Shown here piece by piece: positions 1-64,000 of a DNA stretch of 64,000 nucleotides. Positions within the stretch are counted from its first letter, which is position 1. Every line of letters starts with the position of its first letter. Location of the stretch: NCBI RefSeq assembly GCF_003369835.1, contig NZ_QPMJ01000002.1:434001-498000 (forward strand), read 5' to 3'. Both the position numbers and the translations under genes were made by a program. The notes below the pieces were generated by a model, which was not told the origin of the DNA, searched no databases, and saw only the letters and a program-made list of their open reading frames with translations. The stretch comes from Halorussus rarus (GTDB lineage Archaea; Halobacteriota; Halobacteria; Halobacteriales; Haladaptataceae).

Positions 1-1292
1 TCAAGCTCGACCTCCCGGAGACGTTCGCGCCGGCGAAGGGCGAGGACCCCGAGAAGTACACAAAGGGGCTGGGACTGCACGCGAGCTCGTTCCCGGACGC
101 CCACGAGGACATCGTGACGATGGGCGCCAACGCGGCCAAGCGCCTGATGGACCGCAAGGGGCTGACTCCCGACGACATCGGCCGCATCGACGTGGCGACC
201 GAGTCGGCGTTCGACAACTCCAAGCCGGTGTCGACGTACATCGCGGGCTGCCTCGAGCAGGTGTACGACGGCGACTTCCACCACGCCAACAAGGGCGAGC
301 GCAAGTTCGCCTGCATCGCCGGGACCCAGAGCCTCGACGACGCCTACAACTGGATCAAGGCCGGGCGCAACCGCGGCCGGGCGGCGCTCGTGGTGGCGAC
401 CGACACCGCCCTCTACGCTCGGGGCGACCCCGGCGAGGCCACCCAGGGCGCGGGCGCGGTGGCGATGCTCATCGACGAGGACCCCAACCTCGTGGAGCTC
501 TCGACCCACCAGGGGTACGGCAGCGCCGACGAGACCGACTTCCTCAAGCCCAACCAGCAGTTCCCGAGCGTCGACGGGAAGCGCTCGATGCAGGTGTACC
601 TCGCCCGGATGCGCGAGGCCCTGGAGGACTACGAGTCGGTCGCGGGTGCCTCCCATCCCGACGACTTCGCGTACATTCCGTTCCACACGCCGTTCCCCGG
701 CATGGTCCGGCGGGCCGCGCTGCTGGCCTATCGCCACATGATCCGGGACACGCCCATCGAGGAGGAACTGGCCGAGGAGATCGGCTTCCAGCCCCGCGAG
801 GAGGACTTCGACGACCGCGAGGCCTACGAGGAGGCCATCCGCGACCACATGGACGACCTCAAGGCGACCGAGGCGTACCGCGAGTGGTACGCCGACACGG
901 TCGAGCCGACCCTCTCGATCTCCCGCGAGGTCGGCAACTGGTACACCGGCTCGGTCCACATCGCCCGCGCCGCAGCGCTCAAGGGCGCCGCCGAGGAGGG
1001 CCTCGACCTCGCCGGCCAGAAGCTGGGCGTCGGCTCGTACGGGTCGGGCGCGCAGGCCGAGGTCCACGCCGAGACGATCGCGGAGGGCTGGCGCGAGGAG
1101 ATCGAGCAACTGAACATCGACGAGCAGAACGAGCGCCGCTACGACCTCTCGTACGAGGAGTACGAGGACGTCCACGACCGGCACAACCACGACAAGACAA
1201 TCGAGATGGAGGACTTCACCGTCCCCGACGGCGAGTTCGTGTTCACCGGGCGCGGCCGGATGAACGAGCGCCTCTACGACTACGTGGAGTAG
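1..1292 (+). CDS. hmgB: Hydroxymethylglutaryl-CoA synthase, 5' end cut by window
   Basis: Condenses acetyl-CoA with acetoacetyl-CoA to HMG-CoA in the cytoplasm, the second step of the mevalonate route to archaeal isoprenoid lipids. The frame is already open at base 3, so the true start lies outside the window; 429 residues are visible, and the family is about 445 long, so little is missing. The nucleophilic cysteine sits in the motif KFACIAGTQS (Cys codon near 312), and the thiolase-fold histidine region FHTPFPGM is near 680-710. The protein is rich in Asp/Glu, as in halophiles. The preceding gene is not visible. Symbol mvaS is also used for this family. Identification is confident; only the start is unknown. 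Confidence 0.96.
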   Translation, partial: KLDLPETFAPAKGEDPEKYTKGLGLHASSFPDAHEDIVTMGANAAKRLMDRKGLTPDDIGRIDVATESAFDNSKPVSTYIAGCLEQVYDGDFHHANKGERKFACIAGTQSLDDAYNWIKAGRNRGRAALVVATDTALYARGDPGEATQGAGAVAMLIDEDPNLVELSTHQGYGSADETDFLKPNQQFPSVDGKRSMQVYLARMREALEDYESVAGASHPDDFAYIPFHTPFPGMVRRAALLAYRHMIRDTPIEEELAEEIGFQPREEDFDDREAYEEAIRDHMDDLKATEAYREWYADTVEPTLSISREVGNWYTGSVHIARAAALKGAAEEGLDLAGQKLGVGSYGSGAQAEVHAETIAEGWREEIEQLNIDEQNERRYDLSYEEYEDVHDRHNHDKTIEMEDFTVPDGEFVFTGRGRMNERLYDYVE

Positions 1293-1641
1293 CGGGCCAG
1301 CACGCCTGTCTTCTCGGTTCCGCGTCGATTCTCGTTCTTCTCCGGCTCTTCGGTCGAATCTCGTTGGCAAGATGAGTACGCCTGAGTCTACGAGCAAATG
1401 GGGACGGGAGCTAGCTACTGCCGTCACCGATGAATTACCCCACCGCGACCGCGAGCCTCACACCTCCCCAGCCTCCTCGCTCGCTACGCTCACTCGTCCC
1501 TCGCGCGAACGAGCGCGGCACGGGGCCGCGCTCGCACGCGCCGGAGCACATGAGGCGACATCCTCTTCCCTTCAGTGCTGTCCGAAACTGCGGTCGAATC
1601 CGGCCGAGGCCTTTTAAACGAGCACCTCCGACTATCGGCCC
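1293..1641. other. Intergenic region with haloarchaeal-type short inverted repeats
   Basis: No convincing gene is seen. The stretch around 1475-1560 has the alternating CGCTCG / GCTCAC / CGCGCG words often seen between haloarchaeal genes, which can pair with each other as short hairpins. Open frames here lack a codon-position GC pattern and a recognisable product. A weak AT-rich element (ccttttaaacg, about 1611-1621) lies 20-30 bases before the next start and may be its TATA box. Confidence 0.4.
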
Positions 1642-2709
1642 ATGAGCGATGTCGGCACGGAGGGCGCGAGCGAGCCGGCCGGCGGCGGAACCCCGGCGGA
1701 ACTCGAATCGGACGAAACGGTCGATCCAGACCCGGACGAGACGAGAGTCGCCGAAGCCGAGACCCGCACGCTCGACCCCGACGTCGAGTCCGCCGAACCC
1801 AGCGACGCCTTCGAGGCGCTGGGCAACGAGGTCCGGATGGCGGTCCTGCGGGCGCTCGTCGACGGCGGCGACGGAGACGGCGAGGGCGGCGTCTCCGGTC
1901 GGGCCATGACCTTCTCGGAGCTGTTCGAGGCGAGCCCCGCCGACACCACCGCGGGGTTCGCCTACCACCTCCGGCAGCTGACCGGCCTCTTCCTGGAGAA
2001 GACCGGCGAGGAGGGCGACGAGTACGCGCTGACCTACGCCGGGTTGGAGGTCACCCGCGCCATCGTCGCCGGGACCTACACCGACCGAGTGTCGTTCGGC
2101 CCCGTCCCGACCGGCGACCCATGCCCGCTCTGCGAGAATGGGGACCTCGCGGCGGTCTGCGAAGCCAACTACGTCACGGTGGCCTGCGAGGACTGCGACC
2201 GCGCGGTGCTGACCCTACCGTTCCCGCCGGGCGCGCGCCGCGACCGCGACCCCGAGCGCCTGCTCGCGGCGTTCGACCGCCACCACCGCCACCGGCTCTC
2301 GGTGATGTCCGACGGGGTCTGCCCGGAGTGCGCCGCGACGATGGAGGCCGCGCTGTCGTCGCCGCCCGACTCGATGACCGAGCGACTGCCCGACAGCGAG
2401 GCCCGGCGGGCGCAGGTCCGCCTCGACTGCCGGCAGTGCGGCTGTCGCCTCCACGCGCCGGTGACCCTCGCGGTGCTCGAACATCCCGCCGTCGTCGCGT
2501 TCTTCCACGACCACGGACTCGACGTCCGCGACCGTCCCGTCTGGAACGTCGGCCCGGAGTGGGCCGAATCGGTGGTCTCCGACGATCCGTGGTGCGTACG
2601 GGTCAGCGCGGAACTCGACGACGAGGTGCTCGACCTGTTCGTCGCCGCCGACTGCTCGGTCGCCGCGACGCGGCGCCGCCCCGCCGACGGGGTTCGGCAG
2701 GCGTCGTAA
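1642..2709 (+). CDS. ArsR-type winged-helix regulator with C-terminal zinc-ribbon-like domain
   Basis: Predicted cytoplasmic DNA-binding regulator, 355 residues. After a disordered acidic N-terminus (1-50), residues about 52-140 form a winged helix of the ArsR kind (EALGNEVRMAVLRAL, then FAYHLRQLTGLFLEK as the recognition region and wing). The C-terminal half has paired cysteines (CPLCENG, CEDCDR, CPECAAT, CRQCGC) that look like two zinc-binding units. This arrangement is common in haloarchaea (DUF7351-type proteins) and the ligand is unknown. The ATG at 1642 follows a TATA-like element at a leaderless distance. It is monocistronic. Function beyond transcription control cannot be read from the sequence. 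Confidence 0.85.
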   Translation: MSDVGTEGASEPAGGGTPAELESDETVDPDPDETRVAEAETRTLDPDVESAEPSDAFEALGNEVRMAVLRALVDGGDGDGEGGVSGRAMTFSELFEASPADTTAGFAYHLRQLTGLFLEKTGEEGDEYALTYAGLEVTRAIVAGTYTDRVSFGPVPTGDPCPLCENGDLAAVCEANYVTVACEDCDRAVLTLPFPPGARRDRDPERLLAAFDRHHRHRLSVMSDGVCPECAATMEAALSSPPDSMTERLPDSEARRAQVRLDCRQCGCRLHAPVTLAVLEHPAVVAFFHDHGLDVRDRPVWNVGPEWAESVVSDDPWCVRVSAELDDEVLDLFVAADCSVAATRRRPADGVRQAS

Positions 2710-2937
2710 CCCCCGGTCGGCGATTCGTTTTTCTGCCTCCGAGCGCCGAGCGACGTCGCCACGGGTCGGAACGGAACGTCGCGGGAACCGCAGATAAACC
2801 AATTACCACGATATAAAATCAAGGCGCTCGAGGACCGCACGGTGCTATCTCCGTTCGTGAGCGTGTCCGCCTATAGCCTGTTGGACGTTCGACAGTGAAG
2901 AAGAACGAGGAGGGCCGACCGAAGCGACAGTCTCGGG

Positions 2938-3435
2938 CTACTCGTCGGTTCCGGGGACCGGGGACTCCTCATCGGACTCGAGGAACCCGTGGTACGGACA
3001 GACGTGCTCGTCTCGGATGATCTGCTCGTCGACGATGTCGAGACCGAGCCCGTCGAGTTCCTCGGCGATCCGGTTGAGGTCGTCGTGGCTCCGGCCGATG
3101 GCGTTCACGTACACGTTGCGCTTGCCGGTCATGATCTCGCGGACGGCCGTGACGCCGTGTACCTCGCGGGCCCGGTCCGCGAGTTCGTCCCGCTCGGTGA
3201 CCGGTGCGGTACAGATGATCTTGGTGTAGAGGGGGTAGCCCGCCAGGTCGTAATCGATGTCGATGTGGTAGCCTCGGATGATGCCCTCCTCCTCGAGTTT
3301 GTTGATCCGGGTTCGGACGGTGCTCGGGGACAGGTCGAGCTTCTCCGCGATGTCGTTCGAGGACGTCCCGCGGGCGTCCTGCTGGAGGTAGTAGAGGATG
3401 GACTTGTCGACCGAGTCCAGTGCGCCGTCTTTCAT
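2938..3435 (-). CDS. Lrp/AsnC family transcriptional regulator
   Basis: Feast/famine regulator, 165 residues. Residues about 6-60 hold the helix-turn-helix (DIAEKLDLSPSTVRTRINKL), and about 70-150 the RAM ligand-binding domain (YTKIICTAP ... VREIMTGKRNVYVNAIG). Family members bind amino acids and act as dimers to octamers. It is divergent from a small protein plus amino-acid permease operon starting at 3741, and a 13-bp inverted repeat sits between them, so regulation of that permease is a reasonable inference. The ATG at 3435 has an AT-rich element about 25-35 bases upstream (3460-3470 region). Ligand is not predictable. Confidence 0.93.
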   Translation of the reverse strand: MKDGALDSVDKSILYYLQQDARGTSSNDIAEKLDLSPSTVRTRINKLEEEGIIRGYHIDIDYDLAGYPLYTKIICTAPVTERDELADRAREVHGVTAVREIMTGKRNVYVNAIGRSHDDLNRIAEELDGLGLDIVDEQIIRDEHVCPYHGFLESDEESPVPGTDE

Positions 3436-3740
3436 CTGCCGAACGGTTCGGCGTCCGGAGTATTATGGCTCCTGATTTCGCTCCGATCGTCGGCAGGTAG
3501 ACCGCCTCCGTGCCGAATTCCCTCCTCCGGACTTCGACGGCACGGGTCGCCGAGACGCCCGGGACTCTGTGGAGCGAATGGAGGTCCGCAGAACTCCGTC
3601 TGCGGGTAGATACTGGAGATGCGAAGACGTAACGCGCAAAACGCGCGCCTAATTTTGACGATTCGTCATTAGAAACCACTAATTTATGGTGTCCCGTCGA
3701 TTACGTAGGAATACACGCCCGCCCCCGGGCACTACTCACC
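3436..3740. promoter_or_regulatory. Divergent promoter region with putative Lrp operator
   Basis: Holds promoters for the Lrp gene (left) and the permease operon (right). At 3656-3668 is TGACGA-T-TCGTCA, a perfect inverted repeat with a one-base centre. It lies just before a TATA-like aatttatgg at 3680-3688, roughly 55 bases ahead of the ATG at 3741. At 3635-3648 a second small dyad, CGCG-cAAAA-CGCG, is seen. Position upstream of the TATA box would suit an activator or repressor of the permease; binding by the adjacent Lrp protein is inference. Confidence 0.5.
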
Positions 3741-4043
3741 ATGCTTGCAATCATCGACGGAATCTTGAACGCGACACGGAACCGGTCCGCGAAGGAGGAA
3801 TCGCCCGGCACGGAGGTCGACGCAGACCTCTACGCCCTCTGCGGTAACCATCTGGGAGCGTCGATAGCCCGGCGCCTCCGGGCGGACGGCAACTCGATCG
3901 GGCCCGTCGACGAAACGCGCGTCCCGGCGGAGATGCCGGGCCGTCGCGCCGGTCAGGAACTGGTCCGTGCGACGGCCGCGCTGACGGACTCCGTCGCGGA
4001 GGGCCTGCAGAACGTGCGAGTCGACGCGGAGGAGACCGCATGA
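3741..4043 (+). CDS. Small hypothetical protein, translationally coupled to permease
   Basis: A 100-residue acidic soluble protein with no motif I recognise. Its stop overlaps the start of the next gene as ATGA (4040-4043), a sign of translational coupling. A good TATA-like element precedes it and no other promoter is visible before the permease, so it is the first gene of the operon. The N-terminus MLAIIDGILNATRNR could be an amphipathic helix. It may be a small accessory protein of the transporter, but that is only context. It could also be a poorly conserved leader frame. Confidence 0.6.
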   Translation: MLAIIDGILNATRNRSAKEESPGTEVDADLYALCGNHLGASIARRLRADGNSIGPVDETRVPAEMPGRRAGQELVRATAALTDSVAEGLQNVRVDAEETA

Positions 4044-6217
4044 AGGAGCTGGAACGGGACCTCGGGCTCCCGTCGGTTCTCGCCATCAGCATCGGCGCGA
4101 TGGTCGGCAGCGGCATCTTCATCCTGCCGGCCCTCGCGCTCGAGATCGCCGGCCCCGCCGTGATCGTGGCGTACCTGATCGCCGGCCTGCTCGTGGTGCC
4201 GGCCGCCCTCTCGAAGTCGGAGATGGCGACCGCGATGCCGGAGGCCGGCGGGACGTACATCTACATCGAGCGCGGGATGGGTCCCTTGCTCGGCACCATC
4301 GCCGGCGTCGGGACGTGGTTCTCGCTCTCGTTCAAGGGCGCGCTCGCTCTCGTCGGCGGCGTTCCCTACCTGCTGCTCCTGTTCGACCTTCCGCTGAAGC
4401 CGGTCGCGCTGGCGCTGGCGGCGGTCCTGATACTGGTGAACCTCGTCGGGGCGAAGCAGACGGGGCGGCTCCAGCTCGCCATCGTCGTCGTCATGCTGGC
4501 GGCGCTGGGCTGGTTCGCCGCGGGGAGCGCGCCCGCCGTCCAATCGGCCAACTACGTCGGCTTCTTCGACGCCGGCGTCGGCGGGCTCTTGGCCGCGACC
4601 GGGCTGGTGTTCGTCTCGTACGCGGGCGTCACGAAGGTCGCGAGCGTCGCCGAGGAGGTCGAGGACCCCGGCCGGAACATCCCCCTCGGCATCCTGGGGT
4701 CGCTGGCGTTCACGACCGCGCTGTACGTGGCGATCGTCGCCGTGCTGGTCGGGATAACCGACCCCGGGAGCGTCGCCGGCTCGCTGACGCCGGTGGCCGT
4801 CGCGGCCGAGGTGACGCTCGGCCGGACCGGCGTCGTCGCGGTGATCGCAGCGGCGCTCCTCGCGCTCGTCTCGACGGCCAACGCCGGCATCCTCTCGTCG
4901 TCGCGCTACCCGTTCGCGATGAGCCGGGACAGGCTGGCCCCGCCGTCGTTCTCGACTGTCAGCGAACGGTTCGGGACGCCCGTGTCCTCCATCACGCTCA
5001 CCGGCGCGGTGCTGCTGGTGCTCATCGCGTTCGTTCCGATCCTCGAGATCGCGAAGCTCGCGAGCGCCTTCCAGATCATGGTGTTCGCGCTCATCAACGT
5101 GGCCGTCGTCGCCTTCCGGGAGGGAGACGCGGAGTACGAACCCGAGTTCTCCTCGCCGCTGTACCCCTGGATACAGGCGTTCGGCGTCGTCACCGGAGCG
5201 ATACTCCTCACCCAGATGGGGACCGTCGCCCTCGCGGGCGCCGCCCTCATCACGGTCGGGAGCGTCGGCTGGTACCTCCTCTACGTGCGCCCGCGCGTCA
5301 GCAGGGAGGGCGCGGCGACCGACGCCATCCGGCGGCGGGTCGGCCGGGACGCGCTCACCGACGTCGAGTCCGCCATGGCGGAGGACACCCGCGAGGTTCT
5401 CGTCGCGCTCACGAAGAACGTCGACGAGGACCGCGAGCGCTCGCTCGTGGCGATGGCCGCCGATCTCGTCCGCCACGACGACGGTCGCGTGGTGGCCGTC
5501 CGGTTCGAGGAGATACCCGACCAGGCGCCGCTCACCGAGGATGCGACCGTCCAGTCGGCGGCCGACATCTCGTTCGAGACCCGAACCGAGGCGCTGTCGA
5601 CGGAACTCGGCGTCGAGGTCGAGGCCGACGAGATCGTCAGCCACGACACGAAGCACGCCGTCGTCAACTTCGCGGAGCACCGCGGCGTGGACGCTATCGT
5701 CGCCGAGCACGAACCGCTCCGGCTCCGGTCGCGGCTCTTCGGCGACCCGATCGACTGGGTCGTCCGCCACGCCCCGTGCGACGTGCTCCTCGTGGACAAC
5801 CTCGGCTACGACCGGCCGGAGCGCGTCGTCCTCTCCGGGGACAGCGGCCCGTACCAGCCGGCGGCGGTGACCGTCGCCGAGACCGTCGCCGCGGCGAACG
5901 ACGGAACCGTCTCCCTCTGGTACCCCGAGAACCGGCGGGGGACCGACAGACGCCGGCGCACGATAGACGCGTACCACTCCGGGCTGTCCGAGATGCTCTC
6001 CGTCCCGGTCCGGAGCGAGTCGGTCCGGACCGACGGGGGACGGCAGTCTCGGCCCGACCTGCTGGTGCGCCGCGGCGCCGACGGCGGGCTCCGGAACGCG
6101 GTGTTCGACGACAGGCCGGTGGTCCCGAGTCCCGGCTGCACGACGGTCACCGTCTACCCCCACGAGTCGCGCCGGCCCGCGTTCGCGCGCCGACTGCTCG
6201 AACGGGTGACGTTCTGA
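4040..6217 (+). CDS. APC-family amino-acid permease with C-terminal universal-stress domains
   Basis: 725 residues. Residues 1-430 form an APC-superfamily permease of about 12 membrane segments, beginning with the signature ISIGAMVGSGIFILPA (about 15-30) that binds substrate backbone in segment 1. Residues about 440-590 and 600-725 look like two UspA-type alpha/beta domains in the cytoplasm (for example FAEHRGVDAIVAEHE and CDVLLVDNLGYDRPERVVLSG). Such permease-Usp fusions are common in haloarchaea and are thought to link transport to energy or nucleotide state. The adjacent Lrp regulator supports amino acids as substrate; which one cannot be told. Confidence 0.92.
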   Translation: MKELERDLGLPSVLAISIGAMVGSGIFILPALALEIAGPAVIVAYLIAGLLVVPAALSKSEMATAMPEAGGTYIYIERGMGPLLGTIAGVGTWFSLSFKGALALVGGVPYLLLLFDLPLKPVALALAAVLILVNLVGAKQTGRLQLAIVVVMLAALGWFAAGSAPAVQSANYVGFFDAGVGGLLAATGLVFVSYAGVTKVASVAEEVEDPGRNIPLGILGSLAFTTALYVAIVAVLVGITDPGSVAGSLTPVAVAAEVTLGRTGVVAVIAAALLALVSTANAGILSSSRYPFAMSRDRLAPPSFSTVSERFGTPVSSITLTGAVLLVLIAFVPILEIAKLASAFQIMVFALINVAVVAFREGDAEYEPEFSSPLYPWIQAFGVVTGAILLTQMGTVALAGAALITVGSVGWYLLYVRPRVSREGAATDAIRRRVGRDALTDVESAMAEDTREVLVALTKNVDEDRERSLVAMAADLVRHDDGRVVAVRFEEIPDQAPLTEDATVQSAADISFETRTEALSTELGVEVEADEIVSHDTKHAVVNFAEHRGVDAIVAEHEPLRLRSRLFGDPIDWVVRHAPCDVLLVDNLGYDRPERVVLSGDSGPYQPAAVTVAETVAAANDGTVSLWYPENRRGTDRRRRTIDAYHSGLSEMLSVPVRSESVRTDGGRQSRPDLLVRRGADGGLRNAVFDDRPVVPSPGCTTVTVYPHESRRPAFARRLLERVTF

Positions 6218-6299
6218 ACGACGGGGGCCTCGGCGCGGACCCCGCGGCCCGTCGACGTTCGGTCCGGCCAGCCGGGGCGCGGATATTCCGTCTCGACCT

Positions 6300-7046
6300 T
6301 CAGGACGCCCGGGACTCTCCGCCCTCGTCCAGCAGGCCGAGCGCGTCGAGCGCGCTCCGGCGCTCGTCGGTCGGGATAACCCGGTACCCCTCGCCGACGG
6401 CGACCGTCGCGACCGCCACGTCCGCGGGCGAGAACGACGCGTCGTCGGGTGCCGCCAGCGCCTCCAGCGCGAGGTCCACGCCCGAACCGAGGTCCGCGTC
6501 GGCGGCGTACTCTGCTTCGAGGAACCCCCGTATCTCGGCGCTCTCCCGACCGACCGCCGCGGCGTTCCACGCCGAAGGCGTCCCCGATGGGTCGGTCTCG
6601 TAGAGCGCGGGCTCGCCGTCGGTGACGCCGCCGACGAGCAGCGCGGTTCCGAACGGGCGGGCGCCGCCCGACTGGGTGTACTCCTGGACGTGGTCGGCGA
6701 CCTCCTTCGTCAGGGGTTCGACGCCCATCGGCTCGTCGTAGGTCAGTCGGTCGCGCTGGGCGGTCTGGCGGACGAACTCCACGAGCTTCCGGGCGTCGGC
6801 CGCGTTGCCGGCCGAGGCGACGCCGAGGTGGTCGTCGACCTGGTGGAGCTTCTCGACGCTCTCGGGGTCCATCAGCGGCGAGCGCACCCGGCGACGGGCC
6901 GCGAGCGCGACGCCGTCGTCGGTCCGAACCCCGACGCTGGCGCTGCCGCGCTCGACCGCCTCGCGCGCGTACTCGACCTGATAGAGCCGCCCGTCGGGCG
7001 AGAAGATGCTGGTGCCCCGGTCGTAGGCCCGCTGGTCGCCCTGCAT
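6300..7046 (-). CDS. psmA: Proteasome alpha subunit (second-copy type)
   Basis: Forms the outer gating ring of the 20S proteasome, 248 residues. The N-terminal gate motif YDRGTSIFSPDGRLYQVEYA (residues 8-27) is intact, and GGARPFGTALLVGGV and YETDPSGT are classic alpha-subunit blocks. The segment that normally reads ADKK/ADKR before VRS, which contains the lysine that receives the HbYX tail of the regulatory ATPase, reads ARRRVRS here. Its start overlaps the beta stop by one base (TGATG at 7044-7048), so the two are co-translated. Haloarchaea often have extra alpha subunits; pairing with its own beta gene suggests a dedicated alternative core particle. Confidence 0.94.
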   Translation of the reverse strand: MQGDQRAYDRGTSIFSPDGRLYQVEYAREAVERGSASVGVRTDDGVALAARRRVRSPLMDPESVEKLHQVDDHLGVASAGNAADARKLVEFVRQTAQRDRLTYDEPMGVEPLTKEVADHVQEYTQSGGARPFGTALLVGGVTDGEPALYETDPSGTPSAWNAAAVGRESAEIRGFLEAEYAADADLGSGVDLALEALAAPDDASFSPADVAVATVAVGEGYRVIPTDERRSALDALGLLDEGGESRAS

Positions 7047-7774
7047 CAGGCCCCCTCCTCGCGGTCGATAGCGGTGTTCGGACGAGTCGAAGTCTCGTCG
7101 TAGAGGTCGGCGGGGTCGTCGTAGGCGTCGATGGTCACCCCGTCCGCGGTGACGACGGCCGCAGTGACACCGTTACCGGAGGCGGTGTCGCGCTCGATGG
7201 CGCTCTCGACCGCGCGGGCCGCGGCCGCGGTCGCTTCCTCGACGTCGAGGCCGGGCCGGAACTCGCGTTCGAGCGCGCCGAGCGCGAACTGGGTCCCGCT
7301 TCCCTTCGCGGCGTACGGGGCCTCCATCACCGCCCCGCCGCCGTCGAGGTCGTAGACGCGCGGTCCCTCGTCGTCGACGCCGCCGAGGACCGGGCGGACC
7401 AGCCGGTACGGACCGTTCCGGAGCAGGTTGCCCGCGAACGTGGCGAACGCGTTCACGCTCGGCGGGTCGCCCCGCCGGATCGCGTACTGGTCGGCGTGCG
7501 ACCGGAGCCGCCGGGTGTAGTCCTGAATACCGCCGACCGCGCCCGAGAGCGCGACCGCGGCGGTCGGGTGGACCCGCTCGACCTTCTGGGTGTCCTTGCT
7601 CGTGACGAACCGGCCGCCGGCGCTCGCCCGCCGGTCGGCCATCACGACGACGGCGTCGTCGGCCGTCACGGCGACGGTGGTCGTGCCGGTCTTCGTGAGT
7701 TCGGTGTCGGCGTCGGCCGACGAGCGGGGGTCGCCGCCCGCTCCGGACGTCGGTTGGGGGTGGGCGTCTGGCAT
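7046..7774 (-). CDS. psmB: Proteasome beta subunit with propeptide
   Basis: Catalytic ring subunit, 242 residues from the ATG at 7774. That start is preferred over an in-frame upstream start at 7801 because the TATA box lies at 7812-7829 and would leave almost no leader. A 30-residue propeptide ends in KTG, and autocatalysis would expose Thr31 of TTTVAV as the N-terminal nucleophile. The Asp of VVVMADRRAS (D17 equivalent) and the Lys of SKDTQKV (K33 equivalent) are present, so it should be active. It is first in an operon with the alpha subunit downstream. Confidence 0.94.
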   Translation of the reverse strand: MPDAHPQPTSGAGGDPRSSADADTELTKTGTTTVAVTADDAVVVMADRRASAGGRFVTSKDTQKVERVHPTAAVALSGAVGGIQDYTRRLRSHADQYAIRRGDPPSVNAFATFAGNLLRNGPYRLVRPVLGGVDDEGPRVYDLDGGGAVMEAPYAAKGSGTQFALGALEREFRPGLDVEEATAAAARAVESAIERDTASGNGVTAAVVTADGVTIDAYDDPADLYDETSTRPNTAIDREEGA

Positions 7775-7811
7775 CGAAATCGGGTAGGAGCCAGATACCA
7801 AAAAGTGTTAG

Positions 7812-7829
7812 CTAAAATATATTTTAGCC
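7812..7829 (-). promoter_or_regulatory. Perfect 18-bp palindrome overlapping proteasome operon TATA box
   Basis: The sequence GCTAAAATATATTTTAGC reads identically on both strands and lies 38-55 bases before the proteasome beta ATG. It contains the TATA element itself, so a protein bound there would exclude TBP. A plain TATA box does not need the extra GCTAA/TTAGC arms. Confidence 0.7.
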
Positions 7830-7903
7830 GGGCGCCCGAACCGAAGGTCCGACGGGCGTCCGGCTGCGGCGGAGCGAGATCGGTGAACCGGGACGGACGG
7901 CCG

Positions 7904-8617
7904 TCAGGGGAAGTCCCTGAGTTCGCGGAGCACGTCGTCCATCGGCTCGTCGGTGATGGCCAGCGAGAACCCCTCCAGTCGGGCCATCTTGGGCGCGTGC
8001 TCCCAGAGGTCCTCGCGGTCGAGCCCGTGGAGCACCACCGCGTTCGGCGTGGGGTTGACCACGCGCATCGCGACCAGCGCCGACTCGCCCCGGGTGACGT
8101 TCGTGAACATCAGCGCCCGGCTGGTGCTCTGGCCGTAGAGCCGGTAGAACTCCTCGCTGGAGAGCCGGGTGATGGCCTGGATGCTGTCGATGACGGTGTG
8201 TCCGGTGACGTGGTCGTGGTCGCCGTCCGCGAGTTCGGTCGCGCCCACCGCGTCGTAGAACCGGTCGAGGTGGACCGTGGTGGGGTACTCCCGGAGGTCG
8301 TTGACGATGTCGCTCTCGAAGCCGGCCGAGAGCACCCGGGCGTACTGGCGGATGCGGTCGCCGCCCCGGCGCTCGTCGATGTCGAGCAGCGAGGTCACGA
8401 CCCTGGCAACGACGCCGATGCCGGGGCTGGCCCGCCGGCCGCTCTCGTAGTCGCTGACGACCGACGACGACACGTCGAGTTGGTCGGCCAGGTCCGTCTG
8501 GGAGACGCCGAAGTCGGTCCGCCACTTCCGGAGGGTCGCGCCGGGGTCGTCGCTGAGCGTTATCTCGCCCGCGATGCGCTCGGCTAAATCCTCGCGGGGG
8601 TCGGTTGGCTCGGTCAT
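7904..8617 (-). CDS. Helix-turn-helix (XRE/COG1395-like) regulator
   Basis: 237 residues, start ATG at 8617. Residues about 30-66 are a Cro/CI-type helix-turn-helix (FGVSQTDLADQLDVSSSVVS followed by DYESGRRASPG). The rest is a conserved archaeal domain (RLSSEEFYRLYGQSTSRALM; ESALVAMRVVNPTPNAVVLHG) seen in predicted archaeal regulators of the MJ0621/COG1395 type, whose ligand and targets are not known. It is divergent from the metal-dependent hydrolase gene with about 100 bp between them. The open frame extends well upstream, but that part has shadow composition. Confidence 0.88.
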   Translation of the reverse strand: MTEPTDPREDLAERIAGEITLSDDPGATLRKWRTDFGVSQTDLADQLDVSSSVVSDYESGRRASPGIGVVARVVTSLLDIDERRGGDRIRQYARVLSAGFESDIVNDLREYPTTVHLDRFYDAVGATELADGDHDHVTGHTVIDSIQAITRLSSEEFYRLYGQSTSRALMFTNVTRGESALVAMRVVNPTPNAVVLHGLDREDLWEHAPKMARLEGFSLAITDEPMDDVLRELRDFP

Positions 8618-8723
8618 GGTCCGGAGTGCGCGGGTCGACCGGAAAAACGTGTCGAAGTACGGGTTCGTCGCGCGTCGAATACACCGGGACACTGATAACG
8701 CGGCGCGTTCACGTCTCCCACGC

Positions 8724-9536
8724 ATGCCATCGACGGTGGTCCACGTCGCGCTCGCCGGCCTGGTCGGGACGGCCCTGCTCGCCGAACACTTCGACGGGAA
8801 GGCGGTGGCGGTGGTGATGGCGGCCGTCGCGCTCGTGGACTTCGACGTGTTCCTGGGGTTCTGGATCGAGGGCGCCCACCGGGCGGCGTTCCACACGCTG
8901 CTGCTGCCCGCGCTCGGCGGCGCCCTGCTCTGGGCCGACCTCCGAGGCCGGGCCCTGCCATCGGTGCAGTCCCGCGTCGGGTCGGGGGCGGGGTCCAGGT
9001 CGCTCGCGCTGGTGACCGACCGCTCGCTCGTGCGCTCGCGGTGGGGCGCCCGCGGCGTCCGGGTCGCCTGGGTCACGGTCGTCGCGGTCGCCTTCGCGGG
9101 CATCGGCCTCGACGCGTTCTTCAACGGCGCGAACCTGCTCTACCCGGTCCACGACCGGTTCTACACCTTCTCGGGCAAGGTCTTCTACTCGACGAAGGAG
9201 GGGTTCGTCCAGACGCTCGTGCACGTCGACCTCCAGTCGCTCGTCGACGCGGTCCTGCCGAACGACGCCTCGGCCGGCGGTGCGGACGCGGGCGGCGGGG
9301 CGGGGACGGGGGCCGAGTCGGGCGGTGCCGAGTCGGGCGGTGGCGGGAACTCCAAGCCCGTCCGCACCACGGAGAACACCCACTACAGCACAGGCATCGA
9401 CCCGAAGAAGGGCGCGGAGCAGGGGTCGGTCGAGCGGCTGTTCCCCATCGCGTACTCCGGCGAGCGCGCCCTGCTCGCGCTGACCGGTTACACCGTGGTC
9501 GGACTCCGCGTCTGGATGGAGCGCCGCCGGGCCTGA
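8724..9536 (+). CDS. Membrane-bound metal-dependent hydrolase (YdjM/DUF457-like)
   Basis: 270 residues, integral membrane. The N-terminus MPSTVVHVALAGLVGTALLA places a histidine in the first segment, then DFDVFLGFW and GAHRAAFHTLLLPALGG give the Asp and two His residues characteristic of the YdjM/LexA-binding membrane hydrolase family. Family members are assumed to hydrolyse lipid-phosphate-like substrates but few are characterised. A Gly/Ala/Ser-rich linker (SAGGADAGGGAGTGAESGG region, about residues 185-215) interrupts a predicted extracellular loop and looks disordered. The start was chosen at the ATG at 8724, which begins the conserved domain. Confidence 0.85.
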   Translation: MPSTVVHVALAGLVGTALLAEHFDGKAVAVVMAAVALVDFDVFLGFWIEGAHRAAFHTLLLPALGGALLWADLRGRALPSVQSRVGSGAGSRSLALVTDRSLVRSRWGARGVRVAWVTVVAVAFAGIGLDAFFNGANLLYPVHDRFYTFSGKVFYSTKEGFVQTLVHVDLQSLVDAVLPNDASAGGADAGGGAGTGAESGGAESGGGGNSKPVRTTENTHYSTGIDPKKGAEQGSVERLFPIAYSGERALLALTGYTVVGLRVWMERRRA

Positions 9537-9597
9537 CGGTCCGGTCGGCCCGCGCCGACTCGCAACCGCTAACATCGCGGTGGACCAAGCCTCGGCC

Positions 9598-10143
9598 ATG
9601 ACCGACGACGTCACGATCCGACCGTACGACCCAGACCGTGACGCGCGCGACCTGTGGGACCTCAAGCGCGGCTTCGAACTGGGCCTGGGGTCGGGCACCG
9701 GCGGCGACGACAAGCGGGCCGTCTACGAGGAGAAACTCACCGAGGCGTACGGCGAGCGGTACCTCGACTGGGCGTTCTGGTGCGCGAAGCACGACCGTCA
9801 GTGCGTGACCGTCGCCGAAGTCAAAAGCGCGGGCGACGAGGAGTCCGCCGACGAGGACGCCGAACAGCCCGCGCTCGCGGGCTACGTCTTCGTCCTGCCC
9901 CAGCAACTGGCGATGATCTGGGACGCCGCGGTGCTCAACGAGCTCTACGTCCGGCCCGAGTACCGCGGCACCGCCGTCGCCGACGACCTGATGGACGCGG
10001 CGGTCGCGGTCGCCGACGACCAGGACCTGCCGCTCGACCGGCTCGTGCTCGACGTCGACCGGGAGAACGACCGCGCGCGAGCGTTCTACGACCGCCACGG
10101 CTTCGAGCACTGGGGCGAGATGGTGGCCCGAAAACTGGAGTAG
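9598..10143 (+). CDS. GNAT-family N-acetyltransferase
   Basis: 181 residues from the ATG at 9598. The acetyl-CoA binding motif A is LNELYVRPEYRGTAVADDLM, followed by DVDRENDRARAFYDRHGFEHWG, the typical N-x-x-A-x-x-F-Y-x-x-x-G-F end of GNAT proteins. It transfers an acetyl group to an amine; the substrate is unknown. An in-frame upstream start adds only six residues and is less well placed. It converges with a zinc micro-protein just downstream. Confidence 0.9.
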   Translation: MTDDVTIRPYDPDRDARDLWDLKRGFELGLGSGTGGDDKRAVYEEKLTEAYGERYLDWAFWCAKHDRQCVTVAEVKSAGDEESADEDAEQPALAGYVFVLPQQLAMIWDAAVLNELYVRPEYRGTAVADDLMDAAVAVADDQDLPLDRLVLDVDRENDRARAFYDRHGFEHWGEMVARKLE

Positions 10144-10161
10144 GCCGGCCGCAGAACGAGG

Positions 10162-10269
10162 TCACTCTTCCTCTATCGGGTTTCCGCACTCGGCGCAGAG
10201 GTTCGACTGCCACGAGACTGTCTTCACGATCTCGCATCGCTCCCCGCAGTGGTCACACCACGCTTCCAT
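10162..10269 (-). CDS. 35-residue zinc-finger micro-protein
   Basis: MEAWCDHCGERCEIVKTVSW... ends in CAECGNPIEEE, so two CxxC pairs 17 residues apart could hold one zinc ion. Small two-CxxC proteins are abundant in haloarchaea and some act in stress or biofilm regulation, though most have no known target. A TATA-like element on this strand near 10293-10300 puts the transcript start close to the ATG at 10269, so the longer in-frame extension is rejected. Three phased TAATCG repeats lie further upstream. Confidence 0.8.
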   Translation of the reverse strand: MEAWCDHCGERCEIVKTVSWQSNLCAECGNPIEEE

Positions 10270-10352
10270 CGGCGGAGGATGGGACGCGGACGGCTTAGTG
10301 GTGCAAGAACGTTTTTCCACAGTTCGGCCTTCAAGCCCGACCCCGGAACCGG

Positions 10353-10400
10353 TAATCGCCCGCCGGCGTCGCATAATCGCCGGAACAGTTTCCGTAATCG
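10353..10400. promoter_or_regulatory. Three TAATCG direct repeats at exact 21-bp spacing
   Basis: TAATCG begins at 10353, 10374 and 10395, each 21 bases from the next, i.e. two helical turns. A degenerate fourth copy (TTGTCG) is at 10416. The block is about 85-130 bases upstream of the zinc micro-protein start and downstream of the membrane-protein gene that ends at 10552. It looks like an array of half-sites on one DNA face. Confidence 0.4.
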
Positions 10401-10551
10401 GGCTCAGTCCCGAAGTTGTCGTCGGATTTCGCCGGCCAACGCCGTGTTGGAATCGGCACGACGACCGGAAAGATAGACGCGACGATCACAAGGGAAGGAT
10501 TCCGTTTCGGAACGACGACCAACTGTTCGACGCTCGAAACGACCGGACGGA

Positions 10552-11145
10552 TTACTCGACCAGCGTCGCGGCCGCCCCGCCGACCGCGCCGAGCGCGACC
10601 GGGTAGACCGCGCCGGCGAGCAGTATCGCAGTCACGGGGTCGGCCGAGACGGTCGCCTGCGTCTCGCCGATGGCGTGGGTGGTCGCGAACGCCGCGGCCG
10701 CCGACAGCGGGAGGTAGCCGACGACGAGCGCCGCCCCGGCCGCGGCCCCCGCCGTCGCACCGCCGCGGCGACCCCGCGCGGCGAGGAATCCCGCCACGAG
10801 CAGGAGGACCGCGGGGAGCGCGAGGAGGGCCACCGAACCGCCCTCGCCGGTCACGAAGTTCGTCGTCCGGGTCCCTCCCGCGACGGTCGGGACGCGCGTG
10901 GCGACGAAGTGGGCGTTCAGGAAGAGCCACGTCACGCCCTTCCACGCGGGCACCGCTTCGCCGCCGAGGAGCTGCGAGACGACGCCGACGCCCCGCAGCG
11001 CCTCCGCGACCGCCTCGGCCTTCCACACGTACGCGACCAGGTAGCCGAGCAGCCACGCGGCCGCTCCCGCGACGGCGCCCCGGGCGAGCGTGCCGCCGCT
11101 GACCCCGGAGTCACTTGCGAGTGATGGTTCGTCTGCAGTGGACAT
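10552..11145 (-). CDS. Multi-spanning haloarchaeal membrane protein of unknown function
   Basis: 197 residues with about five hydrophobic segments (GAVAGAAAWLLGYLVAYVW; VALLALPAVLLLVAGFLAA; AGAAAGAALVVGYLPLSAAA; AILLAGAVYPVALGAVGGAA), so it sits in the cytoplasmic membrane. The N-terminal 20 residues are acidic and soluble. I recognise it as a haloarchaeal conserved membrane protein, often annotated only as transporter-like, and cannot assign a substrate. It is divergent from the amidohydrolase gene with about 125 bp between starts. Confidence 0.75.
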   Translation of the reverse strand: MSTADEPSLASDSGVSGGTLARGAVAGAAAWLLGYLVAYVWKAEAVAEALRGVGVVSQLLGGEAVPAWKGVTWLFLNAHFVATRVPTVAGGTRTTNFVTGEGGSVALLALPAVLLLVAGFLAARGRRGGATAGAAAGAALVVGYLPLSAAAAFATTHAIGETQATVSADPVTAILLAGAVYPVALGAVGGAAATLVE

Positions 11146-11271
11146 GTTCGGGGGCTCCGACCGGCGCGACGAGTATCTTTTGGCCCGCGTCGGTACGAAA
11201 CCGTTCCGACGGGCGCCGAGCCGGGGCCGCGTTCGCGGGATTCAAGGCGCAGGAAGTGGAAATTTCACGAG

Positions 11272-12462
11272 ATGATTCTGCGCGACGTTCACGTCGTGAA
11301 CGGGAACGGCGAGCGCGCCGAGGAGGCGTCGCTCCGAGTCGACCCCGACGCCGGCCGTGTCGAGGCGGTCGGGGACGTTGACCCGCGCGAGGGGGAACCG
11401 GCCTACGACTGCGCGGGCAGATCAGTCGTGCCGGGGCTGGTCGACGCCCACGTCCACTTCTCGCTGTCGGGCGAGACCAGCATCGCCGACGTGGTGTCGA
11501 TGAGCGACGCCGAACTGATGCTGACCGAGGCGAAGAACGCGCGCAAGACGCTCGAAGCCGGCGTCACGGGGGTCCGAGCGATGGGGGCGCGGGACCTCGA
11601 CGTGGTGCTGGCCGAGCGCGTCAAGCGGGGCGACGTGCCCGGCCCGCGGATGGTCGCCAACTGCCGGTCGATCACGATCACCGGCGGCCACGGCCACCAC
11701 CTCGGCCGGGAGGTCGACGGACCCACCGCGTGCCGGAAGGCGGTCCGCGAGCAGGTCAAGCGCGGCGCCCGGTTCATCAAGTTCATGGCGACCGGCGGTG
11801 TCACGACGCCCGGCACCGACCCCGACAAGCCCGCGTTCACCCACGAGGAGATGGACGCGCTGGTCGACGAGGCCCACCGCCGGGGCGTCCACGTCGCGAC
11901 CCACGCCCACGGCGCGGCGGGCGCGCGCGCCGCCATCGAGGCCGGGGTCGACACCGTCGAGCACGGCACCTTCCTCGACGAGGCGACCATCGACCTGCTG
12001 GTGACCGAGGACGTGGCGCTGGTGCCGACCCTCTCGGCGCCCTACCGCATCGTCCGGAACGCCGACCACGTCTCCGACGAGGCCCTGCAGAAGACCAACG
12101 ACGTCTACGAGCGCCACATCGAGTCGTTCGGGGCCGCGGTCGAGGCCGGCGTCGACATCGTGGGCGGGACCGACGCCGGCACGCCGTTCAACTACCACGG
12201 CGCGAACGCGACCGAGCTCTCGTTCATGGTCGAGTACGGGATGGACCCCCACGACGCGCTGGTCGCGATGACCGGCCGGGCCGCCGAGGTCATCGGCCTC
12301 GACGACGCGGGCGTGCTCGAACCGGGCGCCTACGCCGACTTCCTGGTGCTCGACGAGGACCCCCTCGAGGACATCGGCGCGGTCCGCGACCCCGAGACCG
12401 TCGTCAAGGGCGGCGAGGTGGTCGCCGGGACGGCGCTCGACCGGCTCGCGGAAGACGGATAG
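11272..12462 (+). CDS. Amidohydrolase-family metal-dependent hydrolase (prolidase/imidazolonepropionase type)
   Basis: 396 residues with a complete amidohydrolase metal site: H60 and H62 in GLVDAHVHFS, the probable carbamylated lysine K170 in FIKFMATGG, His about 211-213 in THAHG, H231 in DTVEHGTF and D301 in GGTDAGTPF. This pattern matches the Sgx9260/prolidase-like branch, which cleaves Xaa-Pro or N-acyl amino-acid substrates, so a binuclear metal centre is expected. The substrate cannot be decided from sequence. The C-terminal beta-sandwich (ADFLVLDEDPLEDI) is intact. It is single-gene, facing a small DUF7385-like gene. Confidence 0.9.
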   Translation: MILRDVHVVNGNGERAEEASLRVDPDAGRVEAVGDVDPREGEPAYDCAGRSVVPGLVDAHVHFSLSGETSIADVVSMSDAELMLTEAKNARKTLEAGVTGVRAMGARDLDVVLAERVKRGDVPGPRMVANCRSITITGGHGHHLGREVDGPTACRKAVREQVKRGARFIKFMATGGVTTPGTDPDKPAFTHEEMDALVDEAHRRGVHVATHAHGAAGARAAIEAGVDTVEHGTFLDEATIDLLVTEDVALVPTLSAPYRIVRNADHVSDEALQKTNDVYERHIESFGAAVEAGVDIVGGTDAGTPFNYHGANATELSFMVEYGMDPHDALVAMTGRAAEVIGLDDAGVLEPGAYADFLVLDEDPLEDIGAVRDPETVVKGGEVVAGTALDRLAEDG

Positions 12463-12479
12463 CGGCGACCGTCTGCGGG

Positions 12480-12710
12480 TCAGTGCGCGAACAGCAGAAT
12501 CCGGTCGGCCTCCCGGACGACGCAGAACCGGCCGTCCGGCGGATTGAAGCTATTGTGGCGCTTCTCGGAGACGAACAGGTCCGCGAACGGCTCGTCGCAG
12601 GCCGGGCAGTCGAGGTCCTTGCGGTTCTCCCAGTGCTGGGTGTCGCCGGTGTCCCTGCGGAGCTTCAGGGCGTGGCGGTGGTCGTGGACGTCGAATCGCT
12701 CGCCGGACAT
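12480..12710 (-). CDS. Small DUF7385-like zinc-binding protein
   Basis: 76 residues. It contains one CxxC (DCPACDEPFADLF) and a His-rich N-terminus (FDVHDHRHALKLRRDTGDTQ), so one metal could be bound by Cys2His2. I recall homologues annotated in haloarchaea as flagella-cluster protein or DUF7385, a name from neighbourhood rather than proven function. It is convergent with the amidohydrolase gene and precedes a GNAT gene on the same strand. Confidence 0.78.
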   Translation of the reverse strand: MSGERFDVHDHRHALKLRRDTGDTQHWENRKDLDCPACDEPFADLFVSEKRHNSFNPPDGRFCVVREADRILLFAH

Positions 12711-12735
12711 GGTCTGGTCGGGGTTCGCAGCGGGA

Positions 12736-13413
12736 CTATTTCGTCGCTTCGCTCCACTGCTCGCGGGTGACGGTGTAGCGGTGGACGTCGACCGGCCCGT
12801 CGGGGCCGACGCCCCAGTTCCGGAGCAGTCCCTCGCGCTGCCCGCCGTGGGCCTCGACGTACTTCTCGATGGCCCGCCGGGACTGCTCGTTGCCCGTCTG
12901 ATGGGTGACGGCCACCACTTCGAGGTCGAGGCGGTCGAACGCGATTTCCATCAGGGCCGCGGCGCGCTCGCCCGAGTAGCCCCGGCCCCAGAACGGCTTG
13001 CGGAGCCACGTCCCGAGGATTGCGGTCCGTCGGTCCCAGTCGGGGTGGAGGCCGGCCGCGCCCGCGACCTCGCCGGCGCCGCTCTCCGGGTCGCCCGCGT
13101 CGTCCTCGGTCGCCCGACCACTCGCGCCGTCGTCGCCCTCCGTCGTTCCGACCTCACCCTCCTGCAGGCGGACGACGTAGCTCGCGTCCTCGCCCGCCGC
13201 CCACGCCTCGGCCCGGGACTCGAGGAAATCGAGGGTCTCCTTCGGGGTCGCGTGGGGCTCCCACGTGAGGTGCTCGGTGATCTCCTCGATGTGGGGGTTG
13301 TGCCGGGAGGCGTGCCGGTAGAACGTCAGCACGTCGACGTACTCGGGCGTGAGCGGTTCGAGGACGAGCCGGTCGGTCTCGACGCGCTCGGGGAACAGGC
13401 CGTGGTCGCTCAC
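12736..13413 (-). CDS. GNAT acetyltransferase of RimJ/RimL type
   Basis: 225 residues from a GTG start at 13413 (VSDHGLFPERVETDRLVLEP). The N-terminal ETDRLVLEPLTPEY and the acetyl-CoA loop RKPFWGRGYSGERAAALMEI are typical of the RimJ/RimL/SpeG branch, which acetylates N-terminal or side-chain amines. A loop at about residues 85-115 (EGEVGTTEGDDGASGRATED) is an acidic insertion not found in the family core. The GTG start is favoured because it lies directly at the conserved domain; longer frames upstream are shadow-like. Confidence 0.88.
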   Translation of the reverse strand: MSDHGLFPERVETDRLVLEPLTPEYVDVLTFYRHASRHNPHIEEITEHLTWEPHATPKETLDFLESRAEAWAAGEDASYVVRLQEGEVGTTEGDDGASGRATEDDAGDPESGAGEVAGAAGLHPDWDRRTAILGTWLRKPFWGRGYSGERAAALMEIAFDRLDLEVVAVTHQTGNEQSRRAIEKYVEAHGGQREGLLRNWGVGPDGPVDVHRYTVTREQWSEATK

Positions 13414-13510
13414 GACGGGGCCTCCCGGATGCACTCGGGGCTCATACCGGGACCATCGAAAGCACAGGTCAAAAGCGTTGGCCGGGCGCGTGAGTTCCCT
13501 GCACGGGCCA

Positions 13511-14545
13511 TCAAAGCGCGTCGATGGTCCACCGACCGAGCGTGACGGCGAGCGCGACCAGCCCCTCCGGTCGCGTGAGTCGGCCTTTCGTGGCCAACAG
13601 CGCCACGACGAACGCCGACAGCGCGACCAGCCAGACCGCCGCGTCGAAGGCGACCGGCGACACCGAGAGCGGGCGGACCACCGCGGCGACGCCCAGGATG
13701 CCGAGCGCGTTGAAGACGTTGCTCCCGAGCAGGTTCCCCGCCGCGATGTCGCTGTTGCCCCGGCGGGCCGCGACGACCGAGGCCGCGATCTCGGGCGTGG
13801 AGGTGCCGACCGCCACCACGGTCTCGCCGATGGCCCACTCCGAGACGCCCGCGAGCCGCGCGAGGTCGGTCGCCGACGCGACCAGGAAGTTCGCACCCAC
13901 GAGTATCACCGCCAGCCCGCCGACCGCCAGCGCGGCGGACCGGAGCGTCGACCGGCCGACGCCGCCGTCCGCGGTCGCCGCGCCCGGCGAGGGGCCGACC
14001 GCGACGGCCGTCGAACCTTCGCCAGCGTCGCCCGCAGCATCGTCCGGGCGGTCGTCCGCAGCCTCGTCCGGCGCGTCGCCCGGACCGCCGCGGGCGAGCA
14101 GCCACCCGACGTACCCGGCGAGCAGCGCGACCAGCACCGCTCCCTCGGTCCGGGCGACGACGCCGTCGCGGACGACCGCGGCGGCCAGCACCGCGGCCCC
14201 GACCACGACCGGCCCGTCCCGGCGGATCATCCCGCGCGAGGCCGGAACCGGGTTCAGGAGGCCGACGAGAGCGAGCACCACGCCGACGTTGAAGAGGTTC
14301 GACCCGACGACGTTGGCCACGGCGACGTCGCCAGCGCCGACGAGCGCCGCGTCGACCGACGTCGCGAGTTCGGGCGTCGAGGTCCCGAACCCGACGACGG
14401 TGAGACCGACGACCAGCTCGGAGAGCCCCGCGCGGCGGGCGATGCGGGCGGCGTTCTCGACGAGGAGCTTCGCCCCGACCCAGAGCGCGCCGACGCTCGC
14501 GGCGACGACGCCGAGGTCGAGCGCGACTGCGGTCGCGTCAGCCAT
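13511..14545 (-). CDS. Sodium/calcium exchanger (CaCA family)
   Basis: 344 residues, about ten membrane segments in two inverted halves. Each half carries the alpha-repeat ion-binding motif: VGFGTSTPELATS near residue 52 and VAVGTSTPEIAAS near residue 240, with partner motifs VVGSNLFNVG and LLGSNVFNALG. Such proteins exchange Na+ (or H+) for Ca2+ at the membrane. A Gly/Asp-rich cytoplasmic linker lies between halves (about 150-200). It starts 21 bases after the stop of the CinA-like gene on the same strand, so the two are probably co-transcribed. Confidence 0.94.
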   Translation of the reverse strand: MADATAVALDLGVVAASVGALWVGAKLLVENAARIARRAGLSELVVGLTVVGFGTSTPELATSVDAALVGAGDVAVANVVGSNLFNVGVVLALVGLLNPVPASRGMIRRDGPVVVGAAVLAAAVVRDGVVARTEGAVLVALLAGYVGWLLARGGPGDAPDEAADDRPDDAAGDAGEGSTAVAVGPSPGAATADGGVGRSTLRSAALAVGGLAVILVGANFLVASATDLARLAGVSEWAIGETVVAVGTSTPEIAASVVAARRGNSDIAAGNLLGSNVFNALGILGVAAVVRPLSVSPVAFDAAVWLVALSAFVVALLATKGRLTRPEGLVALAVTLGRWTIDAL

Positions 14546-14566
14546 GGTCGTCGCCGACGCTCGAAC

Positions 14567-15322
14567 TCATTGCTCGGCCTCGTCCTCGGGCGCCTCGGTG
14601 ATCTCGACGCGCTCGCGGAGCCAGTCGGTCGCGGCCGCGACCGCGTCCGGGTCGGTCCCGGTCACCTTCAGCCGGCCGGGGGTCGACCCCACGCCCGGGT
14701 AGCTCCCGACCGCCGCGTCGAACCGCTCGCGGACCTCGTCGAGGCGGCTCCCGAGCGCGCCCTCGGGCTCGGGCGTGTAGACCGTCTCGGAGACGACGTC
14801 GCCGCCGAAGTCCTCGGCGACCAGCTCGAACATCGCCTTCATCTCGCCGGGGATGCCGGGCAGGACGTAGACGTTCTCGACGACGCAGCCGGGCGCCCAC
14901 CCCGCGTCGGTGGTCAACGGCCGGCAGCCCGCGGGCAGGGTCGCCGCGGCGTCGAGGTCCAGGTCGATGTCGTAGTCCGCGGCGAGGTCGGGGTTCTCCT
15001 CGCGGAACTCCCTGGCCTTCGCTTCGAGGCGGTCGCGCTGGTCGGGGAGGAGTTCGAGCCCCAGGCCGAGTCCGTCGGCGACCCCCTCCATCGTCACGTC
15101 GTCGGGCGTCCCGCCGATGCCGCCGGTCGCGATCACCGCGTCGAACTGCCCGGCCCACTGCCCGACGTAGTCGGCGATGACAGACCGGTCGTCGGGCACC
15201 GTCAGGATCCGGCGCACGCTCCCGCCGCGCTCGTCGATGCGGTCGGCCAGCCACGAGGCGTTCGTGTTCACGGTGTCTCCCGCGAGAATCTCGTCTCCGA
15301 CCGACAGGACGGCGATATCCAT
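14567..15322 (-). CDS. CinA-like molybdopterin-binding domain protein
   Basis: 251 residues from the ATG at 15322 (MDIAVLSVGDEILAGDTVNT). The MoCF/CinA-N fold is marked by GDEILAGDTVNTNASWLA and ATGGIGGTPDDVTMEG. The C-terminal nicotinamide-nucleotide amidase domain of bacterial CinA is absent, as is usual for archaeal members. Family activities include pyrophosphatase action on nucleotide sugars or NAD(P) derivatives, so annotation as competence-damage protein is historical. It is co-directional with the exchanger downstream. Confidence 0.9.
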   Translation of the reverse strand: MDIAVLSVGDEILAGDTVNTNASWLADRIDERGGSVRRILTVPDDRSVIADYVGQWAGQFDAVIATGGIGGTPDDVTMEGVADGLGLGLELLPDQRDRLEAKAREFREENPDLAADYDIDLDLDAAATLPAGCRPLTTDAGWAPGCVVENVYVLPGIPGEMKAMFELVAEDFGGDVVSETVYTPEPEGALGSRLDEVRERFDAAVGSYPGVGSTPGRLKVTGTDPDAVAAATDWLRERVEITEAPEDEAEQ

Positions 15323-15391
15323 GGTCTGTGTCTGGCCCGTGACGGACTTATCGGTGTCGGCGCGGACATCCATCGGTCATCGGTGTCGGGG

Positions 15392-16906
15392 TCAGGACCA
15401 CTGCGCGACCGGCTTTCCCGTCTTCGAAAGGCGGACGTACTCGGTCTGCATCTCCCGGACGGCGTCGTCGAACGCCGCGCCAGCGTCGAGGCGATCGGTG
15501 ACGCGGGCCAGCTTCCAGCGACTCGGCGTCGTCCGTTCGGTCCAGCGGGCCTCGACCGGGCCGAGGTACTCCTCGACGGTCTCCGACGAGACGCCCCGGT
15601 CCCGGAGGCCGCGACGGGCGAACTCGAACAGCTCCTCGTAGACGACGCTCGGGTCGGTCGTTCGGTCGCCGTCAGCGGTGACCCACGCGAGGTCGGCGTC
15701 GAGCCCGTTCTCGACCGCCTCGTAGAAGCTCCGCTCGGCGGCGTCCCGGTCGAGGGTCGCGAGCGGATGGTCGGCCGCCCGCAGGCCGTGGACGAGCCCG
15801 GCGACCAGACACTGGAAGCCGACGTTCTCCGCGACCGTGGGCTGGGTCGGCAGCGGCCGGTACTCGATGCGGACCGACCACTGGTCGCCGCCGTCGACCG
15901 GCTGGCCGCCGATGACGGCCCGGAGCCAGCGCCAGTACGTCCCGCGCTTGTGGTCGAGCTCCCAGTACCGGTCCGCGAACGTCTCGCGGTCGCCGTCGGC
16001 GAGCCACTCGCGGAGGAACGGCGCGCACGTCGGGTCGGCGACCAGCCTGTCGACGCAGTCCTCGACACGCCGTATATCGTCGGGGAAGCAGACCTTCTCC
16101 CACGCCGGGTTGATGGACTGCTCGAACGCCGGAATCCGGAGTTCGTGGTACGTCTCCTCGACGACGCGGTACGGGTCGGCGGCGTCGTACAGGTCGGGCG
16201 GTAACAGCGGCGAGTTCGTCGCCAGCGCGAGGACCGGGCCGAGCGTCCGGAGGGCGGTGTTGTAGTAGTCGGGGAACGCCGCGACGTCGGGGACCTGGAC
16301 GTGGGGCTGGATCGAACTCGCGAGCGACTCGAACAGTATCGAGGGAAACTCCCGCTCCGCGCCCGGGACCGAGAAGGTGAGCGTTCCCCCCGTCCGCGAC
16401 AGCACGTCGTTGTCTATCGCGCAGTATCGCGGCGATGCCGTCATGTTCTCGGCGACGGACACCCCGTCGCGCTCGCGCACGTCGGACAGGTACTCGTGAC
16501 TCCCGCCCGGCGGCGGAATCGTCCACATGGCGTCCAGCACGATCTCCGTCCCCTCCCGCTCGGCGCTTCGGCGCACGTTCCGGACGTGTTCGCGGAGCTG
16601 GGCCGCCTGTTCGGCGATTCCCTCGTCGTCGAACGACGTCGGCTCGGTGTGGAACTCGACGTTCTGTCGACCGAGTTCCCGCTCGCAGCGGCCCTCGAAC
16701 ACGGCGTCCGGAATCCGGGCGAGCCGCCCGTCTCCGTCGACAGCGTAGGCCTCGAGTTCGATTCCGAGACCGAAGTCGGGGTTGTCGAACCGCCCCGCGC
16801 CGAGCGCGTCGGCCACCCGCTCGGCCTGCTCGTCGACGCGGCGGTCGAACTCGCTCCGCGTCGCGTCCCGCAGCGACCGCTTGACGAGGTCGGTGGACCC
16901 CTCCAT
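15392..16906 (-). CDS. GCS2-fold glutamate-cysteine-ligase-like protein
   Basis: 504 residues from the ATG at 16906. The conserved blocks FGLGIELEAYAVDGDG, QNVEFHTEPTSFDDEG, GSHEYL, CAIDNDVLSRTGGTLTFS and ATNSPLLPPDLYD match the carboxylate-amine ligase (GCS2) family, which forms gamma-glutamyl amide bonds at the cost of ATP. Haloarchaea make gamma-glutamylcysteine instead of glutathione, but their usual GshA is shorter (about 360 residues); this longer form may act on another amine. The region upstream to the RFC gene on the other strand (16907-17077) acts as divergent promoter space. Confidence 0.82.
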   Translation of the reverse strand: MEGSTDLVKRSLRDATRSEFDRRVDEQAERVADALGAGRFDNPDFGLGIELEAYAVDGDGRLARIPDAVFEGRCERELGRQNVEFHTEPTSFDDEGIAEQAAQLREHVRNVRRSAEREGTEIVLDAMWTIPPPGGSHEYLSDVRERDGVSVAENMTASPRYCAIDNDVLSRTGGTLTFSVPGAEREFPSILFESLASSIQPHVQVPDVAAFPDYYNTALRTLGPVLALATNSPLLPPDLYDAADPYRVVEETYHELRIPAFEQSINPAWEKVCFPDDIRRVEDCVDRLVADPTCAPFLREWLADGDRETFADRYWELDHKRGTYWRWLRAVIGGQPVDGGDQWSVRIEYRPLPTQPTVAENVGFQCLVAGLVHGLRAADHPLATLDRDAAERSFYEAVENGLDADLAWVTADGDRTTDPSVVYEELFEFARRGLRDRGVSSETVEEYLGPVEARWTERTTPSRWKLARVTDRLDAGAAFDDAVREMQTEYVRLSKTGKPVAQWS

Positions 16907-17077
16907 CAACGAGACAAACCGGGTCCAGTCGCATAGTAGTACGGTTCGAACAGGTAGTCCGGGACCGTACTCCGCCGACGCGACACGTCGGCCGGCGTCT
17001 CGGCGGACGGAGTTCGACGACGAGCGCGTCCGGCGGGTCCGCAACCACTAAACGCCGTTCGTCCCTATCTCCCTTCA

Positions 17078-18541
17078 ATGACCGACTGGACCGAGAAGTA
17101 CCGGCCCTCCTCGCTCTCGGAGATCCGGGGGAACAACAAGGCCCGCGACAAGCTGCGGGAGTGGGCCGAGACGTGGGACGACCACCGGGACGCCGCCATC
17201 GTCCACGGCAGTCCCGGCGTCGGCAAGACCTCCGCGGCCCACGCGCTGGCCAACGACATGGACTGGCCGACCATCGAGCTGAACGCCAGCGACACCCGGA
17301 CCGCCGACGTGGTCGAGAAGCTCGCCGGGGGCGCCGCCCAGAACCAGGCGCTGACCGGCGGCGCGGGCGGGCGCCAGCTCGTCATCATGGACGAAGCCGA
17401 CAACCTCCACGGCAACGTTGACCGGGGCGGCTCGAAGGCCATCACCGACGTCGTCAGGGACGCCGGCCAGCCGATGATACTCATCGCCAACGAGTTCTAC
17501 GACATGTCGAACACGCTCCGGAACGCCTGCGAGACCATCGAGTTCCGGGACGTCTCGGCGCGCTCGATCGTGCCCGCGCTCCGCCACATCTGCAACGAGG
17601 AGGGCATCGAGTACGAGAAGGAGGGCCTGAAGGCCATCGCCGACAAGAACGACGGCGACCTCCGGTCGGCGGTCAACGACCTCCAGGCCGTCGCCGAGAC
17701 CACCGAGACGCTGACCGCCGGCGACGTCGACGTCACCGGCGAGCGCGACCGGACCAGCGGCATCTTCGACTTCCTCGACGCGCTGTTCAAGGAGGAGGAC
17801 GCGCAGGGCGCGCTCCACAAGTCCTACGACGTCGACGAGACGCCCGACGACCTGCTGAACTGGGTCGAGGACAACGTCCCGAAGGACTACGAGGGCCGGG
17901 AGCTGGCGACCGCCTACGAGTTCCTCTCGAACGCCGACAAGTGGCTCGGCCGGGTCCGGGCCACCCAGGACTACTCGATGTGGCGGTACGCCACCGACAA
18001 CATCGCGGCCGGGGTCGCGGCGGCCCGAGAGGGCGAGAAGGGCGGGTGGACCCGCTACGGCCCGCCGAGCTACTGGCGGAAGCTCGGCAGTTCGAAGGCC
18101 AACCGGGCGAAGCGCGACTACGTGGCCCGGAAGATGGCCGACGCCGAGGGCGTGAGCATGTCCACCGCCCGGCGGGAGATGCTCCCGTTCCTCGCGGCGA
18201 TGACCCACCACTGCAAGGACCGCGAGCTCACCGTCGCGATGGCCGCGAAGTACGACCTCGACGCCGAACACGTCTCGTTCGTCACCGGGTCGGGCAAGGA
18301 CACCAACAAGGTCCAGAACGTCGTGGAGGAGGCCGAACAGCTCCGGGAGGAGGCGGCCGTGGAGCACTCCGGGGGCGCGTTCGAGGGGGCAGTTCGTTCG
18401 ACGTCCGAGGACGCCGAGGGCGGTTCCGACGGGGACGGCGCGGGGGCGACAGCGGCGGGAGAGGCGGACGACGACGCGGCGGCCGACGCCAGCGAGGACG
18501 ACGGCGACGACAGTCAGGCCGGTCTCGCCGACTTCGGGTGA
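17078..18541 (+). CDS. rfcL: Replication factor C large subunit
   Basis: 487 residues; the large subunit of the archaeal clamp loader that opens PCNA at primer-template junctions. Walker A is GSPGVGKT at residues 44-51, Walker B is LVIMDEADN near 105, and the RFC box at the N-terminus is WTEKYRPSSLSEIRGN. The middle and C-terminal helical collar is followed by a disordered acidic tail (about 425-480) ending in SQAGLADFG, a plausible PCNA-interacting (PIP-like) peptide. It is monocistronic, divergent from the GCS2 gene. Confidence 0.96.
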   Translation: MTDWTEKYRPSSLSEIRGNNKARDKLREWAETWDDHRDAAIVHGSPGVGKTSAAHALANDMDWPTIELNASDTRTADVVEKLAGGAAQNQALTGGAGGRQLVIMDEADNLHGNVDRGGSKAITDVVRDAGQPMILIANEFYDMSNTLRNACETIEFRDVSARSIVPALRHICNEEGIEYEKEGLKAIADKNDGDLRSAVNDLQAVAETTETLTAGDVDVTGERDRTSGIFDFLDALFKEEDAQGALHKSYDVDETPDDLLNWVEDNVPKDYEGRELATAYEFLSNADKWLGRVRATQDYSMWRYATDNIAAGVAAAREGEKGGWTRYGPPSYWRKLGSSKANRAKRDYVARKMADAEGVSMSTARREMLPFLAAMTHHCKDRELTVAMAAKYDLDAEHVSFVTGSGKDTNKVQNVVEEAEQLREEAAVEHSGGAFEGAVRSTSEDAEGGSDGDGAGATAAGEADDDAAADASEDDGDDSQAGLADFG

Positions 18542-18574
18542 GCGCCGGACCGGACGGCGTCCGGTCGGGACCGC

Positions 18575-18883
18575 CTACCGCGGCGGCCACACCATTATCT
18601 CGCCGTCGCTCCGGACCGTGACGTCGTGGCCCTCGTACTGGAACGTGATCGAGGTCTCGGTCTCGCGGTCGCGCATGGACGCGACGAACTCGTGGAGCGC
18701 GTCGGGGTCCATGTACTCGTAGAGGGGCGCGAGCTCGGTCACCGTCTCGCCGGTGGCCCTGGAGATGGCGCAGGTGATCGCCGAGTCGAGCGTCTCGGTG
18801 CCCGACCAGTCGGCCTGCATCCGAAGGGGTGTCTCGCTCTCGTACTCGACTGCGTCGACCGTGTGCGTTTCCGTCTTCGACAT
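18575..18883 (-). CDS. HalOD1 output-domain protein
   Basis: 102 residues from the ATG at 18883. The haloarchaeal output domain 1 is visible as LDSAITCAISRATGETVTEL, DPDALHEFVASM, TSITFQYEGHDVTVRSDGEI. This domain is found alone or at the end of haloarchaeal sensor proteins; its molecular action is not established. Codon 1 was set at the ATG that begins MSKTETHTVD. Its promoter region is shared with the membrane regulator gene at 19127 and contains repeated AACCCGG words. Confidence 0.88.
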   Translation of the reverse strand: MSKTETHTVDAVEYESETPLRMQADWSGTETLDSAITCAISRATGETVTELAPLYEYMDPDALHEFVASMRDRETETSITFQYEGHDVTVRSDGEIMVWPPR

Positions 18884-18961
18884 GGTATCTCGCCACTTTC
18901 CACCATGGCGGACAGGTGCTTCAAGCCCCCAAACGCTGAAAGCCGATTGCCGGGCCTGGGT

Positions 18962-19005
18962 CCGGGTTGGCGCCGAGTTAACCCGGATTAAGCGACCCAA
19001 CCCGG
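18962..19005. promoter_or_regulatory. Three AACCCGG words at 18-19-bp spacing between divergent genes
   Basis: CCGGGTT at 18962-18968 (reverse orientation), AACCCGG at 18980-18986 and AACCCGG at 18999-19005. The middle copy is part of AACCCGGATTAAGC (18980-18993), which recurs in reverse as GCTAAATCCGGGTT at 20171-20184, ahead of the secreted-protein gene at 20230. The winged-helix regulator gene at 19127 lies between the two sites, so autoregulation is a reasonable guess. Confidence 0.45.
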
Positions 19006-19126
19006 GACTACTCGAAGTAACGTCGCCCTACCGCCGAGAAACGAGCCGTGGAACCCTGGCGAGTCCGGTAAGACGCCCCAAAACGGCGCAATCCCTTTTT
19101 CCCTGCACGACGCACGTACGCGACGA

Positions 19127-20155
19127 ATGGGGGCGCGACAGTTCGCAACGTCGCTCGCCGCGGCCCTCTGTCTCGCGGCCGCGGTCGGCGCGGCAGTCGG
19201 CGGGGCGTCCGGCGCCGCCGGCGGCGGAGCGACCGTAGACGCGACGCAGGCCCGATTGCAGCAGGTGACGCCCGACACCGTGGTCCTCGACGTCCGGGTG
19301 TTCGAGAACGGCACCGCGGCGTGGCAGGTCGTCTACCGCACGCGGCTCGACGACCCGGACACGACCGCGGCGTTCCGGAGCTACAAGGCCGACATCGAGA
19401 CCAACTCCACGCGGTACAGCCGGCAGTTCGTCGGCCGGATGAACAGCACCATCCGGAGCGCCGAGCAGTCGACCGGCCGCGAGATGCGGGGGACGAACTA
19501 CTCGGTCAGGGCCGAGATCCGTGAGTTCCCCCAGCGGTACGGCGTGGTGGCCTACTCGTTCCGGTGGCACGGGTTCGCCGCGGTCTCGGACGACCGGCTC
19601 CGGGTCGGCGACTCGCTGTCGGGGCTCATCCTCAACGAGAAGACCCGGCTGCTGGTCAAGTGGCCCGAGGGGTACGAGGCCGCGTCGGTCCAGCCCAAGC
19701 CCGAGATGGGCTACGAGAAGCGCGAGCACGCGGTCATCTGGAACGGCCCCATCGAGTTCGCGGGCAACGAGCCCCAGATCGTGCTCGACGCGCCCGGCGC
19801 AGGCGGACTCGACGTGCCGTGGATGCCGCTCGCCGCCGCGACGGGGACGCTCGCCGCGCTCGCGGCGCTGCTCGGCGCCGGCTGGTGGCTCTACCGCAAC
19901 GGGACCGAGCACGACGACGACGGGGGCGCCGACGAGCCGCCCGAGGACCTGCTGAGCAACGAGGAGCGGGTGCTCCGGCTGCTCGAGCGCCGGGGCGGCC
20001 GGGTCAAGCAGAAGGCGGTGGTCGACGAGCTCGGCTGGACCGAGGCCAAGACCAGCCAGGTGGTCGGCAGCCTCCGGGAGGAGGGCGAGATAGAGAGCTT
20101 CCGGCTGGGTAGGGAGAACGTACTCGCGCTGGCCCGGGAACGGCAGCAGTCCTGA
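19127..20155 (+). CDS. Membrane-anchored winged-helix regulator with exported sensor domain
   Basis: 342 residues. A signal peptide (1-32, LAAALCLAAAVGAAVGGASG) is followed by an extracytoplasmic domain with N-glycosylation sequons (about 35-228), one membrane segment (about 232-253, LAAATGTLAALAALLGAGWW), an acidic linker, and a C-terminal winged helix (about 275-335: SNEERVLRLLERRGGRVKQ ... ELGWTEAKTSQVVGSL). The topology places the sensor outside and the DNA-binding domain inside, a design common in haloarchaea (DUF7345/DUF7343 type). It could sense envelope state and act on nearby AACCCGG sites. It is followed 75 bases later by a secreted-protein gene. Confidence 0.86.
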   Translation: MGARQFATSLAAALCLAAAVGAAVGGASGAAGGGATVDATQARLQQVTPDTVVLDVRVFENGTAAWQVVYRTRLDDPDTTAAFRSYKADIETNSTRYSRQFVGRMNSTIRSAEQSTGREMRGTNYSVRAEIREFPQRYGVVAYSFRWHGFAAVSDDRLRVGDSLSGLILNEKTRLLVKWPEGYEAASVQPKPEMGYEKREHAVIWNGPIEFAGNEPQIVLDAPGAGGLDVPWMPLAAATGTLAALAALLGAGWWLYRNGTEHDDDGGADEPPEDLLSNEERVLRLLERRGGRVKQKAVVDELGWTEAKTSQVVGSLREEGEIESFRLGRENVLALARERQQS

Positions 20156-20170
20156 ACCGCCCTTAATTCG

Positions 20171-20184
20171 GCTAAATCCGGGTT
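20171..20184 (-). promoter_or_regulatory. Second copy of AACCCGGATTwAGC motif
   Basis: GCTAAATCCGGGTT here is the reverse complement of AACCCGGATTTAGC and differs by one base from the site at 18980-18993. It lies 46-59 bases ahead of the ATG at 20230, the expected place for an operator next to a TATA box. Confidence 0.45.
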
Positions 20185-20229
20185 CAGTAACGGCGGCTTA
20201 TTGGCCGTGGGGTTCGTGGAAACGACGTG

Positions 20230-20940
20230 ATGAAACCGAGCGTGGTCCTGCTGATTGGCGCCGTCGCCCTGATCGGCGCGACGGGCGCGGTCGCAGCGGA
20301 CGGCGGACAGAGTGGGGCCGTCGGGGAAGCCATGGGCGTCGGACCTGAATCGCAGTCGTGGCCGGGCGGCGACCCGCAGACCAACGGTAACAACTCGACG
20401 AGCGTGTCGCCGGGCCAGCAGCTCGCCGGCGCGGTCGGCGCCCAGGGCGCGTCGCTCGGCGGCGAGCTCTGGAACCGGACGCTCACCGACCGGCTCGCGA
20501 ACGCGACCACCCCGAGCGAGCGGGCGCGGGTCGTCGCCGACGAGAACGAGACGCTGACCGAGCACCTCGACGCGCTGACGGGCGTCCGGGCGAACCTCAC
20601 CGAGAAATGGGAAGACGGCGACCTCTCGGAGGGACGGTACCGGACCTCGCTGTCGGCGTTCGTGGTCCGGGCCCGGACCGTCGAGCTCCGGGCGAACCAG
20701 ACCGCCCGGGCGGCCGAGAACCTGTCGGTGTTCGTCCGCGAGCGCTACGAAATCAACGTGACCCGCATCCGCCACCTGGCCGACCGGGCCCACGAACTCC
20801 ACCAGTTCGAGGGGCCCATCGGCCGCGAGGTCGCCGACTCGACGCTGGCCAACGAGAGCGCGCTGGTCGCCGGCAACGAGAGCGCGCCGGCCGCGGGGAA
20901 TCGCACGACAGGGTGGCCGTCCGAGACGAACGACCCGTAG
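20230..20940 (+). CDS. Secreted haloarchaeal protein with helical core (DUF7096-like)
   Basis: 236 residues (ATG at 20230; a GTG one codon earlier is also possible). A Sec signal peptide MKPSVVLLIGAVALIGATGAVAA precedes a Ser/Asn/Gly-rich segment with sequons, then a helical region (about 75-205: ERARVVADENETLTEHLDALTGVRANLTEKW ... in pieces) and an Asn/Ala-rich tail. Many NxS/T sequons suggest an N-glycosylated cell-surface product. No catalytic motif is seen. It is just downstream of the membrane-anchored regulator and carries a motif shared with that gene's promoter, so it may be a target or a signalling partner, inferred from context only. Confidence 0.72.
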   Translation: MKPSVVLLIGAVALIGATGAVAADGGQSGAVGEAMGVGPESQSWPGGDPQTNGNNSTSVSPGQQLAGAVGAQGASLGGELWNRTLTDRLANATTPSERARVVADENETLTEHLDALTGVRANLTEKWEDGDLSEGRYRTSLSAFVVRARTVELRANQTARAAENLSVFVRERYEINVTRIRHLADRAHELHQFEGPIGREVADSTLANESALVAGNESAPAAGNRTTGWPSETNDP

Positions 20941-21054
20941 CGGGGTCGTTCGAAATCGGGATTCCGTTCCTCGAAAACACGGATACATCGGCGGTCGACC
21001 GAACGGGACCGCTTCGGAGTCGAACCTCGTGAGAACGGCCGGGCGGTGACCGAG

Positions 21055-21834
21055 CTACAGCACCCGCTGGAGGAACTGCTTGGCCCGGTCGCTGCTCGGG
21101 GCGTCGAAGAACTCCGTCGGCGGCCCCGTCTCGACGACGCGGCCGTCGGACATCAGCACCACCCGGTCGCCGACTTCACGCGCGAATCCCATCTCGTGGG
21201 TGACGACCAGCATCGTCATCCCCTCGTCGGCGAGTCCGCGCATCACCTCGAGCACCTCGCCGACGAGTTCGGGGTCGAGCGCCGAGGTGACCTCGTCGAA
21301 CAGCATCACCTCGGGGTCCATCGCGAGCGCGCGGGCGATGGCGACCCGCTGCTGCTGGCCGCCCGACAGCTCGGCCGGGTACGAGTTCATCTGGTCGCCC
21401 AGGCCGACCTCCTCGAGCAGGTCCTCGCCCTTCTGAGTGGCCTCGGCCTTCGAGAGGCCCCTGACTCGAATCGGCGCGAGCGTGACGTTCTCCAGCGCGG
21501 TCTTGTGCGGGAAGAGGTTGAAGTGCTGGAACACCATCCCGACCTTCTGGCGGAGCCGGTTGACGTCCACGTCGGGCGCGGTGATGGCCTCGCCCGCGAT
21601 GCGGACTTCGCCGTCCTGGATCTCCTCGAGCCGGTTGACGCAGCGCAGCAGCGTCGACTTCCCGCTCCCGCTCGGGCCGACGACCACCATGACCTCCTGG
21701 TTCTCGACCGCGAGGTCGATGTCCTTGAGGACGTGGGCGCTCCCGAAGAACTTGTCCACGCCGTCGAACTCGACCATCGGTTCGCCGGTCGCCGAATCGC
21801 TTCTCGCTTCGACCGTGTCCGTCGTGTCACTCAT
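21055..21834 (-). CDS. Polar amino-acid ABC transporter ATP-binding protein
   Basis: 259 residues, GlnQ/HisP type. Walker A is [10 protein letters not shown], the ABC signature [16 protein letters not shown], Walker [14 protein letters not shown]; the usual DEPTSALD has Val in place of Pro, which is seen in some relatives and should not abolish activity. An N-terminal 18-residue acidic extension precedes the domain. Its start overlaps the permease stop by one base (21834), so the two are translationally coupled. It energises uptake by the permease and one or both binding proteins encoded upstream. Confidence 0.94.
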
Positions 21835-22718
21835 CAGTGGTCACCCCAGTTGAGCCAGTCGTTCGATTCGTCGTCTTCGTCGTCTTCGTCGCCGGACCCC
21901 CACTCCGCCCTGGCCTCGAAGTACCTGACCGTCCGCATGAGCGGGAGCGTGATGACGAGGTAGGAGATGGACACCAGCACGATGGGGGTCCAGGCGTCGA
22001 ACTGGTTGGAGTTGATGTTCCGGAACACGCTGATGATCTCCGGGACCGCGAGCACCGTCAGCAGCGACGTGTCCTTGACGAGGATGACGAGGTCGTTGCC
22101 GATGGCCGCCAGCGCGTTGCGCGAGGCCTGCGGCAGGATGACCTCGCGCATCGAGTCGACGTACGACATCCCGAGCGACCGGGCGGCCTCCATCTGGCCG
22201 TCCGGGACCGCGTTGATACCGCCCTTGACCGCCTCGCCGGTGTAGGCGGCGTGGTTCAGCGTCAGCCCGATGACGGCCGCCGCGAAACTCCAGTTCGTCG
22301 CGGGGAACGGTCCCCACGACGCCGGCCAGAGCTGGGGGATGCCGAGGTAGATGATGAACAGTTGGAACAGCAGCGGGGTCCCCCGGAAGAACTCGACGTA
22401 GGCCGTGGCGATCGACTGCGTGAGCGAGGTGCGCGACACCCGCCCGAGCCCGACGAACACCCCGCCGATCAGCGCGAGCACGCTGGAGATGACGACGATC
22501 TGGATGACGAGCAGCGTCGCGTCCACGAACCGCGGCCAGACCGCGGCCAGCAGCTCGTAGTCGACGAACTCCAGCAGGATGTAGCCGATGAACGCGAGGA
22601 TGGCCGCGGTGAACGTGAGCGCGACCGCCAGCCCGGCCAGCTTGACACGCCGGTCGGTGAGGAACCCGTCCTCAGTCGGTTGTTCTACGGTCGTTTCGTC
22701 TTGATATGTTCCAGCCAT
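21834..22718 (-). CDS. Polar amino-acid ABC transporter permease
   Basis: 294 residues with five to six membrane segments. The EAA loop that contacts the ATPase reads [20 protein letters not shown], and the HisM/GlnP signature [17 protein letters not shown] is clear. The C-terminus is a charged tail ([15 protein letters not shown]) typical of halophile proteins. Only one permease gene is present, so the channel is presumably a homodimer. It lies between the binding-protein gene and ATPase gene in one operon. Confidence 0.94.
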
Positions 22719-22777
22719 TGCGAACCAATGTTTGTCAAGGAGACGCCGATAGCCAAAAATCGCTCGTTCGTCCGGCG

Positions 22778-23674
22778 CTACTCGAAGTACTCGGCGTAGA
22801 TCTCGTCGTACCGACCGCTCTCCTTGATGGCGGCCAGCGCCTCGTTGACCTGCTCGCGGAACGTGTCGTCGTCCTGCCGGAACGCGATGCCGTACTCCTC
22901 GACCGTCAGCGTGAGGTAGTCGGGCGCGTCCTTGCCCTGGTCGGCCGCCTGGCCCTCGCCCTCGAGGAAGACCACGCCGTCTCGATCGGAGACGTACTGG
23001 GCGTTGACGGTGTTGTCGTTGACGACCGCGACCGCCTGGTTGTTCAGCAGCGCGTTGAACGCGCCGGTGATCTGGTCGTAGCTGTCGATGGTGAGGTCGC
23101 CGTCGAACTCCTTCTTGAGGTCCTCGGCGGCGGCCTCGCCGGTCGTGCCCTTCTGGACCGCGACCGTCTTGCCCTTGAGATCGTCGAGCTTCGAGATGTC
23201 GCCGTCCTTGCGGATGGCGACCGTCTGGTACGCGGTGAAGTAGGGATCGGAGAAGTCGACCTTCTCGTCGCGCTTGTCGTTGATGGTCATCGCGGACATG
23301 ATGATCCGGAAGTTCCCGTTGTTCAGACTCGGAATGATGGTGTCGAAGCTGGTCTTGTTGAACTCGTATTCGAGGCCCATCTCCTCGCCGAACACGGCCT
23401 TCGCGATGTCCACGTCGAACCCGGTGAGTTCGCCGCTGGTGGTCCGGTACTCGAACGGCTTGTACGGGATGTCCGACCCGATAGAGAGCGGTTCCTCGAC
23501 GTCGTACTCGGACGATTCGGTCGTCGTGGACTCGTCGCCCGAGTCCGCGGTCGTCGTCTCGCCGGACGACTCGGTGGTGGTCGTTCCCTCACCGCCGGAG
23601 CCGCCGAGACAGCCGGCGAGCGTCAGTCCGCCGGCGGCGGTGCCGGTTCCCTTGACGAAGGTACGTCGTTTCAT
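22778..23674 (-). CDS. Amino-acid ABC transporter substrate-binding lipoprotein (copy 1)
   Basis: 298 residues from the ATG at 23674. The N-terminus MKRRTFVKGTGTAAGGLTLAGC is a Tat signal (RRTFVKG) ending in a lipobox (LAGC), so the protein is exported folded and lipid-anchored outside. A Thr/Ser/Asp linker (about 25-60) is followed by the family 3 solute-binding fold: GSDIPYKPFEYRTTSGELTG, GFDVDIAKAVFGEEMGLE, FDTIIPSLNNGNFRIIMSAM, KGKTVAVQKGTTGE. It is the probable partner of the adjoining permease. A second very similar binding protein is encoded just upstream. Confidence 0.94.
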   Translation of the reverse strand: MKRRTFVKGTGTAAGGLTLAGCLGGSGGEGTTTTESSGETTTADSGDESTTTESSEYDVEEPLSIGSDIPYKPFEYRTTSGELTGFDVDIAKAVFGEEMGLEYEFNKTSFDTIIPSLNNGNFRIIMSAMTINDKRDEKVDFSDPYFTAYQTVAIRKDGDISKLDDLKGKTVAVQKGTTGEAAAEDLKKEFDGDLTIDSYDQITGAFNALLNNQAVAVVNDNTVNAQYVSDRDGVVFLEGEGQAADQGKDAPDYLTLTVEEYGIAFRQDDDTFREQVNEALAAIKESGRYDEIYAEYFE

Positions 23675-23815
23675 GCGTGTGTCCACACCTCACTTTACGC
23701 ATATGAATGTGTCCCTTTCGCTCCGTACATTCACGTAAAAACGTCCGGGATCGGAGCCCGGACGTGGCAAACGTACCACAATAACCGAATGAACTCGCAA
23801 AAATTGCGGCGTCGA

Positions 23816-24745
23816 TCAGCTATCGGTCGCGTTGCCGGTCGTCGTCTCGCCGCCGGTCATATTTCCGGTCGCCGTCCCGTTCATCGTCGTCGTCCCCGGC
23901 GCGGGCCGTGCGCGCGAGAGGATGCTCGCGGGCGGGTTTCCGGGGAAGAACTCCCGGTAGATCTCCTCGTACCGACCGCTCCCGATGACCGCGTTGAGCG
24001 CCTCGTTGACCTGCTGGCGGAACTCGTCGTCGTCCTGCCGGAACGCGATGCCGTACTCCTCGACCGTCAGCGTGAGGTAGTCGGGAGCGTCCTGGCCCTG
24101 CTCGGCGGCCACCCCTTCGCCCTGGAGCAGGACGATGTTGTCCCGCTCCTGGGTGTACTGGGCGTTGACCGCGTTGTCGTTGATGACCGCGGCCGCCTGA
24201 TTGTTCAGCAGCGCGTTGAACGCGCCCGGAATCTGGTCGTAACTGTCGATGGTGAGGCCGCCGTCGAACTGCTGTTTGAGTTCCTCGGCGGCGGCCTCGC
24301 CGGTGGTCCCCTTCTGGACCGCTATCGTCTTGCCCCTGAGGTCTTCGAGCGTCGAGATGTCGCTCCCCTGCAGGATGGCCACCGTCTGGTAGGCCACGAA
24401 GTACGGCTCCGAGAAGTCGACCTTCTGGTCGCGCTGGTCGTTGATGGTCATCGCGGACATGATGATCCGGAAGTTGCCGTTGTTGAGGCTCGGGATGATG
24501 GTGTCGAACCCGGTGTCGACGAACTCGTACTGCATCCCCATCTCCTCGACGAATATCGCCTCCGCCATCGCCGGGTCGAACCCGGTCAGCGACCCGTCCT
24601 GCGTGCGGTACTCGAACGGCTTGTACGGGATGTCCGAGCCGATTCTGATGGTCTGCTGGTCCTGCGCGCCCGACACGCCCCCGAGCGCGAGACCGCCGAC
24701 GATTCCTGCGCTCCCCTTGACAAACGAACGCCTGTCGATGTCCAT
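23816..24745 (-). CDS. Amino-acid ABC transporter substrate-binding protein (copy 2), no lipobox
   Basis: 309 residues from the ATG at 24745. Tat signal MDIDRRSFVKGSAGIVGGLA lacks a cysteine, ending in an Ala-type site (GVSGAQ), so this copy should be released or held by other means. The binding fold is nearly the same as copy 1 (FDTIIPSLNNGNFRIIMSAM; GKTIAVQKGTTGEAAAEELK). It has a C-terminal Thr/Gly/Asn-rich tail (MNGTATGNMTGGETTTGNAT) that looks like an O/N-glycosylated stalk. The sequence upstream carries a TATA-like ggttatgtac (about 24777-24786). A tandem duplication within the operon is likely. Confidence 0.92.
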   Translation of the reverse strand: MDIDRRSFVKGSAGIVGGLALGGVSGAQDQQTIRIGSDIPYKPFEYRTQDGSLTGFDPAMAEAIFVEEMGMQYEFVDTGFDTIIPSLNNGNFRIIMSAMTINDQRDQKVDFSEPYFVAYQTVAILQGSDISTLEDLRGKTIAVQKGTTGEAAAEELKQQFDGGLTIDSYDQIPGAFNALLNNQAAAVINDNAVNAQYTQERDNIVLLQGEGVAAEQGQDAPDYLTLTVEEYGIAFRQDDDEFRQQVNEALNAVIGSGRYEEIYREFFPGNPPASILSRARPAPGTTTMNGTATGNMTGGETTTGNATDS

Positions 24746-24869
24746 GAGATTTCCCCCAACGTCACGTCGACACGATAGTACATAACCGTTGGGCCGAAAC
24801 TGCCAAATTCGTCGGATAGAGGCGCTAAAATCAGCGTCGGTCGTCGCTCGGATGGCCGGTCGACGCGCT

Positions 24870-25343
24870 TCAATCGCTCGGATAGCCGGCGGTCGACTCG
24901 GCCGCGCGGGCGTCGGGCGTCCGCTCGGCCTCGTAGGACCACAGCGTCGTCGCCACGAGCGCGCCGAAGATGACCAGCGCGGCGGCGTGGTGGGCGACCT
25001 GGACGACCGGCGTGTAGACGAATACCGTCGCGCCGCCGAGCACAATCTGGAGCGGCGTGACCGCGAGCGCGAGCGTCGCAGCGCCGCGGATGCGCTTCTC
25101 GCCGGTGTACTTCCACGCCCCGGCCGCGGTCCCGAGGATGAAGAAGCCGGTGATCATCGCGATCAGGCGGTGGAACCACTCGACGAAGCTCGGGAACGTC
25201 TGCGGGATCAGCCCGCCGTCGCAGAACGGCCACTGGGCCGAGCAGGACAGTCCGGCGCCCATCGCCGCGGTGTAGACGCCCAGCAGGATGAGCGCGAACG
25301 TCAGACCGGTCGTGACGGCCGCGAGGTGGCGGAACCGGGCCAT
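24870..25343 (-). CDS. ctaA: Half-size heme A synthase (CtaA/COX15 family)
   Basis: 157 residues with four membrane segments (about 10-30, 57-77, 86-106, 114-134). The first loop has the CtaA cysteine pair C34 and C41 (LSCSAQWPFCDGG), then VEWFHRLIAMITG carries the first heme-binding His, and VQVAHHAAALVIFG the second. Bacillus-type CtaA has eight segments; a four-segment version, known from some crenarchaea, would have to work as a dimer. It oxidises heme O to heme A for terminal oxidases. A strong ribosome-binding site (GGAGGT on this strand, plus-strand 25352-25357) supports the ATG at 25343. Confidence 0.85.
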   Translation of the reverse strand: MARFRHLAAVTTGLTFALILLGVYTAAMGAGLSCSAQWPFCDGGLIPQTFPSFVEWFHRLIAMITGFFILGTAAGAWKYTGEKRIRGAATLALAVTPLQIVLGGATVFVYTPVVQVAHHAAALVIFGALVATTLWSYEAERTPDARAAESTAGYPSD

Positions 25344-25673
25344 CAGCGCGCACCTCCCGACCCGAGTCGGAGCGTGTGGTGTTGCACGGTTTGAACTCCC
25401 CTTGACGGACGTTTCGGCCGGTCGTACTTAGGTCTGTTCGACTGGCCCCGAGTCGGCGAGGGAGACGTGATAGTCGGAGATGCCGGAGACGACGGTGACG
25501 ACGAGACGGCGCTAGCTGCTGGCGACGGCTCCGATTCGTGTTACCGAGCGGGTGCCTGACGGAAGAATCGGTGTGACGCGACGCCGTCAAATTAGCGCTT
25601 CTGCGCGCGCGCCGCCCCGTCAAGAATCTCCGAACCCGCGTCCTTGAAGGCGGTCGGAACCCATCCACCGGCC
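25344..25673. other. Intergenic region, divergent promoters of ctaA and M24-protein genes
   Basis: No gene is seen. A TATA-like element for ctaA (tacttaggt, about 25426-25434) lies about 85 bases from its start and implies a leader with the GGAGGT site. For the M24 gene no strong TATA box is visible; weak AT-rich spots occur near 25590-25600. Confidence 0.4.
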
Positions 25674-26786
25674 ATGACCAAGCAGGACCGCCTCGACGCC
25701 TACCTCGCGGAGCACGACCTCGAAGCCGTCTGGTTCGCCCGACCCAACTCGTTCGCGTGGCTCACCGGCGCCAGCAACGTGGTCGACCGCGAGGGCGTCG
25801 TCGGCGAGGCCGCGGTGGGGTACGACGGCGACGGCCTCGAGGTGGTGACGAACAACATCGAGGCCGACCGCCTGCGCGAGGAGGAACTGCCCGACGACGT
25901 CCCCGTCACCGAGTACGACTGGTACGCGAAGTCACTTGGCGAGGCGGTCGCCGACCGCGGCCCGGAGCCGGCCGCCGCGGACTTCGACGCGCAGGGGCTG
26001 TCGTCGGTCGACGCCTCGCCGCTGCGCCAGCCCCTCACCGAGGAGGACGTCGAGAGGTACCGCGACCTGGGACGGCAGACCGCCGAAGCGCTCGAGGCGG
26101 TCTGCCGGGAACTCCAGCCCGGTGACAACGAGTCGGAGGTCGCCTCCGCGCTCCGGGTGGCGCTCGGCGCCCGGGACATCGAGGCGCCCGTGGCGCTGGT
26201 CGGCGGCGCGGAGCGCGCCCGGAAGTACCGCCACTACACGCCCACGGACGCCGAACTCGGCGAGTACGCGCTGGTGTCGGTGACGGCCGAGCGCGGCGGG
26301 CTCCACGCCAGCGCGACCCGGACCGTCGCCTTCGAGTCCGAGATGGCCGACGACGACCTGACCGAACTCGGCGAGCGCCACCACGCCGCCCGCATCGCGG
26401 AGGTGACCGCGCTGGGCGCCACGAAGGCCGTCGCCGGGCTCTCGGGCGACCCGACGAGCGTCTTCCAGGCGCTCCAGGCCGCCTACGAGCACCTGGGCTA
26501 CCCCGACGAGTGGGAACTCCACCATCAGGGCGGCGCGGCCGGTTACGCGGGCCGGGAGTGGATGGCGGCCCCCGAGATGGCCGCGTCGGCCGAGGTCACG
26601 ACCCCGATGGCCTACGCGTGGAATCCGACCGTGCAGGGCGCCAAGAGCGAGGACACGGTGCTGGTGACGGAGGACGGCTTCGAGGTGTTGACCGACACCG
26701 GGCGGTGGCCGACCAGCCCGGTCGACGCCTACGACTACGACGCCGTCGTCGAGCGCCCCGACGTGCTGGTGCAGGACGAGGCGTGA
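25674..26786 (+). CDS. M24 (pita-bread) family protein, probably lacking metal site
   Basis: 370 residues from the ATG at 25674. The N-terminal creatinase-like domain (RLDAYLAEHDLEAVWFARPN) and C-terminal pita-bread fold are recognisable. The canonical ligand positions are altered: the segment normally D-x-G...D-x-T-R-T reads VTAERGGLHASATRT, and the first acidic ligand block normally E-P-G reads AWNPTVQ, while HHQGGAAGY and the final SEDTVLVTEDGFEVL persist. Metal-dependent Xaa-Pro aminopeptidase activity is therefore doubtful. It could be a binding protein or a cofactor-free hydrolase like creatinase. Confidence 0.85.
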   Translation: MTKQDRLDAYLAEHDLEAVWFARPNSFAWLTGASNVVDREGVVGEAAVGYDGDGLEVVTNNIEADRLREEELPDDVPVTEYDWYAKSLGEAVADRGPEPAAADFDAQGLSSVDASPLRQPLTEEDVERYRDLGRQTAEALEAVCRELQPGDNESEVASALRVALGARDIEAPVALVGGAERARKYRHYTPTDAELGEYALVSVTAERGGLHASATRTVAFESEMADDDLTELGERHHAARIAEVTALGATKAVAGLSGDPTSVFQALQAAYEHLGYPDEWELHHQGGAAGYAGREWMAAPEMAASAEVTTPMAYAWNPTVQGAKSEDTVLVTEDGFEVLTDTGRWPTSPVDAYDYDAVVERPDVLVQDEA

Positions 26787-26838
26787 GACACGACTGATTT
26801 CGACATCTGACGAAAGCAAATTCGACGCGTTCGAGTAG

Positions 26839-26844
26839 TTTTTT
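26839..26844 (+). terminator. T6 tract, putative archaeal terminator of M24 gene
   Basis: Six thymines 52 bases after the M24-protein stop. Archaeal RNA polymerase terminates at such U-runs without needing a hairpin. It also precedes the malic enzyme ATG by only 26 bases, so it could overlap that gene's promoter. Confidence 0.4.
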
Positions 26845-26869
26845 GTTCTCGGACGCGGTTGGCCCGAGC

Positions 26870-29128
<2,259 letters not shown>

Positions 29129-29143
29129 CACCTTCGAGCCGAC

Positions 29144-29148
29144 TTTTT
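29144..29148 (+). terminator. T5 tract after malic enzyme
   Basis: Five thymines 16 bases after the stop codon, in otherwise GC-rich DNA; a plausible archaeal termination signal. Confidence 0.4.
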
Positions 29149-29260
29149 GTACCGGAGCAAGCTGGGACGGACGAGTCCCGTTTCTCGATTTCTTCCCATC
29201 GGGCCGGCGTCCGGGTAGCGCAGACAGTAGCTTCAACTGGGCCGCCGGCAACCAACGCAC

Positions 29261-30241
29261 ATGGAACACGCTACCGAGCGCGTCGTCCTCGCACGCCTCC
29301 CGTCGGGCGTCGATATCGCGACGACGGTCCACACCTACGACGGCGCGGCCGACGGCCCGACCGTCTACGTCCAGGCAGCCCAGCACGGCCGGGAGATAAA
29401 CGGGACCGAGACGCTCCGGCGCGTCCACGACCGGCTGCTCGACGCCGACCTGGCCGGCCGGGTGATCGCGGTCCCGGTGGCCGACCCGCTGACGTTCGAC
29501 CGGGTGTCGTACACCACGCCCGAGCAGTTGGACAGCGTCAACCCCAACATGAACCGGGTCTGGCCCGGCGACCCCGACGGCACCCTCCACGAGCGCATGG
29601 CCGCGACCCTCTGGGAGTACGTCGAAGACGCCGACGCGGTGCTGGACCTCCACACCGGGAGCGCCGACATGCTGACCCACGTCGTGTTCATGGAGGGCGA
29701 CGAGGAGTCGCGGGCGCTGGCCGAGGCGTTCGGCACCGACCTCCTGCTCTCGGAGGCGGCCGGCGAGGACGCCGACGCCGAGTGGGCCGAGCGCGACTTC
29801 GGCGGGAAGCTCCGGGTCGCGGCCGCGCGGCGGGGCGTCCCCACCGTCACGCCCGAACTGGCGCACAACAAGCGACTCGCCGAGGGCGCCGTCGAGGCGG
29901 GCGTGACGGGCACCCTGAACGCGCTCAGGCACCTCGGCCTGCTCGACGGCGAACCGGAACCGAACGGCGTCCGGTCGAGCGGCGACCCGACGCTGGCGCG
30001 AAACCACCTGGGTCGGGTCTCGGCGGTCGACTCGGGGCTGTTCCGGGCCGACCCCGACCGCGAGGTGGGCGAGCGCGTCGCGGCCGGCGAGCGCGTCGGC
30101 ACGCTCTACGACCCGGCGACCTACGAGGTGCGCCAGGCCGTCGAGACCGACCGGGCGGGCGTGCTCTACTCGCTGACCCGGGAGGCGACCGTGACCGCGG
30201 GCCAGAAGCTGCTGAGCGTCGCGCTCGTGCGCGAGGAGTGA
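29261..30241 (+). CDS. Succinylglutamate desuccinylase/aspartoacylase-family zinc hydrolase
   Basis: 326 residues. The M14-like zinc site is seen as H42-x2-E45 in AAQHGREINGTETL and a later His near residue 130 in LDLHTGSADM. The catalytic glutamate region follows (TPELAHN). The C-terminal beta domain (HLGRVSAVDSGLFRADPDREVGERVAAG in pieces) resembles a biotinyl-like barrel typical of this subfamily. Members deacylate N-acyl amino acids or cleave small amides, and the haloarchaeal substrate is not known. Single gene with promoter space of about 130 bases. Confidence 0.9.
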   Translation: MEHATERVVLARLPSGVDIATTVHTYDGAADGPTVYVQAAQHGREINGTETLRRVHDRLLDADLAGRVIAVPVADPLTFDRVSYTTPEQLDSVNPNMNRVWPGDPDGTLHERMAATLWEYVEDADAVLDLHTGSADMLTHVVFMEGDEESRALAEAFGTDLLLSEAAGEDADAEWAERDFGGKLRVAAARRGVPTVTPELAHNKRLAEGAVEAGVTGTLNALRHLGLLDGEPEPNGVRSSGDPTLARNHLGRVSAVDSGLFRADPDREVGERVAAGERVGTLYDPATYEVRQAVETDRAGVLYSLTREATVTAGQKLLSVALVREE

Positions 30242-30366
30242 GGCGACGGGGAGGAGGTAAGAGAACTGCGCGAGAGAACGACGCGAGCGGCGGAGAGAAA
30301 TCGAGGAGCGAAGAGCGGCGTCGGGAGAGTCCGTGAGTTCGGCCGGAGACGCCGAGCGAGAACCGA

Positions 30367-30627
30367 CTATCGCCGGGCCGTGACGTACAGCACGGGCGCG
30401 ACGACCAGCAGGGCGATGCCGAGGAACTTGTAGTGCAGCGGCGCCATGCTCGACGGCGTGAGGACGAACAACAAGCCGAACGCGATGCCGTTCAGCGACA
30501 GCACCTTCCGGGAGCCGAGCGGAATGACCGCCAGCACCGACAGGACGAACAGCAGCAGTAGCGCCTGCCCCACGTTGTACTTGAGCAGGAAGTCGTCGAT
30601 GAGCGGTAGTGGCACGAACCCTTGCAT
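30367..30627 (-). CDS. Small three-segment membrane protein
   Basis: 86 residues with three hydrophobic segments (ALLLLFVLSVLAVIPLGS; NGIAFGLLFVLTPSSMA; YKFLGIALLVVAPVLYVTA). I recognise it only as a conserved small haloarchaeal membrane protein. A palindromic TATA box CTTTAAAG at 30656-30663 lies 30 bases upstream of the ATG at 30627, predicting a nearly leaderless transcript. It faces the aspartoacylase-like gene. Confidence 0.75.
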   Translation of the reverse strand: MQGFVPLPLIDDFLLKYNVGQALLLLFVLSVLAVIPLGSRKVLSLNGIAFGLLFVLTPSSMAPLHYKFLGIALLVVAPVLYVTARR

Positions 30628-30655
30628 CCTTACTCGAAACTCGCCCCGAAATACC

Positions 30656-30663
30656 CTTTAAAG
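30656..30663 (-). promoter_or_regulatory. TATA box CTTTAAAG
   Basis: Clear TATA-like element at 30 bases from the small membrane-protein start; in its GC-rich setting it is the only AT-rich spot nearby. Confidence 0.55.
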
Positions 30664-30814
30664 TTCCGCTATGCCGCCGCCGGCGACGGCTCGGCGGACT
30701 ATCGCAGAAGTGCGGGCACCGTGGGAAGCGAGTCTCGACGTCGGAGAGTCGGGGTGGCGCCGCCCGTCGCCGGACGAACGCGGCGGCGACCGCCGAGGGA
30801 CGGCGAGCCAACGA

Positions 30815-31015
30815 TTAGCCGGGCGTCTCGCCGAGGTCGAGGGGGCGGACCCAGACGTACCAGACGATCAGCACCGCGGTGAGGTAGCCGGTGACCCAGA
30901 TTGCCGTCCCGAGGGCCGCGTAGCCGGCCGCCGTCAGCGCGTACTTGAGCAGCCCCGGCACGATGACGCCGAGCGCGAGCGCCAGCCCGAGGCGGACCTT
31001 CTCGCCGACGCCCAT
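30815..31015 (-). CDS. 66-residue two-segment membrane protein
   Basis: Starts at the ATG at 31015: MGVGEKVRLGLALALGVIVP and has two hydrophobic stretches (LALALGVIVPGLLKYALTAA; LGTAIWVTGYLTAVLIVWYVW). No motif is recognised. The open frame continues far upstream, but beyond this ATG its composition is that of an antisense shadow. Likely a small membrane protein conserved in haloarchaea; confidence is moderate because it is short. Confidence 0.6.
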   Translation of the reverse strand: MGVGEKVRLGLALALGVIVPGLLKYALTAAGYAALGTAIWVTGYLTAVLIVWYVWVRPLDLGETPG

Positions 31016-31429
31016 CAGCGACCACCGGTGTTGCGTCGCGTCATGCCCGGCGGTAGGAACTCCCGACAGGTCAACTACTCGGTTCGACTCGACGGTCGGT
31101 CTCGACGCGGAGGACCGAAAAGCGGGGGACGGGCGAGGCGACGCGGCAACCACGTCGACTGACTGGTTGTGGCGTGCGTGGCGAGATGACAGGTGCCTAT
31201 CCGCGGTGCGGCGCGACGGGCGTCGCACGCCACGTTTCGGTCGTCCCACCAGAAGGCTAAAAGGCTCGCTAATTGCACACAATAGTGCTCCGTACCGATA
31301 CACGTCGCTCCCGATTTCGAGGTGCGGTCCCGCCCACGGCGACCCTCGTCTGGTACCGACCTCCAGGGGCGGTGGCGTCCGCCGACCGGGCGACCACAGT
31401 TTCTTGGTGACCCCCTGCGAACGCCGACC
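31016..31429. other. Intergenic region between divergent membrane-protein genes
   Basis: No gene is recognised. It includes an AT-richer segment near 31252-31290 (aaggctaaaaggctcgctaa and a nearby cacaatagtg) that could be a promoter, though it is about 140 bases from the gene at 31430. A small unannotated gene or untranslated leader cannot be excluded. Confidence 0.35.
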
Positions 31430-32611
31430 ATGCGACGTCTCGCGACCGCGACGCTGCTCGCGCTGGCGCTCGCGGCGGCGCTGGTCGGGCCGGGCGCGAG
31501 CGTGACGGCCGACGGGTCGTCGAGTCCGACGCTGGTCGAGGTCGGCGACGCCCGGCTCTGGCCGTACGTCGGCCCCGACCCGTCGTTCGAACGACGGGCG
31601 AGCGCCATCAACGTCGTCGTCCGCGACGACCCCGTCCGGGTCCGTCGATACCTCGCCGGGCGGGGCGAGTGGAACCGGAGCGACGACGAGCGGGTCGCCG
31701 ACGTGCAGAACGAGTCCGGCCTGGTGGCCGACCAGCGCGTCCCGTGGCGCGACGCCCCGGGCGCGCACCGCTACGTCTACGTCGCGGACCGGGGCTGGAC
31801 GACCGAGCGCTACCAGCTCCACCGGGGCACCTACTTCGGCGCCCGCGACCACCTCCGGGCGTACGGCCCCCGCAGCGGTGACTGGACCGCGATCCAGGCC
31901 CACGCCGAGCACTGGGACTGGTTCACCATCACCCACACGGTCGGCAGCGTCGAGGACGCCCAGCGACGGGTCGAGGCCCCGTTCCTCGGCGACTCGGCGT
32001 TCGATGTCCGGCGGGTGTACTACGCCAACGGCGACACCTACGACGCCGACGGCTGGACCACGGTGGTCGCGCTGGCGCTGGCGCCCCTGCTTGCCCGGCG
32101 ACGACTCCTGAGTGCGGTCGGCCGTCTCCGGTCGCTCGCCACCCAGCGCAACCGCCGCCGGGTCGCCCTCGCGGGTGCGCTCGTCGCCCTCCCGCTGGTC
32201 GTGCGTCTCGGCGGCGTCCTCTTCGAGCGACACCTCCGGTGGGTGTCGCCCGACGCGGTGGTGGCGCTGTGGTACCCGGTGCTGGTCGGGGGCGTCCCGC
32301 TGGCGGCCGTCGTACTGGGCCGACGGGTCCGGTCGGCGCCGGCCGGCGCGCTCGCGGCGCTCGGGTTCGGCACCGGCGTGGTGCTCGACTACGCCTACCT
32401 CGGGGTGACCATGCTGCCGATTCCGGTCGCGGCCCACCGCGCGGTCGCGGTGATGGCGGTCGGCCTCCTCGCCGCCGGCGCGGGCGCGAGGTCCGACCGG
32501 GACGTCGGCGCGGAGTCGGAGCGCAGACTGGGAGACGCCCAGCGCACGACGATCTTCTGGGCGGGCGCGGCGCTGTGGCTCCTGGTCGTGCTCGCGGGGC
32601 ATCTGGTCTGA
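31430..32611 (+). CDS. Exported-N-terminus membrane protein, unknown function
   Basis: 393 residues from the ATG at 31430. A signal peptide (RRLATATLLALALAAALVGP) leads into a 170-residue extracytoplasmic domain rich in Arg, Tyr and Trp (TERYQLHRGTYFGARDHLRA; HWDWFTITHTVGSVEDAQRR), then about six membrane segments with Arg-rich loops. It resembles haloarchaeal conserved membrane proteins with a periplasm-facing N-domain; no enzyme motif is visible. It is followed by a short VOC gene. Confidence 0.75.
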   Translation: MRRLATATLLALALAAALVGPGASVTADGSSSPTLVEVGDARLWPYVGPDPSFERRASAINVVVRDDPVRVRRYLAGRGEWNRSDDERVADVQNESGLVADQRVPWRDAPGAHRYVYVADRGWTTERYQLHRGTYFGARDHLRAYGPRSGDWTAIQAHAEHWDWFTITHTVGSVEDAQRRVEAPFLGDSAFDVRRVYYANGDTYDADGWTTVVALALAPLLARRRLLSAVGRLRSLATQRNRRRVALAGALVALPLVVRLGGVLFERHLRWVSPDAVVALWYPVLVGGVPLAAVVLGRRVRSAPAGALAALGFGTGVVLDYAYLGVTMLPIPVAAHRAVAVMAVGLLAAGAGARSDRDVGAESERRLGDAQRTTIFWAGAALWLLVVLAGHLV

Positions 32612-32677
32612 GCGCCCGGACCGACACCGCGAGGACCGTCCGGCGGGTTTTTGCTGTCTGCCGCCGATACAGCTCGC

Positions 32678-33028
32678 ATGAGCGCCATCACCTTCTTCGC
32701 CACGACCGACCTGGAGCGCATCGTCGAGTTCTACACCGGGACCGTCGGTGCGACCGTCTGGCTCGAGCAGCCCGACTGCACGATCCTGAAGTACGACAAC
32801 CAGCTCCTGGGCTTCTGCGAGCGCGAGACCGCCGACACCGAGGGCATCGTGACGTTCGTCTACCCCGACCGCGAGGGCGTCGACGAGATGTTCGAGGTAC
32901 TCGCGGACCGTGTCCGCGAGGAACCGCACGAGAACGACCGGTACGACATCTACCAGTTCTTCGCCGAGGACCCGGACGGGCGTGCGGTGGAGTTCCAGAC
33001 GTTCCTCCACCCGACCGACGAGGTGTAG
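32678..33028 (+). CDS. VOC (glyoxalase/bleomycin resistance) family protein
   Basis: 116 residues from the ATG at 32678. The paired beta-alpha-beta-beta-beta units of the vicinal oxygen chelate fold are seen in ITFFATTDLERIVEFYTGTV and EDPDGRAVEFQTFLH. Members include metal-dependent lyases, dioxygenases and binding proteins; the C-terminal E of AVEFQ is a usual metal ligand. The substrate is unknown. A start nine codons earlier is possible but less likely. Confidence 0.88.
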   Translation: MSAITFFATTDLERIVEFYTGTVGATVWLEQPDCTILKYDNQLLGFCERETADTEGIVTFVYPDREGVDEMFEVLADRVREEPHENDRYDIYQFFAEDPDGRAVEFQTFLHPTDEV

Positions 33029-33164
33029 CGCCGAACGCCCTGTCGCGCCGACCGCACCCGGTGGCGGCCGGGCCGTCGGGACCGCCGAATCGCACAGCGA
33101 TGCGGCCGACTCCCGCAACTGCCGTGGCCGCACGGCCTGCGGGACTTGCGGGGTCGAGAAGCGA

Positions 33165-33938
33165 TCAGAGCAGCGACTCGACGTCTGCGATCGAGTCGAC
33201 GACGTGGTCGGGTGACACGTCCGAGGCGTCCGCGTCCGCCCGGGTCGCGATGCCGGAGAGCGCGAGCGCGGTCGTCATGCCGGCGCGCTCGCCGAGCGCG
33301 AGGTCGGTGTCCAGCCGGTCGCCCACGATCAGGATCTCCGCCCCGCGACCCGAGACCCGCGACTCGACCGCCTCCGCGGCGGTCCGGCCGGGCTTGCCGA
33401 GCATCGCGTCGGGGTCGCGGTCCGCGGCCTCCGCGACCGCGGCCACGATGGCGCCCGACCCCGGCACCGGCCGGTCGGCCGCCGGGATGGTGCGGTCGGG
33501 GTCGGTCGCCACGAAGGCCGCGCCGTCCAGCGCCCACAGCGCCGCCCGGAGACGGTCGTAGGTGAACTCGCGGTCGACCGAGACCACGACGACCGCGGCA
33601 TCGTCTGGGTCCTCGACCAGCGGGACGCCGCGGGCGGCCAACATCTCGCGCAGGCCGGGCTCGCCGACGAGGAAGGTTGCGGCGTCGGGGTGCTCGGCCG
33701 CGACGTAGTCGGCGGTCAGCGACCCGGAGGTCACGACGTCGTCGGGCCCGACCGCGAAGCCGAGATCTCCGAGCCAGTCGGCGTAGTCGGCCGGCGATCG
33801 AGTCGGGTTGTTCGACAGCAGGAGGACGTCGAGGCCGCGCTCTCGGAGGCGGTCGACCGCCGCGACCGCGCCCGGAATCGGCTCGCCGCCGCGGACCAGG
33901 GTGCCGTCGACGTCGAGGACGACGCTCTCGATTGGCAT
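33165..33938 (-). CDS. HAD-IIA family hydrolase (NagD/PGPase-like)
   Basis: 257 residues from the ATG at 33938. HAD motif I is VVLDVDGTLVRGG (nucleophile D9, acid D11), motif II LLLSNNPTRS, motif III lysine in LGKPGRTAAE, motif IV GDRLDTDLALGERAGM. The large C2-type cap (between motifs II and III) defines subclass IIA, which acts on sugar phosphates, p-nitrophenyl phosphate or phosphoglycolate. The true substrate is not predictable. Confidence 0.92.
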   Translation of the reverse strand: MPIESVVLDVDGTLVRGGEPIPGAVAAVDRLRERGLDVLLLSNNPTRSPADYADWLGDLGFAVGPDDVVTSGSLTADYVAAEHPDAATFLVGEPGLREMLAARGVPLVEDPDDAAVVVVSVDREFTYDRLRAALWALDGAAFVATDPDRTIPAADRPVPGSGAIVAAVAEAADRDPDAMLGKPGRTAAEAVESRVSGRGAEILIVGDRLDTDLALGERAGMTTALALSGIATRADADASDVSPDHVVDSIADVESLL

Positions 33939-34452
33939 GAGCGGGGGTTCGGGGGCGAGGCTCAAGGGTCTGTCCGCTGGCGGTGCAGGGCCGAATCACG
34001 CCGACGCGGTATCATCCGCTGTCATTGAACTTCCAGGGGGGTCGGCCTCACGGTAAGTACCGCAGGTCGAGACTGTCCGGCGCACTCGACGTCGCACTGG
34101 AGGGCCGAAGCCGATGCCAGTTTGGGGCAGTGGGACGGGATGCCAGCCCGGGAGGACAGCGCGGATGGTAGGGTGGACAACAGTGGGCGGCTGTCTCCGT
34201 TCGGTCCGAATCACGGGTCTTCTATAGTCTTTCTGCTAACCAATTCTGGCAGGTCGCCCGAGTGACGTCTCACGCAGCGCTCTCGACTCAGTCCCGAACG
34301 CTGCGAGAATCGCGTTCACCGCGCCGAAGCGGAACTGAGAGTCTCGACGGCTGGCGGAACACCCGTCGCTGGGAACGGTTGAAGCCGAAGATAGGTGGCT
34401 GGGGAGTTGAGGTCCCAGTTTCCTCCCGGCCAGTGGCCGGGTGGAATGGAGG
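33939..34452. other. Non-coding region between HAD gene and tRNA-Ile
   Basis: Around 510 bases without a supportable gene. Composition is less GC-biased than the flanks. Hairpin-capable words occur near 34425-34445 (cccggccagtggccggg), which follow the tRNA on its strand and could help 3' processing or termination. I found no partial copy of the tRNA that would mark an attachment site. Confidence 0.45.
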
Positions 34453-34526
34453 TGGGCCAACGCGGATTTGAACCGCGAACCTCCCGGTTATCAGCCGAGC
34501 GCTCAACCTGATTGAGCTATTGGCCC
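34453..34526 (-). tRNA. tRNA-Ile (GAU)
   Basis: 74 bases. The acceptor stem pairs GGGCCAA with TTGGCCC and has discriminator A (complement of 34453). D-arm GCTCAATCAGGTTGAGC, anticodon loop CTGATAA with GAT at plus-strand 34490-34492, and T-arm CGCGGTTCAAATCCGCG are all regular. No intron and no encoded CCA. A TATA-like CGCTTAAACATA on this strand (plus 34557-34568) lies about 35 bases upstream. Confidence 0.96.
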
Positions 34527-34556
34527 AGGTGAGCGCATTCACTGGTTGCGGCCATG

Positions 34557-34568
34557 TATGTTTAAGCG
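34557..34568 (-). promoter_or_regulatory. TATA-like promoter of tRNA-Ile
   Basis: CGCTTAAACATA on the minus strand, 31-42 bases before the mature tRNA 5' end; the spacing suits a short 5' leader removed by RNase P. Confidence 0.55.
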
Positions 34569-34637
34569 TTTCCTTTCGGTGTCAGTTCGGCACGCCCTCA
34601 CTGGGTTTCTCCCGAGAAGGCGGTCGCAGTTCCCGGT

Positions 34638-35207
34638 CTACTTCTCCTCGTCGTCCTCGAACTCGATGTCGTAGGAGTCGTCGTCTACCCGATAGGTGTC
34701 GTCGGATCCGTCGGCCCGGTTCGCGCTTCCGCCCGTACCGGGTCCGCCCGCGCCGGTGCTCGACCCGCTCGCGCCGACGTCCTCGGCGTTGGGGAACCCG
34801 AAGGTGTAGACGTTGCCGGAGGCGAACCCGCCGGTCTTCTTCTCGACGTAGGGCTTGACGACCCACTTCTGGACCGCTTCGCGCACGAGAATGCGCGAGG
34901 GCGGGAACGCCAGCAGGAACCCGACGGCGTCGGTGACCAGGCCGGGCGTGAGCAGGAACGCGCCCGCGGCGATGAGCAGCGCGCCGTCGGTCAGTTCGTC
35001 GGCCGGGACCTCGCCCTCGGCGAGGGTCCCCTGGAGGCGCCGGACGGTGTGGCGGCCCTCGGCCCGGACGAACAGCGTCCCGACCAGCGCGGTCAGGACG
35101 ACCAGCGCGACCGTGAGGACCGCGCCGAGTTGCGACGCCACGACGACGAGGAACAGCGCGTCCAGCAGCGGGATGAGCAGGAGTGCGATCAGTGCGCGTT
35201 TGAGCAT
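34638..35207 (-). CDS. fxsA: FxsA-family membrane protein
   Basis: 189 residues. The FxsA domain covers about 1-115: LLLIPLLDALFLVVVASQLG, TALVGTLFVRAEGRHTVRR and LIAAGAFLLTPGLVTDAVGF are characteristic. In E. coli FxsA interferes with F-phage exclusion by binding PifA, but the family's normal role is unknown. The archaeal tail (about 135-189) is acidic with Gly/Ser (GASGSSTGAGGPGTGGSAN) and probably disordered in the cytoplasm. Confidence 0.92.
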   Translation of the reverse strand: MLKRALIALLLIPLLDALFLVVVASQLGAVLTVALVVLTALVGTLFVRAEGRHTVRRLQGTLAEGEVPADELTDGALLIAAGAFLLTPGLVTDAVGFLLAFPPSRILVREAVQKWVVKPYVEKKTGGFASGNVYTFGFPNAEDVGASGSSTGAGGPGTGGSANRADGSDDTYRVDDDSYDIEFEDDEEK

Positions 35208-35314
35208 CGGTCCGTTCTTGTCCGGGTGTAGACGTTCGCGCCCTAAAGCCCTTTAGGTGGCCGGTCTCCGCGGACATCCGTACGCTTTTCATCGCCGACG
35301 GGCTCTCTCCGCCC

Positions 35315-37225
35315 ATGCGACTCCTGCTGGTCCACGCCGACCGCTTCGCGTTCGAGGCCGGCGCGCCGGCCGGCGACGGACCCGCCGCGACCGACGAAGC
35401 GCCGAACGAGGGGCGGCTGGCGGACTGCGTGGTCGCGTTCGTTACCGTCGAGCGCGCGGACATCGACGACCCCGACTCGGTAGTCGCGAACGCCGCCGCC
35501 GAACTCCGGGACGCGACCGAACGACTTAACACCCGGAAGGCGGCCCTCTACCCCTCCGCCCACCTGAGCGGCGTCCCCGCCGCCCCGGACGACGCCGAGG
35601 CCGTGCTCCGGGACCTCGCGGCCGAACTCGACGCCGACCGCGAGATTCTTCGGGCGCCGCTGAGTTCGCATTCCGCGTTCGAGCTCGCCCGCAAAGGCCA
35701 CCCCTACGCGACCCGGTCCCTTCGCGTGATCCCCGGGAGCGCCGACAGCGGAGAGGAGACCGACCGGACCCCGAGCGAGTGGCGGCTGGCGTTCCCCGGC
35801 GGCGACGCGGTGACGCTCCCCGGGGACGACCCGTTGGGCGCGCTCGACGACGAGGACGCCGACCGCGTGAGCGACGGCCTTCGCAACCTCGTCGCCCGCG
35901 AAGTCGGCGGCGGAGTCGACGGCGGAACGTCGGACGAGACCGCCGCAGAGGCCGAACGACCGACGTTCGCCGACCTCGTGCGCGACCAGCGACTGGCGAG
36001 CGACGGCCGACCCGCGGACGACGCCCCCGCGAAGGCGGAGTCCCTCCGATGGCTCCCCCGGGGGAAACTCGTTCGCGACGCATTGACGGCGTACGCGGCC
36101 GAACTCGCGGCCGACGTCGGCGCGATGCCGGTCGAGACGACGCCCGCGGAAAGTCTCGGCGCGCGGACTCCCCCGGCAGAAGCCGAGTCGTCCGACGAGC
36201 ACCGCCCTCGCGGCGGACTTTCCGACTCCGTGACGTCGACACGATGTGCGGCCTGCGCCGAGCACTCCTCTCTCCTAGAGGACGCCGAGCTCGAAGCGTC
36301 GGACCTCCCGGTCGGACTCTCCGAACTGGCCGCCGGTTCACCCCCGGTCGAGGGTGAGCGCGGGTCGACGGACCTGTCGTGTTCCCCGAAGTCCGTCGTC
36401 CCCGTCGTTCACACCGCGACCGCAGACCTGGCGCAGGCGAAGGAGCGACTCGTCGCGCAGGCCGAGGACGCGCTCCGGGCCGGCGAGGACCTCGGCCCGG
36501 CCTGCGCGCCCGTGATCCGGACGACCCGGGCGTTCTCCGACGATAACGAGGCGTGGATGCAGTCGCTGGTCGACGAACTCGGCGCGCCCGCGCTGGTCGA
36601 ACTCCGGCCCGAGCGCCGGAGCGACCGGGAAGCCAGTGTCGACTTCGTGACCCTGGACGGACCCGGTCGACCGGTCGAACTCGGTCGCGTCGAGCTCGAC
36701 GTCGAGAGCGCCGAGCGGTTCGGGGTCACCTACGGGGCCGGCGAGGAAACCCGGTATCCGCCGATTCTGCACTTCTCGCCGTTCGGGAGCGTCGAGGACG
36801 CGCTCGCCGCGCTCCTGGAGACAGCGGCCGAGCGCGAGGTGCCCCGCCTCCCGACGTGGCTCTCGCCCGCGCAGGTCCGTTTCGTCCCGGTCGAAGAGAG
36901 CCACGTCGAGCACTGCGACGCGCTGGCGGCGGACCTCGAAGCCGGGGGTATCCGCGCGGAGGTCGACGACCGCGAGGAGGCGGTCGGCGAGCGCCTGTCC
37001 CGGGCCGCGGACGACTGGGTGCCGTACTGCGCGGTCGTGGGCGACCGCGAGACCGAGCGCGACGCCGAGACGCTCAAGGTGACCGTCCGCGGCGAGGGAG
37101 CCGAACGCGAGCTGACGCCCGCCGAACTAGAGGAGGCAGTTCTCGCCGACATCGACGACGGGCCGAGGGTGGCGCTTTCGCTGCCGACGCGACTCGGCAG
37201 GCGTCCCGACCTCTCGGACCGATAA
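35315..37225 (+). CDS. ThrRS-derived protein: archaeal editing-type N-domain, degenerate catalytic core
   Basis: 636 residues. Residues 1-140 match the archaeal threonyl-tRNA synthetase editing domain (MRLLLVHADRFAFEA; YPSAHLSGVP at about 79-88; KGHP at 127-130). The middle has a class II synthetase-like remnant, but motif 2 is not evident and motif 3, normally PPI-x-H-x-S-x-x-GS-(I/V)-E-R, reads YPPILHFSPFGSVED, losing the ATP-binding Arg. A C-terminal anticodon-binding-like domain is present (about 520-630). Acidic insertions at 150-250 and 270-350 are unusual. It may edit mischarged Ser-tRNA(Thr) in trans, as split ThrRS pairs do in some archaea; a separate functional ThrRS must exist elsewhere. 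Confidence 0.82.
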   Translation: MRLLLVHADRFAFEAGAPAGDGPAATDEAPNEGRLADCVVAFVTVERADIDDPDSVVANAAAELRDATERLNTRKAALYPSAHLSGVPAAPDDAEAVLRDLAAELDADREILRAPLSSHSAFELARKGHPYATRSLRVIPGSADSGEETDRTPSEWRLAFPGGDAVTLPGDDPLGALDDEDADRVSDGLRNLVAREVGGGVDGGTSDETAAEAERPTFADLVRDQRLASDGRPADDAPAKAESLRWLPRGKLVRDALTAYAAELAADVGAMPVETTPAESLGARTPPAEAESSDEHRPRGGLSDSVTSTRCAACAEHSSLLEDAELEASDLPVGLSELAAGSPPVEGERGSTDLSCSPKSVVPVVHTATADLAQAKERLVAQAEDALRAGEDLGPACAPVIRTTRAFSDDNEAWMQSLVDELGAPALVELRPERRSDREASVDFVTLDGPGRPVELGRVELDVESAERFGVTYGAGEETRYPPILHFSPFGSVEDALAALLETAAEREVPRLPTWLSPAQVRFVPVEESHVEHCDALAADLEAGGIRAEVDDREEAVGERLSRAADDWVPYCAVVGDRETERDAETLKVTVRGEGAERELTPAELEEAVLADIDDGPRVALSLPTRLGRRPDLSDR

Positions 37226-37363
37226 GTACCGATTCATCTCTCGGACGTCGCCGAGCGGTGCGCGACTGAGCTTCCGGCTCGTTCTGCCGATTCTTCGCTT
37301 TCAAGCCCTCACGACCACACTCGTCCGTGTCTCGCGATACCAGGTCGCACTTTGAATATTCTT

Positions 37364-37410
37364 TATGGGAATAAAACCAGTCTACTTAATACCCTATGGT
37401 AATAAGAACC
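37364..37410 (+). promoter_or_regulatory. Imperfect direct repeats in nhaC promoter
   Basis: tatgggaataaaacc (37364-37378) and tatggtaataagaacc (37395-37410) repeat at 31-bp spacing with a TATA-like ttaatacc between them, ending just before the nhaC ATG at 37418. The AT-rich block contrasts with the surroundings. It may be an operator for salt- or pH-dependent control. Confidence 0.45.
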
Positions 37411-37417
37411 GGCGTCA

Positions 37418-38866
37418 ATGGCTTCGCTGGACTTCGAACCGCTGACGTACGGAGAGCTGTCGCCCGAGCGACGACCGACGCCGGCCCAGGCGCTCGTACC
37501 CGTGCTCGGCGTCGTCGTCTTCCTCGGAATCGGGTCGGGGTACCTCAAGCTCGCGCCCCACGGCCCGCTGCTCTGGAGCATCGTGCTGACCGGGCTGGTC
37601 GGCTACTACTGGATGGGGCTGTCGTGGGATGAGCTCTACGAGGGCATCGCCGACAGCCTGCTGATGGGCCTGCAGGCGATCCTCATCCTGTTCACCATCT
37701 ACGCGCTCATCGCCACCTGGGTCAGCGCCGGGACGATTCCCGGGCTGATGTACTACGGGCTGACCGTGCTCACCCCGGAGGTGTTCCTGCCCGCGACGGC
37801 CATCCTCGCGGCCATCGTCGCGTTCTCCATCGGATCGTCGTGGACCACCGCCGGCACGCTCGGGGTGGCGTTCGTCGGCATCGGGTCGGGGCTCGGCATC
37901 CCGGCGCCGATGACCGCCGGGGCCATCCTGAGCGGAGCGTACGCCGGCGACAAGCAGTCGCCGCTGTCGGACACGACCAACCTCGCGGCCGCGGTCACCA
38001 ACACCGACCTCTACGACCACATCCGGGCGATGCGGACCGGCACCGCCATCGCGCTCGGCGTCGCGCTGGTCCTGTACGCCGTCCTCGGCCTCCGGGCGGG
38101 CGGCGCGATTCCGGAGGGCCGCGTCGTCGAGATCCAGACCGCGCTGGCCGGCACCTACGACCTCTCTGCGCTCGTCTTCCTCCCGCTGGTGGTCACCTTC
38201 GGCCTCGCGCTCTACGGCTACCCAGCGCTCCCGTCGCTGGTCGCCGGGGTGTTCGCTGGCGTGTTCACCACCATCGCGGTCCAGGGCGTCGGCTTCACCG
38301 CGGCCTGGGACGTGTTCCTCAACGGGACCGCCCCGGAGACCGGCACCCAGCTCGTCAACGACCTGCTGGCCGCCGGCGGCGTCTCGGGGTCGGCCTGGAC
38401 CATCTCGGTCGTCGTCGCCGCGCTCTCGCTGGGCGGCCTGCTCGAGGGGACGGGCGTGCTCGCGGTGCTGGCTCACTACCTCGCCCAGTCCATCCGGAGC
38501 GCGACCGGCCTCGTCGTCGGCTCGGGCGTCTCGGCCATCCTGGTCAACGTGTTCAGCGCCCAGCAGTACATGGCCATCGTGATCCCGGGGATGACCCTCC
38601 GGAACCTCTACGACGAGTACGACCTCGAGAGCAGCGACCTCTCGCGGGCCGTCGAGGCCGCGGGCACCCCGACCGGCGCGCTCATCCCGTGGCACGCCGG
38701 GGCGGTCTACATGTCCAGCGTCTTCGGCGTGGCGACCCTGGAGTACTTCCCGTACTACTTCTTCGCGTTCCTCTCGCCGGCCGTGCTGTTCGCCATGGCG
38801 CTGGCCGGCGTGGCCACGACCCCGCGAGAGACCGAGGAGTCGACCGCCTCGTCTGCCGGCGACTGA
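37418..38866 (+). CDS. nhaC: Na+/H+ antiporter NhaC family
   Basis: 482 residues with about eleven membrane segments. The NhaC signature AFSIGSSWTTAGTLGVAFVG (about 128-147) and the GDKQSPLSDTTNLAAAVT block (about 182-199) contain residues that bind Na+ in this family. It extrudes Na+ in exchange for protons, central to salt-in halophiles, though some NhaC relatives exchange malate/lactate or arginine/ornithine. The next genes on this strand encode surface proteins; no operon link is evident because 306 bases intervene. Confidence 0.92.
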   Translation: MASLDFEPLTYGELSPERRPTPAQALVPVLGVVVFLGIGSGYLKLAPHGPLLWSIVLTGLVGYYWMGLSWDELYEGIADSLLMGLQAILILFTIYALIATWVSAGTIPGLMYYGLTVLTPEVFLPATAILAAIVAFSIGSSWTTAGTLGVAFVGIGSGLGIPAPMTAGAILSGAYAGDKQSPLSDTTNLAAAVTNTDLYDHIRAMRTGTAIALGVALVLYAVLGLRAGGAIPEGRVVEIQTALAGTYDLSALVFLPLVVTFGLALYGYPALPSLVAGVFAGVFTTIAVQGVGFTAAWDVFLNGTAPETGTQLVNDLLAAGGVSGSAWTISVVVAALSLGGLLEGTGVLAVLAHYLAQSIRSATGLVVGSGVSAILVNVFSAQQYMAIVIPGMTLRNLYDEYDLESSDLSRAVEAAGTPTGALIPWHAGAVYMSSVFGVATLEYFPYYFFAFLSPAVLFAMALAGVATTPRETEESTASSAGD

Positions 38867-39172
38867 GCCGAGTTCGTCCCTCCTTCGGACGGTCTCGCCC
38901 GAACCGACTCCGACCGAAATCGACCGCTTCGAACCCCTCCGAACCGCTTTGTACCACGTCGCTCGCTCGTTAAGGTCGGGCTATCCGAGGCCCGTCCGAC
39001 GACTGCCCGCGCGAGAGTCGGAATATCGACGAGCGACCGGCCGGGCGACCGCTACCTCGGCACCGGCGCCCGGTCACCGGTAACCGTCCGATTACCGACC
39101 TGTAATTCCGGTTACGGCGCGATGGCCAGTTTATAACAAAGTAGCGTTCGGGAACATGTCCTCCGGAGTACG
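38867..39172. promoter_or_regulatory. Upstream region of the FG-GAP/Gln-rich gene
   Basis: Contains an inverted repeat GTAACCG (39080-39086) / CGGTTAC (39109-39115) with ATTACCG and TAATTCCGG between, then a TATA box within ttataacaaagt (39131-39142), 31-42 bases before the ATG at 39173. The 10-base word ATAACAAAGT (39133-39142) recurs before the second Gln-rich gene at 44417-44426. The remaining sequence shows nothing recognisable. Confidence 0.5.
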
Positions 39173-42100
39173 ATGCAATCGAGACACGAGCGGTCGGGAG
39201 CGAGCGGCGTCGGGCGGGTTCGACGGCTGGCGGGAGTACTGGTGACATTTCTCGTATGCGGGCTCGTCGTGAGCGGCACGGCGGTGGCGGGTATCGGAGC
39301 ATTCGACGGCGAAACGCGGGATACTGTCTCGCTAGCGCCAGATTCCCCGGCGACGGCGGGCTCCTCCCCGGCGAGTCCGGGGGTCGCCGGACGCCAGACC
39401 CAGTCCGGATACAACACGTCGAACGATAGCTTCGGGTGGTCGGTGGCCTCGGCGGGCGACTTCAACGGCGACGGCGCCACCGACGTCGTCGTCGGCGCGC
39501 CGGGCCGCGGCACCAACAACACCGGCGGGGCGTACCTCTTCTACGGGCCGGTCACCGCCGAGAACATCTCGCTCTCGGACGCCGACCTGACGCTGACGGG
39601 CGAGTCGACCGGCGACTACGCCGGCTGGTCGGTCGACGGCGGCGACGTCGACGGCGACGGCTACGCGGACCTCGTCGTCGGGGCGCCCTACAACGACGAG
39701 GCCGGCCGGAACGCCGGCGCGGCCTACGTCGTCTTCGGCAGGGAGGACGCGAACGGCACCGTCTCGCTCGGCGAGGCGGGAACGAAACTGGTCGGCGGGG
39801 CCGACGGGAGCGAGGCCGGCTTCGACGTTAGCGCGCGCGACGTCGACTCGGCCGACGCTCCGGGGCTACTGGTCGGCGCGCCGGCGACTCGGACCGACGC
39901 ACGGCGGGGCGCCGCGCACCTCCTCGCCGGCGAGGCGCTCTCGAACCGGTCGACGGTGTCGCTCCCCGCCGCGGCACAGGGGTCGAACGCGACGCAAGCG
40001 CGGTTCGTCGGCGGCGCGGCCGACGACCGCGCCGGCTGGTCGGTCGCGTGGGCGGGCGACGTCGACGACGACGGCACCGCCGAAATCGCGGTCGGAGCGC
40101 CGTATCACAACGCGAGCGACGACCCGCGCGCCGGGGCGGTGTACCTCGCCGACGCGGACGCCTCTGGGCGTCAGAACCTCACCCAGTCCGAGGCCACGTT
40201 CCTCGGCGGGTCGGCCCACGACAACGCCGGCTTCGCCGTCGGGAGCGCCGACGACGCCAACGGCGACGGCGTCGCCGACCTGCTCGTCGGCGCACCCTCG
40301 AACGACACCTCCGGACGGAACGCGGGCGCCGCGTACGTCGTGTACGGCGGGGCGTCGCTGAACGGGACGCTGACCGCGGACCGGGCCGACGTGGCGGTGT
40401 TCGGCGAGGCGGCGGGCGACCGACTCGGGTGGTCGGTAGCGTCGGCCGGCGACGTCGACTGCGACGGCGACGACGACGTGGTCGCCGGCGCGCCGACCAA
40501 CGACGACACCGGGGCGGCGTACCTCGTCTACGGTCGGGGAACCGACGGCGGCGCGGTGGCCACGAAGCTCACCGGCGGCGGGGCGGGCGACTTCGCGGGC
40601 GCGAGCGTCGCCGGGCTCGGACGCGGCGACGACGGGAGCGACGTCCTGGTCGGCGCGCCCGGCAGCGACATCGGTCGCACCGACAGCGGCGCGGTGTACC
40701 TCGTGCGACCCCAGCGCGGGTGCGGGGCAGACGGTGACGGCGGTGGCGCGGGGGGCACTCGGACGGCAGCAGGCAACAGCAGTACCGCCAGTCCGGACTC
40801 CCGCGACGACGGGAGCGACGGCGGACTCCCCTCCCTGGAGTTCGCCGACGGTGACGAGTCGAGCGGCGACGCGACCGGCGCCGCCGTCCGGCTGGTCTCG
40901 AACGAGGGGGCTTCCGGCGCTGCGGGGAGCCCCGAGCAGCGAGCGTCCGGCGACGACAGGTCCAGCAGCGCTCGGTCCGACGGAGACCGGTCTGAGGGGG
41001 CTCCGACCGACCCGGAAGACGGGACGCCCGACAGAGGGGACAGTGGTTCCGGTTCCGACGATGGAGATTCGGGCCCCGAGAATGGCGACTCCGGCCCCGA
41101 CGGTGGCGACTCCAATCCCGACGACGGAAACTCCGACGACGGGAACTCGAGCCCCGACGACGGCGGAGAGGACGGGAACTCGGGCGACGGCGGGGACGAC
41201 CGGACCGACCGGGAGCCCGACCAGCGCCAGGGCATCCACGTCTACCAGAACCAGTGCCAGCGCCAGACCGGCGACGGGCAGCGCCAAGGCCAGTCACAGG
41301 GCGTCCGGGGCGGCCAGACCCAGTCGGACGGGAGCGTCAGCATCCGGTGGCAGTTCCAGCGGATCCACGTCCAGCAGACCCAGTGCCAGTACCAGGGCGA
41401 CGGCCACGACAACGCCCAGCGTCAGCGCCAGCAGCTGCGGATACGGTTCGCCCAGCAGCAGGGCGGTGACGACGAGCAGTCCCAGCGCCAGGACGTCGAG
41501 AGCCGCCAGAACCAGACGCAACGCCGGTCCGGGTCCGAGCAGGTCCAGACCCAGGTGCAGTGGTTCAGCGTGACCTTCGTCCAGGTCCAGCCGGTGAACG
41601 ACGCCGTCGACCAGTTGCAGTCCCAGTACCTCGACGTCGACCAGAACCAGGAGCAGTCCCAGGGCGACGGCTACGACCAGAGCCAGACGCAGTTCCAGGT
41701 CGTCCAGATCGTCTACCAGGGCCAGACCCAGACGTACGGGGGCGCCCAGGGACAGGCCCAGAACCAGTCGGTCGAGGCGAGCCAGCGCCAGCACCAGGAG
41801 CAGACCAACGTCTCGCAGAACCAGACCCAGAACCAGAGCGTCGACCTCCGACAGAACCAGACCCAGAACCAGACCGACCCGAACGCGAGCCAGACCCAGA
41901 ACCAGAGCATCGACGTCGACCAGGGCCAGAATCAGACGCAGGGCGACGAGGGGCCGAGCCAGTCCCAGCGCCAGAACCAGTCGGTCGACGCCGACCAGAA
42001 CCAGACCGAGGCCGGCGGCCCGAACCAGACGCAGACCCAGAACCAGACCGCCGAGCTGAACCAGAGCCAGACCCAGAACCAATCGCTGACCGGCGGGGAC

Positions 42101-43105
42101 GCGAACGAGAGCAGCGAGGTGGTCGCCGACCAGAACCAGACCCAGCGCCAGTACGGCGAGAACAACACGCAGCGACAGAACGAGTCGATCGCCGTCGACC
42201 AGAACCAGACCCAGTCGCAGACCGAGGCCAACGTCACTACAACCGTCTCGGCGGAAACCGAGGACGGGACCCGGAACGCGTCGGCGTCGAACGCGACCGA
42301 CGCGGCGGGGAATACCACCACGCGCGCGAGCGAGAACCTGACCACCACGTCGACCAACGAAACCACTACATCGACAAACGCGACCGCCACGACGGCGGAC
42401 GAGAACACGACGACGCGGACGGCCGACTCCGCGACTGCGGGAACCGAGACGGCCGCCGAGGCGGAAACTGTCGCCGAAGAGGAGACGACTGCGACGACCG
42501 AAGCGGGGTCGGCCGACGGTGAGCCGACTGCGACCACCGATGCGGCGTCTGACGAGGAGACGACCGAAGCGGAATCGGTCGACGAGGAAGAGCCGACCGA
42601 GTCTCCCACCGAGGAGGACGCCGACGAGGAGACGCCGGCCGGGCAGGAGTCGGACGACGAGACGCCGGAACCGACGACCGAGAAGACCGACGAGCAAACG
42701 GCGAACGAAGAGGGAACCGAGGAGTCGACGACAGAAGACGAATCGGACGACGAGGAGCCGACGACCGATGAGGACCCCGACGAGGAATCGACCGACGAGG
42801 CCCAGACGCAAGAGGGTGAGAAAGCCGATGAGGATGAGGCGACCGAAGCGGAGGAGAAAGACGGCGAAGACGAGGCGACCGAGGACGACGAGCCGACCGA
42901 CGAAGACGAGAATGCTGAAGAGGGCGAGCCGACCGAGGACGACGAGCCGACCGACGAAGACGACAAAGAGGAAGCGGACGAGACGACTACGGCGGACGAG
43001 TCGTCCGCTGCGGACGAACCGGCCGCCGAAGGTGGCGAAAGCACGACGACCGCCGCGGAGAGCGTCGCCGTCGCGGTCGGTCCACACGACTCGCTCGTAG
43101 CGTGA
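39173..43105 (+). CDS. Giant secreted protein: FG-GAP propeller, Gln/Asn ladder, acidic Thr-rich tail
   Basis: 1310 residues. A signal peptide (about 18-40, LAGVLVTFLVCGLVVSGTAV) is followed by seven FG-GAP repeats (about 82-515), each with VVVGAP-like strands and several Ca-binding loops such as DFNGDGATD, DVDGDGYAD and DANGDGVAD, forming an integrin-alpha-like seven-bladed propeller. A Gly/Asp/Ser linker (520-680) leads to about 340 residues (684-1021) of alternating Gln, as in QNQTQNQSVDLRQNQTQNQT, where each NQT/NQS is an N-glycosylation sequon. The tail (1022-1310) is Thr/Glu/Asp-rich. No C-terminal membrane segment or PGF-type anchor is visible, so it is released or held non-covalently. 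Probable adhesin or matrix scaffold; function inferred. Confidence 0.9.
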   Translation: MQSRHERSGASGVGRVRRLAGVLVTFLVCGLVVSGTAVAGIGAFDGETRDTVSLAPDSPATAGSSPASPGVAGRQTQSGYNTSNDSFGWSVASAGDFNGDGATDVVVGAPGRGTNNTGGAYLFYGPVTAENISLSDADLTLTGESTGDYAGWSVDGGDVDGDGYADLVVGAPYNDEAGRNAGAAYVVFGREDANGTVSLGEAGTKLVGGADGSEAGFDVSARDVDSADAPGLLVGAPATRTDARRGAAHLLAGEALSNRSTVSLPAAAQGSNATQARFVGGAADDRAGWSVAWAGDVDDDGTAEIAVGAPYHNASDDPRAGAVYLADADASGRQNLTQSEATFLGGSAHDNAGFAVGSADDANGDGVADLLVGAPSNDTSGRNAGAAYVVYGGASLNGTLTADRADVAVFGEAAGDRLGWSVASAGDVDCDGDDDVVAGAPTNDDTGAAYLVYGRGTDGGAVATKLTGGGAGDFAGASVAGLGRGDDGSDVLVGAPGSDIGRTDSGAVYLVRPQRGCGADGDGGGAGGTRTAAGNSSTASPDSRDDGSDGGLPSLEFADGDESSGDATGAAVRLVSNEGASGAAGSPEQRASGDDRSSSARSDGDRSEGAPTDPEDGTPDRGDSGSGSDDGDSGPENGDSGPDGGDSNPDDGNSDDGNSSPDDGGEDGNSGDGGDDRTDREPDQRQGIHVYQNQCQRQTGDGQRQGQSQGVRGGQTQSDGSVSIRWQFQRIHVQQTQCQYQGDGHDNAQRQRQQLRIRFAQQQGGDDEQSQRQDVESRQNQTQRRSGSEQVQTQVQWFSVTFVQVQPVNDAVDQLQSQYLDVDQNQEQSQGDGYDQSQTQFQVVQIVYQGQTQTYGGAQGQAQNQSVEASQRQHQEQTNVSQNQTQNQSVDLRQNQTQNQTDPNASQTQNQSIDVDQGQNQTQGDEGPSQSQRQNQSVDADQNQTEAGGPNQTQTQNQTAELNQSQTQNQSLTGGDANESSEVVADQNQTQRQYGENNTQRQNESIAVDQNQTQSQTEANVTTTVSAETEDGTRNASASNATDAAGNTTTRASENLTTTSTNETTTSTNATATTADENTTTRTADSATAGTETAAEAETVAEEETTATTEAGSADGEPTATTDAASDEETTEAESVDEEEPTESPTEEDADEETPAGQESDDETPEPTTEKTDEQTANEEGTEESTTEDESDDEEPTTDEDPDEESTDEAQTQEGEKADEDEATEAEEKDGEDEATEDDEPTDEDENAEEGEPTEDDEPTDEDDKEEADETTTADESSAADEPAAEGGESTTTAAESVAVAVGPHDSLVA
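41221..42235 (+). repeat. In-frame Gln/Asn-rich repeat tract
   Basis: About 1 kb of degenerate repeats of words like cagaaccagacccag, translating to Q-N-Q-T-Q. Repeats are imperfect and keep the reading frame and codon usage, so they are protein repeats under selection and not satellite DNA or CRISPR. Confidence 0.85.
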
Positions 43106-43164
43106 CCGCTCTGCGGAGGTGGCTGGTCAGCCGAAAGAAACGGACGTGACCGCGGCCTCGCAGC

Positions 43165-43926
43165 CTACGTCTCGGTCGTGGTCTCGGACGCGGCCGTGGT
43201 CTCGGTCTCGTTCATCCCGGTTCCGAACGGCGAGCAGTTCCGGATGACGGACACCGTCCGGTCGCCGCCGAGGTCGTCGGTGGAGGCGAAGGCCGCGACG
43301 ATCGCCTCCCCGTCGATTGACACCGTCTCGTTCCCGGCGAGCGTCATGGTGGAGCTGCTGGTCGACGTGCCGGTCGTCGACAGCTCGATGACGCTCACCT
43401 TGCCCACGTACTCGGTGTCCTCGTCCGCGACGAACCGGACCTCGTCGCCCTCGCAGTCGACTTCGATGTCGGGCTCGGTGTCGTCCTGCGACGCCGTCGT
43501 CGTCGCCGTCTCGCCCGCGTCGAGGCAGTCGGTCACGTCGGACGCGACGACCGCTTCGTCTTCGGATTCGTTCTGGACGATGGTGAACACGATCCCCCGC
43601 TCGTCGAGGTCGACCGTCGCGTTGCCCTCGACGGACCCGAACGACGAGCGCGACACGCTGTTGGAGTCGGCCAAGATGTTGGCGACCCCGACGGTCACGC
43701 CGTACTGGTACCCCTCGGGTGCCGTGATGCTGACGTTGGGTGCGGTGCAGTCGACGGTGATGTTCACTGTCGTCTGGTTCGCTGTCATCTGCGCGCTCGC
43801 TCCCGGGTGCCTGTCGATTCCATTCTCGGTCACTCCCCCCGCGATACTCGGCGCGAGGGCCCCGACGCCGAGTATCACAACCCCCACGAGAAGCGCCTCG
43901 GAGGGCGAGATTTCTACACGAGGCAT
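43165..43926 (-). CDS. Exported Cys- and Thr-rich protein of unknown function
   Basis: 253 residues. One hydrophobic segment near the N-terminus (about 11-33, ALLVGVVILGVGALAPSIAG) works as signal anchor or signal peptide. The exported part has four cysteines in similar settings (NITVDCTAPN, VTDCLDAGE, IEVDCEGDE, VIRNCSPFG), suggesting two disulfide-linked domains in tandem, plus many sequons and a Thr/Glu-rich C-terminus (MNETETTAASETTTET). It lies tail-to-tail with the FG-GAP/Gln-rich gene and back-to-back with the curlin-like gene, so it may belong to the same surface system. Confidence 0.78.
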   Translation of the reverse strand: MPRVEISPSEALLVGVVILGVGALAPSIAGGVTENGIDRHPGASAQMTANQTTVNITVDCTAPNVSITAPEGYQYGVTVGVANILADSNSVSRSSFGSVEGNATVDLDERGIVFTIVQNESEDEAVVASDVTDCLDAGETATTTASQDDTEPDIEVDCEGDEVRFVADEDTEYVGKVSVIELSTTGTSTSSSTMTLAGNETVSIDGEAIVAAFASTDDLGGDRTVSVIRNCSPFGTGMNETETTAASETTTET

Positions 43927-44492
43927 ACCGGTATCTCGTCGGAGACGTACAAACTGTTTCTGCTGGCGTTCACTCTATTCGGGATTGATATTGCGGAGAT
44001 GAAACCTGTAGCCATCCGGAATCGAGCCCACGAATGCCGGCGTTCGTCGGCGGACCACTGCGCGGAACCCAACGACTGCACAAGTCGCGCTAAAGCCCTC
44101 GTAACGGCGGACACTGCTCGGCAGCTGACGTCGCGCGGCCGCCGCCCGTGGCGCGATGAGCGGGGGTTCGGGTCGGCGGCGTGGCGGATATTTCTGCGCT
44201 TACGTCCTCGAAACCCAGATTACCGGGGGTAACGGTGGATTCTCCGTGCCGGCTAGGCCCGGGCTAACAACCTGCACTTGACCGCTCGATGCGACTCGAA
44301 CCGAATCCGCCGGTTGAACCGGGTTAGTCGACTGTCGGGCTGCGTAAGCTCAATTACCACCCCTCATGTGTCAATTTCGAGTATGTAATAGCGATTGAAT
44401 TCGGCGAGTCCGGATAATAACAAAGTCCGGTACTGTCGAGCATCGGTCTGCGGCAGGTGCCGTAGGGAAATCCAATGACAGGTGAGAAATCC
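43927..44492. promoter_or_regulatory. Upstream region of curlin-like repeat gene
   Basis: About 550 bases without a gene. A GATTACCG word (44218-44225) followed by GTAACGG (44229-44235) resembles elements before the FG-GAP gene. ATAACAAAGT (44417-44426) matches the same word in that promoter and contains the likely TATA box (gataataac). An AGGTGA ribosome-binding site is at 44480-44485. An AACCGGGTT half-palindrome occurs at 44317-44325. A long leader of about 45 bases is predicted. Confidence 0.5.
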
Positions 44493-46949
44493 ATGACGAA
44501 GCGGTTCGCCGTACTCTTCGCGATACTCGTCGCGAGCAGTATGGCATTGACAGGTATCGGAGCGGCAACCGTAGGCGGTACGCAGGACTGCGAGAGCGCG
44601 CAAGACCAGGCACTATCCGTCGACGCCAACCAGTCCAGCACGGATCTGAAGCATCTCGACACCAACAGTAATCAGACGGACGACCAGGACATCTCCGGAG
44701 ACGTCGACCAGTCGCAGGAAGCGACCGGGGATCGGAACTGCCAGGAGCAGTCCGAGAGCCTCACCGCGGAGCAGAAGGCGAACCAGACGCTCGTGGGCGG
44801 GAGCAACAGCGACCAGACCGCTGACCAGGACGCGACCGCCGAGAGCGACCAGGATCAGTTCGTCGAGGACGGCGACGACAACTACCAGGACCAACAGTCG
44901 GCCCAGTGGATGAGCCAGCAGCTGATCCAGCTGTCGTTCTTCGGTAGCAACAACACCCAGAACGCCACGCAGGACGCCGACCAGGAGAACGACCAGCTGC
45001 AGGTCGTCGCGAACGGCGACAACAACACGCAGGACGCCGACAACGAGCAGAACATCAGCCAGAAGCTCGTCCAGTTCGTCGCCTTCGGTAGCGACAACAC
45101 CCAGGACGCAGACCAGAACGCAGACCAGGTGAACGATCAGGACCAGATCGCCGTCAACGGCGACAACAACACGCAGGACGCCGACAACGACCAGGACATC
45201 ACCCAGCGCGGCGCGCAGATCATCCTCTTCGGCGACGACAACGACCAGGACCTCGACCAGGACGCCGACCAGGAGAACTACCAGGACCAGATCGCCGAGA
45301 ACGGTAGCGAGAACGACCAGGACGCCGACAACGAGCAGGATATCGACCAGGACGGCGGCCAGGTCGTCGTCTTCGGTGACGACAACGACCAGGACGCCGA
45401 CCAGGACGCCGAGCAGAAGAACGACCAGGAGCAGATCGTCTACGAGGGCGACGAGAACACCCAGGAGGCCGACAACGACCAGACCGCCGACCAGCAGAGC
45501 GAGCAGCAGGTCTGGGTCGGTAACAACAACACGCAGGACAGCGACCAGGACAGCTACCAAGACAGCGAGCAAATCCAGGAGATAATCTTCGGCAACGACA
45601 ACGATCAGGACGCCGACAGCGACCAGACCGCCGAACAGGACTCCGACCAGGACGTCAGCGGTGACCGCAACGTTCAGGAGAGCGACCAGATCGACGACCA
45701 GGACAGCGAGCAGTACCAGAACGCGACCGGCGACGACAACAAGCAGGACGCCGAGAGCGACCAGAACTCCTACCAGGAGAGCGACCAGGACGCTGACGGC
45801 GACGACAACGATCAGGACAGCTACCAGAACAGCGACCAGTCCAACGACCAGGACCAGATCGCGAGCGGCGACGAGAACGACCAGGAGCAGGACTCCGAGC
45901 AGGACAACGACCAGGACGAGGACCAGGACGCCGACGGTGACAAGAACGACCAGGACGCCGACCAGACGAACGACCAGATCAGCGACCAGTACCAGCAGTC
46001 GAGCGGCGAGAACGCCGACCAGGACCAGGACTCCGACCAGGACTCCGACCAGGACTCCGACCAAGACGCTGACGGCGACAAGAACAAGCAGGACAGCGAC
46101 CAGGACAGCGAGCAGGAGAGCGGTCAGGACCAGAGCACTAGCGGTGACGACAACGAACAGGATCAGTACAGCGAGCAGGACTCCGAGCAGGACTCCGAGC
46201 AGGACTCCGACAGTGACGAGAACGTCCAGGAGAGCGACCAGGTCGGTGACCAGGACAGCGAGCAGGACCAGGACGCCGACGGCGAGGACAACGACCAGGA
46301 GCAGGACAGCGAGCAGGACGCTGAGCAGAACAGCGACCAGGACGCCGACGGCGAGGACAACGACCAGGACAGCTACCAGAACAGCGACCAGGAGAGCGAC
46401 CAGGAGCAGAGCTCCAGCGGTGACGACAACGAGCAGGACCAGGAGAGCGACCAGGACGTCGAGCAGGACCTCGACCAAGAGGCTGACGGCGACGACAACG
46501 ACCAGGACGCCGATCAGGTGAGCGACCAGGAGAGCGACCAGGAGCAGAGCTCCAGCGGCGAGGACAACGACCAGGACCAGGAGCAGAGCAGCGACGTCGA
46601 ACAGGAGAGCGACCAGGAGGCTGACGGCGACGACAACGACCAAGAGCAACGGTCGGAGGTCGACGTCGATCAGGACCAGGAGCAGAGTTCGAGCGGCGAC
46701 GACAACGAACAGGACCAGGAACAGGACGTCGAGGTCGACCAGGAGCAGGACCAGGACGCGGACGGTGAAGACGACGAGCAGGAGCAGAGCTCGGACGTCG
46801 ACGTCGATCAGGAGCAGGAGCAGAGCACCTCCGGTAGCGGCAACGACCAGGATCAGAGCCAGTCGGTGTCGGTCAGCACCGACCAGGACCAGGACTCGGA
46901 CGACGATGACGACGAGAAGAAGAGTCTGATTGCGCCCCTGGCGCTCTGA
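44493..46949 (+). CDS. Secreted acidic repeat protein with curlin-like 23-24-residue repeats
   Basis: 818 residues from the ATG at 44493, chosen because AGGTGA at 44480-44485 is 7 bases upstream; an in-frame ATG at 44475 is the alternative. A Sec signal (MTKRFAVLFAILVASSMALT) precedes about 28 tandem repeats of 23-24 residues beginning G-x2-N-x-Q, for example FGDDNDQDADQDAEQ and NGDNNTQDADNEQNISQ. Curlin repeats of CsgA read G-x-G-N-x-A-x3-Q, so Gly, Asn and the Gln nine after Gly coincide in many units. Early repeats carry hydrophobic strands (IIL, VVV, FVAF); later ones become nearly all D, Q, S, E. Repeats alternate in type, giving a 48-residue super-unit. Likely an extracellular beta-solenoid or amyloid-like fibre, possibly Ca2+-bound; inference. 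No CsgG/CsgE homologue is nearby. Confidence 0.88.
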   Translation: MTKRFAVLFAILVASSMALTGIGAATVGGTQDCESAQDQALSVDANQSSTDLKHLDTNSNQTDDQDISGDVDQSQEATGDRNCQEQSESLTAEQKANQTLVGGSNSDQTADQDATAESDQDQFVEDGDDNYQDQQSAQWMSQQLIQLSFFGSNNTQNATQDADQENDQLQVVANGDNNTQDADNEQNISQKLVQFVAFGSDNTQDADQNADQVNDQDQIAVNGDNNTQDADNDQDITQRGAQIILFGDDNDQDLDQDADQENYQDQIAENGSENDQDADNEQDIDQDGGQVVVFGDDNDQDADQDAEQKNDQEQIVYEGDENTQEADNDQTADQQSEQQVWVGNNNTQDSDQDSYQDSEQIQEIIFGNDNDQDADSDQTAEQDSDQDVSGDRNVQESDQIDDQDSEQYQNATGDDNKQDAESDQNSYQESDQDADGDDNDQDSYQNSDQSNDQDQIASGDENDQEQDSEQDNDQDEDQDADGDKNDQDADQTNDQISDQYQQSSGENADQDQDSDQDSDQDSDQDADGDKNKQDSDQDSEQESGQDQSTSGDDNEQDQYSEQDSEQDSEQDSDSDENVQESDQVGDQDSEQDQDADGEDNDQEQDSEQDAEQNSDQDADGEDNDQDSYQNSDQESDQEQSSSGDDNEQDQESDQDVEQDLDQEADGDDNDQDADQVSDQESDQEQSSSGEDNDQDQEQSSDVEQESDQEADGDDNDQEQRSEVDVDQDQEQSSSGDDNEQDQEQDVEVDQEQDQDADGEDDEQEQSSDVDVDQEQEQSTSGSGNDQDQSQSVSVSTDQDQDSDDDDDEKKSLIAPLAL
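44943..46890 (+). repeat. About 28 tandem coding repeats of 69-72 bp
   Basis: Tandem units of about 69-72 bases with recurring gacaacgaccaggac words. They diverge at third positions but keep G, N and Q codons, implying selection on protein. Late units (after about 46020) are closer to each other than early units, suggesting recent expansion at the 3' side. Confidence 0.85.
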
Positions 46950-46973
46950 ACGCAACCAGAACGACCGTCTTCA

Positions 46974-46979
46974 TTTTTT
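46974..46979 (+). terminator. T6 tract after the repeat-protein gene
   Basis: Six thymines 25 bases after the stop, typical of archaeal termination; located between two convergent genes. Confidence 0.5.
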
Positions 46980-47068
46980 AGCGATCCGGGGGACGGCGAC
47001 CACCCGTCGAGTGTACTTACTCCCTGAACATCGAAGCCGAGGGAGTGTCCGTCGAGAGACCGATGGAG

Positions 47069-48499
47069 TCAGCAGAAGTTCTGCGTGGCGTACACCTTCC
47101 CCTCGGACGTGATGTAGAGGCCGATACCCTCCTTGTTCCAGCCCGCGGTCAGGATGTTCTCGCGGTGGCCCTCGGAGTTCATCCACTGGCTGACGATGCC
47201 GGCGGCCAGTTCGTCGGCGTTGTCGTGGTGGATGGTGCCGTCGTCGGTCCTGACGTCCGTGTCGTAGTAGGTGTAGGCGATGTTCTCGCCGCCGGTGTAG
47301 TACCGGGTGTCGGTGATGTACGCCCGGCAGTCGTAGCCGAACGTCTCGTACCGGTCCGACCGCGACTCCCCGCTCGGAGAGGTGTGACTGAAGTAGTCGT
47401 TCTCGGCCATGTCCCTGCTGTGGTACCGGGCGATCTCGCGGAGGTCGGTGTCGAAGTCGAGCGTGCCCAGGCCGTGGTCCGTCCGGCGCTCGTTGATGTA
47501 CTCGTGGACGAGTCGCTCCACGCGATTCCTGTCGAGTTCCGAGAGGGGCGTCTCCTCGTCGACCGCTTCCCCGTCATCCCCCTCCCGCTCCGCGACGCCT
47601 TCGACCACGAGATAGCCCACGCGCTCGCCCAGGTGGGCGGTCTCGGCGTCGGCGCTGCGCTCCTCTTGAACCTTCACGTCGACCGACGAACCGGTCAGAT
47701 TCCGGTACCGGACCGAGCAGGTGTTCGACCCCCGGAACGTCTGCACGTCGACCAGGAGGACGGGGTCCGCGTAGCTGTCGCCGAACTCGATGGTGGTCCA
47801 GGCGTCGCCGACGCCCGAGCGGGTCCCCGCCTCGTAGGCGCGGCCGTCGAGCGTCCCCGACCCGGGCTCGACCGCGAGGTAGCCGACGTCCTCGACCCGG
47901 TGAGGGCCCTGGGCCTCGGCCTCCTGGAGGCGCACCGAGAGTCCGGACGCAGACACGTCGCTGTGGCGCGTGACGACCGGCTGGCCGCCCGCGACCGTCT
48001 GGGACTGCGAGAACACCACGGGCGCCGACGAGAACGACGCGGAGAAGGCGACCGACTCCCAGCGGTGGTCGGTCCGGACCCGGCCGGTTTCGAGGGCGGT
48101 GCCGTCCGCGAGGGCGTACTCGCCGGGTTCGGTGGCGAGGTAGCCGACCGTCTCCTCGCGGTGGGCGCCGTCGAGGTACCCCCACTCCTCGACCCGGAGG
48201 TCGAACGCGTCGCTCCCGACGTCGCGGAGGCGGGGGGACGCGGGCTGGGGGCCCCGGTAGCTCAGCCCCGACGAGAGGACGACCGGGTCGGTCGACGACC
48301 CGGACAGCCCCACCGTCTGCCAGGTGTGGTTGACCGCGGCCGACCCCGCGTCGACCGTGACGGCGGGGGCCAGTGCCGCCGTTCGCTCGGCGACTGCGCC
48401 GAGGCCGATGCCGCCGGCGAGCAGTCCAGTCGCCCGGAGATAGCCGCGTCTGCTCAGTGATGCCTCTGATTCGGAGTTGACGCTCGTGTCGCGGACCAT
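47069..48499 (-). CDS. Tat-exported protein: three lectin-like repeats and C-terminal CAP domain
   Basis: 476 residues from the ATG at 48499. Tat signal SRRGYLRATGLLAGGIGLGA, then three homologous repeats of about 80 residues (about 60-310), each with the pattern W-x2-V-x-F/L ... PVV ... VGYLATE/VGYLAVE/VGYLVVE, similar to H-type-lectin-like or jelly-roll surface repeats. Residues about 330-476 are a CAP/SCP domain with YHSRDMAENDYFSHTSPSG, GGENIAY and QWMNSEGHRENIL, all hallmark CAP motifs. CAP proteins act outside cells and bind lipids, metals or matrix. A TATA box (tttttaaacg on this strand, plus 48528-48537) is 30 bases upstream. Confidence 0.9.
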   Translation of the reverse strand: MVRDTSVNSESEASLSRRGYLRATGLLAGGIGLGAVAERTAALAPAVTVDAGSAAVNHTWQTVGLSGSSTDPVVLSSGLSYRGPQPASPRLRDVGSDAFDLRVEEWGYLDGAHREETVGYLATEPGEYALADGTALETGRVRTDHRWESVAFSASFSSAPVVFSQSQTVAGGQPVVTRHSDVSASGLSVRLQEAEAQGPHRVEDVGYLAVEPGSGTLDGRAYEAGTRSGVGDAWTTIEFGDSYADPVLLVDVQTFRGSNTCSVRYRNLTGSSVDVKVQEERSADAETAHLGERVGYLVVEGVAEREGDDGEAVDEETPLSELDRNRVERLVHEYINERRTDHGLGTLDFDTDLREIARYHSRDMAENDYFSHTSPSGESRSDRYETFGYDCRAYITDTRYYTGGENIAYTYYDTDVRTDDGTIHHDNADELAAGIVSQWMNSEGHRENILTAGWNKEGIGLYITSEGKVYATQNFC

Positions 48500-48635
48500 G
48501 CGCGTGGTCGGTGCTCCCACCAGTCGTTTAAAAATATTCTGCTTTCTTTGAAAACTAGCCCGCCAGATTACACGAACCGGAGAACGTCCGACGGACCGTC
48601 CGACGGTGCGCTCGGTCGGCCTGCCGACGCCCGCC

Positions 48636-49433
48636 TCAGTCGGCCTTCGCCGGCGCGTCGCCCCCGTGGTCGACGCCCGGGATGTTGCCGACGTCGACGT
48701 CGCCGTCGTCGCCCGCGGCGATGCCGCTGGTGATGATGGTCCGGATGCCCTCCTCGACGGTCATGTCGACGTCGTGGACCCGGTCCTCGGGGATGTGGGC
48801 GAGGTACCCGCCCATCACCGGGTTGGGCGCGAACGGGAGGAACATCGCCACGAGGCCGTCCTCGCCGACCGCCTCGCCGATGGGCTCCGGGGAGGCCGCG
48901 GTCTCGAAGCCCAGGATGTACGACCCCTCGCGGGGGTACTCGACGATCTTCACGTCCTCGAAGTTATCGGCGTCGCTGCCCAGCATCGCGTCGCCGACCC
49001 GCCGGAAGCTCCTGTAGACGGTGCCGACGCCCGGCACCGACGCCAGCGCCGAGTCGAGCGCGACGACGAGTCGCTCGCCGTACCTGACGTGGGCCAGCGT
49101 CCCGACCGCCACGACGGTTCCGATCAGCAGCGCGACCGCGACGAGTTCCGGCACGAAGTCGAACAGGAGGCCGTAGACGCCGAGTTCGATGAGCAGCTGT
49201 GAGAGCCACAGCGACTCGACGAACGCGACCAGTCCAGTCCACTCGAGGACCGCGACCAGCGGCGTGAGCGCGCTCGCGATGAACTCGATGATCATCGCCA
49301 GCACGTAGACGGTGACGACGAGCGGGACGATGATGGCGATTCCGGTCACCACGACGTCGAGCAGGCCGTCGTACAGCGACTCGCCGGTCTCCCGGACCGC
49401 GTCCGCGGGCGTCTCCCGACCTCTCATTTCCAC
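48636..49433 (-). CDS. DUF502 membrane protein
   Basis: 265 residues. Two main membrane regions (about 24-60, VVVTGIAIIVPLVVTVYVLA; and 82-110) are followed by a conserved soluble domain with GVGTVYRSFRRVGDAM, FEDVKIVEYPREGSYILGF and MVFLPFAPNPVMGGYLAHIP-like text (MFLPFAPNPVMGGYLAHIP). This matches DUF502, a widespread bacterial and archaeal family of unknown function often near envelope genes. The C-terminal tail is acidic. A start two codons later (49427) is equally possible. Confidence 0.9.
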   Translation of the reverse strand: MEMRGRETPADAVRETGESLYDGLLDVVVTGIAIIVPLVVTVYVLAMIIEFIASALTPLVAVLEWTGLVAFVESLWLSQLLIELGVYGLLFDFVPELVAVALLIGTVVAVGTLAHVRYGERLVVALDSALASVPGVGTVYRSFRRVGDAMLGSDADNFEDVKIVEYPREGSYILGFETAASPEPIGEAVGEDGLVAMFLPFAPNPVMGGYLAHIPEDRVHDVDMTVEEGIRTIITSGIAAGDDGDVDVGNIPGVDHGGDAPAKAD

Positions 49434-49580
49434 CTACAAGTGGGCCGGCGGACAAAGTGATTCGGGCCGTACGCGGGCCTTGAACCGAAGATAGGCGCAA
49501 CCAAACCGCCGCGGAACGAAAGTGCGACACCAGGACCGGACCCGCGGCCTCGCGTAATCGGTGTTACCGGGACGAACTCC

Positions 49581-50621
49581 TTACGAGTGGCGCGCCCCGG
49601 TCCCCGGCCGGTCGAGCGATTCGAGGTCGACGTCCCCCGCCGGCATCGGGACGCCGTCGTAGGGGTCCGCGTCGAGCAGCAGCGAGCCGTCGAGGTCGGC
49701 GTAGTCGAGCAGCGGCGCGAGGTGGGCCGCGGCCGCGATGGCGGCGTTCGACTCTATCATGCAGCCCAGCATCACCTCCAGACCGTGGGCCCGGGCGGCG
49801 TGGATCATCCGCTCGGCCTCGCGCAGGCCGCCGCACTTCATCAGCTTCAGGTTCGCGATGTCGGCCCGGCCGGCGATGCGCGGGATATCGTCGAGCGTGA
49901 CACAGGACTCGTCGGCCGCGACCGGGAGGGCGGAGCGGTCCCGGACGAACGCCAGACCCTCCGGGTCGCCCGCGGGCACCGGCTGCTCGACGAACTCCGG
50001 GTCGTACTCGGCGAGCCGGTCGATCTTCCGGACCGCCTCGCGTGGCGACCACGCCTCGTTGGCGTCCACTCGAATCGCCGCGTCTGGCGCGTTCTCGCGG
50101 ACCGTCGAGACGATCTCCTCGTCGCGGTCGGTGCCGACCTTGACCTTCAGGGTGGAGTAGCCCCGCTCGACCGCGGTCTCGGTCTTCTCGGCGATGCGCC
50201 CGGTCGTGTCGATGCCGATGGTGTAGGAGGTCGGGACCGTCTCGTCGGGGTCGAGCCCCCAGTACCGGTAGAGGGGCACGTCGAGGCGCTTGCAGACCAG
50301 GTCGTGTAGCGCGATGCTGACCGCGCACCTGGCGGCGGGGTTACGCTCGACGGTCTCGCGCAGTCGGCGCTCGATGCGGTCGAGCTGGTGGGGGTCGCCG
50401 ACGCCCTCGACGACCGAGAGCAGGTCCGGCAGGACGGCCTCGACGGTGGCGGCGGTCTCGCCGTAGTGGGCCGAGGGCGCGGCCGCGCCGATGCCCACGG
50501 TCCCGTCGTCGTCCTGCACGTGGACGACCACGTTCTCGACCGTCTCCTGGGTCCCGCGCGCGATGGTGAACGCGTCCTCGAGTTCGAGCGACACCCGCTC
50601 GAAGTCGGTCGAGAGGCTCAT
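49581..50621 (-). CDS. Enolase-superfamily dipeptide epimerase / N-acyl-amino-acid racemase (DgcA-like)
   Basis: 346 residues. Muconate-lactonising fold: catalytic lysine in TLKVKVGTDRD, metal ligands D in IRVDANEAW, E in EFVEQPVPAGDPEG and D in VAADESCVT, then the second catalytic Lys in NLKLMKCGG and the specificity loop MIESNAAIAAAAHLAP. Family members epimerise L-Ala-Glu or racemise N-acetyl-glutamate. Its start overlaps the DUF1611 stop by four bases (ATGA at 50618-50621), the same pairing as bacterial dgcN-dgcA. A role in D-glutamate or cell-wall peptide salvage is inferred. Confidence 0.9.
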   Translation of the reverse strand: MSLSTDFERVSLELEDAFTIARGTQETVENVVVHVQDDDGTVGIGAAAPSAHYGETAATVEAVLPDLLSVVEGVGDPHQLDRIERRLRETVERNPAARCAVSIALHDLVCKRLDVPLYRYWGLDPDETVPTSYTIGIDTTGRIAEKTETAVERGYSTLKVKVGTDRDEEIVSTVRENAPDAAIRVDANEAWSPREAVRKIDRLAEYDPEFVEQPVPAGDPEGLAFVRDRSALPVAADESCVTLDDIPRIAGRADIANLKLMKCGGLREAERMIHAARAHGLEVMLGCMIESNAAIAAAAHLAPLLDYADLDGSLLLDADPYDGVPMPAGDVDLESLDRPGTGARHS

Positions 50622-51631
50622 AGTAGCGCGTCCAACACCTCGTCGGGGTCGAACCGGACCGGGTCGGTCGCGGGCGCGTCGAGTTCGTCGGCGAAGGTCG
50701 CTACCGCGTCGCGGGCCGCCGCGTCGTCGTCGACCGTCCTGGTGTTGAGCGCGCCGGCGACCACCTCGGTCTCGTGGACCGGCCGGGCGAGGTCCTCGTA
50801 GAGGTCGACGTACTCCGGAATCGGCGGCAGGTCGAAGCTCTCGTAGCCGTGGACGACCTCCCGGCCCGCCTCGTGGCAGAGCACGAGCGCGTCGGCCATC
50901 GACCCGTGGAGGATGGCGTCGGTCACCGGCGAGTAGGCAGGGTGGACGATGCTCCCCTGTCCCTCGACGAACAGGTAGTCGTACTCGTCGCCCCGCTCCA
51001 GTATCATCTCCTCGACCGCGCCGGCCGCGAAGTCCGAGACGACCCGGTCGACGGGCGTGCCCCACCCCTCGATCATGATGCCGGTCTGTCCCGTGGGGAT
51101 GAAGCCGGCGTCGACCCCGCGCTCGCGGGCGGCCTCCAGCAGTTCGACGGTGGCGGTCATCTTCCCGACCGAGCAGTCGGTGCCCACGGTCAGGACGACT
51201 TCGGCGTCGACCTCGTCGGCGATCCCCTGTGCGACGGTCAGGTCGTCCGGCGGGTTCCGGACGTCCCAGACGTCGCAACCGTTCTCCGCGGCGAGACCCG
51301 CGAACTCCTCGTCGTCCTCCAGGAAGTAGTGGAGCCCCGATATCAGGTCGCAGCCCCGCTCGAGCGCGGCGGTCACGTCCGAGCGCCACGACTCGTCGAA
51401 GCCGCCGCCGATGGGCGCGATACCGATGATGAGCGCGTCGACCTCGGGGACGTCGGCCATCTCGGCGACGACGGGCGCGTTCTGGACGTCCGGCACGAAG
51501 TCCGAGACCCGGGACCCGGCGTTGTCGCGGTCGAGCACGGCCTCGACCTGGTAGTCGGAGTACCGGAGCAGCCCGACCGCGGTCTTCGCGCGGTCGGGGA
51601 ACTTCTCGTGGGCGAGTACGGCGACTCTCAT
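50618..51631 (-). CDS. DUF1611 P-loop protein (DgcN-like)
   Basis: 337 residues. N-terminal Rossmann-like domain (MRVAVLAHEKFPDRAKTAVG) and C-terminal P-loop NTPase-like domain with TVGTDCSVGKMTATVELL as its phosphate loop, then IPTGQTGIMIEGWG and EGQGSIVHPAYS. In marine bacteria the DUF1611 protein DgcN acetylates D-glutamate and DgcA racemises the product; this family and gene order are the same here. First gene of the two-gene operon. Substrate in haloarchaea is unproven. Confidence 0.9.
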   Translation of the reverse strand: MRVAVLAHEKFPDRAKTAVGLLRYSDYQVEAVLDRDNAGSRVSDFVPDVQNAPVVAEMADVPEVDALIIGIAPIGGGFDESWRSDVTAALERGCDLISGLHYFLEDDEEFAGLAAENGCDVWDVRNPPDDLTVAQGIADEVDAEVVLTVGTDCSVGKMTATVELLEAARERGVDAGFIPTGQTGIMIEGWGTPVDRVVSDFAAGAVEEMILERGDEYDYLFVEGQGSIVHPAYSPVTDAILHGSMADALVLCHEAGREVVHGYESFDLPPIPEYVDLYEDLARPVHETEVVAGALNTRTVDDDAAARDAVATFADELDAPATDPVRFDPDEVLDALL

Positions 51632-52118
51632 GGGTAGAGGGTGGGCGGAGTCGGGCTTAAAGGTCGGTGTGGCGGCACCGTGTTGGTCGACAAGGCGAGG
51701 AGTTGGGTTTGGAGAGTTCCGGCTACTCTCGCGTAATCGGACCGAATGCTACCGAATCGGTGAACACGGTTTCGAAAGCCCCCGCCCGGTCGCCACCGGA
51801 AGACGTTCCTGCTCGCCTTCGGCTGCGCGGGCATCCGACTTCCGAGGTCTCGTTTGCTTCGCTCACGAGACGGCCGCTGAGCGACATATCCTCCGCTCAC
51901 TCCGTTCGCTCCGGATAGAGGTCGCTCAGACGACCACGTAAACGCGACCGGGCGGCCCCTTTCAGTCCACCGGAGGACAAACCGCGTCCTCCGAGCCTGC
52001 ACTCGCTTCGCTCGTGTAGACACCCAAACGGTGTTAGGCGTCACCGAGCGACCGGCGGTGGCTTGGTCGGGACGCGACGAACGAAGTAGTCAGCCCACAA
52101 TCGGCTTCTAAAGGCCAG
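51632..52118. other. Non-coding region with several short inverted repeats
   Basis: About 490 bases with no supportable gene. Hairpin-forming words include TCTCGT...ACGAGA (about 51851-51871), a CCGCTCACTCCGTTCGCTCCGG block (near 51893-51915) and CACTCGCTTCGCTCGTG (about 52001-52017). These resemble the interspersed sequences frequent between haloarchaeal operons and similar words occur at 1475-1560. They could be transcriptional end signals or decayed repeats. Confidence 0.45.
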
Positions 52119-52856
52119 TCACCGCGACTCCCGGGGCGGCGGCGCGTTCTCGGTCTCGCCCGGCGGCGTGCCGAGCCCCGGCGGTTCGGGAGCGGGATGC
52201 TCCAGCCAGCCTTTCTGACTGTGAATCGCCTGGTAGGCCCGGCGGAGCAACTGCTGGGAGGGGCTCCGGTCGACCTTCGGCCTGACCCGACCGTCTCGAA
52301 TCGCGGCGGCGACGCTCTCGGGCGTGAGTTCGTCCGCCTCGACCTCGGTGTAGGCCCGACCGACCTCGACCGGGTAGTGGGCGTCGCTTCCGCCGACGAG
52401 CGGCAGGTCGCGCTCGCGGGCCAGCTGCTCGACCCACTCGGGCGGGTCGGTCCCCTTGCCGTTGACCTCGACCGCGTCGAAGTCGGCGTCGGCCTCCCGG
52501 ACCGTGCTGTTGCGGAACGGATGGGCGATGACCGCGGCGCACCCCCGGTCGTGGGCCAGTTCGACCACCCGACTCGGCGACAGTTCGCCCTCCGGCGTCG
52601 ACGCCGGCGGGTTCGGGCCGACGACGAGCGCGTGTCCGCGCGTGGTGGTCACCTCGATGCCGGGCAGGACCGCGACCGGGTCGCCGCCGAAGTCGAACTC
52701 GCGGTAGTAGTCGTGGTTGGTCGTGACGACCGCGTCGAGCCCCCGGTAGCTCGCGGCCGCCGCCAGCAGGCGCGCGCCGACGGGGTCGTAGGCCCGGCCG
52801 AGCGCGGGGACGCCGTGGAAGAACCGCGTGTGCGTGTGCAGGTCGACGGTGAACAC
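52119..52856 (-). CDS. PHP-domain metal-dependent phosphoesterase
   Basis: 245 residues from a GTG start at 52856. PHP motifs: TVDLHTHTRFFHG (HxH), VVTTNHDYYREF, LPGIEVTTTRGHAL (E ligand), AAVIAHPFRNS (H), and VGGSDAHYPVEVGRAY (D, H). A tri-metal centre is expected. Such stand-alone PHP proteins hydrolyse nucleotides such as phosphoadenosine phosphate or phosphohistidinol; the substrate is open. The C-terminus (about 220-245) is Pro-rich and disordered. No ATG is available near the domain start, which supports GTG. Confidence 0.9.
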   Translation of the reverse strand: MFTVDLHTHTRFFHGVPALGRAYDPVGARLLAAAASYRGLDAVVTTNHDYYREFDFGGDPVAVLPGIEVTTTRGHALVVGPNPPASTPEGELSPSRVVELAHDRGCAAVIAHPFRNSTVREADADFDAVEVNGKGTDPPEWVEQLARERDLPLVGGSDAHYPVEVGRAYTEVEADELTPESVAAAIRDGRVRPKVDRSPSQQLLRRAYQAIHSQKGWLEHPAPEPPGLGTPPGETENAPPPRESR

Positions 52857-52931
52857 TATGTCCGTTCTAGCGGCGAGAGGGAGTTATCGATTCGGGCCGA
52901 CTTCGCGGACTCGACCCCGCGAGGAGCGCAC

Positions 52932-53762
52932 TCACGCCCCGCCGCGCAGCGCCAGCCACGCGACGAACACGACGGTCGCGCCCAGTCCCGTGCTCGCCAC
53001 CGCCTGCGCGCGGAGCCGGTCGAGCAGTTCGTGGGCGTCGTCGGTCACCTGCGCGACCTCGTACACCTCGCCGCCGAGCTCGCACCGCGGCAGGAAGTCC
53101 ATCGCGACGTGGAGGAACACCCCGGCGGCGAAGCCGAAGACGACCGCGTTGACGGGGGCACTGCTGGGGAGGCTGAGTAGCGCGGCCGGAATCGCGGTGA
53201 GGCCGACCCCCGCGGCCGGGAGCAGCAGCATCGTGACCGGCTTGCCGGCCCGCCGGAGCCGGTCGGCCGCGGCGTAGCCCGCCGGCCCCTTGTGGGAGAC
53301 GATGGCGAGGCCGAGCAGGTAGCCGACGTCGGTCATGTTGCCGTAGACGAGGCCGATGATGGCCCCCGCCGACAGCGAGTGGGCGGTGAGTTCCACGGCG
53401 GTGTGGTCGAACGGCAGGTCGGCGTGCATCGCCCGGTGGCCCAGCGTGTGGGCCGAGAAGCCCGCGAGCACGCCCGCGGCGATGCCGAACCCGCCGAACT
53501 TCGGATGGTGGCCGATGGCGCCGGGCACGATGAACACCGCCGCGCTGGTTATCATCGCGCCGCTGGCGAGCCCGTAGCCCCAGACGAGTCGCCCGGCGTC
53601 GGTCGTCGCCCCGGCGCGCTCGCCGAGGAACGCCGCCCCGCCCATCGCGGCGAACGCGATCCACGCGATGGCGACGACCTTCGTCAGGCCCGCCCCGAGC
53701 GCGAGCGGCGTGAGGGCCAGGAGTGCGAGCGGACCGACGAGGCCGAGGCGCGATAGTCGCAT
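52932..53762 (-). CDS. ZIP-family metal transporter (copy 1)
   Basis: 276 residues from the ATG at 53762 with about eight membrane segments. The metal-site helices carry ELTAHSLSAGAIIGLVYG and IVSHKGPAGYAAADRL, the equivalents of the HxxxG...HK/E ZIP motifs. It is expected to take up Zn2+, Mn2+ or Fe2+. A TATA-like ttattaattcg (plus 53784-53794) is 22-32 bases before the ATG, so the transcript is probably leaderless, and a TAAATC direct repeat (53768-53779) overlaps the start region. Confidence 0.85.
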   Translation of the reverse strand: MRLSRLGLVGPLALLALTPLALGAGLTKVVAIAWIAFAAMGGAAFLGERAGATTDAGRLVWGYGLASGAMITSAAVFIVPGAIGHHPKFGGFGIAAGVLAGFSAHTLGHRAMHADLPFDHTAVELTAHSLSAGAIIGLVYGNMTDVGYLLGLAIVSHKGPAGYAAADRLRRAGKPVTMLLLPAAGVGLTAIPAALLSLPSSAPVNAVVFGFAAGVFLHVAMDFLPRCELGGEVYEVAQVTDDAHELLDRLRAQAVASTGLGATVVFVAWLALRGGA

Positions 53763-54040
53763 GTTGTTAAATCTAAATCTCGAATTAATAAGGCCGTCGG
53801 TTCCCGGAGCGGGCGCGAGCCGGTCGGGCGCGCGGGTCGACCGGACGAGCATCGGGCCGCGCAGACCCGTCGATGCGGGCACGACGCATATGACAGTCGA
53901 GCCCGTCGGCCCGGGCACGTTCGGCGGCTCGGACGCGCGGGACCTTCTCCGACCGCCGCTCCGGGCGTGAGCGCGAGGTGGGTGAAAGGCGCGTTTCACC
54001 CTCTGGAAGGCTTATTCCCCCGGGTTCCGGAGTCAGACGT

Positions 54041-54733
54041 ATGACGGAGCTGACCCGACGCTCGGTCCTCGCGGCGGCCGGCGCGAGTCTCGCGCTCGCG
54101 GGCTGTCTGACCGACGCCCCGGACGGCAGTGGCGGCGAGAAGCTGACCGAGCGGACGACGACGGGGAGTCCCCCGACCGGAAAGCCCGGAACCGAGACGG
54201 GACCCGGCGAGACGCCGGCGGCCGGCGAAACCACGGGCGACTGGGTGGAGCGCCTCTCGAACGAGCCCGAGCCGAGCCACGGAATCGCCATCGAGAACGA
54301 GGCGGGCGTCCCCGGCACGTTCCGGGTCGAGGTCGTCCGCGAGGCGACCGGAGAGACCGTCTTCGAGACGACCCGGCGTGTCCGGCCGGGCGGGGAGGTC
54401 GCGGTGTACAACCTCCGGCAGGCCGACCCCGAGGGCGTCGAGCGCTTCGAGGTCTGCGCCGAACTGGTCGACGCGGGCGAGGCGGGGACCGGGACCGCCG
54501 AGGAACCCACGACGACATCTGCGACGACGACCGACGGGTCGGCCACCGCGACCGGCGAGTCGTCCACCGAATCCCGATCGACCGAGGCCGCCGCGAGCAC
54601 CGCGGTCGAGACGACCACCGCCGACTCCTCCCGCCGCGACTGCGCGACCATCGCCACCAACGAGTGCTACGGGAGCGCGTACGCCAGGTTCGCGGAGGAC
54701 GGGTCGGTCCAGCTCGTCTACGCCATCTGCTGA
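54041..54733 (+). CDS. Tat lipoprotein, unknown function
   Basis: 230 residues from the ATG at 54041. N-terminus MTELTRRSVLAAAGASLALAGC has the twin arginines and a lipobox (LAGC), so it is exported folded and lipid-anchored. A Thr/Gly/Pro linker (about 25-65) leads to a small beta-rich domain (about 75-150: HGIAIENEAGVPGTFRVEVV), a Thr/Ser stretch and a C-terminus with three cysteines (DCATIATNECYGS ... YAIC). No enzyme motif. It may bind a ligand or act as surface sensor. Confidence 0.82.
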   Translation: MTELTRRSVLAAAGASLALAGCLTDAPDGSGGEKLTERTTTGSPPTGKPGTETGPGETPAAGETTGDWVERLSNEPEPSHGIAIENEAGVPGTFRVEVVREATGETVFETTRRVRPGGEVAVYNLRQADPEGVERFEVCAELVDAGEAGTGTAEEPTTTSATTTDGSATATGESSTESRSTEAAASTAVETTTADSSRRDCATIATNECYGSAYARFAEDGSVQLVYAIC

Positions 54734-54773
54734 GTTCGGTTGCCCCGTCGGCGAACGGAGCGGTGTCGGACTC

Positions 54774-55469
54774 TTACGCCGTCGCCTGCTGGAACTCCTT
54801 CAGGCCGACGACCCCGCCGTCGAGGTCCTCGGCGGGGGCGTCGGTCGCGGCCCAGAACACGAGGTCTGCGGCGTCCCCGGGGTCCCGGCCCCGTCCGCCG
54901 GTCAGGTCCGTCGCCACGGTTCCGGGGTCGACGACGGCCACCACGGGGTCGACCTCGACGGCGAACTGCCGCACGACCGCCTCGGCCGCCGCCTTCGAGA
55001 CCGCGTACGAGCCGTACCCCGATTGCGCATCCCGCGCCACCGCGCCGGAGGGGACCAGCACACGCGCTCCGTCGGCGAGGTGCGGCAGCGCCTCCTTGAC
55101 CGCGGCGAAGACGCCCCGGGCGTTCGTCCGGAACGAGTCGTCGAACGCCGAGTAGGCGTCGTCGGCCAGCGGCGTCTCGCCGGGATCGCCGTGGTAGACG
55201 CCCGCGCAGGCGACAGCGACGTCGATGCCGTCGTCGCTCCGGCGGGCCGCGGTCTCCATCAGGCGCTCGACGTCGTACTCGTCGCGGACGTCCGCCCGCA
55301 TCCCTTCGATGTCGCCGCCCTCCCCCGCGATGTCGTCGACCGCCGCGTCGAGCGCGTCCTCCTCCCGTGCGCAGGCCACGACCCTCGCGCCCTCCGCGGC
55401 GAACCGCCGGGCGACCGCCTCGCCGATGCCCCGGCTCGCGCCGGTCACGACCGCTGTCAGTCCGTCCAT
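54774..55469 (-). CDS. Short-chain dehydrogenase/reductase
   Basis: 231 residues from the ATG at 55469. NAD(P)-binding motif VTGASRGIGEAVARRF at residues 8-23, VACAGVYHG, catalytic Ser in VLVPSGAVA and Tyr/Lys in GYGSYAVSKAAAEAV. The Arg residues after the first beta strand (CAREEDALD) lean towards NADP. Substrate unknown. It is convergent with the Tat lipoprotein gene, 40 bases apart. Confidence 0.93.
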   Translation of the reverse strand: MDGLTAVVTGASRGIGEAVARRFAAEGARVVACAREEDALDAAVDDIAGEGGDIEGMRADVRDEYDVERLMETAARRSDDGIDVAVACAGVYHGDPGETPLADDAYSAFDDSFRTNARGVFAAVKEALPHLADGARVLVPSGAVARDAQSGYGSYAVSKAAAEAVVRQFAVEVDPVVAVVDPGTVATDLTGGRGRDPGDAADLVFWAATDAPAEDLDGGVVGLKEFQQATA

Positions 55470-55587
55470 GTGCTTCCGGTGGGGCTCCGGACGCAAACCG
55501 GTTTCTGCGCCCGGCGGGGTCCCGCCGACGGCTCGACGCCCGGACCACTCCGCCACAGTTACGTCGGCCGAGTGCCGACCGTCGGCC

Positions 55588-56121
55588 ATGTTCAGGCCGG
55601 GCCACTACGGCGTGGCGCTCGCGCTGTACGCCCCCGTCGGCGGCTGGCTGCTCGCTGCCGGCTACCCGTCGGCCGCGGTCGCGGGCGGCGCCGGCGTCCT
55701 CTGGCTGACGATGCTGCCCGACTGGGACACCAGGCTCCCGCTCGTCGACCACCGCGGGCCGACCCACACCCTCCCGTTCGTCGCGCTGGTGGCGGGCGTC
55801 GCCTGGCTCATCGTCGGTACGGTCGCCGACGCGACCGCACCCGCACTGGGTCTCGCCGGCGCCGCGGCGGGACCGGTGTCGCTCCGGGCGTTCGCCGCCG
55901 GCGTCGCGGCGCTGGCCGTCCTCGCGCACCTCGCGGCCGACCTGCTGACGCCGATGGGCGTGGCGGTGCTGTGGCCCCTCTCCGGGCGGCGCTACTCGCT
56001 GTCGGTGACCACCGCCGACAGCGCGGTCTGGAACTACGCGCTGTTCGCGCTGGGCGTCTTCGCGACCGCCGCGGCGGCGTACCTCGGCGCGGAGCTGCTG
56101 GCGGGCGCGCCGGCGCGGTAA
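55588..56121 (+). CDS. Membrane-bound metal-dependent hydrolase (YdjM-like, copy 2)
   Basis: 177 residues from the ATG at 55588. Key residues lie in MFRPGHYGVALALYAPVGG (His), LPDWDTRLPLVDHRGPTHTL (Asp, His, His) and LAHLAADLLTPMGVAVLWPL, the pattern of DUF457/YdjM membrane hydrolases. About four membrane segments. Similar in type to the gene at 8724 but shorter and without the Gly-rich insert. Its substrate is unknown, probably lipid-linked phosphates. Confidence 0.88.
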   Translation: MFRPGHYGVALALYAPVGGWLLAAGYPSAAVAGGAGVLWLTMLPDWDTRLPLVDHRGPTHTLPFVALVAGVAWLIVGTVADATAPALGLAGAAAGPVSLRAFAAGVAALAVLAHLAADLLTPMGVAVLWPLSGRRYSLSVTTADSAVWNYALFALGVFATAAAAYLGAELLAGAPAR

Positions 56122-56233
56122 CTCGGAGCCGAGGTGGTGGTCCGGCGCCCGACCCGGAGCGCGTCCGTCCCGCGGACGAATCTGACCCTCGCGGGGCGAC
56201 AACCCTTTTCAGCGCGTCGGCCCTGTTTCCGAT

Positions 56234-56803
56234 ATGACGCGGGACTCGAACGACGCGCCGCCCGGCGAGCGGGACAGCGGCCCCACGCTCGCCGACGACG
56301 TGCTTCTGGCTCCGCTCCGGGAGACCGACGACCCGGTGCTGACGACCGGGGAGGTCAGCGACACGGTCCCGTTCGGCCGGCGGTCCACGGCCGAGGGGCT
56401 CGAACGGCTCGCCGGCGAGGGCGTCGTCGAGCGCAAGTCGGTCGGCGACGGCGCGGTCTGGTGGCTGCCGGGCCACACCGACACGAACGAGCGCCGCGGG
56501 CCGATGCCCGGCGCGACCCGGGAGTACGACGGCGGCCTCTCGACCCGGCTGGAGAACGCCATCTCGACGCTCTCGGTGCCGGACGAGCGCGAGCGCGGCG
56601 CGGTGTACGCGGCCTGCTACTTCCTGTCGGAGTACGGCCCGGCGAACCCCGAGACGCTCCGGGCGGAGGTGTACGCCAACTACCCGGCCGGTCACGACGA
56701 CGCCGAGTCGTGGTGGACCGAGGCGATCAGGCCGGCCCTGGCCGCGCTCGACGAGGTCGAGCGCGACGGCGACGAGTGGCGGATCGCCCCGGTCGACGAG
56801 TAG
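56234..56803 (+). CDS. Haloarchaeal winged-helix protein
   Basis: 189 residues. N-terminal winged helix (about 20-75: DDPVLTTGEVSDTVPFGRRS, then TAEGLERLAGEGVVERKSVG and WWLPGH at the wing) and a C-terminal domain of unknown type (SVPDERERGAVYAACYFLSE; WWTEAIRPALAALDEVERDG) that may be a second winged helix. Such proteins are frequent in haloarchaea and presumed transcription regulators. It converges with a zinc-finger micro-protein gene. Confidence 0.78.
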   Translation: MTRDSNDAPPGERDSGPTLADDVLLAPLRETDDPVLTTGEVSDTVPFGRRSTAEGLERLAGEGVVERKSVGDGAVWWLPGHTDTNERRGPMPGATREYDGGLSTRLENAISTLSVPDERERGAVYAACYFLSEYGPANPETLRAEVYANYPAGHDDAESWWTEAIRPALAALDEVERDGDEWRIAPVDE

Positions 56804-56858
56804 CGCGGCGAGCGCGGCCCGGCCTCCGGTCCGGTCGACTCCCGACTCCGTCCGGCGG

Positions 56859-57005
56859 TCACCACTCCCGGTAGGTCAGCTCGTCGGCCTTGTTGGTGAC
56901 CGCCTGCATCATGCACCCGTGGCAGACCCAGACGTCGCCGCCGGTGCGCGACACCAGCCGGGTCCCGTCGGACTTGCGGGATTCGCAGATGTCACAGACG
57001 CGCAT
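56859..57005 (-). CDS. 48-residue zinc-finger protein
   Basis: Reads MRVCDICESRKSDGTRLVSR then ...VWVCHGCMMQAVTNK and ends in DELTYREW. Two CxxC pairs (C4, C7 and the WVCHGC pair, about 21 residues apart) form a probable zinc knuckle. It starts at the ATG at 57005 and stops at 56859. It is too short for usual gene finders but its codon use is normal, and the CxxC spacing fits haloarchaeal HVO_2753-like and rubredoxin-like micro-proteins. Function unknown. Confidence 0.82.
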   Translation of the reverse strand: MRVCDICESRKSDGTRLVSRTGGDVWVCHGCMMQAVTNKADELTYREW

Positions 57006-57247
57006 GACCCGTGTTAGCCCCTCGAAGGTTTCAATCTCTCGGGGACTCGGCCCGTTACCGTCGAGGAGACCGGCGCTCGACCACTGCGGCGCCCGCGGAG
57101 TCCGCGGGAGGCGACCGCCGACTCGGCCCGCAGCCGACCGGACCCGACTCGGCCGCCGGCGCGCCGGCGGATTTTTGGGCCCGAGGTTCGACGTATCGCC
57201 GTGATGAGCGTTCGAGGCGACGGTCGGCGGTCGGGGAGGGACACACC

Positions 57248-58219
57248 GTGCTGACCGAGTGGTTCGTCCGCGTCGTCGGCCACGACCCCGTGATGCAGGG
57301 GCTGGCCGGCGGCGTCGTCATCGCGGCGATGAACACCCTGGGCGCCGCGCTGATCGTGGCCTGGCCCGACCCCTCCGACCGGGCGCTCGACGGGACGCTC
57401 GGATTCGCCGCGGGCGTGATGCTGTCGGCGAGCTTCACCAGCCTCCTCCTGCCGGGCATCGAGGCGGCGTCCGAGCCCGGGTACCGGGCCCTCTCGGTCG
57501 GCGGAGTCGAACTGGCCGGCGTCCTCCCGGTGCTGCTGGGCTTCGCGCTCGGCGTCCTCCTGCTCGACCGGGCCGACCAGTGGGTGCCCCACGTCCACGT
57601 GGTCATCACCGGCCGGGGCGGCGCCGCGGCCGACGAGACGCGGGCGGACGAGGCGCAGTCGGAGGCCGACGACACCCGGCGGAGCGACAGCTTCGAGACG
57701 TCGGCCGACGCCGAACCCCGCATCGAGGAGGACACCGCGACCGGGCGGGAGCGACTCGCCCCCGACGACGCCCGGACCGCCTCGGTCCTGCTGTTCATCG
57801 TCGCCATCACCATCCACAACATGCCCGAGGGGCTCGCGGTGGGCGTGAGCTTCGGGTCGGGGAACGTCGGCGACGCGCTCGTGCTGATGCTTGCCATCGG
57901 CGTCCAGAACGTCCCGGAGGGGCTGGCGGTGTCGGTCGCCGCGGCCAACGCCGGGTTCGGGTCGCTGGCCTACGCCGCGTTCGCGGGCGTCCGGGCCGGT
58001 CTCGTCGAGATCCCGCTGGCGGTGCTCGGCGCGGTCGCGGTGGGGCTCGCCGCGCCGGTGCTCCCCTACGCGATGGGGTTCGCGGCCGGCGCGATGCTGT
58101 TCGTCATCAGCGACGAGATCGTGCCCGAGACCCACGCCCGGGGCCACGAGCGCGTCGCCACCCTCGGCACGATGCTCGGGGTCGCGGTGATGCTGTACCT
58201 CGACATCGTGCTCGGGTGA
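57248..58219 (+). CDS. ZIP-family metal transporter (GufA type, copy 2)
   Basis: 323 residues from a GTG start at 57248; upstream frame is GC-biased shadow. Eight membrane segments with signature metal helices TIHNMPEGLAVGVSFGSG and VQNVPEGLAVSVAAAN. A His/Asp/Glu-rich cytoplasmic loop (about 115-175) could bind metal. GufA-type ZIPs import Zn2+ and related ions. No metal-regulator motif is obvious upstream. Confidence 0.92.
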   Translation: MLTEWFVRVVGHDPVMQGLAGGVVIAAMNTLGAALIVAWPDPSDRALDGTLGFAAGVMLSASFTSLLLPGIEAASEPGYRALSVGGVELAGVLPVLLGFALGVLLLDRADQWVPHVHVVITGRGGAAADETRADEAQSEADDTRRSDSFETSADAEPRIEEDTATGRERLAPDDARTASVLLFIVAITIHNMPEGLAVGVSFGSGNVGDALVLMLAIGVQNVPEGLAVSVAAANAGFGSLAYAAFAGVRAGLVEIPLAVLGAVAVGLAAPVLPYAMGFAAGAMLFVISDEIVPETHARGHERVATLGTMLGVAVMLYLDIVLG

Positions 58220-58270
58220 CCTGTCGGAAGCGGTTATCACGGTGGGACTCGTCTCTTCTCCCGGGAGACC

Positions 58271-58696
58271 ATGGAGCACGTCGAGTACGTCTACACGTTC
58301 GGGATGACCGACGCGGAACTGGACGACCGCCTCCGGGCGGGCGAGGCGGGCGTCCTGTCGCTCGCCGACGGCGGCGACGCCTACGGCGTCCCGGTCGGCT
58401 ACCACTTCGACGGCGAGTCGCTACTCGTCAGGCTCGGCGACAGCGAGGGCAGCACGAAGATGGAGTACCTCGACGCGACCGAGACTGCCACGCTGGTCGT
58501 CTACGAGAAGGAGAGCGACGAGGAGTCCTGGAGCGTCGTGGTCCGCGGGACGCCCCGTGAGCTACCGCCGAAGCCCGACGCCGAGGTCAACGAGGAGTTC
58601 GAGCCGTTCCGGCTCTTCGACGAGGACATCGAGGACGTCGAGGCGGCGATCTACGAGCTGGAGATGGACGAGGTGACCGGACGGCGGACCGACTGA
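58271..58696 (+). CDS. PNPOx-like flavin-binding-family protein (copy 1)
   Basis: 141 residues. Split beta-barrel of the pyridoxamine-phosphate-oxidase clan: [53 protein letters not shown]. Archaeal members usually bind FMN, F420 or heme and have varied reductase roles; pyridoxal synthesis is unlikely. The C-terminal acidic tail is halophile-like. It precedes msrB by 57 bases, and both might serve redox defence. Confidence 0.87.
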
Positions 58697-58752
58697 CCAT
58701 CGTTTCATTGCCACGCACAACCCCTATCCTTCCCCGGTCCCAAGGAGTACCC

Positions 58753-59184
58753 ATGAGCGAGAAAGGCAAAGCGAAGGCCGACGACCTGCCCGACTCCGAC
58801 GAGGAGTGGCGCGACCGGCTGAGCGACGAGGAGTACCGCGTCCTCCGGGAGGCCGGGACCGAGCGACCCTTCTCGGGCGAGCACGTCGACCGGAAGGACG
58901 ACGGCAGCTACGCCTGCGCCGGCTGCGGCGCGGAGCTGTTCGATTCGGAGACCAAGTACGACTCGGGCTGCGGCTGGCCGAGCTTCTACGACGCCGACGA
59001 CGACCGCATCGAGACCCGGCGGGACACCAGCAAGGGGATGGACCGGGTCGAGGTGCTGTGCGCGGAGTGCGGCGGCCACCTCGGCCACGTGTTCGAGGAC
59101 GGGCCGGAGCCGACCGGCAAGCGCTACTGCATCAACTCGGTCGCGCTGGACTTCGAGGACGAGGACGGTTCGAGCGCCGACTGA
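58753..59184 (+). CDS. msrB: Peptide-methionine (R)-S-oxide reductase
   Basis: 143 residues from the ATG at 58753. Zinc-binding CxxC pairs in [17 protein letters not shown] and [17 protein letters not shown], and the catalytic cysteine in [21 protein letters not shown] is the substrate pocket. It reduces methionine-R-sulfoxide in oxidised proteins, using thioredoxin-like donors. No MsrA is in the window. Confidence 0.96.
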
Positions 59185-59254
59185 CGCGAGCACCGGATCC
59201 AGCGGCGGCCGACGGAGGGACGAACCCGGACCGACCGACGCGGGCGACCCCGCT

Positions 59255-59491
59255 TCACACCCGGAGCCGGACCGTGCTATCGGTGAGGTTCGAGACGTAC
59301 CGGTCGGGGAGGCGGTGGACGTCCTGGGAGACCGGCCCGTCCCAGCCGAGTCCGGCCACCGCCTCGTCGTCGGCGTCCGGTTCGACCGAGACGTACATGT
59401 CGCCGTCGCGAACGTCCTCGACGGTGCCGATCTCGACGCCGCTCTGGGCGACGACCCGCTTCCCGATGTGGTCCTCGGAGTAGTCGGCCAT
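59255..59491 (-). CDS. PRC-barrel-like small protein
   Basis: 78 residues from the ATG at 59491. Text DHIGKRVVAQSGVEIGTVED and DGDMYVSVEPD follows the PRC-barrel beta pattern found in RimM and photosynthetic reaction centre H chains and common as single small proteins in haloarchaea. It probably mediates RNA or protein contacts. Function is not known. Confidence 0.78.
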   Translation of the reverse strand: MADYSEDHIGKRVVAQSGVEIGTVEDVRDGDMYVSVEPDADDEAVAGLGWDGPVSQDVHRLPDRYVSNLTDSTVRLRV

Positions 59492-59631
59492 GACCACCGG
59501 TAGGGGCGCCGCGTCCGAATGCGTTCGGGCCGCCCGGAACCGAGCGGTGGGACGTTACCGATATTCGGCGGGAGCGTGCCACCGCGAGTCACACTTATGG
59601 CCGCACGGAGACTACGTCGAGACGAGAACAG

Positions 59632-60198
59632 ATGAGCCGAACCGCCGGCGACGGGCCGACGAACACAGGCGCACCGACCCCCGGAGGTGGCGACCCGGAC
59701 GCCGCCGAGTTCGAGCGACTCCGGACCAGGAAGAAGGAGCGCCATGGCAACGCCGAGCGCGCCGAGGTCCGGGACGTGTACGTGGGCGAGCGCCGGGTGG
59801 TCCTGACGGTCGGGTTCGACTGGACGACGGACACCGAGCGACTCGCCTACGACCTCGACGACGACCGGGACGTGCTCAAGCTGGAGGCGCTGGCCGAGTC
59901 GAAGGGGTTCGACTTCGAGCAGGTGTCGTTCCTGACGGGCGAGACGCTCCCGGTCGTCTACACGGGCGACCGGTGGGTGCCCGAGGCCCACCTCGCCCAC
60001 GCCGAGGGCGAGGGGTCGGCCCGCGAGACGTTCCTGACCGAGCTCCGGCTGCTCGGGCGGGAGCTGGCCCGGTCGCCGTCGGTGCTGCGCCGGCTGGTCC
60101 GCGTCTCGCGGACGATGACCACCAAGCAGCTGGTCATCGCGGTCATCATCGTGAAGAAGGTCGTCATCGTCGCGCTGATCGCGTGGCTGGTGCTGTAG
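59632..60198 (+). CDS. Tail-anchored hypothetical protein
   Basis: 188 residues. A disordered N-terminus (1-40), an alpha/beta domain (about 45-130: VLTVGFDWTTDTERLAYDLD; LEALAESKGFDFEQVSFLTG) and a single C-terminal hydrophobic segment (TTKQLVIAVIIVKKVVIVAL), so it is likely held at the inner face of the membrane. No recognised family. It ends 49 bases before a PNPOx gene, and they may share a transcript. Confidence 0.7.
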   Translation: MSRTAGDGPTNTGAPTPGGGDPDAAEFERLRTRKKERHGNAERAEVRDVYVGERRVVLTVGFDWTTDTERLAYDLDDDRDVLKLEALAESKGFDFEQVSFLTGETLPVVYTGDRWVPEAHLAHAEGEGSARETFLTELRLLGRELARSPSVLRRLVRVSRTMTTKQLVIAVIIVKKVVIVALIAWLVL

Positions 60199-60247
60199 GC
60201 CGCCGGGCGCGGAAAGCGTTTTGCCGCCGCCGGACCTGGACTACCAC

Positions 60248-60637
60248 ATGTCGAATCCGGTCCCCGCGGAGGTCGAGGAACTGCTGACCAGCGAACCGCT
60301 GATGGCCCACTTCGCCACCTGCTCGGGCGGGAACCCCCACGTCGCGCCGGTGTGGTACCACTACGACGACGGCGCGATAGAGGTGCTCACGATCGGCCGG
60401 AAGCTCTCGAACGTCCGGGAGAACCCGCGGGTCGCGGTGTCGGTCCAGAAGGACGAGGGCGGGCAGGCCCGGTGGATGGTCACCCTCCGGGGGACCGCCA
60501 CCGTCGTCGAGGACGAGGACGAGACCCGCGCGGCGGCCGGGCGCATCAACCCGAAGTACGGCGCGGACGGGGACGAGTACCCCGAGAACGTGCTGGTCCG
60601 GGTCGACGTCGGGTCGGCGAGCTACCAGACGTACTGA
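60248..60637 (+). CDS. PNPOx-like flavin-binding-family protein (copy 2)
   Basis: 129 residues from the ATG at 60248. MSNPVPAEVEELLTSEPLMA, HFATCSGGNPHVAPVWYHYD, KLSNVRENPRVAVSVQKDE, WMVTLRGTATVVEDEDE: these are typical of the F420/FMN-binding split-barrel family. A PVWYHYD segment and ENPRVAVSV align with F420-dependent reductases, a likely cofactor in haloarchaea. Substrate unknown. Confidence 0.9.
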   Translation: MSNPVPAEVEELLTSEPLMAHFATCSGGNPHVAPVWYHYDDGAIEVLTIGRKLSNVRENPRVAVSVQKDEGGQARWMVTLRGTATVVEDEDETRAAAGRINPKYGADGDEYPENVLVRVDVGSASYQTY

Positions 60638-60656
60638 GGCTGTTTCCCCCGGCGGA

Positions 60657-61811
60657 CTACTCGATTGGGAACCGCAGGATGGCGGCCATCCCACCGAAGG
60701 CCTCGTCGAACCGCCGGCCCCCGTCGAAGTCGGTCGGCACGACCACGCAGTCGCCGCCCTCCTCGGTCGCCCGCTCCTGGACGTCCCGGACCGCCTCGAA
60801 CGGGAGGTCGGCCGACACCAGCGCGGTCTCGACCGCGTCGTACTCCAGGGCCTCGTCGACCGCCTCGCGGCCGTAGACCACGTCGTCGCCGGCGGAGCCA
60901 TCGCCGTCGGCGTCGCCGCCCGCGCCGCCGGCGTTCCCGGCGTCGAGCGCGTCGAAGAACCGGTCGAGCGCCTCGCGCATCTCCCGGCGCTCGGCGTCCT
61001 CGATGCGGTCGCTGGCCTTCTCGACGAGCTGGTGGAGCCCCTGCTCGGAGGCGTACTCGACCGACACCGGGTCGCCGACCAGCATCTCCTCGAGCCGGTA
61101 GTCGAGGTGGTCGCCCTCCCGGAAGTCGTCGACCGTCACGTCCGTGCCCCCCAGCAGGAGGCCGTCGACGTCGCTGGACGCGCTCGCCGACTCGTCGTCG
61201 TGTTCGCCCAGGAACGCGCGTCGGGCCTCCTCGCCGACCGACTCGAAGAACTCCTCCTTCTGTCGCTCGCGCTCGCGCTCGAACCGCTGGGCCGACTGGC
61301 CGCCGGCCTTGGTCTTGCCCATCACGTCGCTCTCGAACGTCTCGATGACCTGCACGTCGTCGTTCTCGGTCAGGCCGAGCGCCGCGCCGCCGCGCTCGAC
61401 GACGAGCAGGCCGAACGTCTTCGAGGCGCCGGCCGCCGCGTCGAGCACGTCGGTCCGGAACTCGTTGCCGCGCTCGTAGACGAACTCCGAGACCGGCGAC
61501 GGCAGGTCGTCGAAGACGTACTCGACGACCTCGCCGTCGACCACGCCGGCGTAGACGACCAGTCCGTTCTCGGGCGTCGAATCGCGGTGCTGGAGCACGC
61601 CGCGAGCGGCCTCCAGCGCGTCGAGGTACGCCGCGTCCTCGCTCTCCTCCTCGATGAACTCCGACTCCGCGCGGTCCTCCTCGACGCGTTCGAGGGCCTC
61701 GCCGACCGTGCGGTCGGGCGGAACCGCGACGGTCAGCAGGTCGTCCGCGGTCGCTTCGGCGTCTTCGACGCGCTCGATTCGCTCGTGTCGCTCGTAGTCT
61801 TCGATGTCCAT
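60657..61811 (-). CDS. Archaeal Vms1/aRF1-like protein with GGQ motif
   Basis: 384 residues. The central VLRF1/eRF1-type domain shows FGLLVVERGGAALGLTENDD and the loop GKTKAGGQSAQRFERERERQ, whose GGQ can hydrolyse peptidyl-tRNA at the ribosome. The N-terminal stop-codon recognition domain of aRF1 is replaced by a shorter acidic domain (1-100), so it is not the normal release factor. Vms1/ANKZF1 frees nascent chains on stalled large subunits. The C-terminal domain (about 300-384) has an eL30-like fold (AVDEALEYDAVETALVSADL; VVVPTDFDGGRRFDEAFGG). Confidence 0.88.
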   Translation of the reverse strand: MDIEDYERHERIERVEDAEATADDLLTVAVPPDRTVGEALERVEEDRAESEFIEEESEDAAYLDALEAARGVLQHRDSTPENGLVVYAGVVDGEVVEYVFDDLPSPVSEFVYERGNEFRTDVLDAAAGASKTFGLLVVERGGAALGLTENDDVQVIETFESDVMGKTKAGGQSAQRFERERERQKEEFFESVGEEARRAFLGEHDDESASASSDVDGLLLGGTDVTVDDFREGDHLDYRLEEMLVGDPVSVEYASEQGLHQLVEKASDRIEDAERREMREALDRFFDALDAGNAGGAGGDADGDGSAGDDVVYGREAVDEALEYDAVETALVSADLPFEAVRDVQERATEEGGDCVVVPTDFDGGRRFDEAFGGMAAILRFPIE

Positions 61812-61973
61812 CGTATCGTGTCGTCGCCGGCACCGCAGTTCCCGGCAGGTCGTCCCGACCGGCGGGGACGCCAGCGACCTGAACCCCCGTGAGCAACCGT
61901 CTACGCCGCACGGCCGATTGAGGGTTTGGGCCGAAAGCGACCGTCGAGTCGCTCGGGGTCGCAGTGCGGCCCC

Positions 61974-64000
61974 TTAGTTGTGCGAGTCGTCGTGGACGTT
62001 CGTAAACTCGAAGCGCGCGCCGCCCGCCTCGCTCTCGGTCACCCGGCAGTCCCAGTCGTACACGTCGACCAGCTCCGCGACGAACGCCAGCCCGAGCCCG
62101 GTACCGCCCTGCTCGGCCGCGGTGGTGTAGCCCTCCTCGAACACCTTCCGGCGGTCGTCGGGGGAGATGCCCTCCCCGTCGTCGGCGACGTAGAATCCGG
62201 TTGGGAGTTCCCCGACCGTGACGGCGACGTCCGAGCCGCCGTGCTCGACCGCGTTCTCCAGTAAGTTCCGAAACAGGTGGCGGACGTACGTCTCGTCGGT
62301 CCGTATCGTGCGTTCGAGTTCGACGTCGAGCGTCGCGTCGGGCGCGCCGATGTCGTCCCACACGCCGCGCGCAACGTCGTCGAGCGACGTCGGGGTCCGC
62401 TCGCCGACCGCCTTGCGGCCCCGGGTCAGCACGAGCATGATGTCGATCATCCGCTCGATGCGGTCGAACGCCTCGGTGACGTAGTCGACGGCGTCCGGCG
62501 CCGCCTCCTCGGGGAGCTGCTGGCCGTATATCTGGCCGATAGTGACGGGGTTGCGCAGCTCGTGGGCCAGCATGCTGGCGAAGCTGTCCAGCCGGTCGTT
62601 CTGGCGCTGGAGCCGGCGCTCGCGGTCGGTCCGTTCGAGCGCGGCCTCCGTGGTCGCCGCGACGAGTTCCACGAGTCGCTGCATCTTCCCGTCGAACGTC
62701 TCGTTGTCGGCCGCGCCGACGACGAGTGTGCCGTGGTCACCGAGGGAGACGGCCATCGACCGGTAGTCGTCGGGGTCGGTCGCCGCCACGCCGGACGCGA
62801 CGAGTCTGGTCTCGCCTTCCGCGAAGGCCGTCCAGACGGGCGAGCCCGACCCGGCGGGAATCGGCGATAGCTCCTCGAGTTCTCCCCCGGACCGGACCGA
62901 CGAACTTATCGGTTCGAGAACGCCCTCCGAATCGTCGAAACCGTACACGGCAGCATCGTCCAGCGCGATGTCCCGGGTGAGCATCTCGGCGATGATGTCG
63001 CTGACCCCCTCCGGAGTTCCCGTTTGGAGCAACTCGTGCGTCGATTCCTGGAGCGCGGTGAGCGTCTGCTCGCGCTCCTTGCGCCGTATCGCGGCGATGG
63101 CGTGGCTGACCGTCTCGCCCAGCTCTCCCAGGACGGCTACCTTGCGCTCGTCGAAGGCGGACCGGGTCTCCGCGTACACCGTCAGCACGCCGTACTCGAC
63201 TCCGTCGTGCGCGAGCGGGACCGTGACCGCCGACCCGTAGCCCTCCGCGACCGAGGTCTCGCGCCACGGTTCGCCCTCGGGATCGCTGCCCAGCCGCTGG
63301 ACGGGCTGGACCGTCCCGGTCTCGAGCGCGGTCGTGCCGACGCCCTTCTCCATGTCCTCGGCGTCGTCCGCGGTCCGGATCGCGTCGAGGTAGTTCTCGC
63401 TGATGCCGGCCCACGCGCGGGGCGTGATGTCCGTGTAACCGTCGGTGTACTCCGCCGTCCACGCGGCCGAGTACGTGCTGGACGCGGCCAGCCGGTCGCA
63501 CACCGCCTGCTCGATCTCCTCGCGCGACGTCGCCGCGACGAGTGCCTGGTCGATGTCCCGGATGACGGCGTTGATCTGGTCGAGTTCGTCCAGTTCGTCG
63601 CGCTGCTCGCGGAGCCGCTGTTCGTACTCGTGGCGCTCGGTCATGTCCCGGGTGACCTTCGCGAACCCCCGGACGTCGCCCTCGTCGTCGTACAGCGCGG
63701 TGATGGTGACGTTGGCCCAGAACCGGGCGCCGTCCTTCCGGACGCGCTCGCCCTCGTCCTCGGTCCGTCCCTCCTCGGCGGCGGCCGCGAGGTTCCGCTC
63801 GGGGCGGCCCGCCTCGCGGTCCGCATCGGTGTAGAAGGTCGAGAAGTGCTCGCCGACGATCTCGTCCTCGTCGTAGCCCTTGAGCTGTCTCGCACCCTCG
63901 TTCCACGTCTGGACGACGCCGTCGGCGTCGAGCAGGAAGATGGCGTAGTCCTTGACCTCGCGTACGAGGGTCTCGAACCGCTCCTTCTGCTCGCGGAGCC
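61974..64000 (-). CDS. PAS-GAF sensor histidine kinase, 5' end beyond window
   Basis: The frame remains open to the window end, so only about 675 C-terminal codons are visible. From the N-side: a PAS domain (VKDYAIFLLDADGVVQTWNE, near 63850-63950), a coiled linker (ERHEYEQRLREQRDELDELD), a GAF domain (about 63080-63500), a second GAF-like domain (about 62600-63060), a dimerisation helix with H-box MLAHELRNPVTIGQIYG (near 62530-62580), and an ATPase domain with N-box FRNLLENAVEHGG, DDGEGISPDD and GGTGLGLAF. No receiver domain is seen here and no membrane segment in the visible part. Signals and the cognate regulator are unknown. Confidence 0.94.
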   Translation of the reverse strand, partial: LREQKERFETLVREVKDYAIFLLDADGVVQTWNEGARQLKGYDEDEIVGEHFSTFYTDADREAGRPERNLAAAAEEGRTEDEGERVRKDGARFWANVTITALYDDEGDVRGFAKVTRDMTERHEYEQRLREQRDELDELDQINAVIRDIDQALVAATSREEIEQAVCDRLAASSTYSAAWTAEYTDGYTDITPRAWAGISENYLDAIRTADDAEDMEKGVGTTALETGTVQPVQRLGSDPEGEPWRETSVAEGYGSAVTVPLAHDGVEYGVLTVYAETRSAFDERKVAVLGELGETVSHAIAAIRRKEREQTLTALQESTHELLQTGTPEGVSDIIAEMLTRDIALDDAAVYGFDDSEGVLEPISSSVRSGGELEELSPIPAGSGSPVWTAFAEGETRLVASGVAATDPDDYRSMAVSLGDHGTLVVGAADNETFDGKMQRLVELVAATTEAALERTDRERRLQRQNDRLDSFASMLAHELRNPVTIGQIYGQQLPEEAAPDAVDYVTEAFDRIERMIDIMLVLTRGRKAVGERTPTSLDDVARGVWDDIGAPDATLDVELERTIRTDETYVRHLFRNLLENAVEHGGSDVAVTVGELPTGFYVADDGEGISPDDRRKVFEEGYTTAAEQGGTGLGLAFVAELVDVYDWDCRVTESEAGGARFEFTNVHDDSHN

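Follow-up and report, generated by a model that had tools for sequence, protein, structure and literature searches.

A Propeller–Glutamine-Ladder Protein and an Adjoining Ladder Repeat Gene of Halorussus rarus Look Like Parts of an Undescribed Curli-Like Surface Fibre

A stretch of 64,000 nucleotides from Halorussus rarus (referred to here as the window) carries on its forward strand, at positions 39173–43105, an open reading frame of 1310 amino acid residues (gene A) in which an FG-GAP propeller is followed by an acidic linker, a glutamine ladder and an acidic Thr-rich tail. The question raised by this locus is what such a ladder does for the propeller, and in particular whether it is a stalk in its own right, as was supposed in the first-pass annotation, which took A for an adhesin head on a stalk.

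The predicted protein starts with a hydrophobic, signal-peptide-like segment (about residues 12–40, positions 39206–39292; hydropathy maximum 2.23 at residue 23, cleavage not predicted). The propeller (residues 78–515, positions 39404–40717) matched Pfam family PF01839 with 135.4 bits against a curated cut-off of 22.1, in six stretches, and seven GAP blade motifs were found. Ca-loops of the Dx[DN]xDG type were present in five blades only, so that the initial description of seven FG-GAP repeats with Ca-loops was right as to the blades and slightly too strong as to the loops; four or five loops were counted in each of the seven A proteins. Integrin-type FG-GAP propellers (PF01839) are known in bacteria, according to the part of the source cited here (PMC3192720). 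The propeller of A resembles them in its seven blades and Dx[DN]xDG loops and differs from them in its fusion to a Gln-ladder domain. A weakly conserved acidic linker of Gly, Ser and Asp (residues 516–683, positions 40718–41221) leads to the ladder (residues 684–1020, positions 41222–42232), which is followed by the acidic Thr/Glu tail (residues 1021–1310, positions 42233–43102). Hydropathy over 19 residues peaks at 0.76 in the last 150 residues of the tail, where no membrane segment was found, in agreement with the early reading of an acidic Thr tail without anchor, and a C-terminal hydrophobic anchor segment was absent from all seven A proteins (maximum ≤0.79 over the same length and span). 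PGF-CTERM is the kind of C-terminal hydrophobic segment present in anchored haloarchaeal surface proteins. In the same genome, the other two long FG-GAP proteins bear Thr-rich stalks in place of a Gln ladder, and each has a hydrophobic stretch near its C-terminus with Arg after it. Judged by its sequence, the propeller of A looks secreted and adhesin-like, and the domain joined to it is a conserved Gln ladder.

The ladder of the window protein (337 residues, 29.7% Gln) has a period of about 23 residues. Gln residues at spacing 2 formed 67 pairs, as compared with 29.5 in shuffled sequences, and at spacing 1 only 4 pairs, as compared with 29.7; the alternating, one-sided placement of Gln claimed at first sight was confirmed by these values, which together with the reading frame and the Pfam match bear out the description of A as a Gln-ladder propeller. 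The same deficit of adjacent pairs ruled out a poly-Gln prion-like domain. No Pfam family matched the ladder. The ladder contains 21 sequons against 5.1 ± 1.9 expected when Gln was kept fixed and the remaining residues were shuffled, a number reached in none of 2000 shuffles. The second face of the ladder had been described as packed with sequons, and the excess held, but 20 of the 21 are confined to the C-terminal half, so that a sequon face covers half of the ladder only. The N-terminal half contains hydrophobic stretches and two Cys residues, both Cys being kept in 7/7 homologues.

Seven homologues were alignable through the whole ladder, with 62 invariant Gln columns. A sequon excess was seen in the ladders of all seven A proteins, whereas sequon positions turned over at constant density (62 columns, none common to all seven). 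Between the window and genome G013 the ladder was 66% identical without gaps over 337 residues, the propeller 61%, the linker 38% and the tail 36%, and the ladder was the most identical part of A with respect to its closest relative. The dN/dS values for the same pair of genomes (propeller 0.56, ladder 0.70) indicated no stronger protein-level constraint on the ladder than on the propeller. Since CAG encodes 97 of the 100 ladder Gln residues in the window, slippage could originally have generated the ladder; a plain low-complexity expansion was rejected, the ladder being conserved and gap-free in comparison with G013. Relatives missing the Gln region at random, the finding that the first-pass annotation had set against its own reading, were not seen: A-type propellers (660–700 bits) were found in 3 of 18 genus genomes, all three with the ladder, and the next best propeller scored 371 bits.

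The reading of A alone had overlooked a partner. The adjoining gene B (positions 44475–46949, forward strand) encodes an 824-residue acidic Gln-ladder repeat protein with GDDNxQxAxQ... every 23–24 residues, 28 GxxN-marked turns and a net charge of −254, and is proposed to encode a major fibre subunit. GxxN spacing was mostly 23–24 residues in 5/5 B proteins, and the best self-similarity was found at 23 residues in five of the seven A ladders; one-sided Gln and a period of about 23 residues are common to A and B, as are a signal-like N-terminus and the lack of a membrane anchor. Two genes on the reverse strand, C (positions 43165–43926; a small secreted-looking protein with a weak Pfam match to DUF7464 only) and D (positions 47069–48520; a CAP-domain protein, PF00188), were each kept at three of the seven A–B loci, in Halorussus only.

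A B-like gene adjoins the A-like gene in all seven strong ladder matches, which come from three families, B being broken in one; no A without an adjoining B was found at these loci. B matches were obtained in 14 of 392 genomes, and all seven A genomes are among them (hypergeometric 1e-11, uncorrected for kinship). The number of A genomes is given as 7/392 and not 8/392 because G121 (E 1e-9) and G100 (E 7e-9) were left out, the G121 match being rejected as a different Gln-containing repeat protein. In seven of the 14 genomes B occurs without A, and B-type genes of this sort were found beside other partner genes.

The upstream regions of A and B share a promoter element. A palindrome GTAAY-N4-RTTAC (positions 39102–39115), a probable operator, precedes the ATG of A by 71 nt and is followed by ATAACAAAGT (positions 39133–39142), which overlaps TTTATA. 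Upstream of B, a near-palindrome with one mismatch (positions 44344–44357) lies 131 nt before the first ATG, and ATAACAAAGT recurs at 44417–44426; these are the only two matches to the element in 64 kb (0.07 expected at ≤1 mismatch). The window contains two exact palindromes, the second at 49554, against 0.01 expected, and the palindrome was found 67–75 nt upstream of A in 6/7 loci. In 14 whole genomes the composite of GTAAY-N4-RTTAC followed by ATAACAA occurred seven times, five before A, two before B and none elsewhere, and the reversed control gave 0 matches. No composite was seen before A in G060 or G264; before B it was lacking in these two genomes and also in the window, G011 and G013. 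A and B are apparently switched on together, and a DUF7344 gene that adjoins B in four loci is a candidate for their regulator. With a ladder gene of the same period adjoining A in 7/7 loci and a common promoter signature, the ladder of A is probably not a stand-alone stalk; of the adhesin head on a stalk, the secreted-looking propeller on a one-sided Gln ladder stands and the self-sufficient stalk probably does not.

In curli, the gene for a subunit made of repeats alone lies beside that for a second subunit (the CsgA/CsgB layout), and in A–B a repeat-only gene likewise adjoins the gene for a putative second subunit. The curlin motif, as given in the part of the source cited here, consists of an X-G-X-X arc before N-$-Psi-$-Psi-$-Q, with Psi hydrophobic or S/T, in repeats of about 23 residues (PMC10192328); B likewise has Gln ladders, in repeats of about 23 residues, and an X-G-X-X turn that precedes N. 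The two differ at the first inward Psi after N, which is Gln in 216 of 218 GxxN.....Q motifs from nine B proteins; each of the nine has 0 curlin-type and 8–27 Gln-type motifs, and the Ala at this position in the real curlin of the genome was never seen in them. Pairwise BLAST of B against that curlin gave no significant match (E 0.85). The family PF07012 (Curlin_rpt) matched none of six B and seven A-ladder members at E ≤ 10, nor A or B in a whole-genome search of 14 genomes, and the curlin QX10Q kernel was not enriched in window B (26, as compared with 31 in shuffles) or in the window A ladder (24, as compared with 28). Membership of A or B in Curlin_rpt was rejected on these grounds. A–B further differs from curli in being archaeal and in having a propeller head on one subunit.

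An AlphaFold2 (AF2) model of the A ladder was all-beta with 14 strands, at a low mean pLDDT of 47 from an alignment of three sequences; that of B, also from three sequences, had no strands (mean pLDDT 32). Foldseek with the ladder model found nothing at E ≤ 0.001, and its weaker matches (E ≥ 0.03, mostly barrels and apolipoprotein B) were rejected as meaningless. Against solved structures, the A ladder profile had no match at E ≤ 10. The B profile matched curlin 8c50 with E 1e-7, a value open to composition bias, which alone reaches 5e-6, as the nearly equal match to a formin (5e-6) indicates. The A and B ladder profiles aligned with a probability of 69 and E 4e-5, likewise open to composition bias. 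Three other haloarchaeal gene pairs (L065, L066 and L067), remote B profile matches with E 1e-16 to 1e-38, also combine a pure ladder gene with one encoding a signal-like N-terminus, an acidic linker and a Gln ladder, and differ from A–B in lacking a propeller head and in a turn that is often GEDN. Neither these pairs nor the A–B system was met in the literature searched.

We lean slightly towards the view that A and B are two parts of one co-regulated extracellular surface fibre, B being the major and A the propeller-bearing minor subunit; such a fibre would be curli-like and, in the literature searched, undescribed. B would fold or stack as beta-arches as in curli, with Gln inward where curli has hydrophobic residues, and form acidic surface fibres, although its acidity could oppose stacking at low salt. 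The ladder of A, with about 13 rungs, would attach by an open Gln edge to the B fibre and serve there as cap, nucleator or tip. The outer face of this ladder, rich in sequons, would be glycosylated, and the Ca-binding propeller of A would be displayed as an adhesin head. Being itself unanchored, A would need B in order to be retained on the cell. More tentatively, the system may be an archaeal counterpart of curli in which Gln ladders largely take the place of hydrophobic zippers in the core, a two-gene regulon into which a Ca-propeller adhesin is plugged by a glycosylated Gln-ladder module. The low AF2 confidence (ladder 47, B 32) and the lack of a Foldseek match count against the fibre model, as do the formin match near that of curlin, the failed B–curlin BLAST, the unenriched QX10Q, the absent curlin match, B without A in 7/14 genomes and the missing composite promoters.

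The ladders might instead be flexible, hydrophilic, sugar-bearing stalks with no ordered stacking, A being a surface adhesin and B a mucin-like acidic matrix protein in a salty setting. The sequon excess in 7/7 A proteins, the shift of sequon positions at constant density, the extreme acidity of B and the tails and the low-confidence structure models would all suit such spacers. Strictly one-sided Gln, the 62 invariant Gln columns, the invariant Cys and hydrophobic positions and the 23-residue period common to the A ladder and B do not, and the ladder is gap-free over 337 residues where the true spacers of the same protein, linker and tail, diverge to 36–38%; we regard this explanation as unlikely, if not negligibly so.

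Co-production without joint assembly, in which a single biofilm regulon makes the adhesin A and a separate matrix fibre B, is consistent with the separate promoters carrying a common element and with B-type genes that occur without A beside other partners. It is rather improbable, given that B adjoins A in 7/7 loci, that A has no anchor, and that the partners of the B-like genes in L065–L067 also bear a Gln ladder. Least probable is a released A that binds a ligand or glycan in a Ca-dependent way or acts as a decoy, its ladder serving only to multimerise it: the lack of an anchor, the seven-blade Ca-loop propeller and a ladder that could self-pair would fit, but the constant B neighbour and the common promoter would be left unexplained.

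The biofilm matrix of Haloferax volcanii binds amyloid dyes, and in the part of the report cited here the protein responsible is only conjectured (PMC4180959). If the two-subunit fibre proposed here is real, haloarchaea would have a co-regulated pair of genes with curli-like repeats dedicated to it, and archaeal surface fibres could be approached directly by genetics in those genera that possess the pair. The pair would also allow a test of whether a beta core that is one-sided and almost wholly Gln gives a stable and useful fibre in molar salt, and of how an adhesin head can be attached to a Gln-ladder fibre.

The open reading frame of gene A (39173-43105, + strand) encodes 1310 aa, for which the first-pass annotation had proposed a propeller, a Gln ladder (Gln at alternating positions) and an acidic Thr tail. 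This outline proved right: FG-GAP blades at aa 78-515 matched PF01839 with 135 bits over six stretches in a Pfam search, and were followed by an acidic linker (aa 516-683), the ladder (aa 684-1020) and an acidic Thr/Glu tail. The seven repeats described earlier were recovered as seven GAP motifs, but their Ca-loops (Dx[DN]xDG type) numbered five, not seven. The alternation of Gln in the ladder was borne out by 67 Gln pairs at spacing two (29.5 in shuffles) and only 4 adjacent pairs (29.7 in shuffles). When every Gln was fixed and the remaining residues were shuffled, 5.1 ± 1.9 N-glycosylation sequons were expected; the ladder has 21, a number reached in 0 of 2000 shuffles. The suggested sequon-packed face stands as an excess but does not extend over the whole ladder, 20 of the 21 lying in its C-terminal half. 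No membrane segment was found at the C-terminus of A by hydropathy, in agreement with the anchorless tail of the annotation, and anchors are missing from A and B alike. Unlike A, two other FG-GAP proteins of this genome (contigs C2:238k and C4:66k) carry a hydrophobic stretch at the C-terminus; their stalks are Thr-rich. The very acidic tails of Halorussus A and B proteins close with short uncharged ends (e.g., ...LAPA, ...IAPLAL, ...VAPVAL, ...SPTIG), a possible small C-terminal signal.

Ladders from seven homologues (window, G013, G060, G011, G191, G285 and G264) were aligned, the other six showing 44-65% identity to that of the window. Gln occupied 62 columns in all seven, two Cys in QxQCQ motifs were invariant, and the majority residue was retained on average in 89% of sequences at Gln columns versus 54% at other columns. 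Each ladder contained 15-28 sequons (3.7-8.7 expected), distributed over 62 columns, of which none was common to all seven and three were common to six; judged from this alignment, sequon density is kept while positions shift. No Pfam model covered the ladder in any of the seven members (best E 0.57). Self-similarity peaked at 23 residues in five of the seven ladders, that of the window included, and at 45 and 12 instead in G191 and G285. Between window A and G013, identity was 66% in the ladder (337 residues, gapless), 61% in the propeller, 38% in the linker and 36% in the tail; the higher identity of the ladder is no proof of stronger constraint, because its nucleotide rate ratio (0.70, against 0.56 for the propeller) gives it no advantage.

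Gene B (44475-46949) encodes an 824 aa repeat protein in which 28 GxxN turns recur, usually every 23-24 residues, a period matching that of the A ladder. The Gln residues of B are one-sided, at spacings 4 and 2. The single B protein as query detected B-like genes in 5 of 99 relatives; a profile detected them in 14 of 392 genomes from the order. The ladder profile matched eight of these 392 genomes, and seven after removal of G121, whose match (E 1e-9) was rejected as a different protein. The G121 protein (L050:5838-11495, − strand, 1886 aa) contains many QRQSVTVEQIQxAAxGAAxGAL-like repeats.

A and B are paired: all seven ladder genomes fall within the 14 with B-like genes, and in 7/7 loci the region downstream of A holds a B-like gene, either immediately adjacent or separated from A by a single opposite-strand gene. 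These loci belong to Halorussus (window, H. amylolyticus YC93 (G011) and G013), Halostella pelagica DL-M4 (G060) and, for G191, G285 and G264, one genus (g31) of a third family. In a phylum sample of 392 genomes the ladder was found in G000 (H. rarus) and G060 only, besides a weak match in G100. A-type propellers (660-700 bits) occurred in 3 of 18 Halorussus genomes, the next best propeller scoring 371 bits; all three carried the ladder, so relatives do not lose the Gln region at random, an outcome the annotation had considered. The G264 B-like gene (L049:7664-9335, − strand) is broken by in-frame stops, reflecting either decay or sequencing error, and the adjoining A is intact. An unlinked B paralogue (G000:C1:1608934-1611135, − strand; 815-codon frame) has a more hydrophobic C-terminus, and no A-like gene was seen in the surrounding 14 kb.

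Neighbours in the seven loci were compared using frames of ≥130 aa with ≤6% Gln. Gene C (43165-43926, − strand) and gene D (47069-48520, − strand; CAP domain, 66-68% identity) recur in the three Halorussus loci in differing order. In Halostella and the three g31 loci the gene after B is DUF7344-like, a match tested in two of these four.

A and B also share control. The window contains two copies of ATAACAAAGT (0.07 expected), one 30 nt upstream of A and one 48 nt upstream of B, and the copy at A is preceded by the palindrome GTAAY-N4-RTTAC. With start codons chosen as ATG, the exact palindrome lay 67-75 nt before A in 6/7 loci and was the sole exact copy in L029, L030 and L031 (16-18 kb each); it also preceded B in G191 and G285 (two copies each) and G264, the window B having a one-mismatch form only, further upstream. 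Another exact copy, at 49554-49567 of the window, is without the ATAACAA element. The composite GTAAY-N4-RTTAC-N15-19-ATAACAA gave seven matches in five of 14 whole genomes, five before A and two before B, at coordinates consistent with the locus scan; its reversed control gave 0. The whole-genome search did not find it in G060, G264 or the genomes with B and no A (G236, G320 and G296); thus, strong as it is, the signature is not universal. The A-to-B gaps (167-218 nt in G060, G191 and G285; 629-1369 nt in the Halorussus loci) fit separate promoters.

The excerpted text of PMC10192328, which makes no mention of archaea, describes curli repeats of 23 ± 5 residues with N-$-Psi-$-Psi-$-Q motifs linked by X-G-X-X arcs, a QX10Q kernel and Gln ladders. 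B resembles curlin in repeat length, arc and N; unlike curlin, nine B proteins have Gln as the first Psi in 216 of their 218 motifs, QX10Q is not enriched in B, and PF07012 (Curlin_rpt) matches neither A nor B. A and B may therefore be curli-like in working without being classed as curlin. PF07012 does match, with eight repeats above the cut-off, a genuine curlin-type gene of the same genome (C5:49422-50561, − strand; L074:6422-7561), whose product has GDDNDADVDQ repeats and a charged C-terminal part. The B profile reached the curlin structure 8c50 at E 1e-7, a match weakened by a formin at 5e-6 in the same search, and alignment of the A and B ladder profiles (probability 69) is open to composition bias. 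No paper on curlin in archaea, haloarchaea included, on haloarchaeal FG-GAP proteins or on Halorussus and amyloid was found in a search lying outside most subscription journals and all preprints. Haloferax volcanii biofilms stain with amyloid dyes (PMC4180959), and FG-GAP propellers occur in bacteria (PMC3192720).

In the proposed mechanism, Gln-lined beta-arches of B would stack into an extracellular fibre, which A would join through its ladder, presenting the propeller; we infer secretion, folding, co-assembly, glycosylation and adhesion of these proteins. AF2 modelled the A ladder (three sequences) as all-beta with 14 strands at pLDDT 47 and gave no usable structure for B (three sequences). 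In L061, L063 and L064 (G236, G320 and G296, 3/3 genomes of one genus) a B-like gene faces a gene of 427-484 aa whose product combines curlin-looking Q..NVQ repeats with an acidic tail, and a similar gene lies near a second B-like gene in L062. In G255, G215 and G195 (L065, L066 and L067) a pure ladder gene adjoins an acidic-linker and ladder gene with no propeller, L065 having three adjacent Gln-ladder genes. Given this same two-gene layout, a two-gene ladder scheme may be more widespread in haloarchaea, with the propeller head of A as an addition to it.

Follow-up and report, generated by a model that had tools for sequence, protein, structure and literature searches.

Among the described systems that come closest to the protein reported here are the curlins CsgA and CsgB. 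The published curlin rung comprises about 23 amino acids (aa) in two short strands and two arcs, the curlin core motif reads N-$-psi-$-psi-$-Q, where psi is small or hydrophobic, and Asn/Gln ladders stabilize the beta-arches of bacterial amyloids (PMC10192328). The acidic curlin homologue R15.5, with 20% Asp+Glu, still forms fibrils, and curlins are usually modelled well, with a mean pLDDT of 83 (PMC10192328). Elsewhere, the minimal curli repeat is given as X6QXGX2NX10, and one archaeal protein with curli-like repeats is mentioned (PMC3521004).

Two other amyloid systems invite comparison with a Gln-rich, acidic repeat protein encoded by Halorussus rarus within the window analysed here (the whole stretch of 64,000 nucleotides). 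FapC of Pseudomonas resembles the repeat protein in that its repeats are imperfect, have conserved Asn/Gln and stack into the layers of a beta-solenoid (PMC12822426), but it contains three repeats with linkers, Greek-key layers, a partly hydrophobic core and a dedicated outer-membrane exporter; a Pfam scan revealed no sequence relation between the two. The MspA sheath amyloids of Methanospirillum and Methanosaeta are likewise archaeal and secreted, and G, A, N and Q are conserved in their repeats (PMC6242892); compared by description, they differ in their weak repeats of about 80 aa, in their organisms and in their place in the cell sheath. For the repeat protein itself, Pfam (E<=1) and NCBIfam scans returned no match, a sequence search of solved structures returned no relative, and we found no description of the family in the open-access literature.

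A probably secreted repeat protein with two-faced units

The first-pass annotation placed the start of the gene at the second in-frame ATG of an ORF that opens 18 nucleotides upstream, leaving two candidate starts (Table 1). Its claim of a Sec signal agrees with the signal-like N-terminal stretch, and no membrane anchor is evident in the sequence. The mature part of the protein is 20% Gln and 34% Asp+Glu, with a net charge of -256.

Table 1. Coordinates of the locus and of related genes (positions in the window unless preceded by a locus number)
Feature	Position	Strand	Evidence and remarks
Secreted FG-GAP beta-propeller protein, 1310 aa, with Gln-x-Gln domain and acidic/Thr-rich tail	39173..43105	+	PF01839 E 4.4e-40
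Gln-x-Gln domain of the FG-GAP protein	41210..42232	+	29% Gln, 23-residue period
Small secreted protein	43165..43926	-	tblastn matches in L021 and L023; no significant Pfam match
Gln-ladder acidic repeat protein	44475..46949	+	ORF, 824 aa; start 44475 or 44493
Signal-peptide-like hydrophobic N-terminus without lipobox	44493..44578	+	by eye; hydrophobic stretch kept in orthologues
N-terminal region, less regular repeats	44580..44870	+	Cys at residues 39 and 89, kept in family members
Ten 24-aa units (residues 133-372)	44871..45590	+	hydrophobic unit ends
Eighteen 23-aa units (residues 373-786)	45591..46832	+	outer face strongly acidic
Conserved last unit	46833..46904	+	91% identity to last unit of the G013 orthologue
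Antisense ORF	44613-46955	-	taken as an artefact of G+C-rich repeats
Secreted CAP/YkwD-domain protein with H-type-lectin-like repeats	47069..48520	-	PF00188 E 5.5e-17; H_lectin E 0.088, below cut-off
Glu-rich second copy, same genome, contig C1	L020:8836-11280	-	
Genuine curlin-repeat protein, same genome, contig C5	L019:5420-6463	-	347 aa; PF07012 E 1.8e-47
Secreted Gln-repeat protein, genus g42	L051:11972-13294	-	403-440 aa for the three; no Pfam match
Secreted Gln-repeat protein, genus g42	L054:11901-13184	-	as above
Secreted Gln-repeat protein, genus g42	L055:4462-5673	+	as above
DUF7344 protein	L049:5869-6441		
DUF7344 protein	L051:13775-14362		
DUF7344 protein	L053:11813-12376		
DUF7344 protein	L056:7890-8447		
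Homologue of the repeat protein in G298	L056, around 9000-10250	-	TAG stops; FG-GAP partner intact

The array of about 28 consecutive units of 23-24 residues reported in the first-pass annotation is real: 28 units follow one another without a break from residue 133 to 786, and the sequence contains 27 exact G-x2-N-x-Q motifs, compared to a mean of 0.63 and a maximum of 5 in 2000 shuffles. In register, Gly occupies position 1 in 27 of 28 units, Asn position 4 in 26 of 28, and Gln positions 6 and 20 in every unit (28/28 each), and the Gln said to lie often nine residues past the Gly is seen in 14 of the 27 exact motifs. The ten 24-aa units align almost colinearly with relatives from other families, the number of 23-aa units differs among relatives, and the conserved last unit is a possible cap. 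Measured in blocks of 75 residues, acidity climbs toward the C-terminus, as had been claimed, starting at about 0.19-0.24 and reaching 0.45, and the C-terminal half has little hydrophobic content. The units do not become more alike in the same direction (identity at a lag of two units is 0.56 in the N-terminal half and 0.58 in the C-terminal half), nor is there support in this protein for the recent expansion that had been suggested, as units two apart share 0.58-0.88 DNA identity throughout, the first units excepted.

Within each unit the residues alternate. At even positions (4, 6 and so on to 20), Gln makes up 42-49%, Asn 11-19% and acidic residues 1-2%, the residues in register on this face being Gln, Asn, Ala, Ser or Val; odd positions are 50-77% acid (Asp/Glu) and 1-4% Gln. 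Because this parity holds without interruption from position 4 through position 20 at least, each unit can be read as a single long strand with two faces, followed by one Gly-containing arc. Conservation alternates in the same way. In three cross-species alignments the identity of the even face is 0.78, 0.69 and 0.70 and that of the odd face 0.26, 0.21 and 0.26. Across six homologues, whose overall identity to the repeat protein is 35-50%, 72% of Gln columns are invariant, compared to 4% of the Asp columns and 0% of the Glu columns. At the sequence level, such alternate-position conservation argues strongly for a beta-strand core, since a beta-strand with one buried face predicts conservation of one face and neither a disordered acidic brush nor simple repeat slippage does.

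The same data bear on two other explanations. One is a calcium- or ion-binding repeat protein, RTX-like or DxDxDG-like, in which Asp loops are functional; strings of the DADGDDND type do recur in the C-terminal half, but Asp is among the least conserved residues, an orthologue has SVKNGDKN or DARGDYN at the matching place, and no Pfam model matches. We consider this explanation scarcely credible and dropped it because the Asp residues are not conserved. The other is a polymer, on the surface or secreted, that is acidic, Gln-rich and intrinsically disordered, a mucin-like brush with no ordered fold. The high content of acidic residues, the large negative charge and the few hydrophobic residues of the C-terminal half would suit such a polymer, as would AlphaFold2 models with a pLDDT below 50 nearly everywhere, but disorder fails to predict conservation at every second residue, or the superperiod confined to one face that is described below, and we judge it distinctly unlikely.

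A repeat of two alternating units

The real repeat, overlooked in the first-pass annotation, is 46-48 aa long and consists of two alternating unit types. In the five members of the D-rich type that were tested, identity as a function of lag has its maximum at 46-49 aa (z about 18-40), and 23-25 aa is a weaker sub-period. The signal in the repeat protein lies on the even face, where identity is 0.40 between neighbouring units (lag 1) and 0.81 two units apart; the odd face has no superperiod, with 0.37 at lag 1 and 0.39 at lag 2. The even-face superperiod is repeated in G013 and is similar, less strong, in L053, and in L049 and L051 identity rises at two units on both faces. It is weak in G011, the paralogue and L055, all of the E-rich subfamily, which we count against the beta-arch filament explanation given below.

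The simplest reading of this superperiod is a stacked beta-arch in which a rung would comprise two units, leading from an A strand through an arc to a B strand and a second arc, and in which A would stack over A and B over B. A regular rung, alternation between inward and outward residues, and like-over-like stacking, the features of a beta-solenoid or beta-arch, can all be recognized at the sequence level. Structure prediction provides no such picture. AlphaFold2, given residues 36-556 and two homologues (a 3-sequence alignment), yielded a mean pLDDT of 28.4 and assigned no secondary structure. That it finds no fold here while curlins model well counts against a stacked beta-arch, although the depth of only three sequences tempers this. 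The earlier suggestion of a functional amyloid or beta-solenoid thus gains strand-level evidence from the sequence and none from the predicted fold (pLDDT 28), polymerization being what we infer.

Relationship to curlins

The description of the protein as curlin-like holds for its secreted, acidic, periodic ladders of Asn, Gln and Gly and fails for family membership. With CsgA and CsgB it shares secreted tandem repeats, the G-x2-N element and a Gln nine residues past the Gly, as well as a conserved, presumably inward Asn/Gln ladder and a variable outer face (0.69-0.78 vs 0.21-0.26). The match in length that had been noted is misleading, as it sets a half-rung of 23-24 aa against a whole curlin rung: the curlin rung has two strands and two arcs in 22-23 aa, whereas each unit here would supply one strand and one Gly arc to a rung of 46-48 aa. 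Judged from sequence alone, the curlin arrangement of two strands and two arcs in ~23 aa is not found in the repeat protein. In addition, the second core position is Gln here and small or hydrophobic in curlin, and Q-x-G-x2-N does not occur.

The genome of H. rarus also encodes a genuine curlin-repeat protein, which was the only match in a PF07012 search of the whole genome and served as the positive control for motif counts. It contains 11 copies of the minimal curli motif and 23 of the core motif, compared to 0 of each in the repeat protein. A profile-profile comparison with curlin repeats (hhalign) gave probabilities of 0.6-14%, within the range of permuted controls; the score was reached by 16 of 150 fully column-permuted and 76 of 150 parity-preserving controls. 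Of the Csg secretion operon, CsgG was the component looked for, and it is absent from the genome by a search that detected the E. coli control.

The two proteins of this genome are nevertheless alike in several respects. The curlin has 19-aa units with one Gly arc each, an Asp-rich outer face, I/V alternation between units and a charged, probably helical C-terminus; shared with the repeat protein are the acidic outer face, the alternating inner face, the single Gly arc per unit and hints of a two-unit alternation. The cores differ (N-A-V-Q-N-A-V-Q in the curlin, N-Q-A-Q-x-Q-N-Q-Q in the repeat protein) and the loci are unrelated. Genuine curlins are rare in Halobacteria, being found in 5 of 391 genomes and 2 genera. 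A true curlin of the CsgA/CsgB family that had diverged strongly might display these likenesses, along with the common G-x2-N and the Gln nine past Gly, but the lack of a PF07012 match, the motif counts and the performance of the hhalign controls make this very unlikely. By its sequence, the repeat protein resembles curlin in principle and is not a curlin.

A candidate partner and its neighbourhood

Upstream of the repeat protein gene lies the gene of a secreted FG-GAP protein with a Gln-x-Gln domain of matching period (Table 1). In this domain the dominant spacing of Gln is 2, and alternating runs, often of 15-19 residues, lie between arcs of Gly, Pro and Asn; in a comparison of three species, 85% of the Gln columns of the domain do not vary. 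Like the repeat protein, it was not folded by AlphaFold2 from a shallow three-sequence alignment (mean pLDDT 32, essentially all below 50). The domain is strong in 7 of 391 genomes, and 7/7 of these have the repeat protein family at the same locus, a co-occurrence with p 5e-13 by genome and 4e-5 by genus. Because an opposite-strand gene intervenes in the window, the two genes do not form one operon here. The FG-GAP protein is also not universal, as it is missing in genus g42, where another secreted Gln-repeat protein is encoded near the homologues of the repeat protein. These g42 proteins have a C-terminal VVVVQxNVQ-like repeat with Gln/Val alternation. Separately, the profile of the Gln domain weakly matched large secreted haloarchaeal proteins (L068-L080) with repeats like GAAxGALxQxQxVTVxQIQxAA, another family with Gln-x-Gln alternation.

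The FG-GAP protein, the small secreted protein and the CAP protein are kept as a neighbourhood in three species of the genus. The order of the CAP and small secreted genes varies within the genus while both remain at the locus, and the CAP protein encoded there shares 66-67% identity between species of the genus. Taken together, the partner and its neighbourhood suggest that the repeat protein acts at the surface or in a matrix. In several genera outside that of the window, a DUF7344 protein, likely a winged-helix regulator, adjoins the homologue of the repeat protein.

Distribution of the family

The family of the repeat protein is rare, being detected in 12 of 391 Halobacteria genomes, in 10 of them strongly. 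Within the genus, three genomes have relatives; others come from further families of haloarchaea, with Halostella pelagica and Halobacteria archaeon HArc-gm2 among the named hosts. The genome of H. rarus itself carries a paralogue, a Glu-rich second copy that has no FG-GAP partner nearby; in G011, the Glu-rich type occupies the partner locus. The family appears to be confined to haloarchaea, as a phylum-wide search found no relative outside the haloarchaeal order; a plasmid collection and viral contigs yielded none. The copy in G298, which is one of the seven genomes with the Gln-x-Gln domain, is interrupted by stops and is possibly decaying.

Proposed structure and assembly

The proposal that follows starts from features read directly in the sequences: the units are periodic, their residues alternate between two faces of which one is conserved, the signature of a two-unit rung is present, and the partnership of the two genes is conserved. 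With a probability of roughly one half, we propose that the repeat protein is a secreted stacked beta-arch or beta-solenoid with a polar core, which assembles into a cell-surface filament or matrix fibre with the FG-GAP protein as anchor or nucleator. Each 23-24-residue unit would form one strand of ~17 residues (positions 4-20) and one Gly-containing arc; strand types A and B would alternate, with a rung of two units (46-48 residues) in which A stacks on A and B on B. The inward face would carry ladders of Gln/Asn together with small or aliphatic residues, much like an amyloid core, and the outward face of Asp/Glu would keep the protein soluble and hydrated in high salt. Assembly into a filament or matrix fibre would most likely take place at the cell surface, where the FG-GAP protein, by analogy with CsgB for CsgA, may serve as surface anchor or nucleator through its Gln-x-Gln domain of matching period. 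Fold, polymerization, anchoring and a role in matrix or adhesion are what we infer for the repeat protein, and the unusually polar core counts against the proposal.

The same strand-level evidence would also suit a beta-solenoid that does not polymerize, a monomer acting at the cell surface as a stiff, acidic stalk or spacer in the manner of an adhesin. The great length of the array, the variation in how many C-terminal units it has, a conserved last unit as a possible cap and two conserved N-terminal Cys would all be in keeping with a stalk. However, the locus encodes a second protein whose Gln ladder has a matching period, which suggests that the proteins stack on one another, and the lack of an evident membrane anchor in the sequence also counts against a stalk; we therefore regard the stalk as rather unlikely.

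Implications for haloarchaeal amyloids

Biofilms of haloarchaea (Haloferax) bind Congo red and thioflavin T, and the candidate gene is only tentative (PMC4180959). The locus described here provides a concrete amyloid candidate, whose proposed design has a mostly polar Gln/Asn core surrounded by acidic residues, rungs of two long strands, and a partner protein that matches it. The repeat protein is a well-conserved Gln/Asn-ladder beta-repeat protein and most likely an extracellular subunit of a beta-arch filament, which would polymerize. More tentatively, the locus may represent an undescribed archaeal functional amyloid system, in which a Gln/Asn-ladder subunit with wide rungs of 46-48 aa and a polyacidic exterior and a beta-propeller anchor or nucleator with a matching Gln ladder are exported without the outer-membrane machinery of bacterial curli. 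If this is true, the design space of amyloids would gain a rung twice the width of that of curlin, with a largely polar core able to function in very high salt; the propeller protein with its Gln-x-Gln domain would then be a candidate for a nucleator or anchor in archaea.
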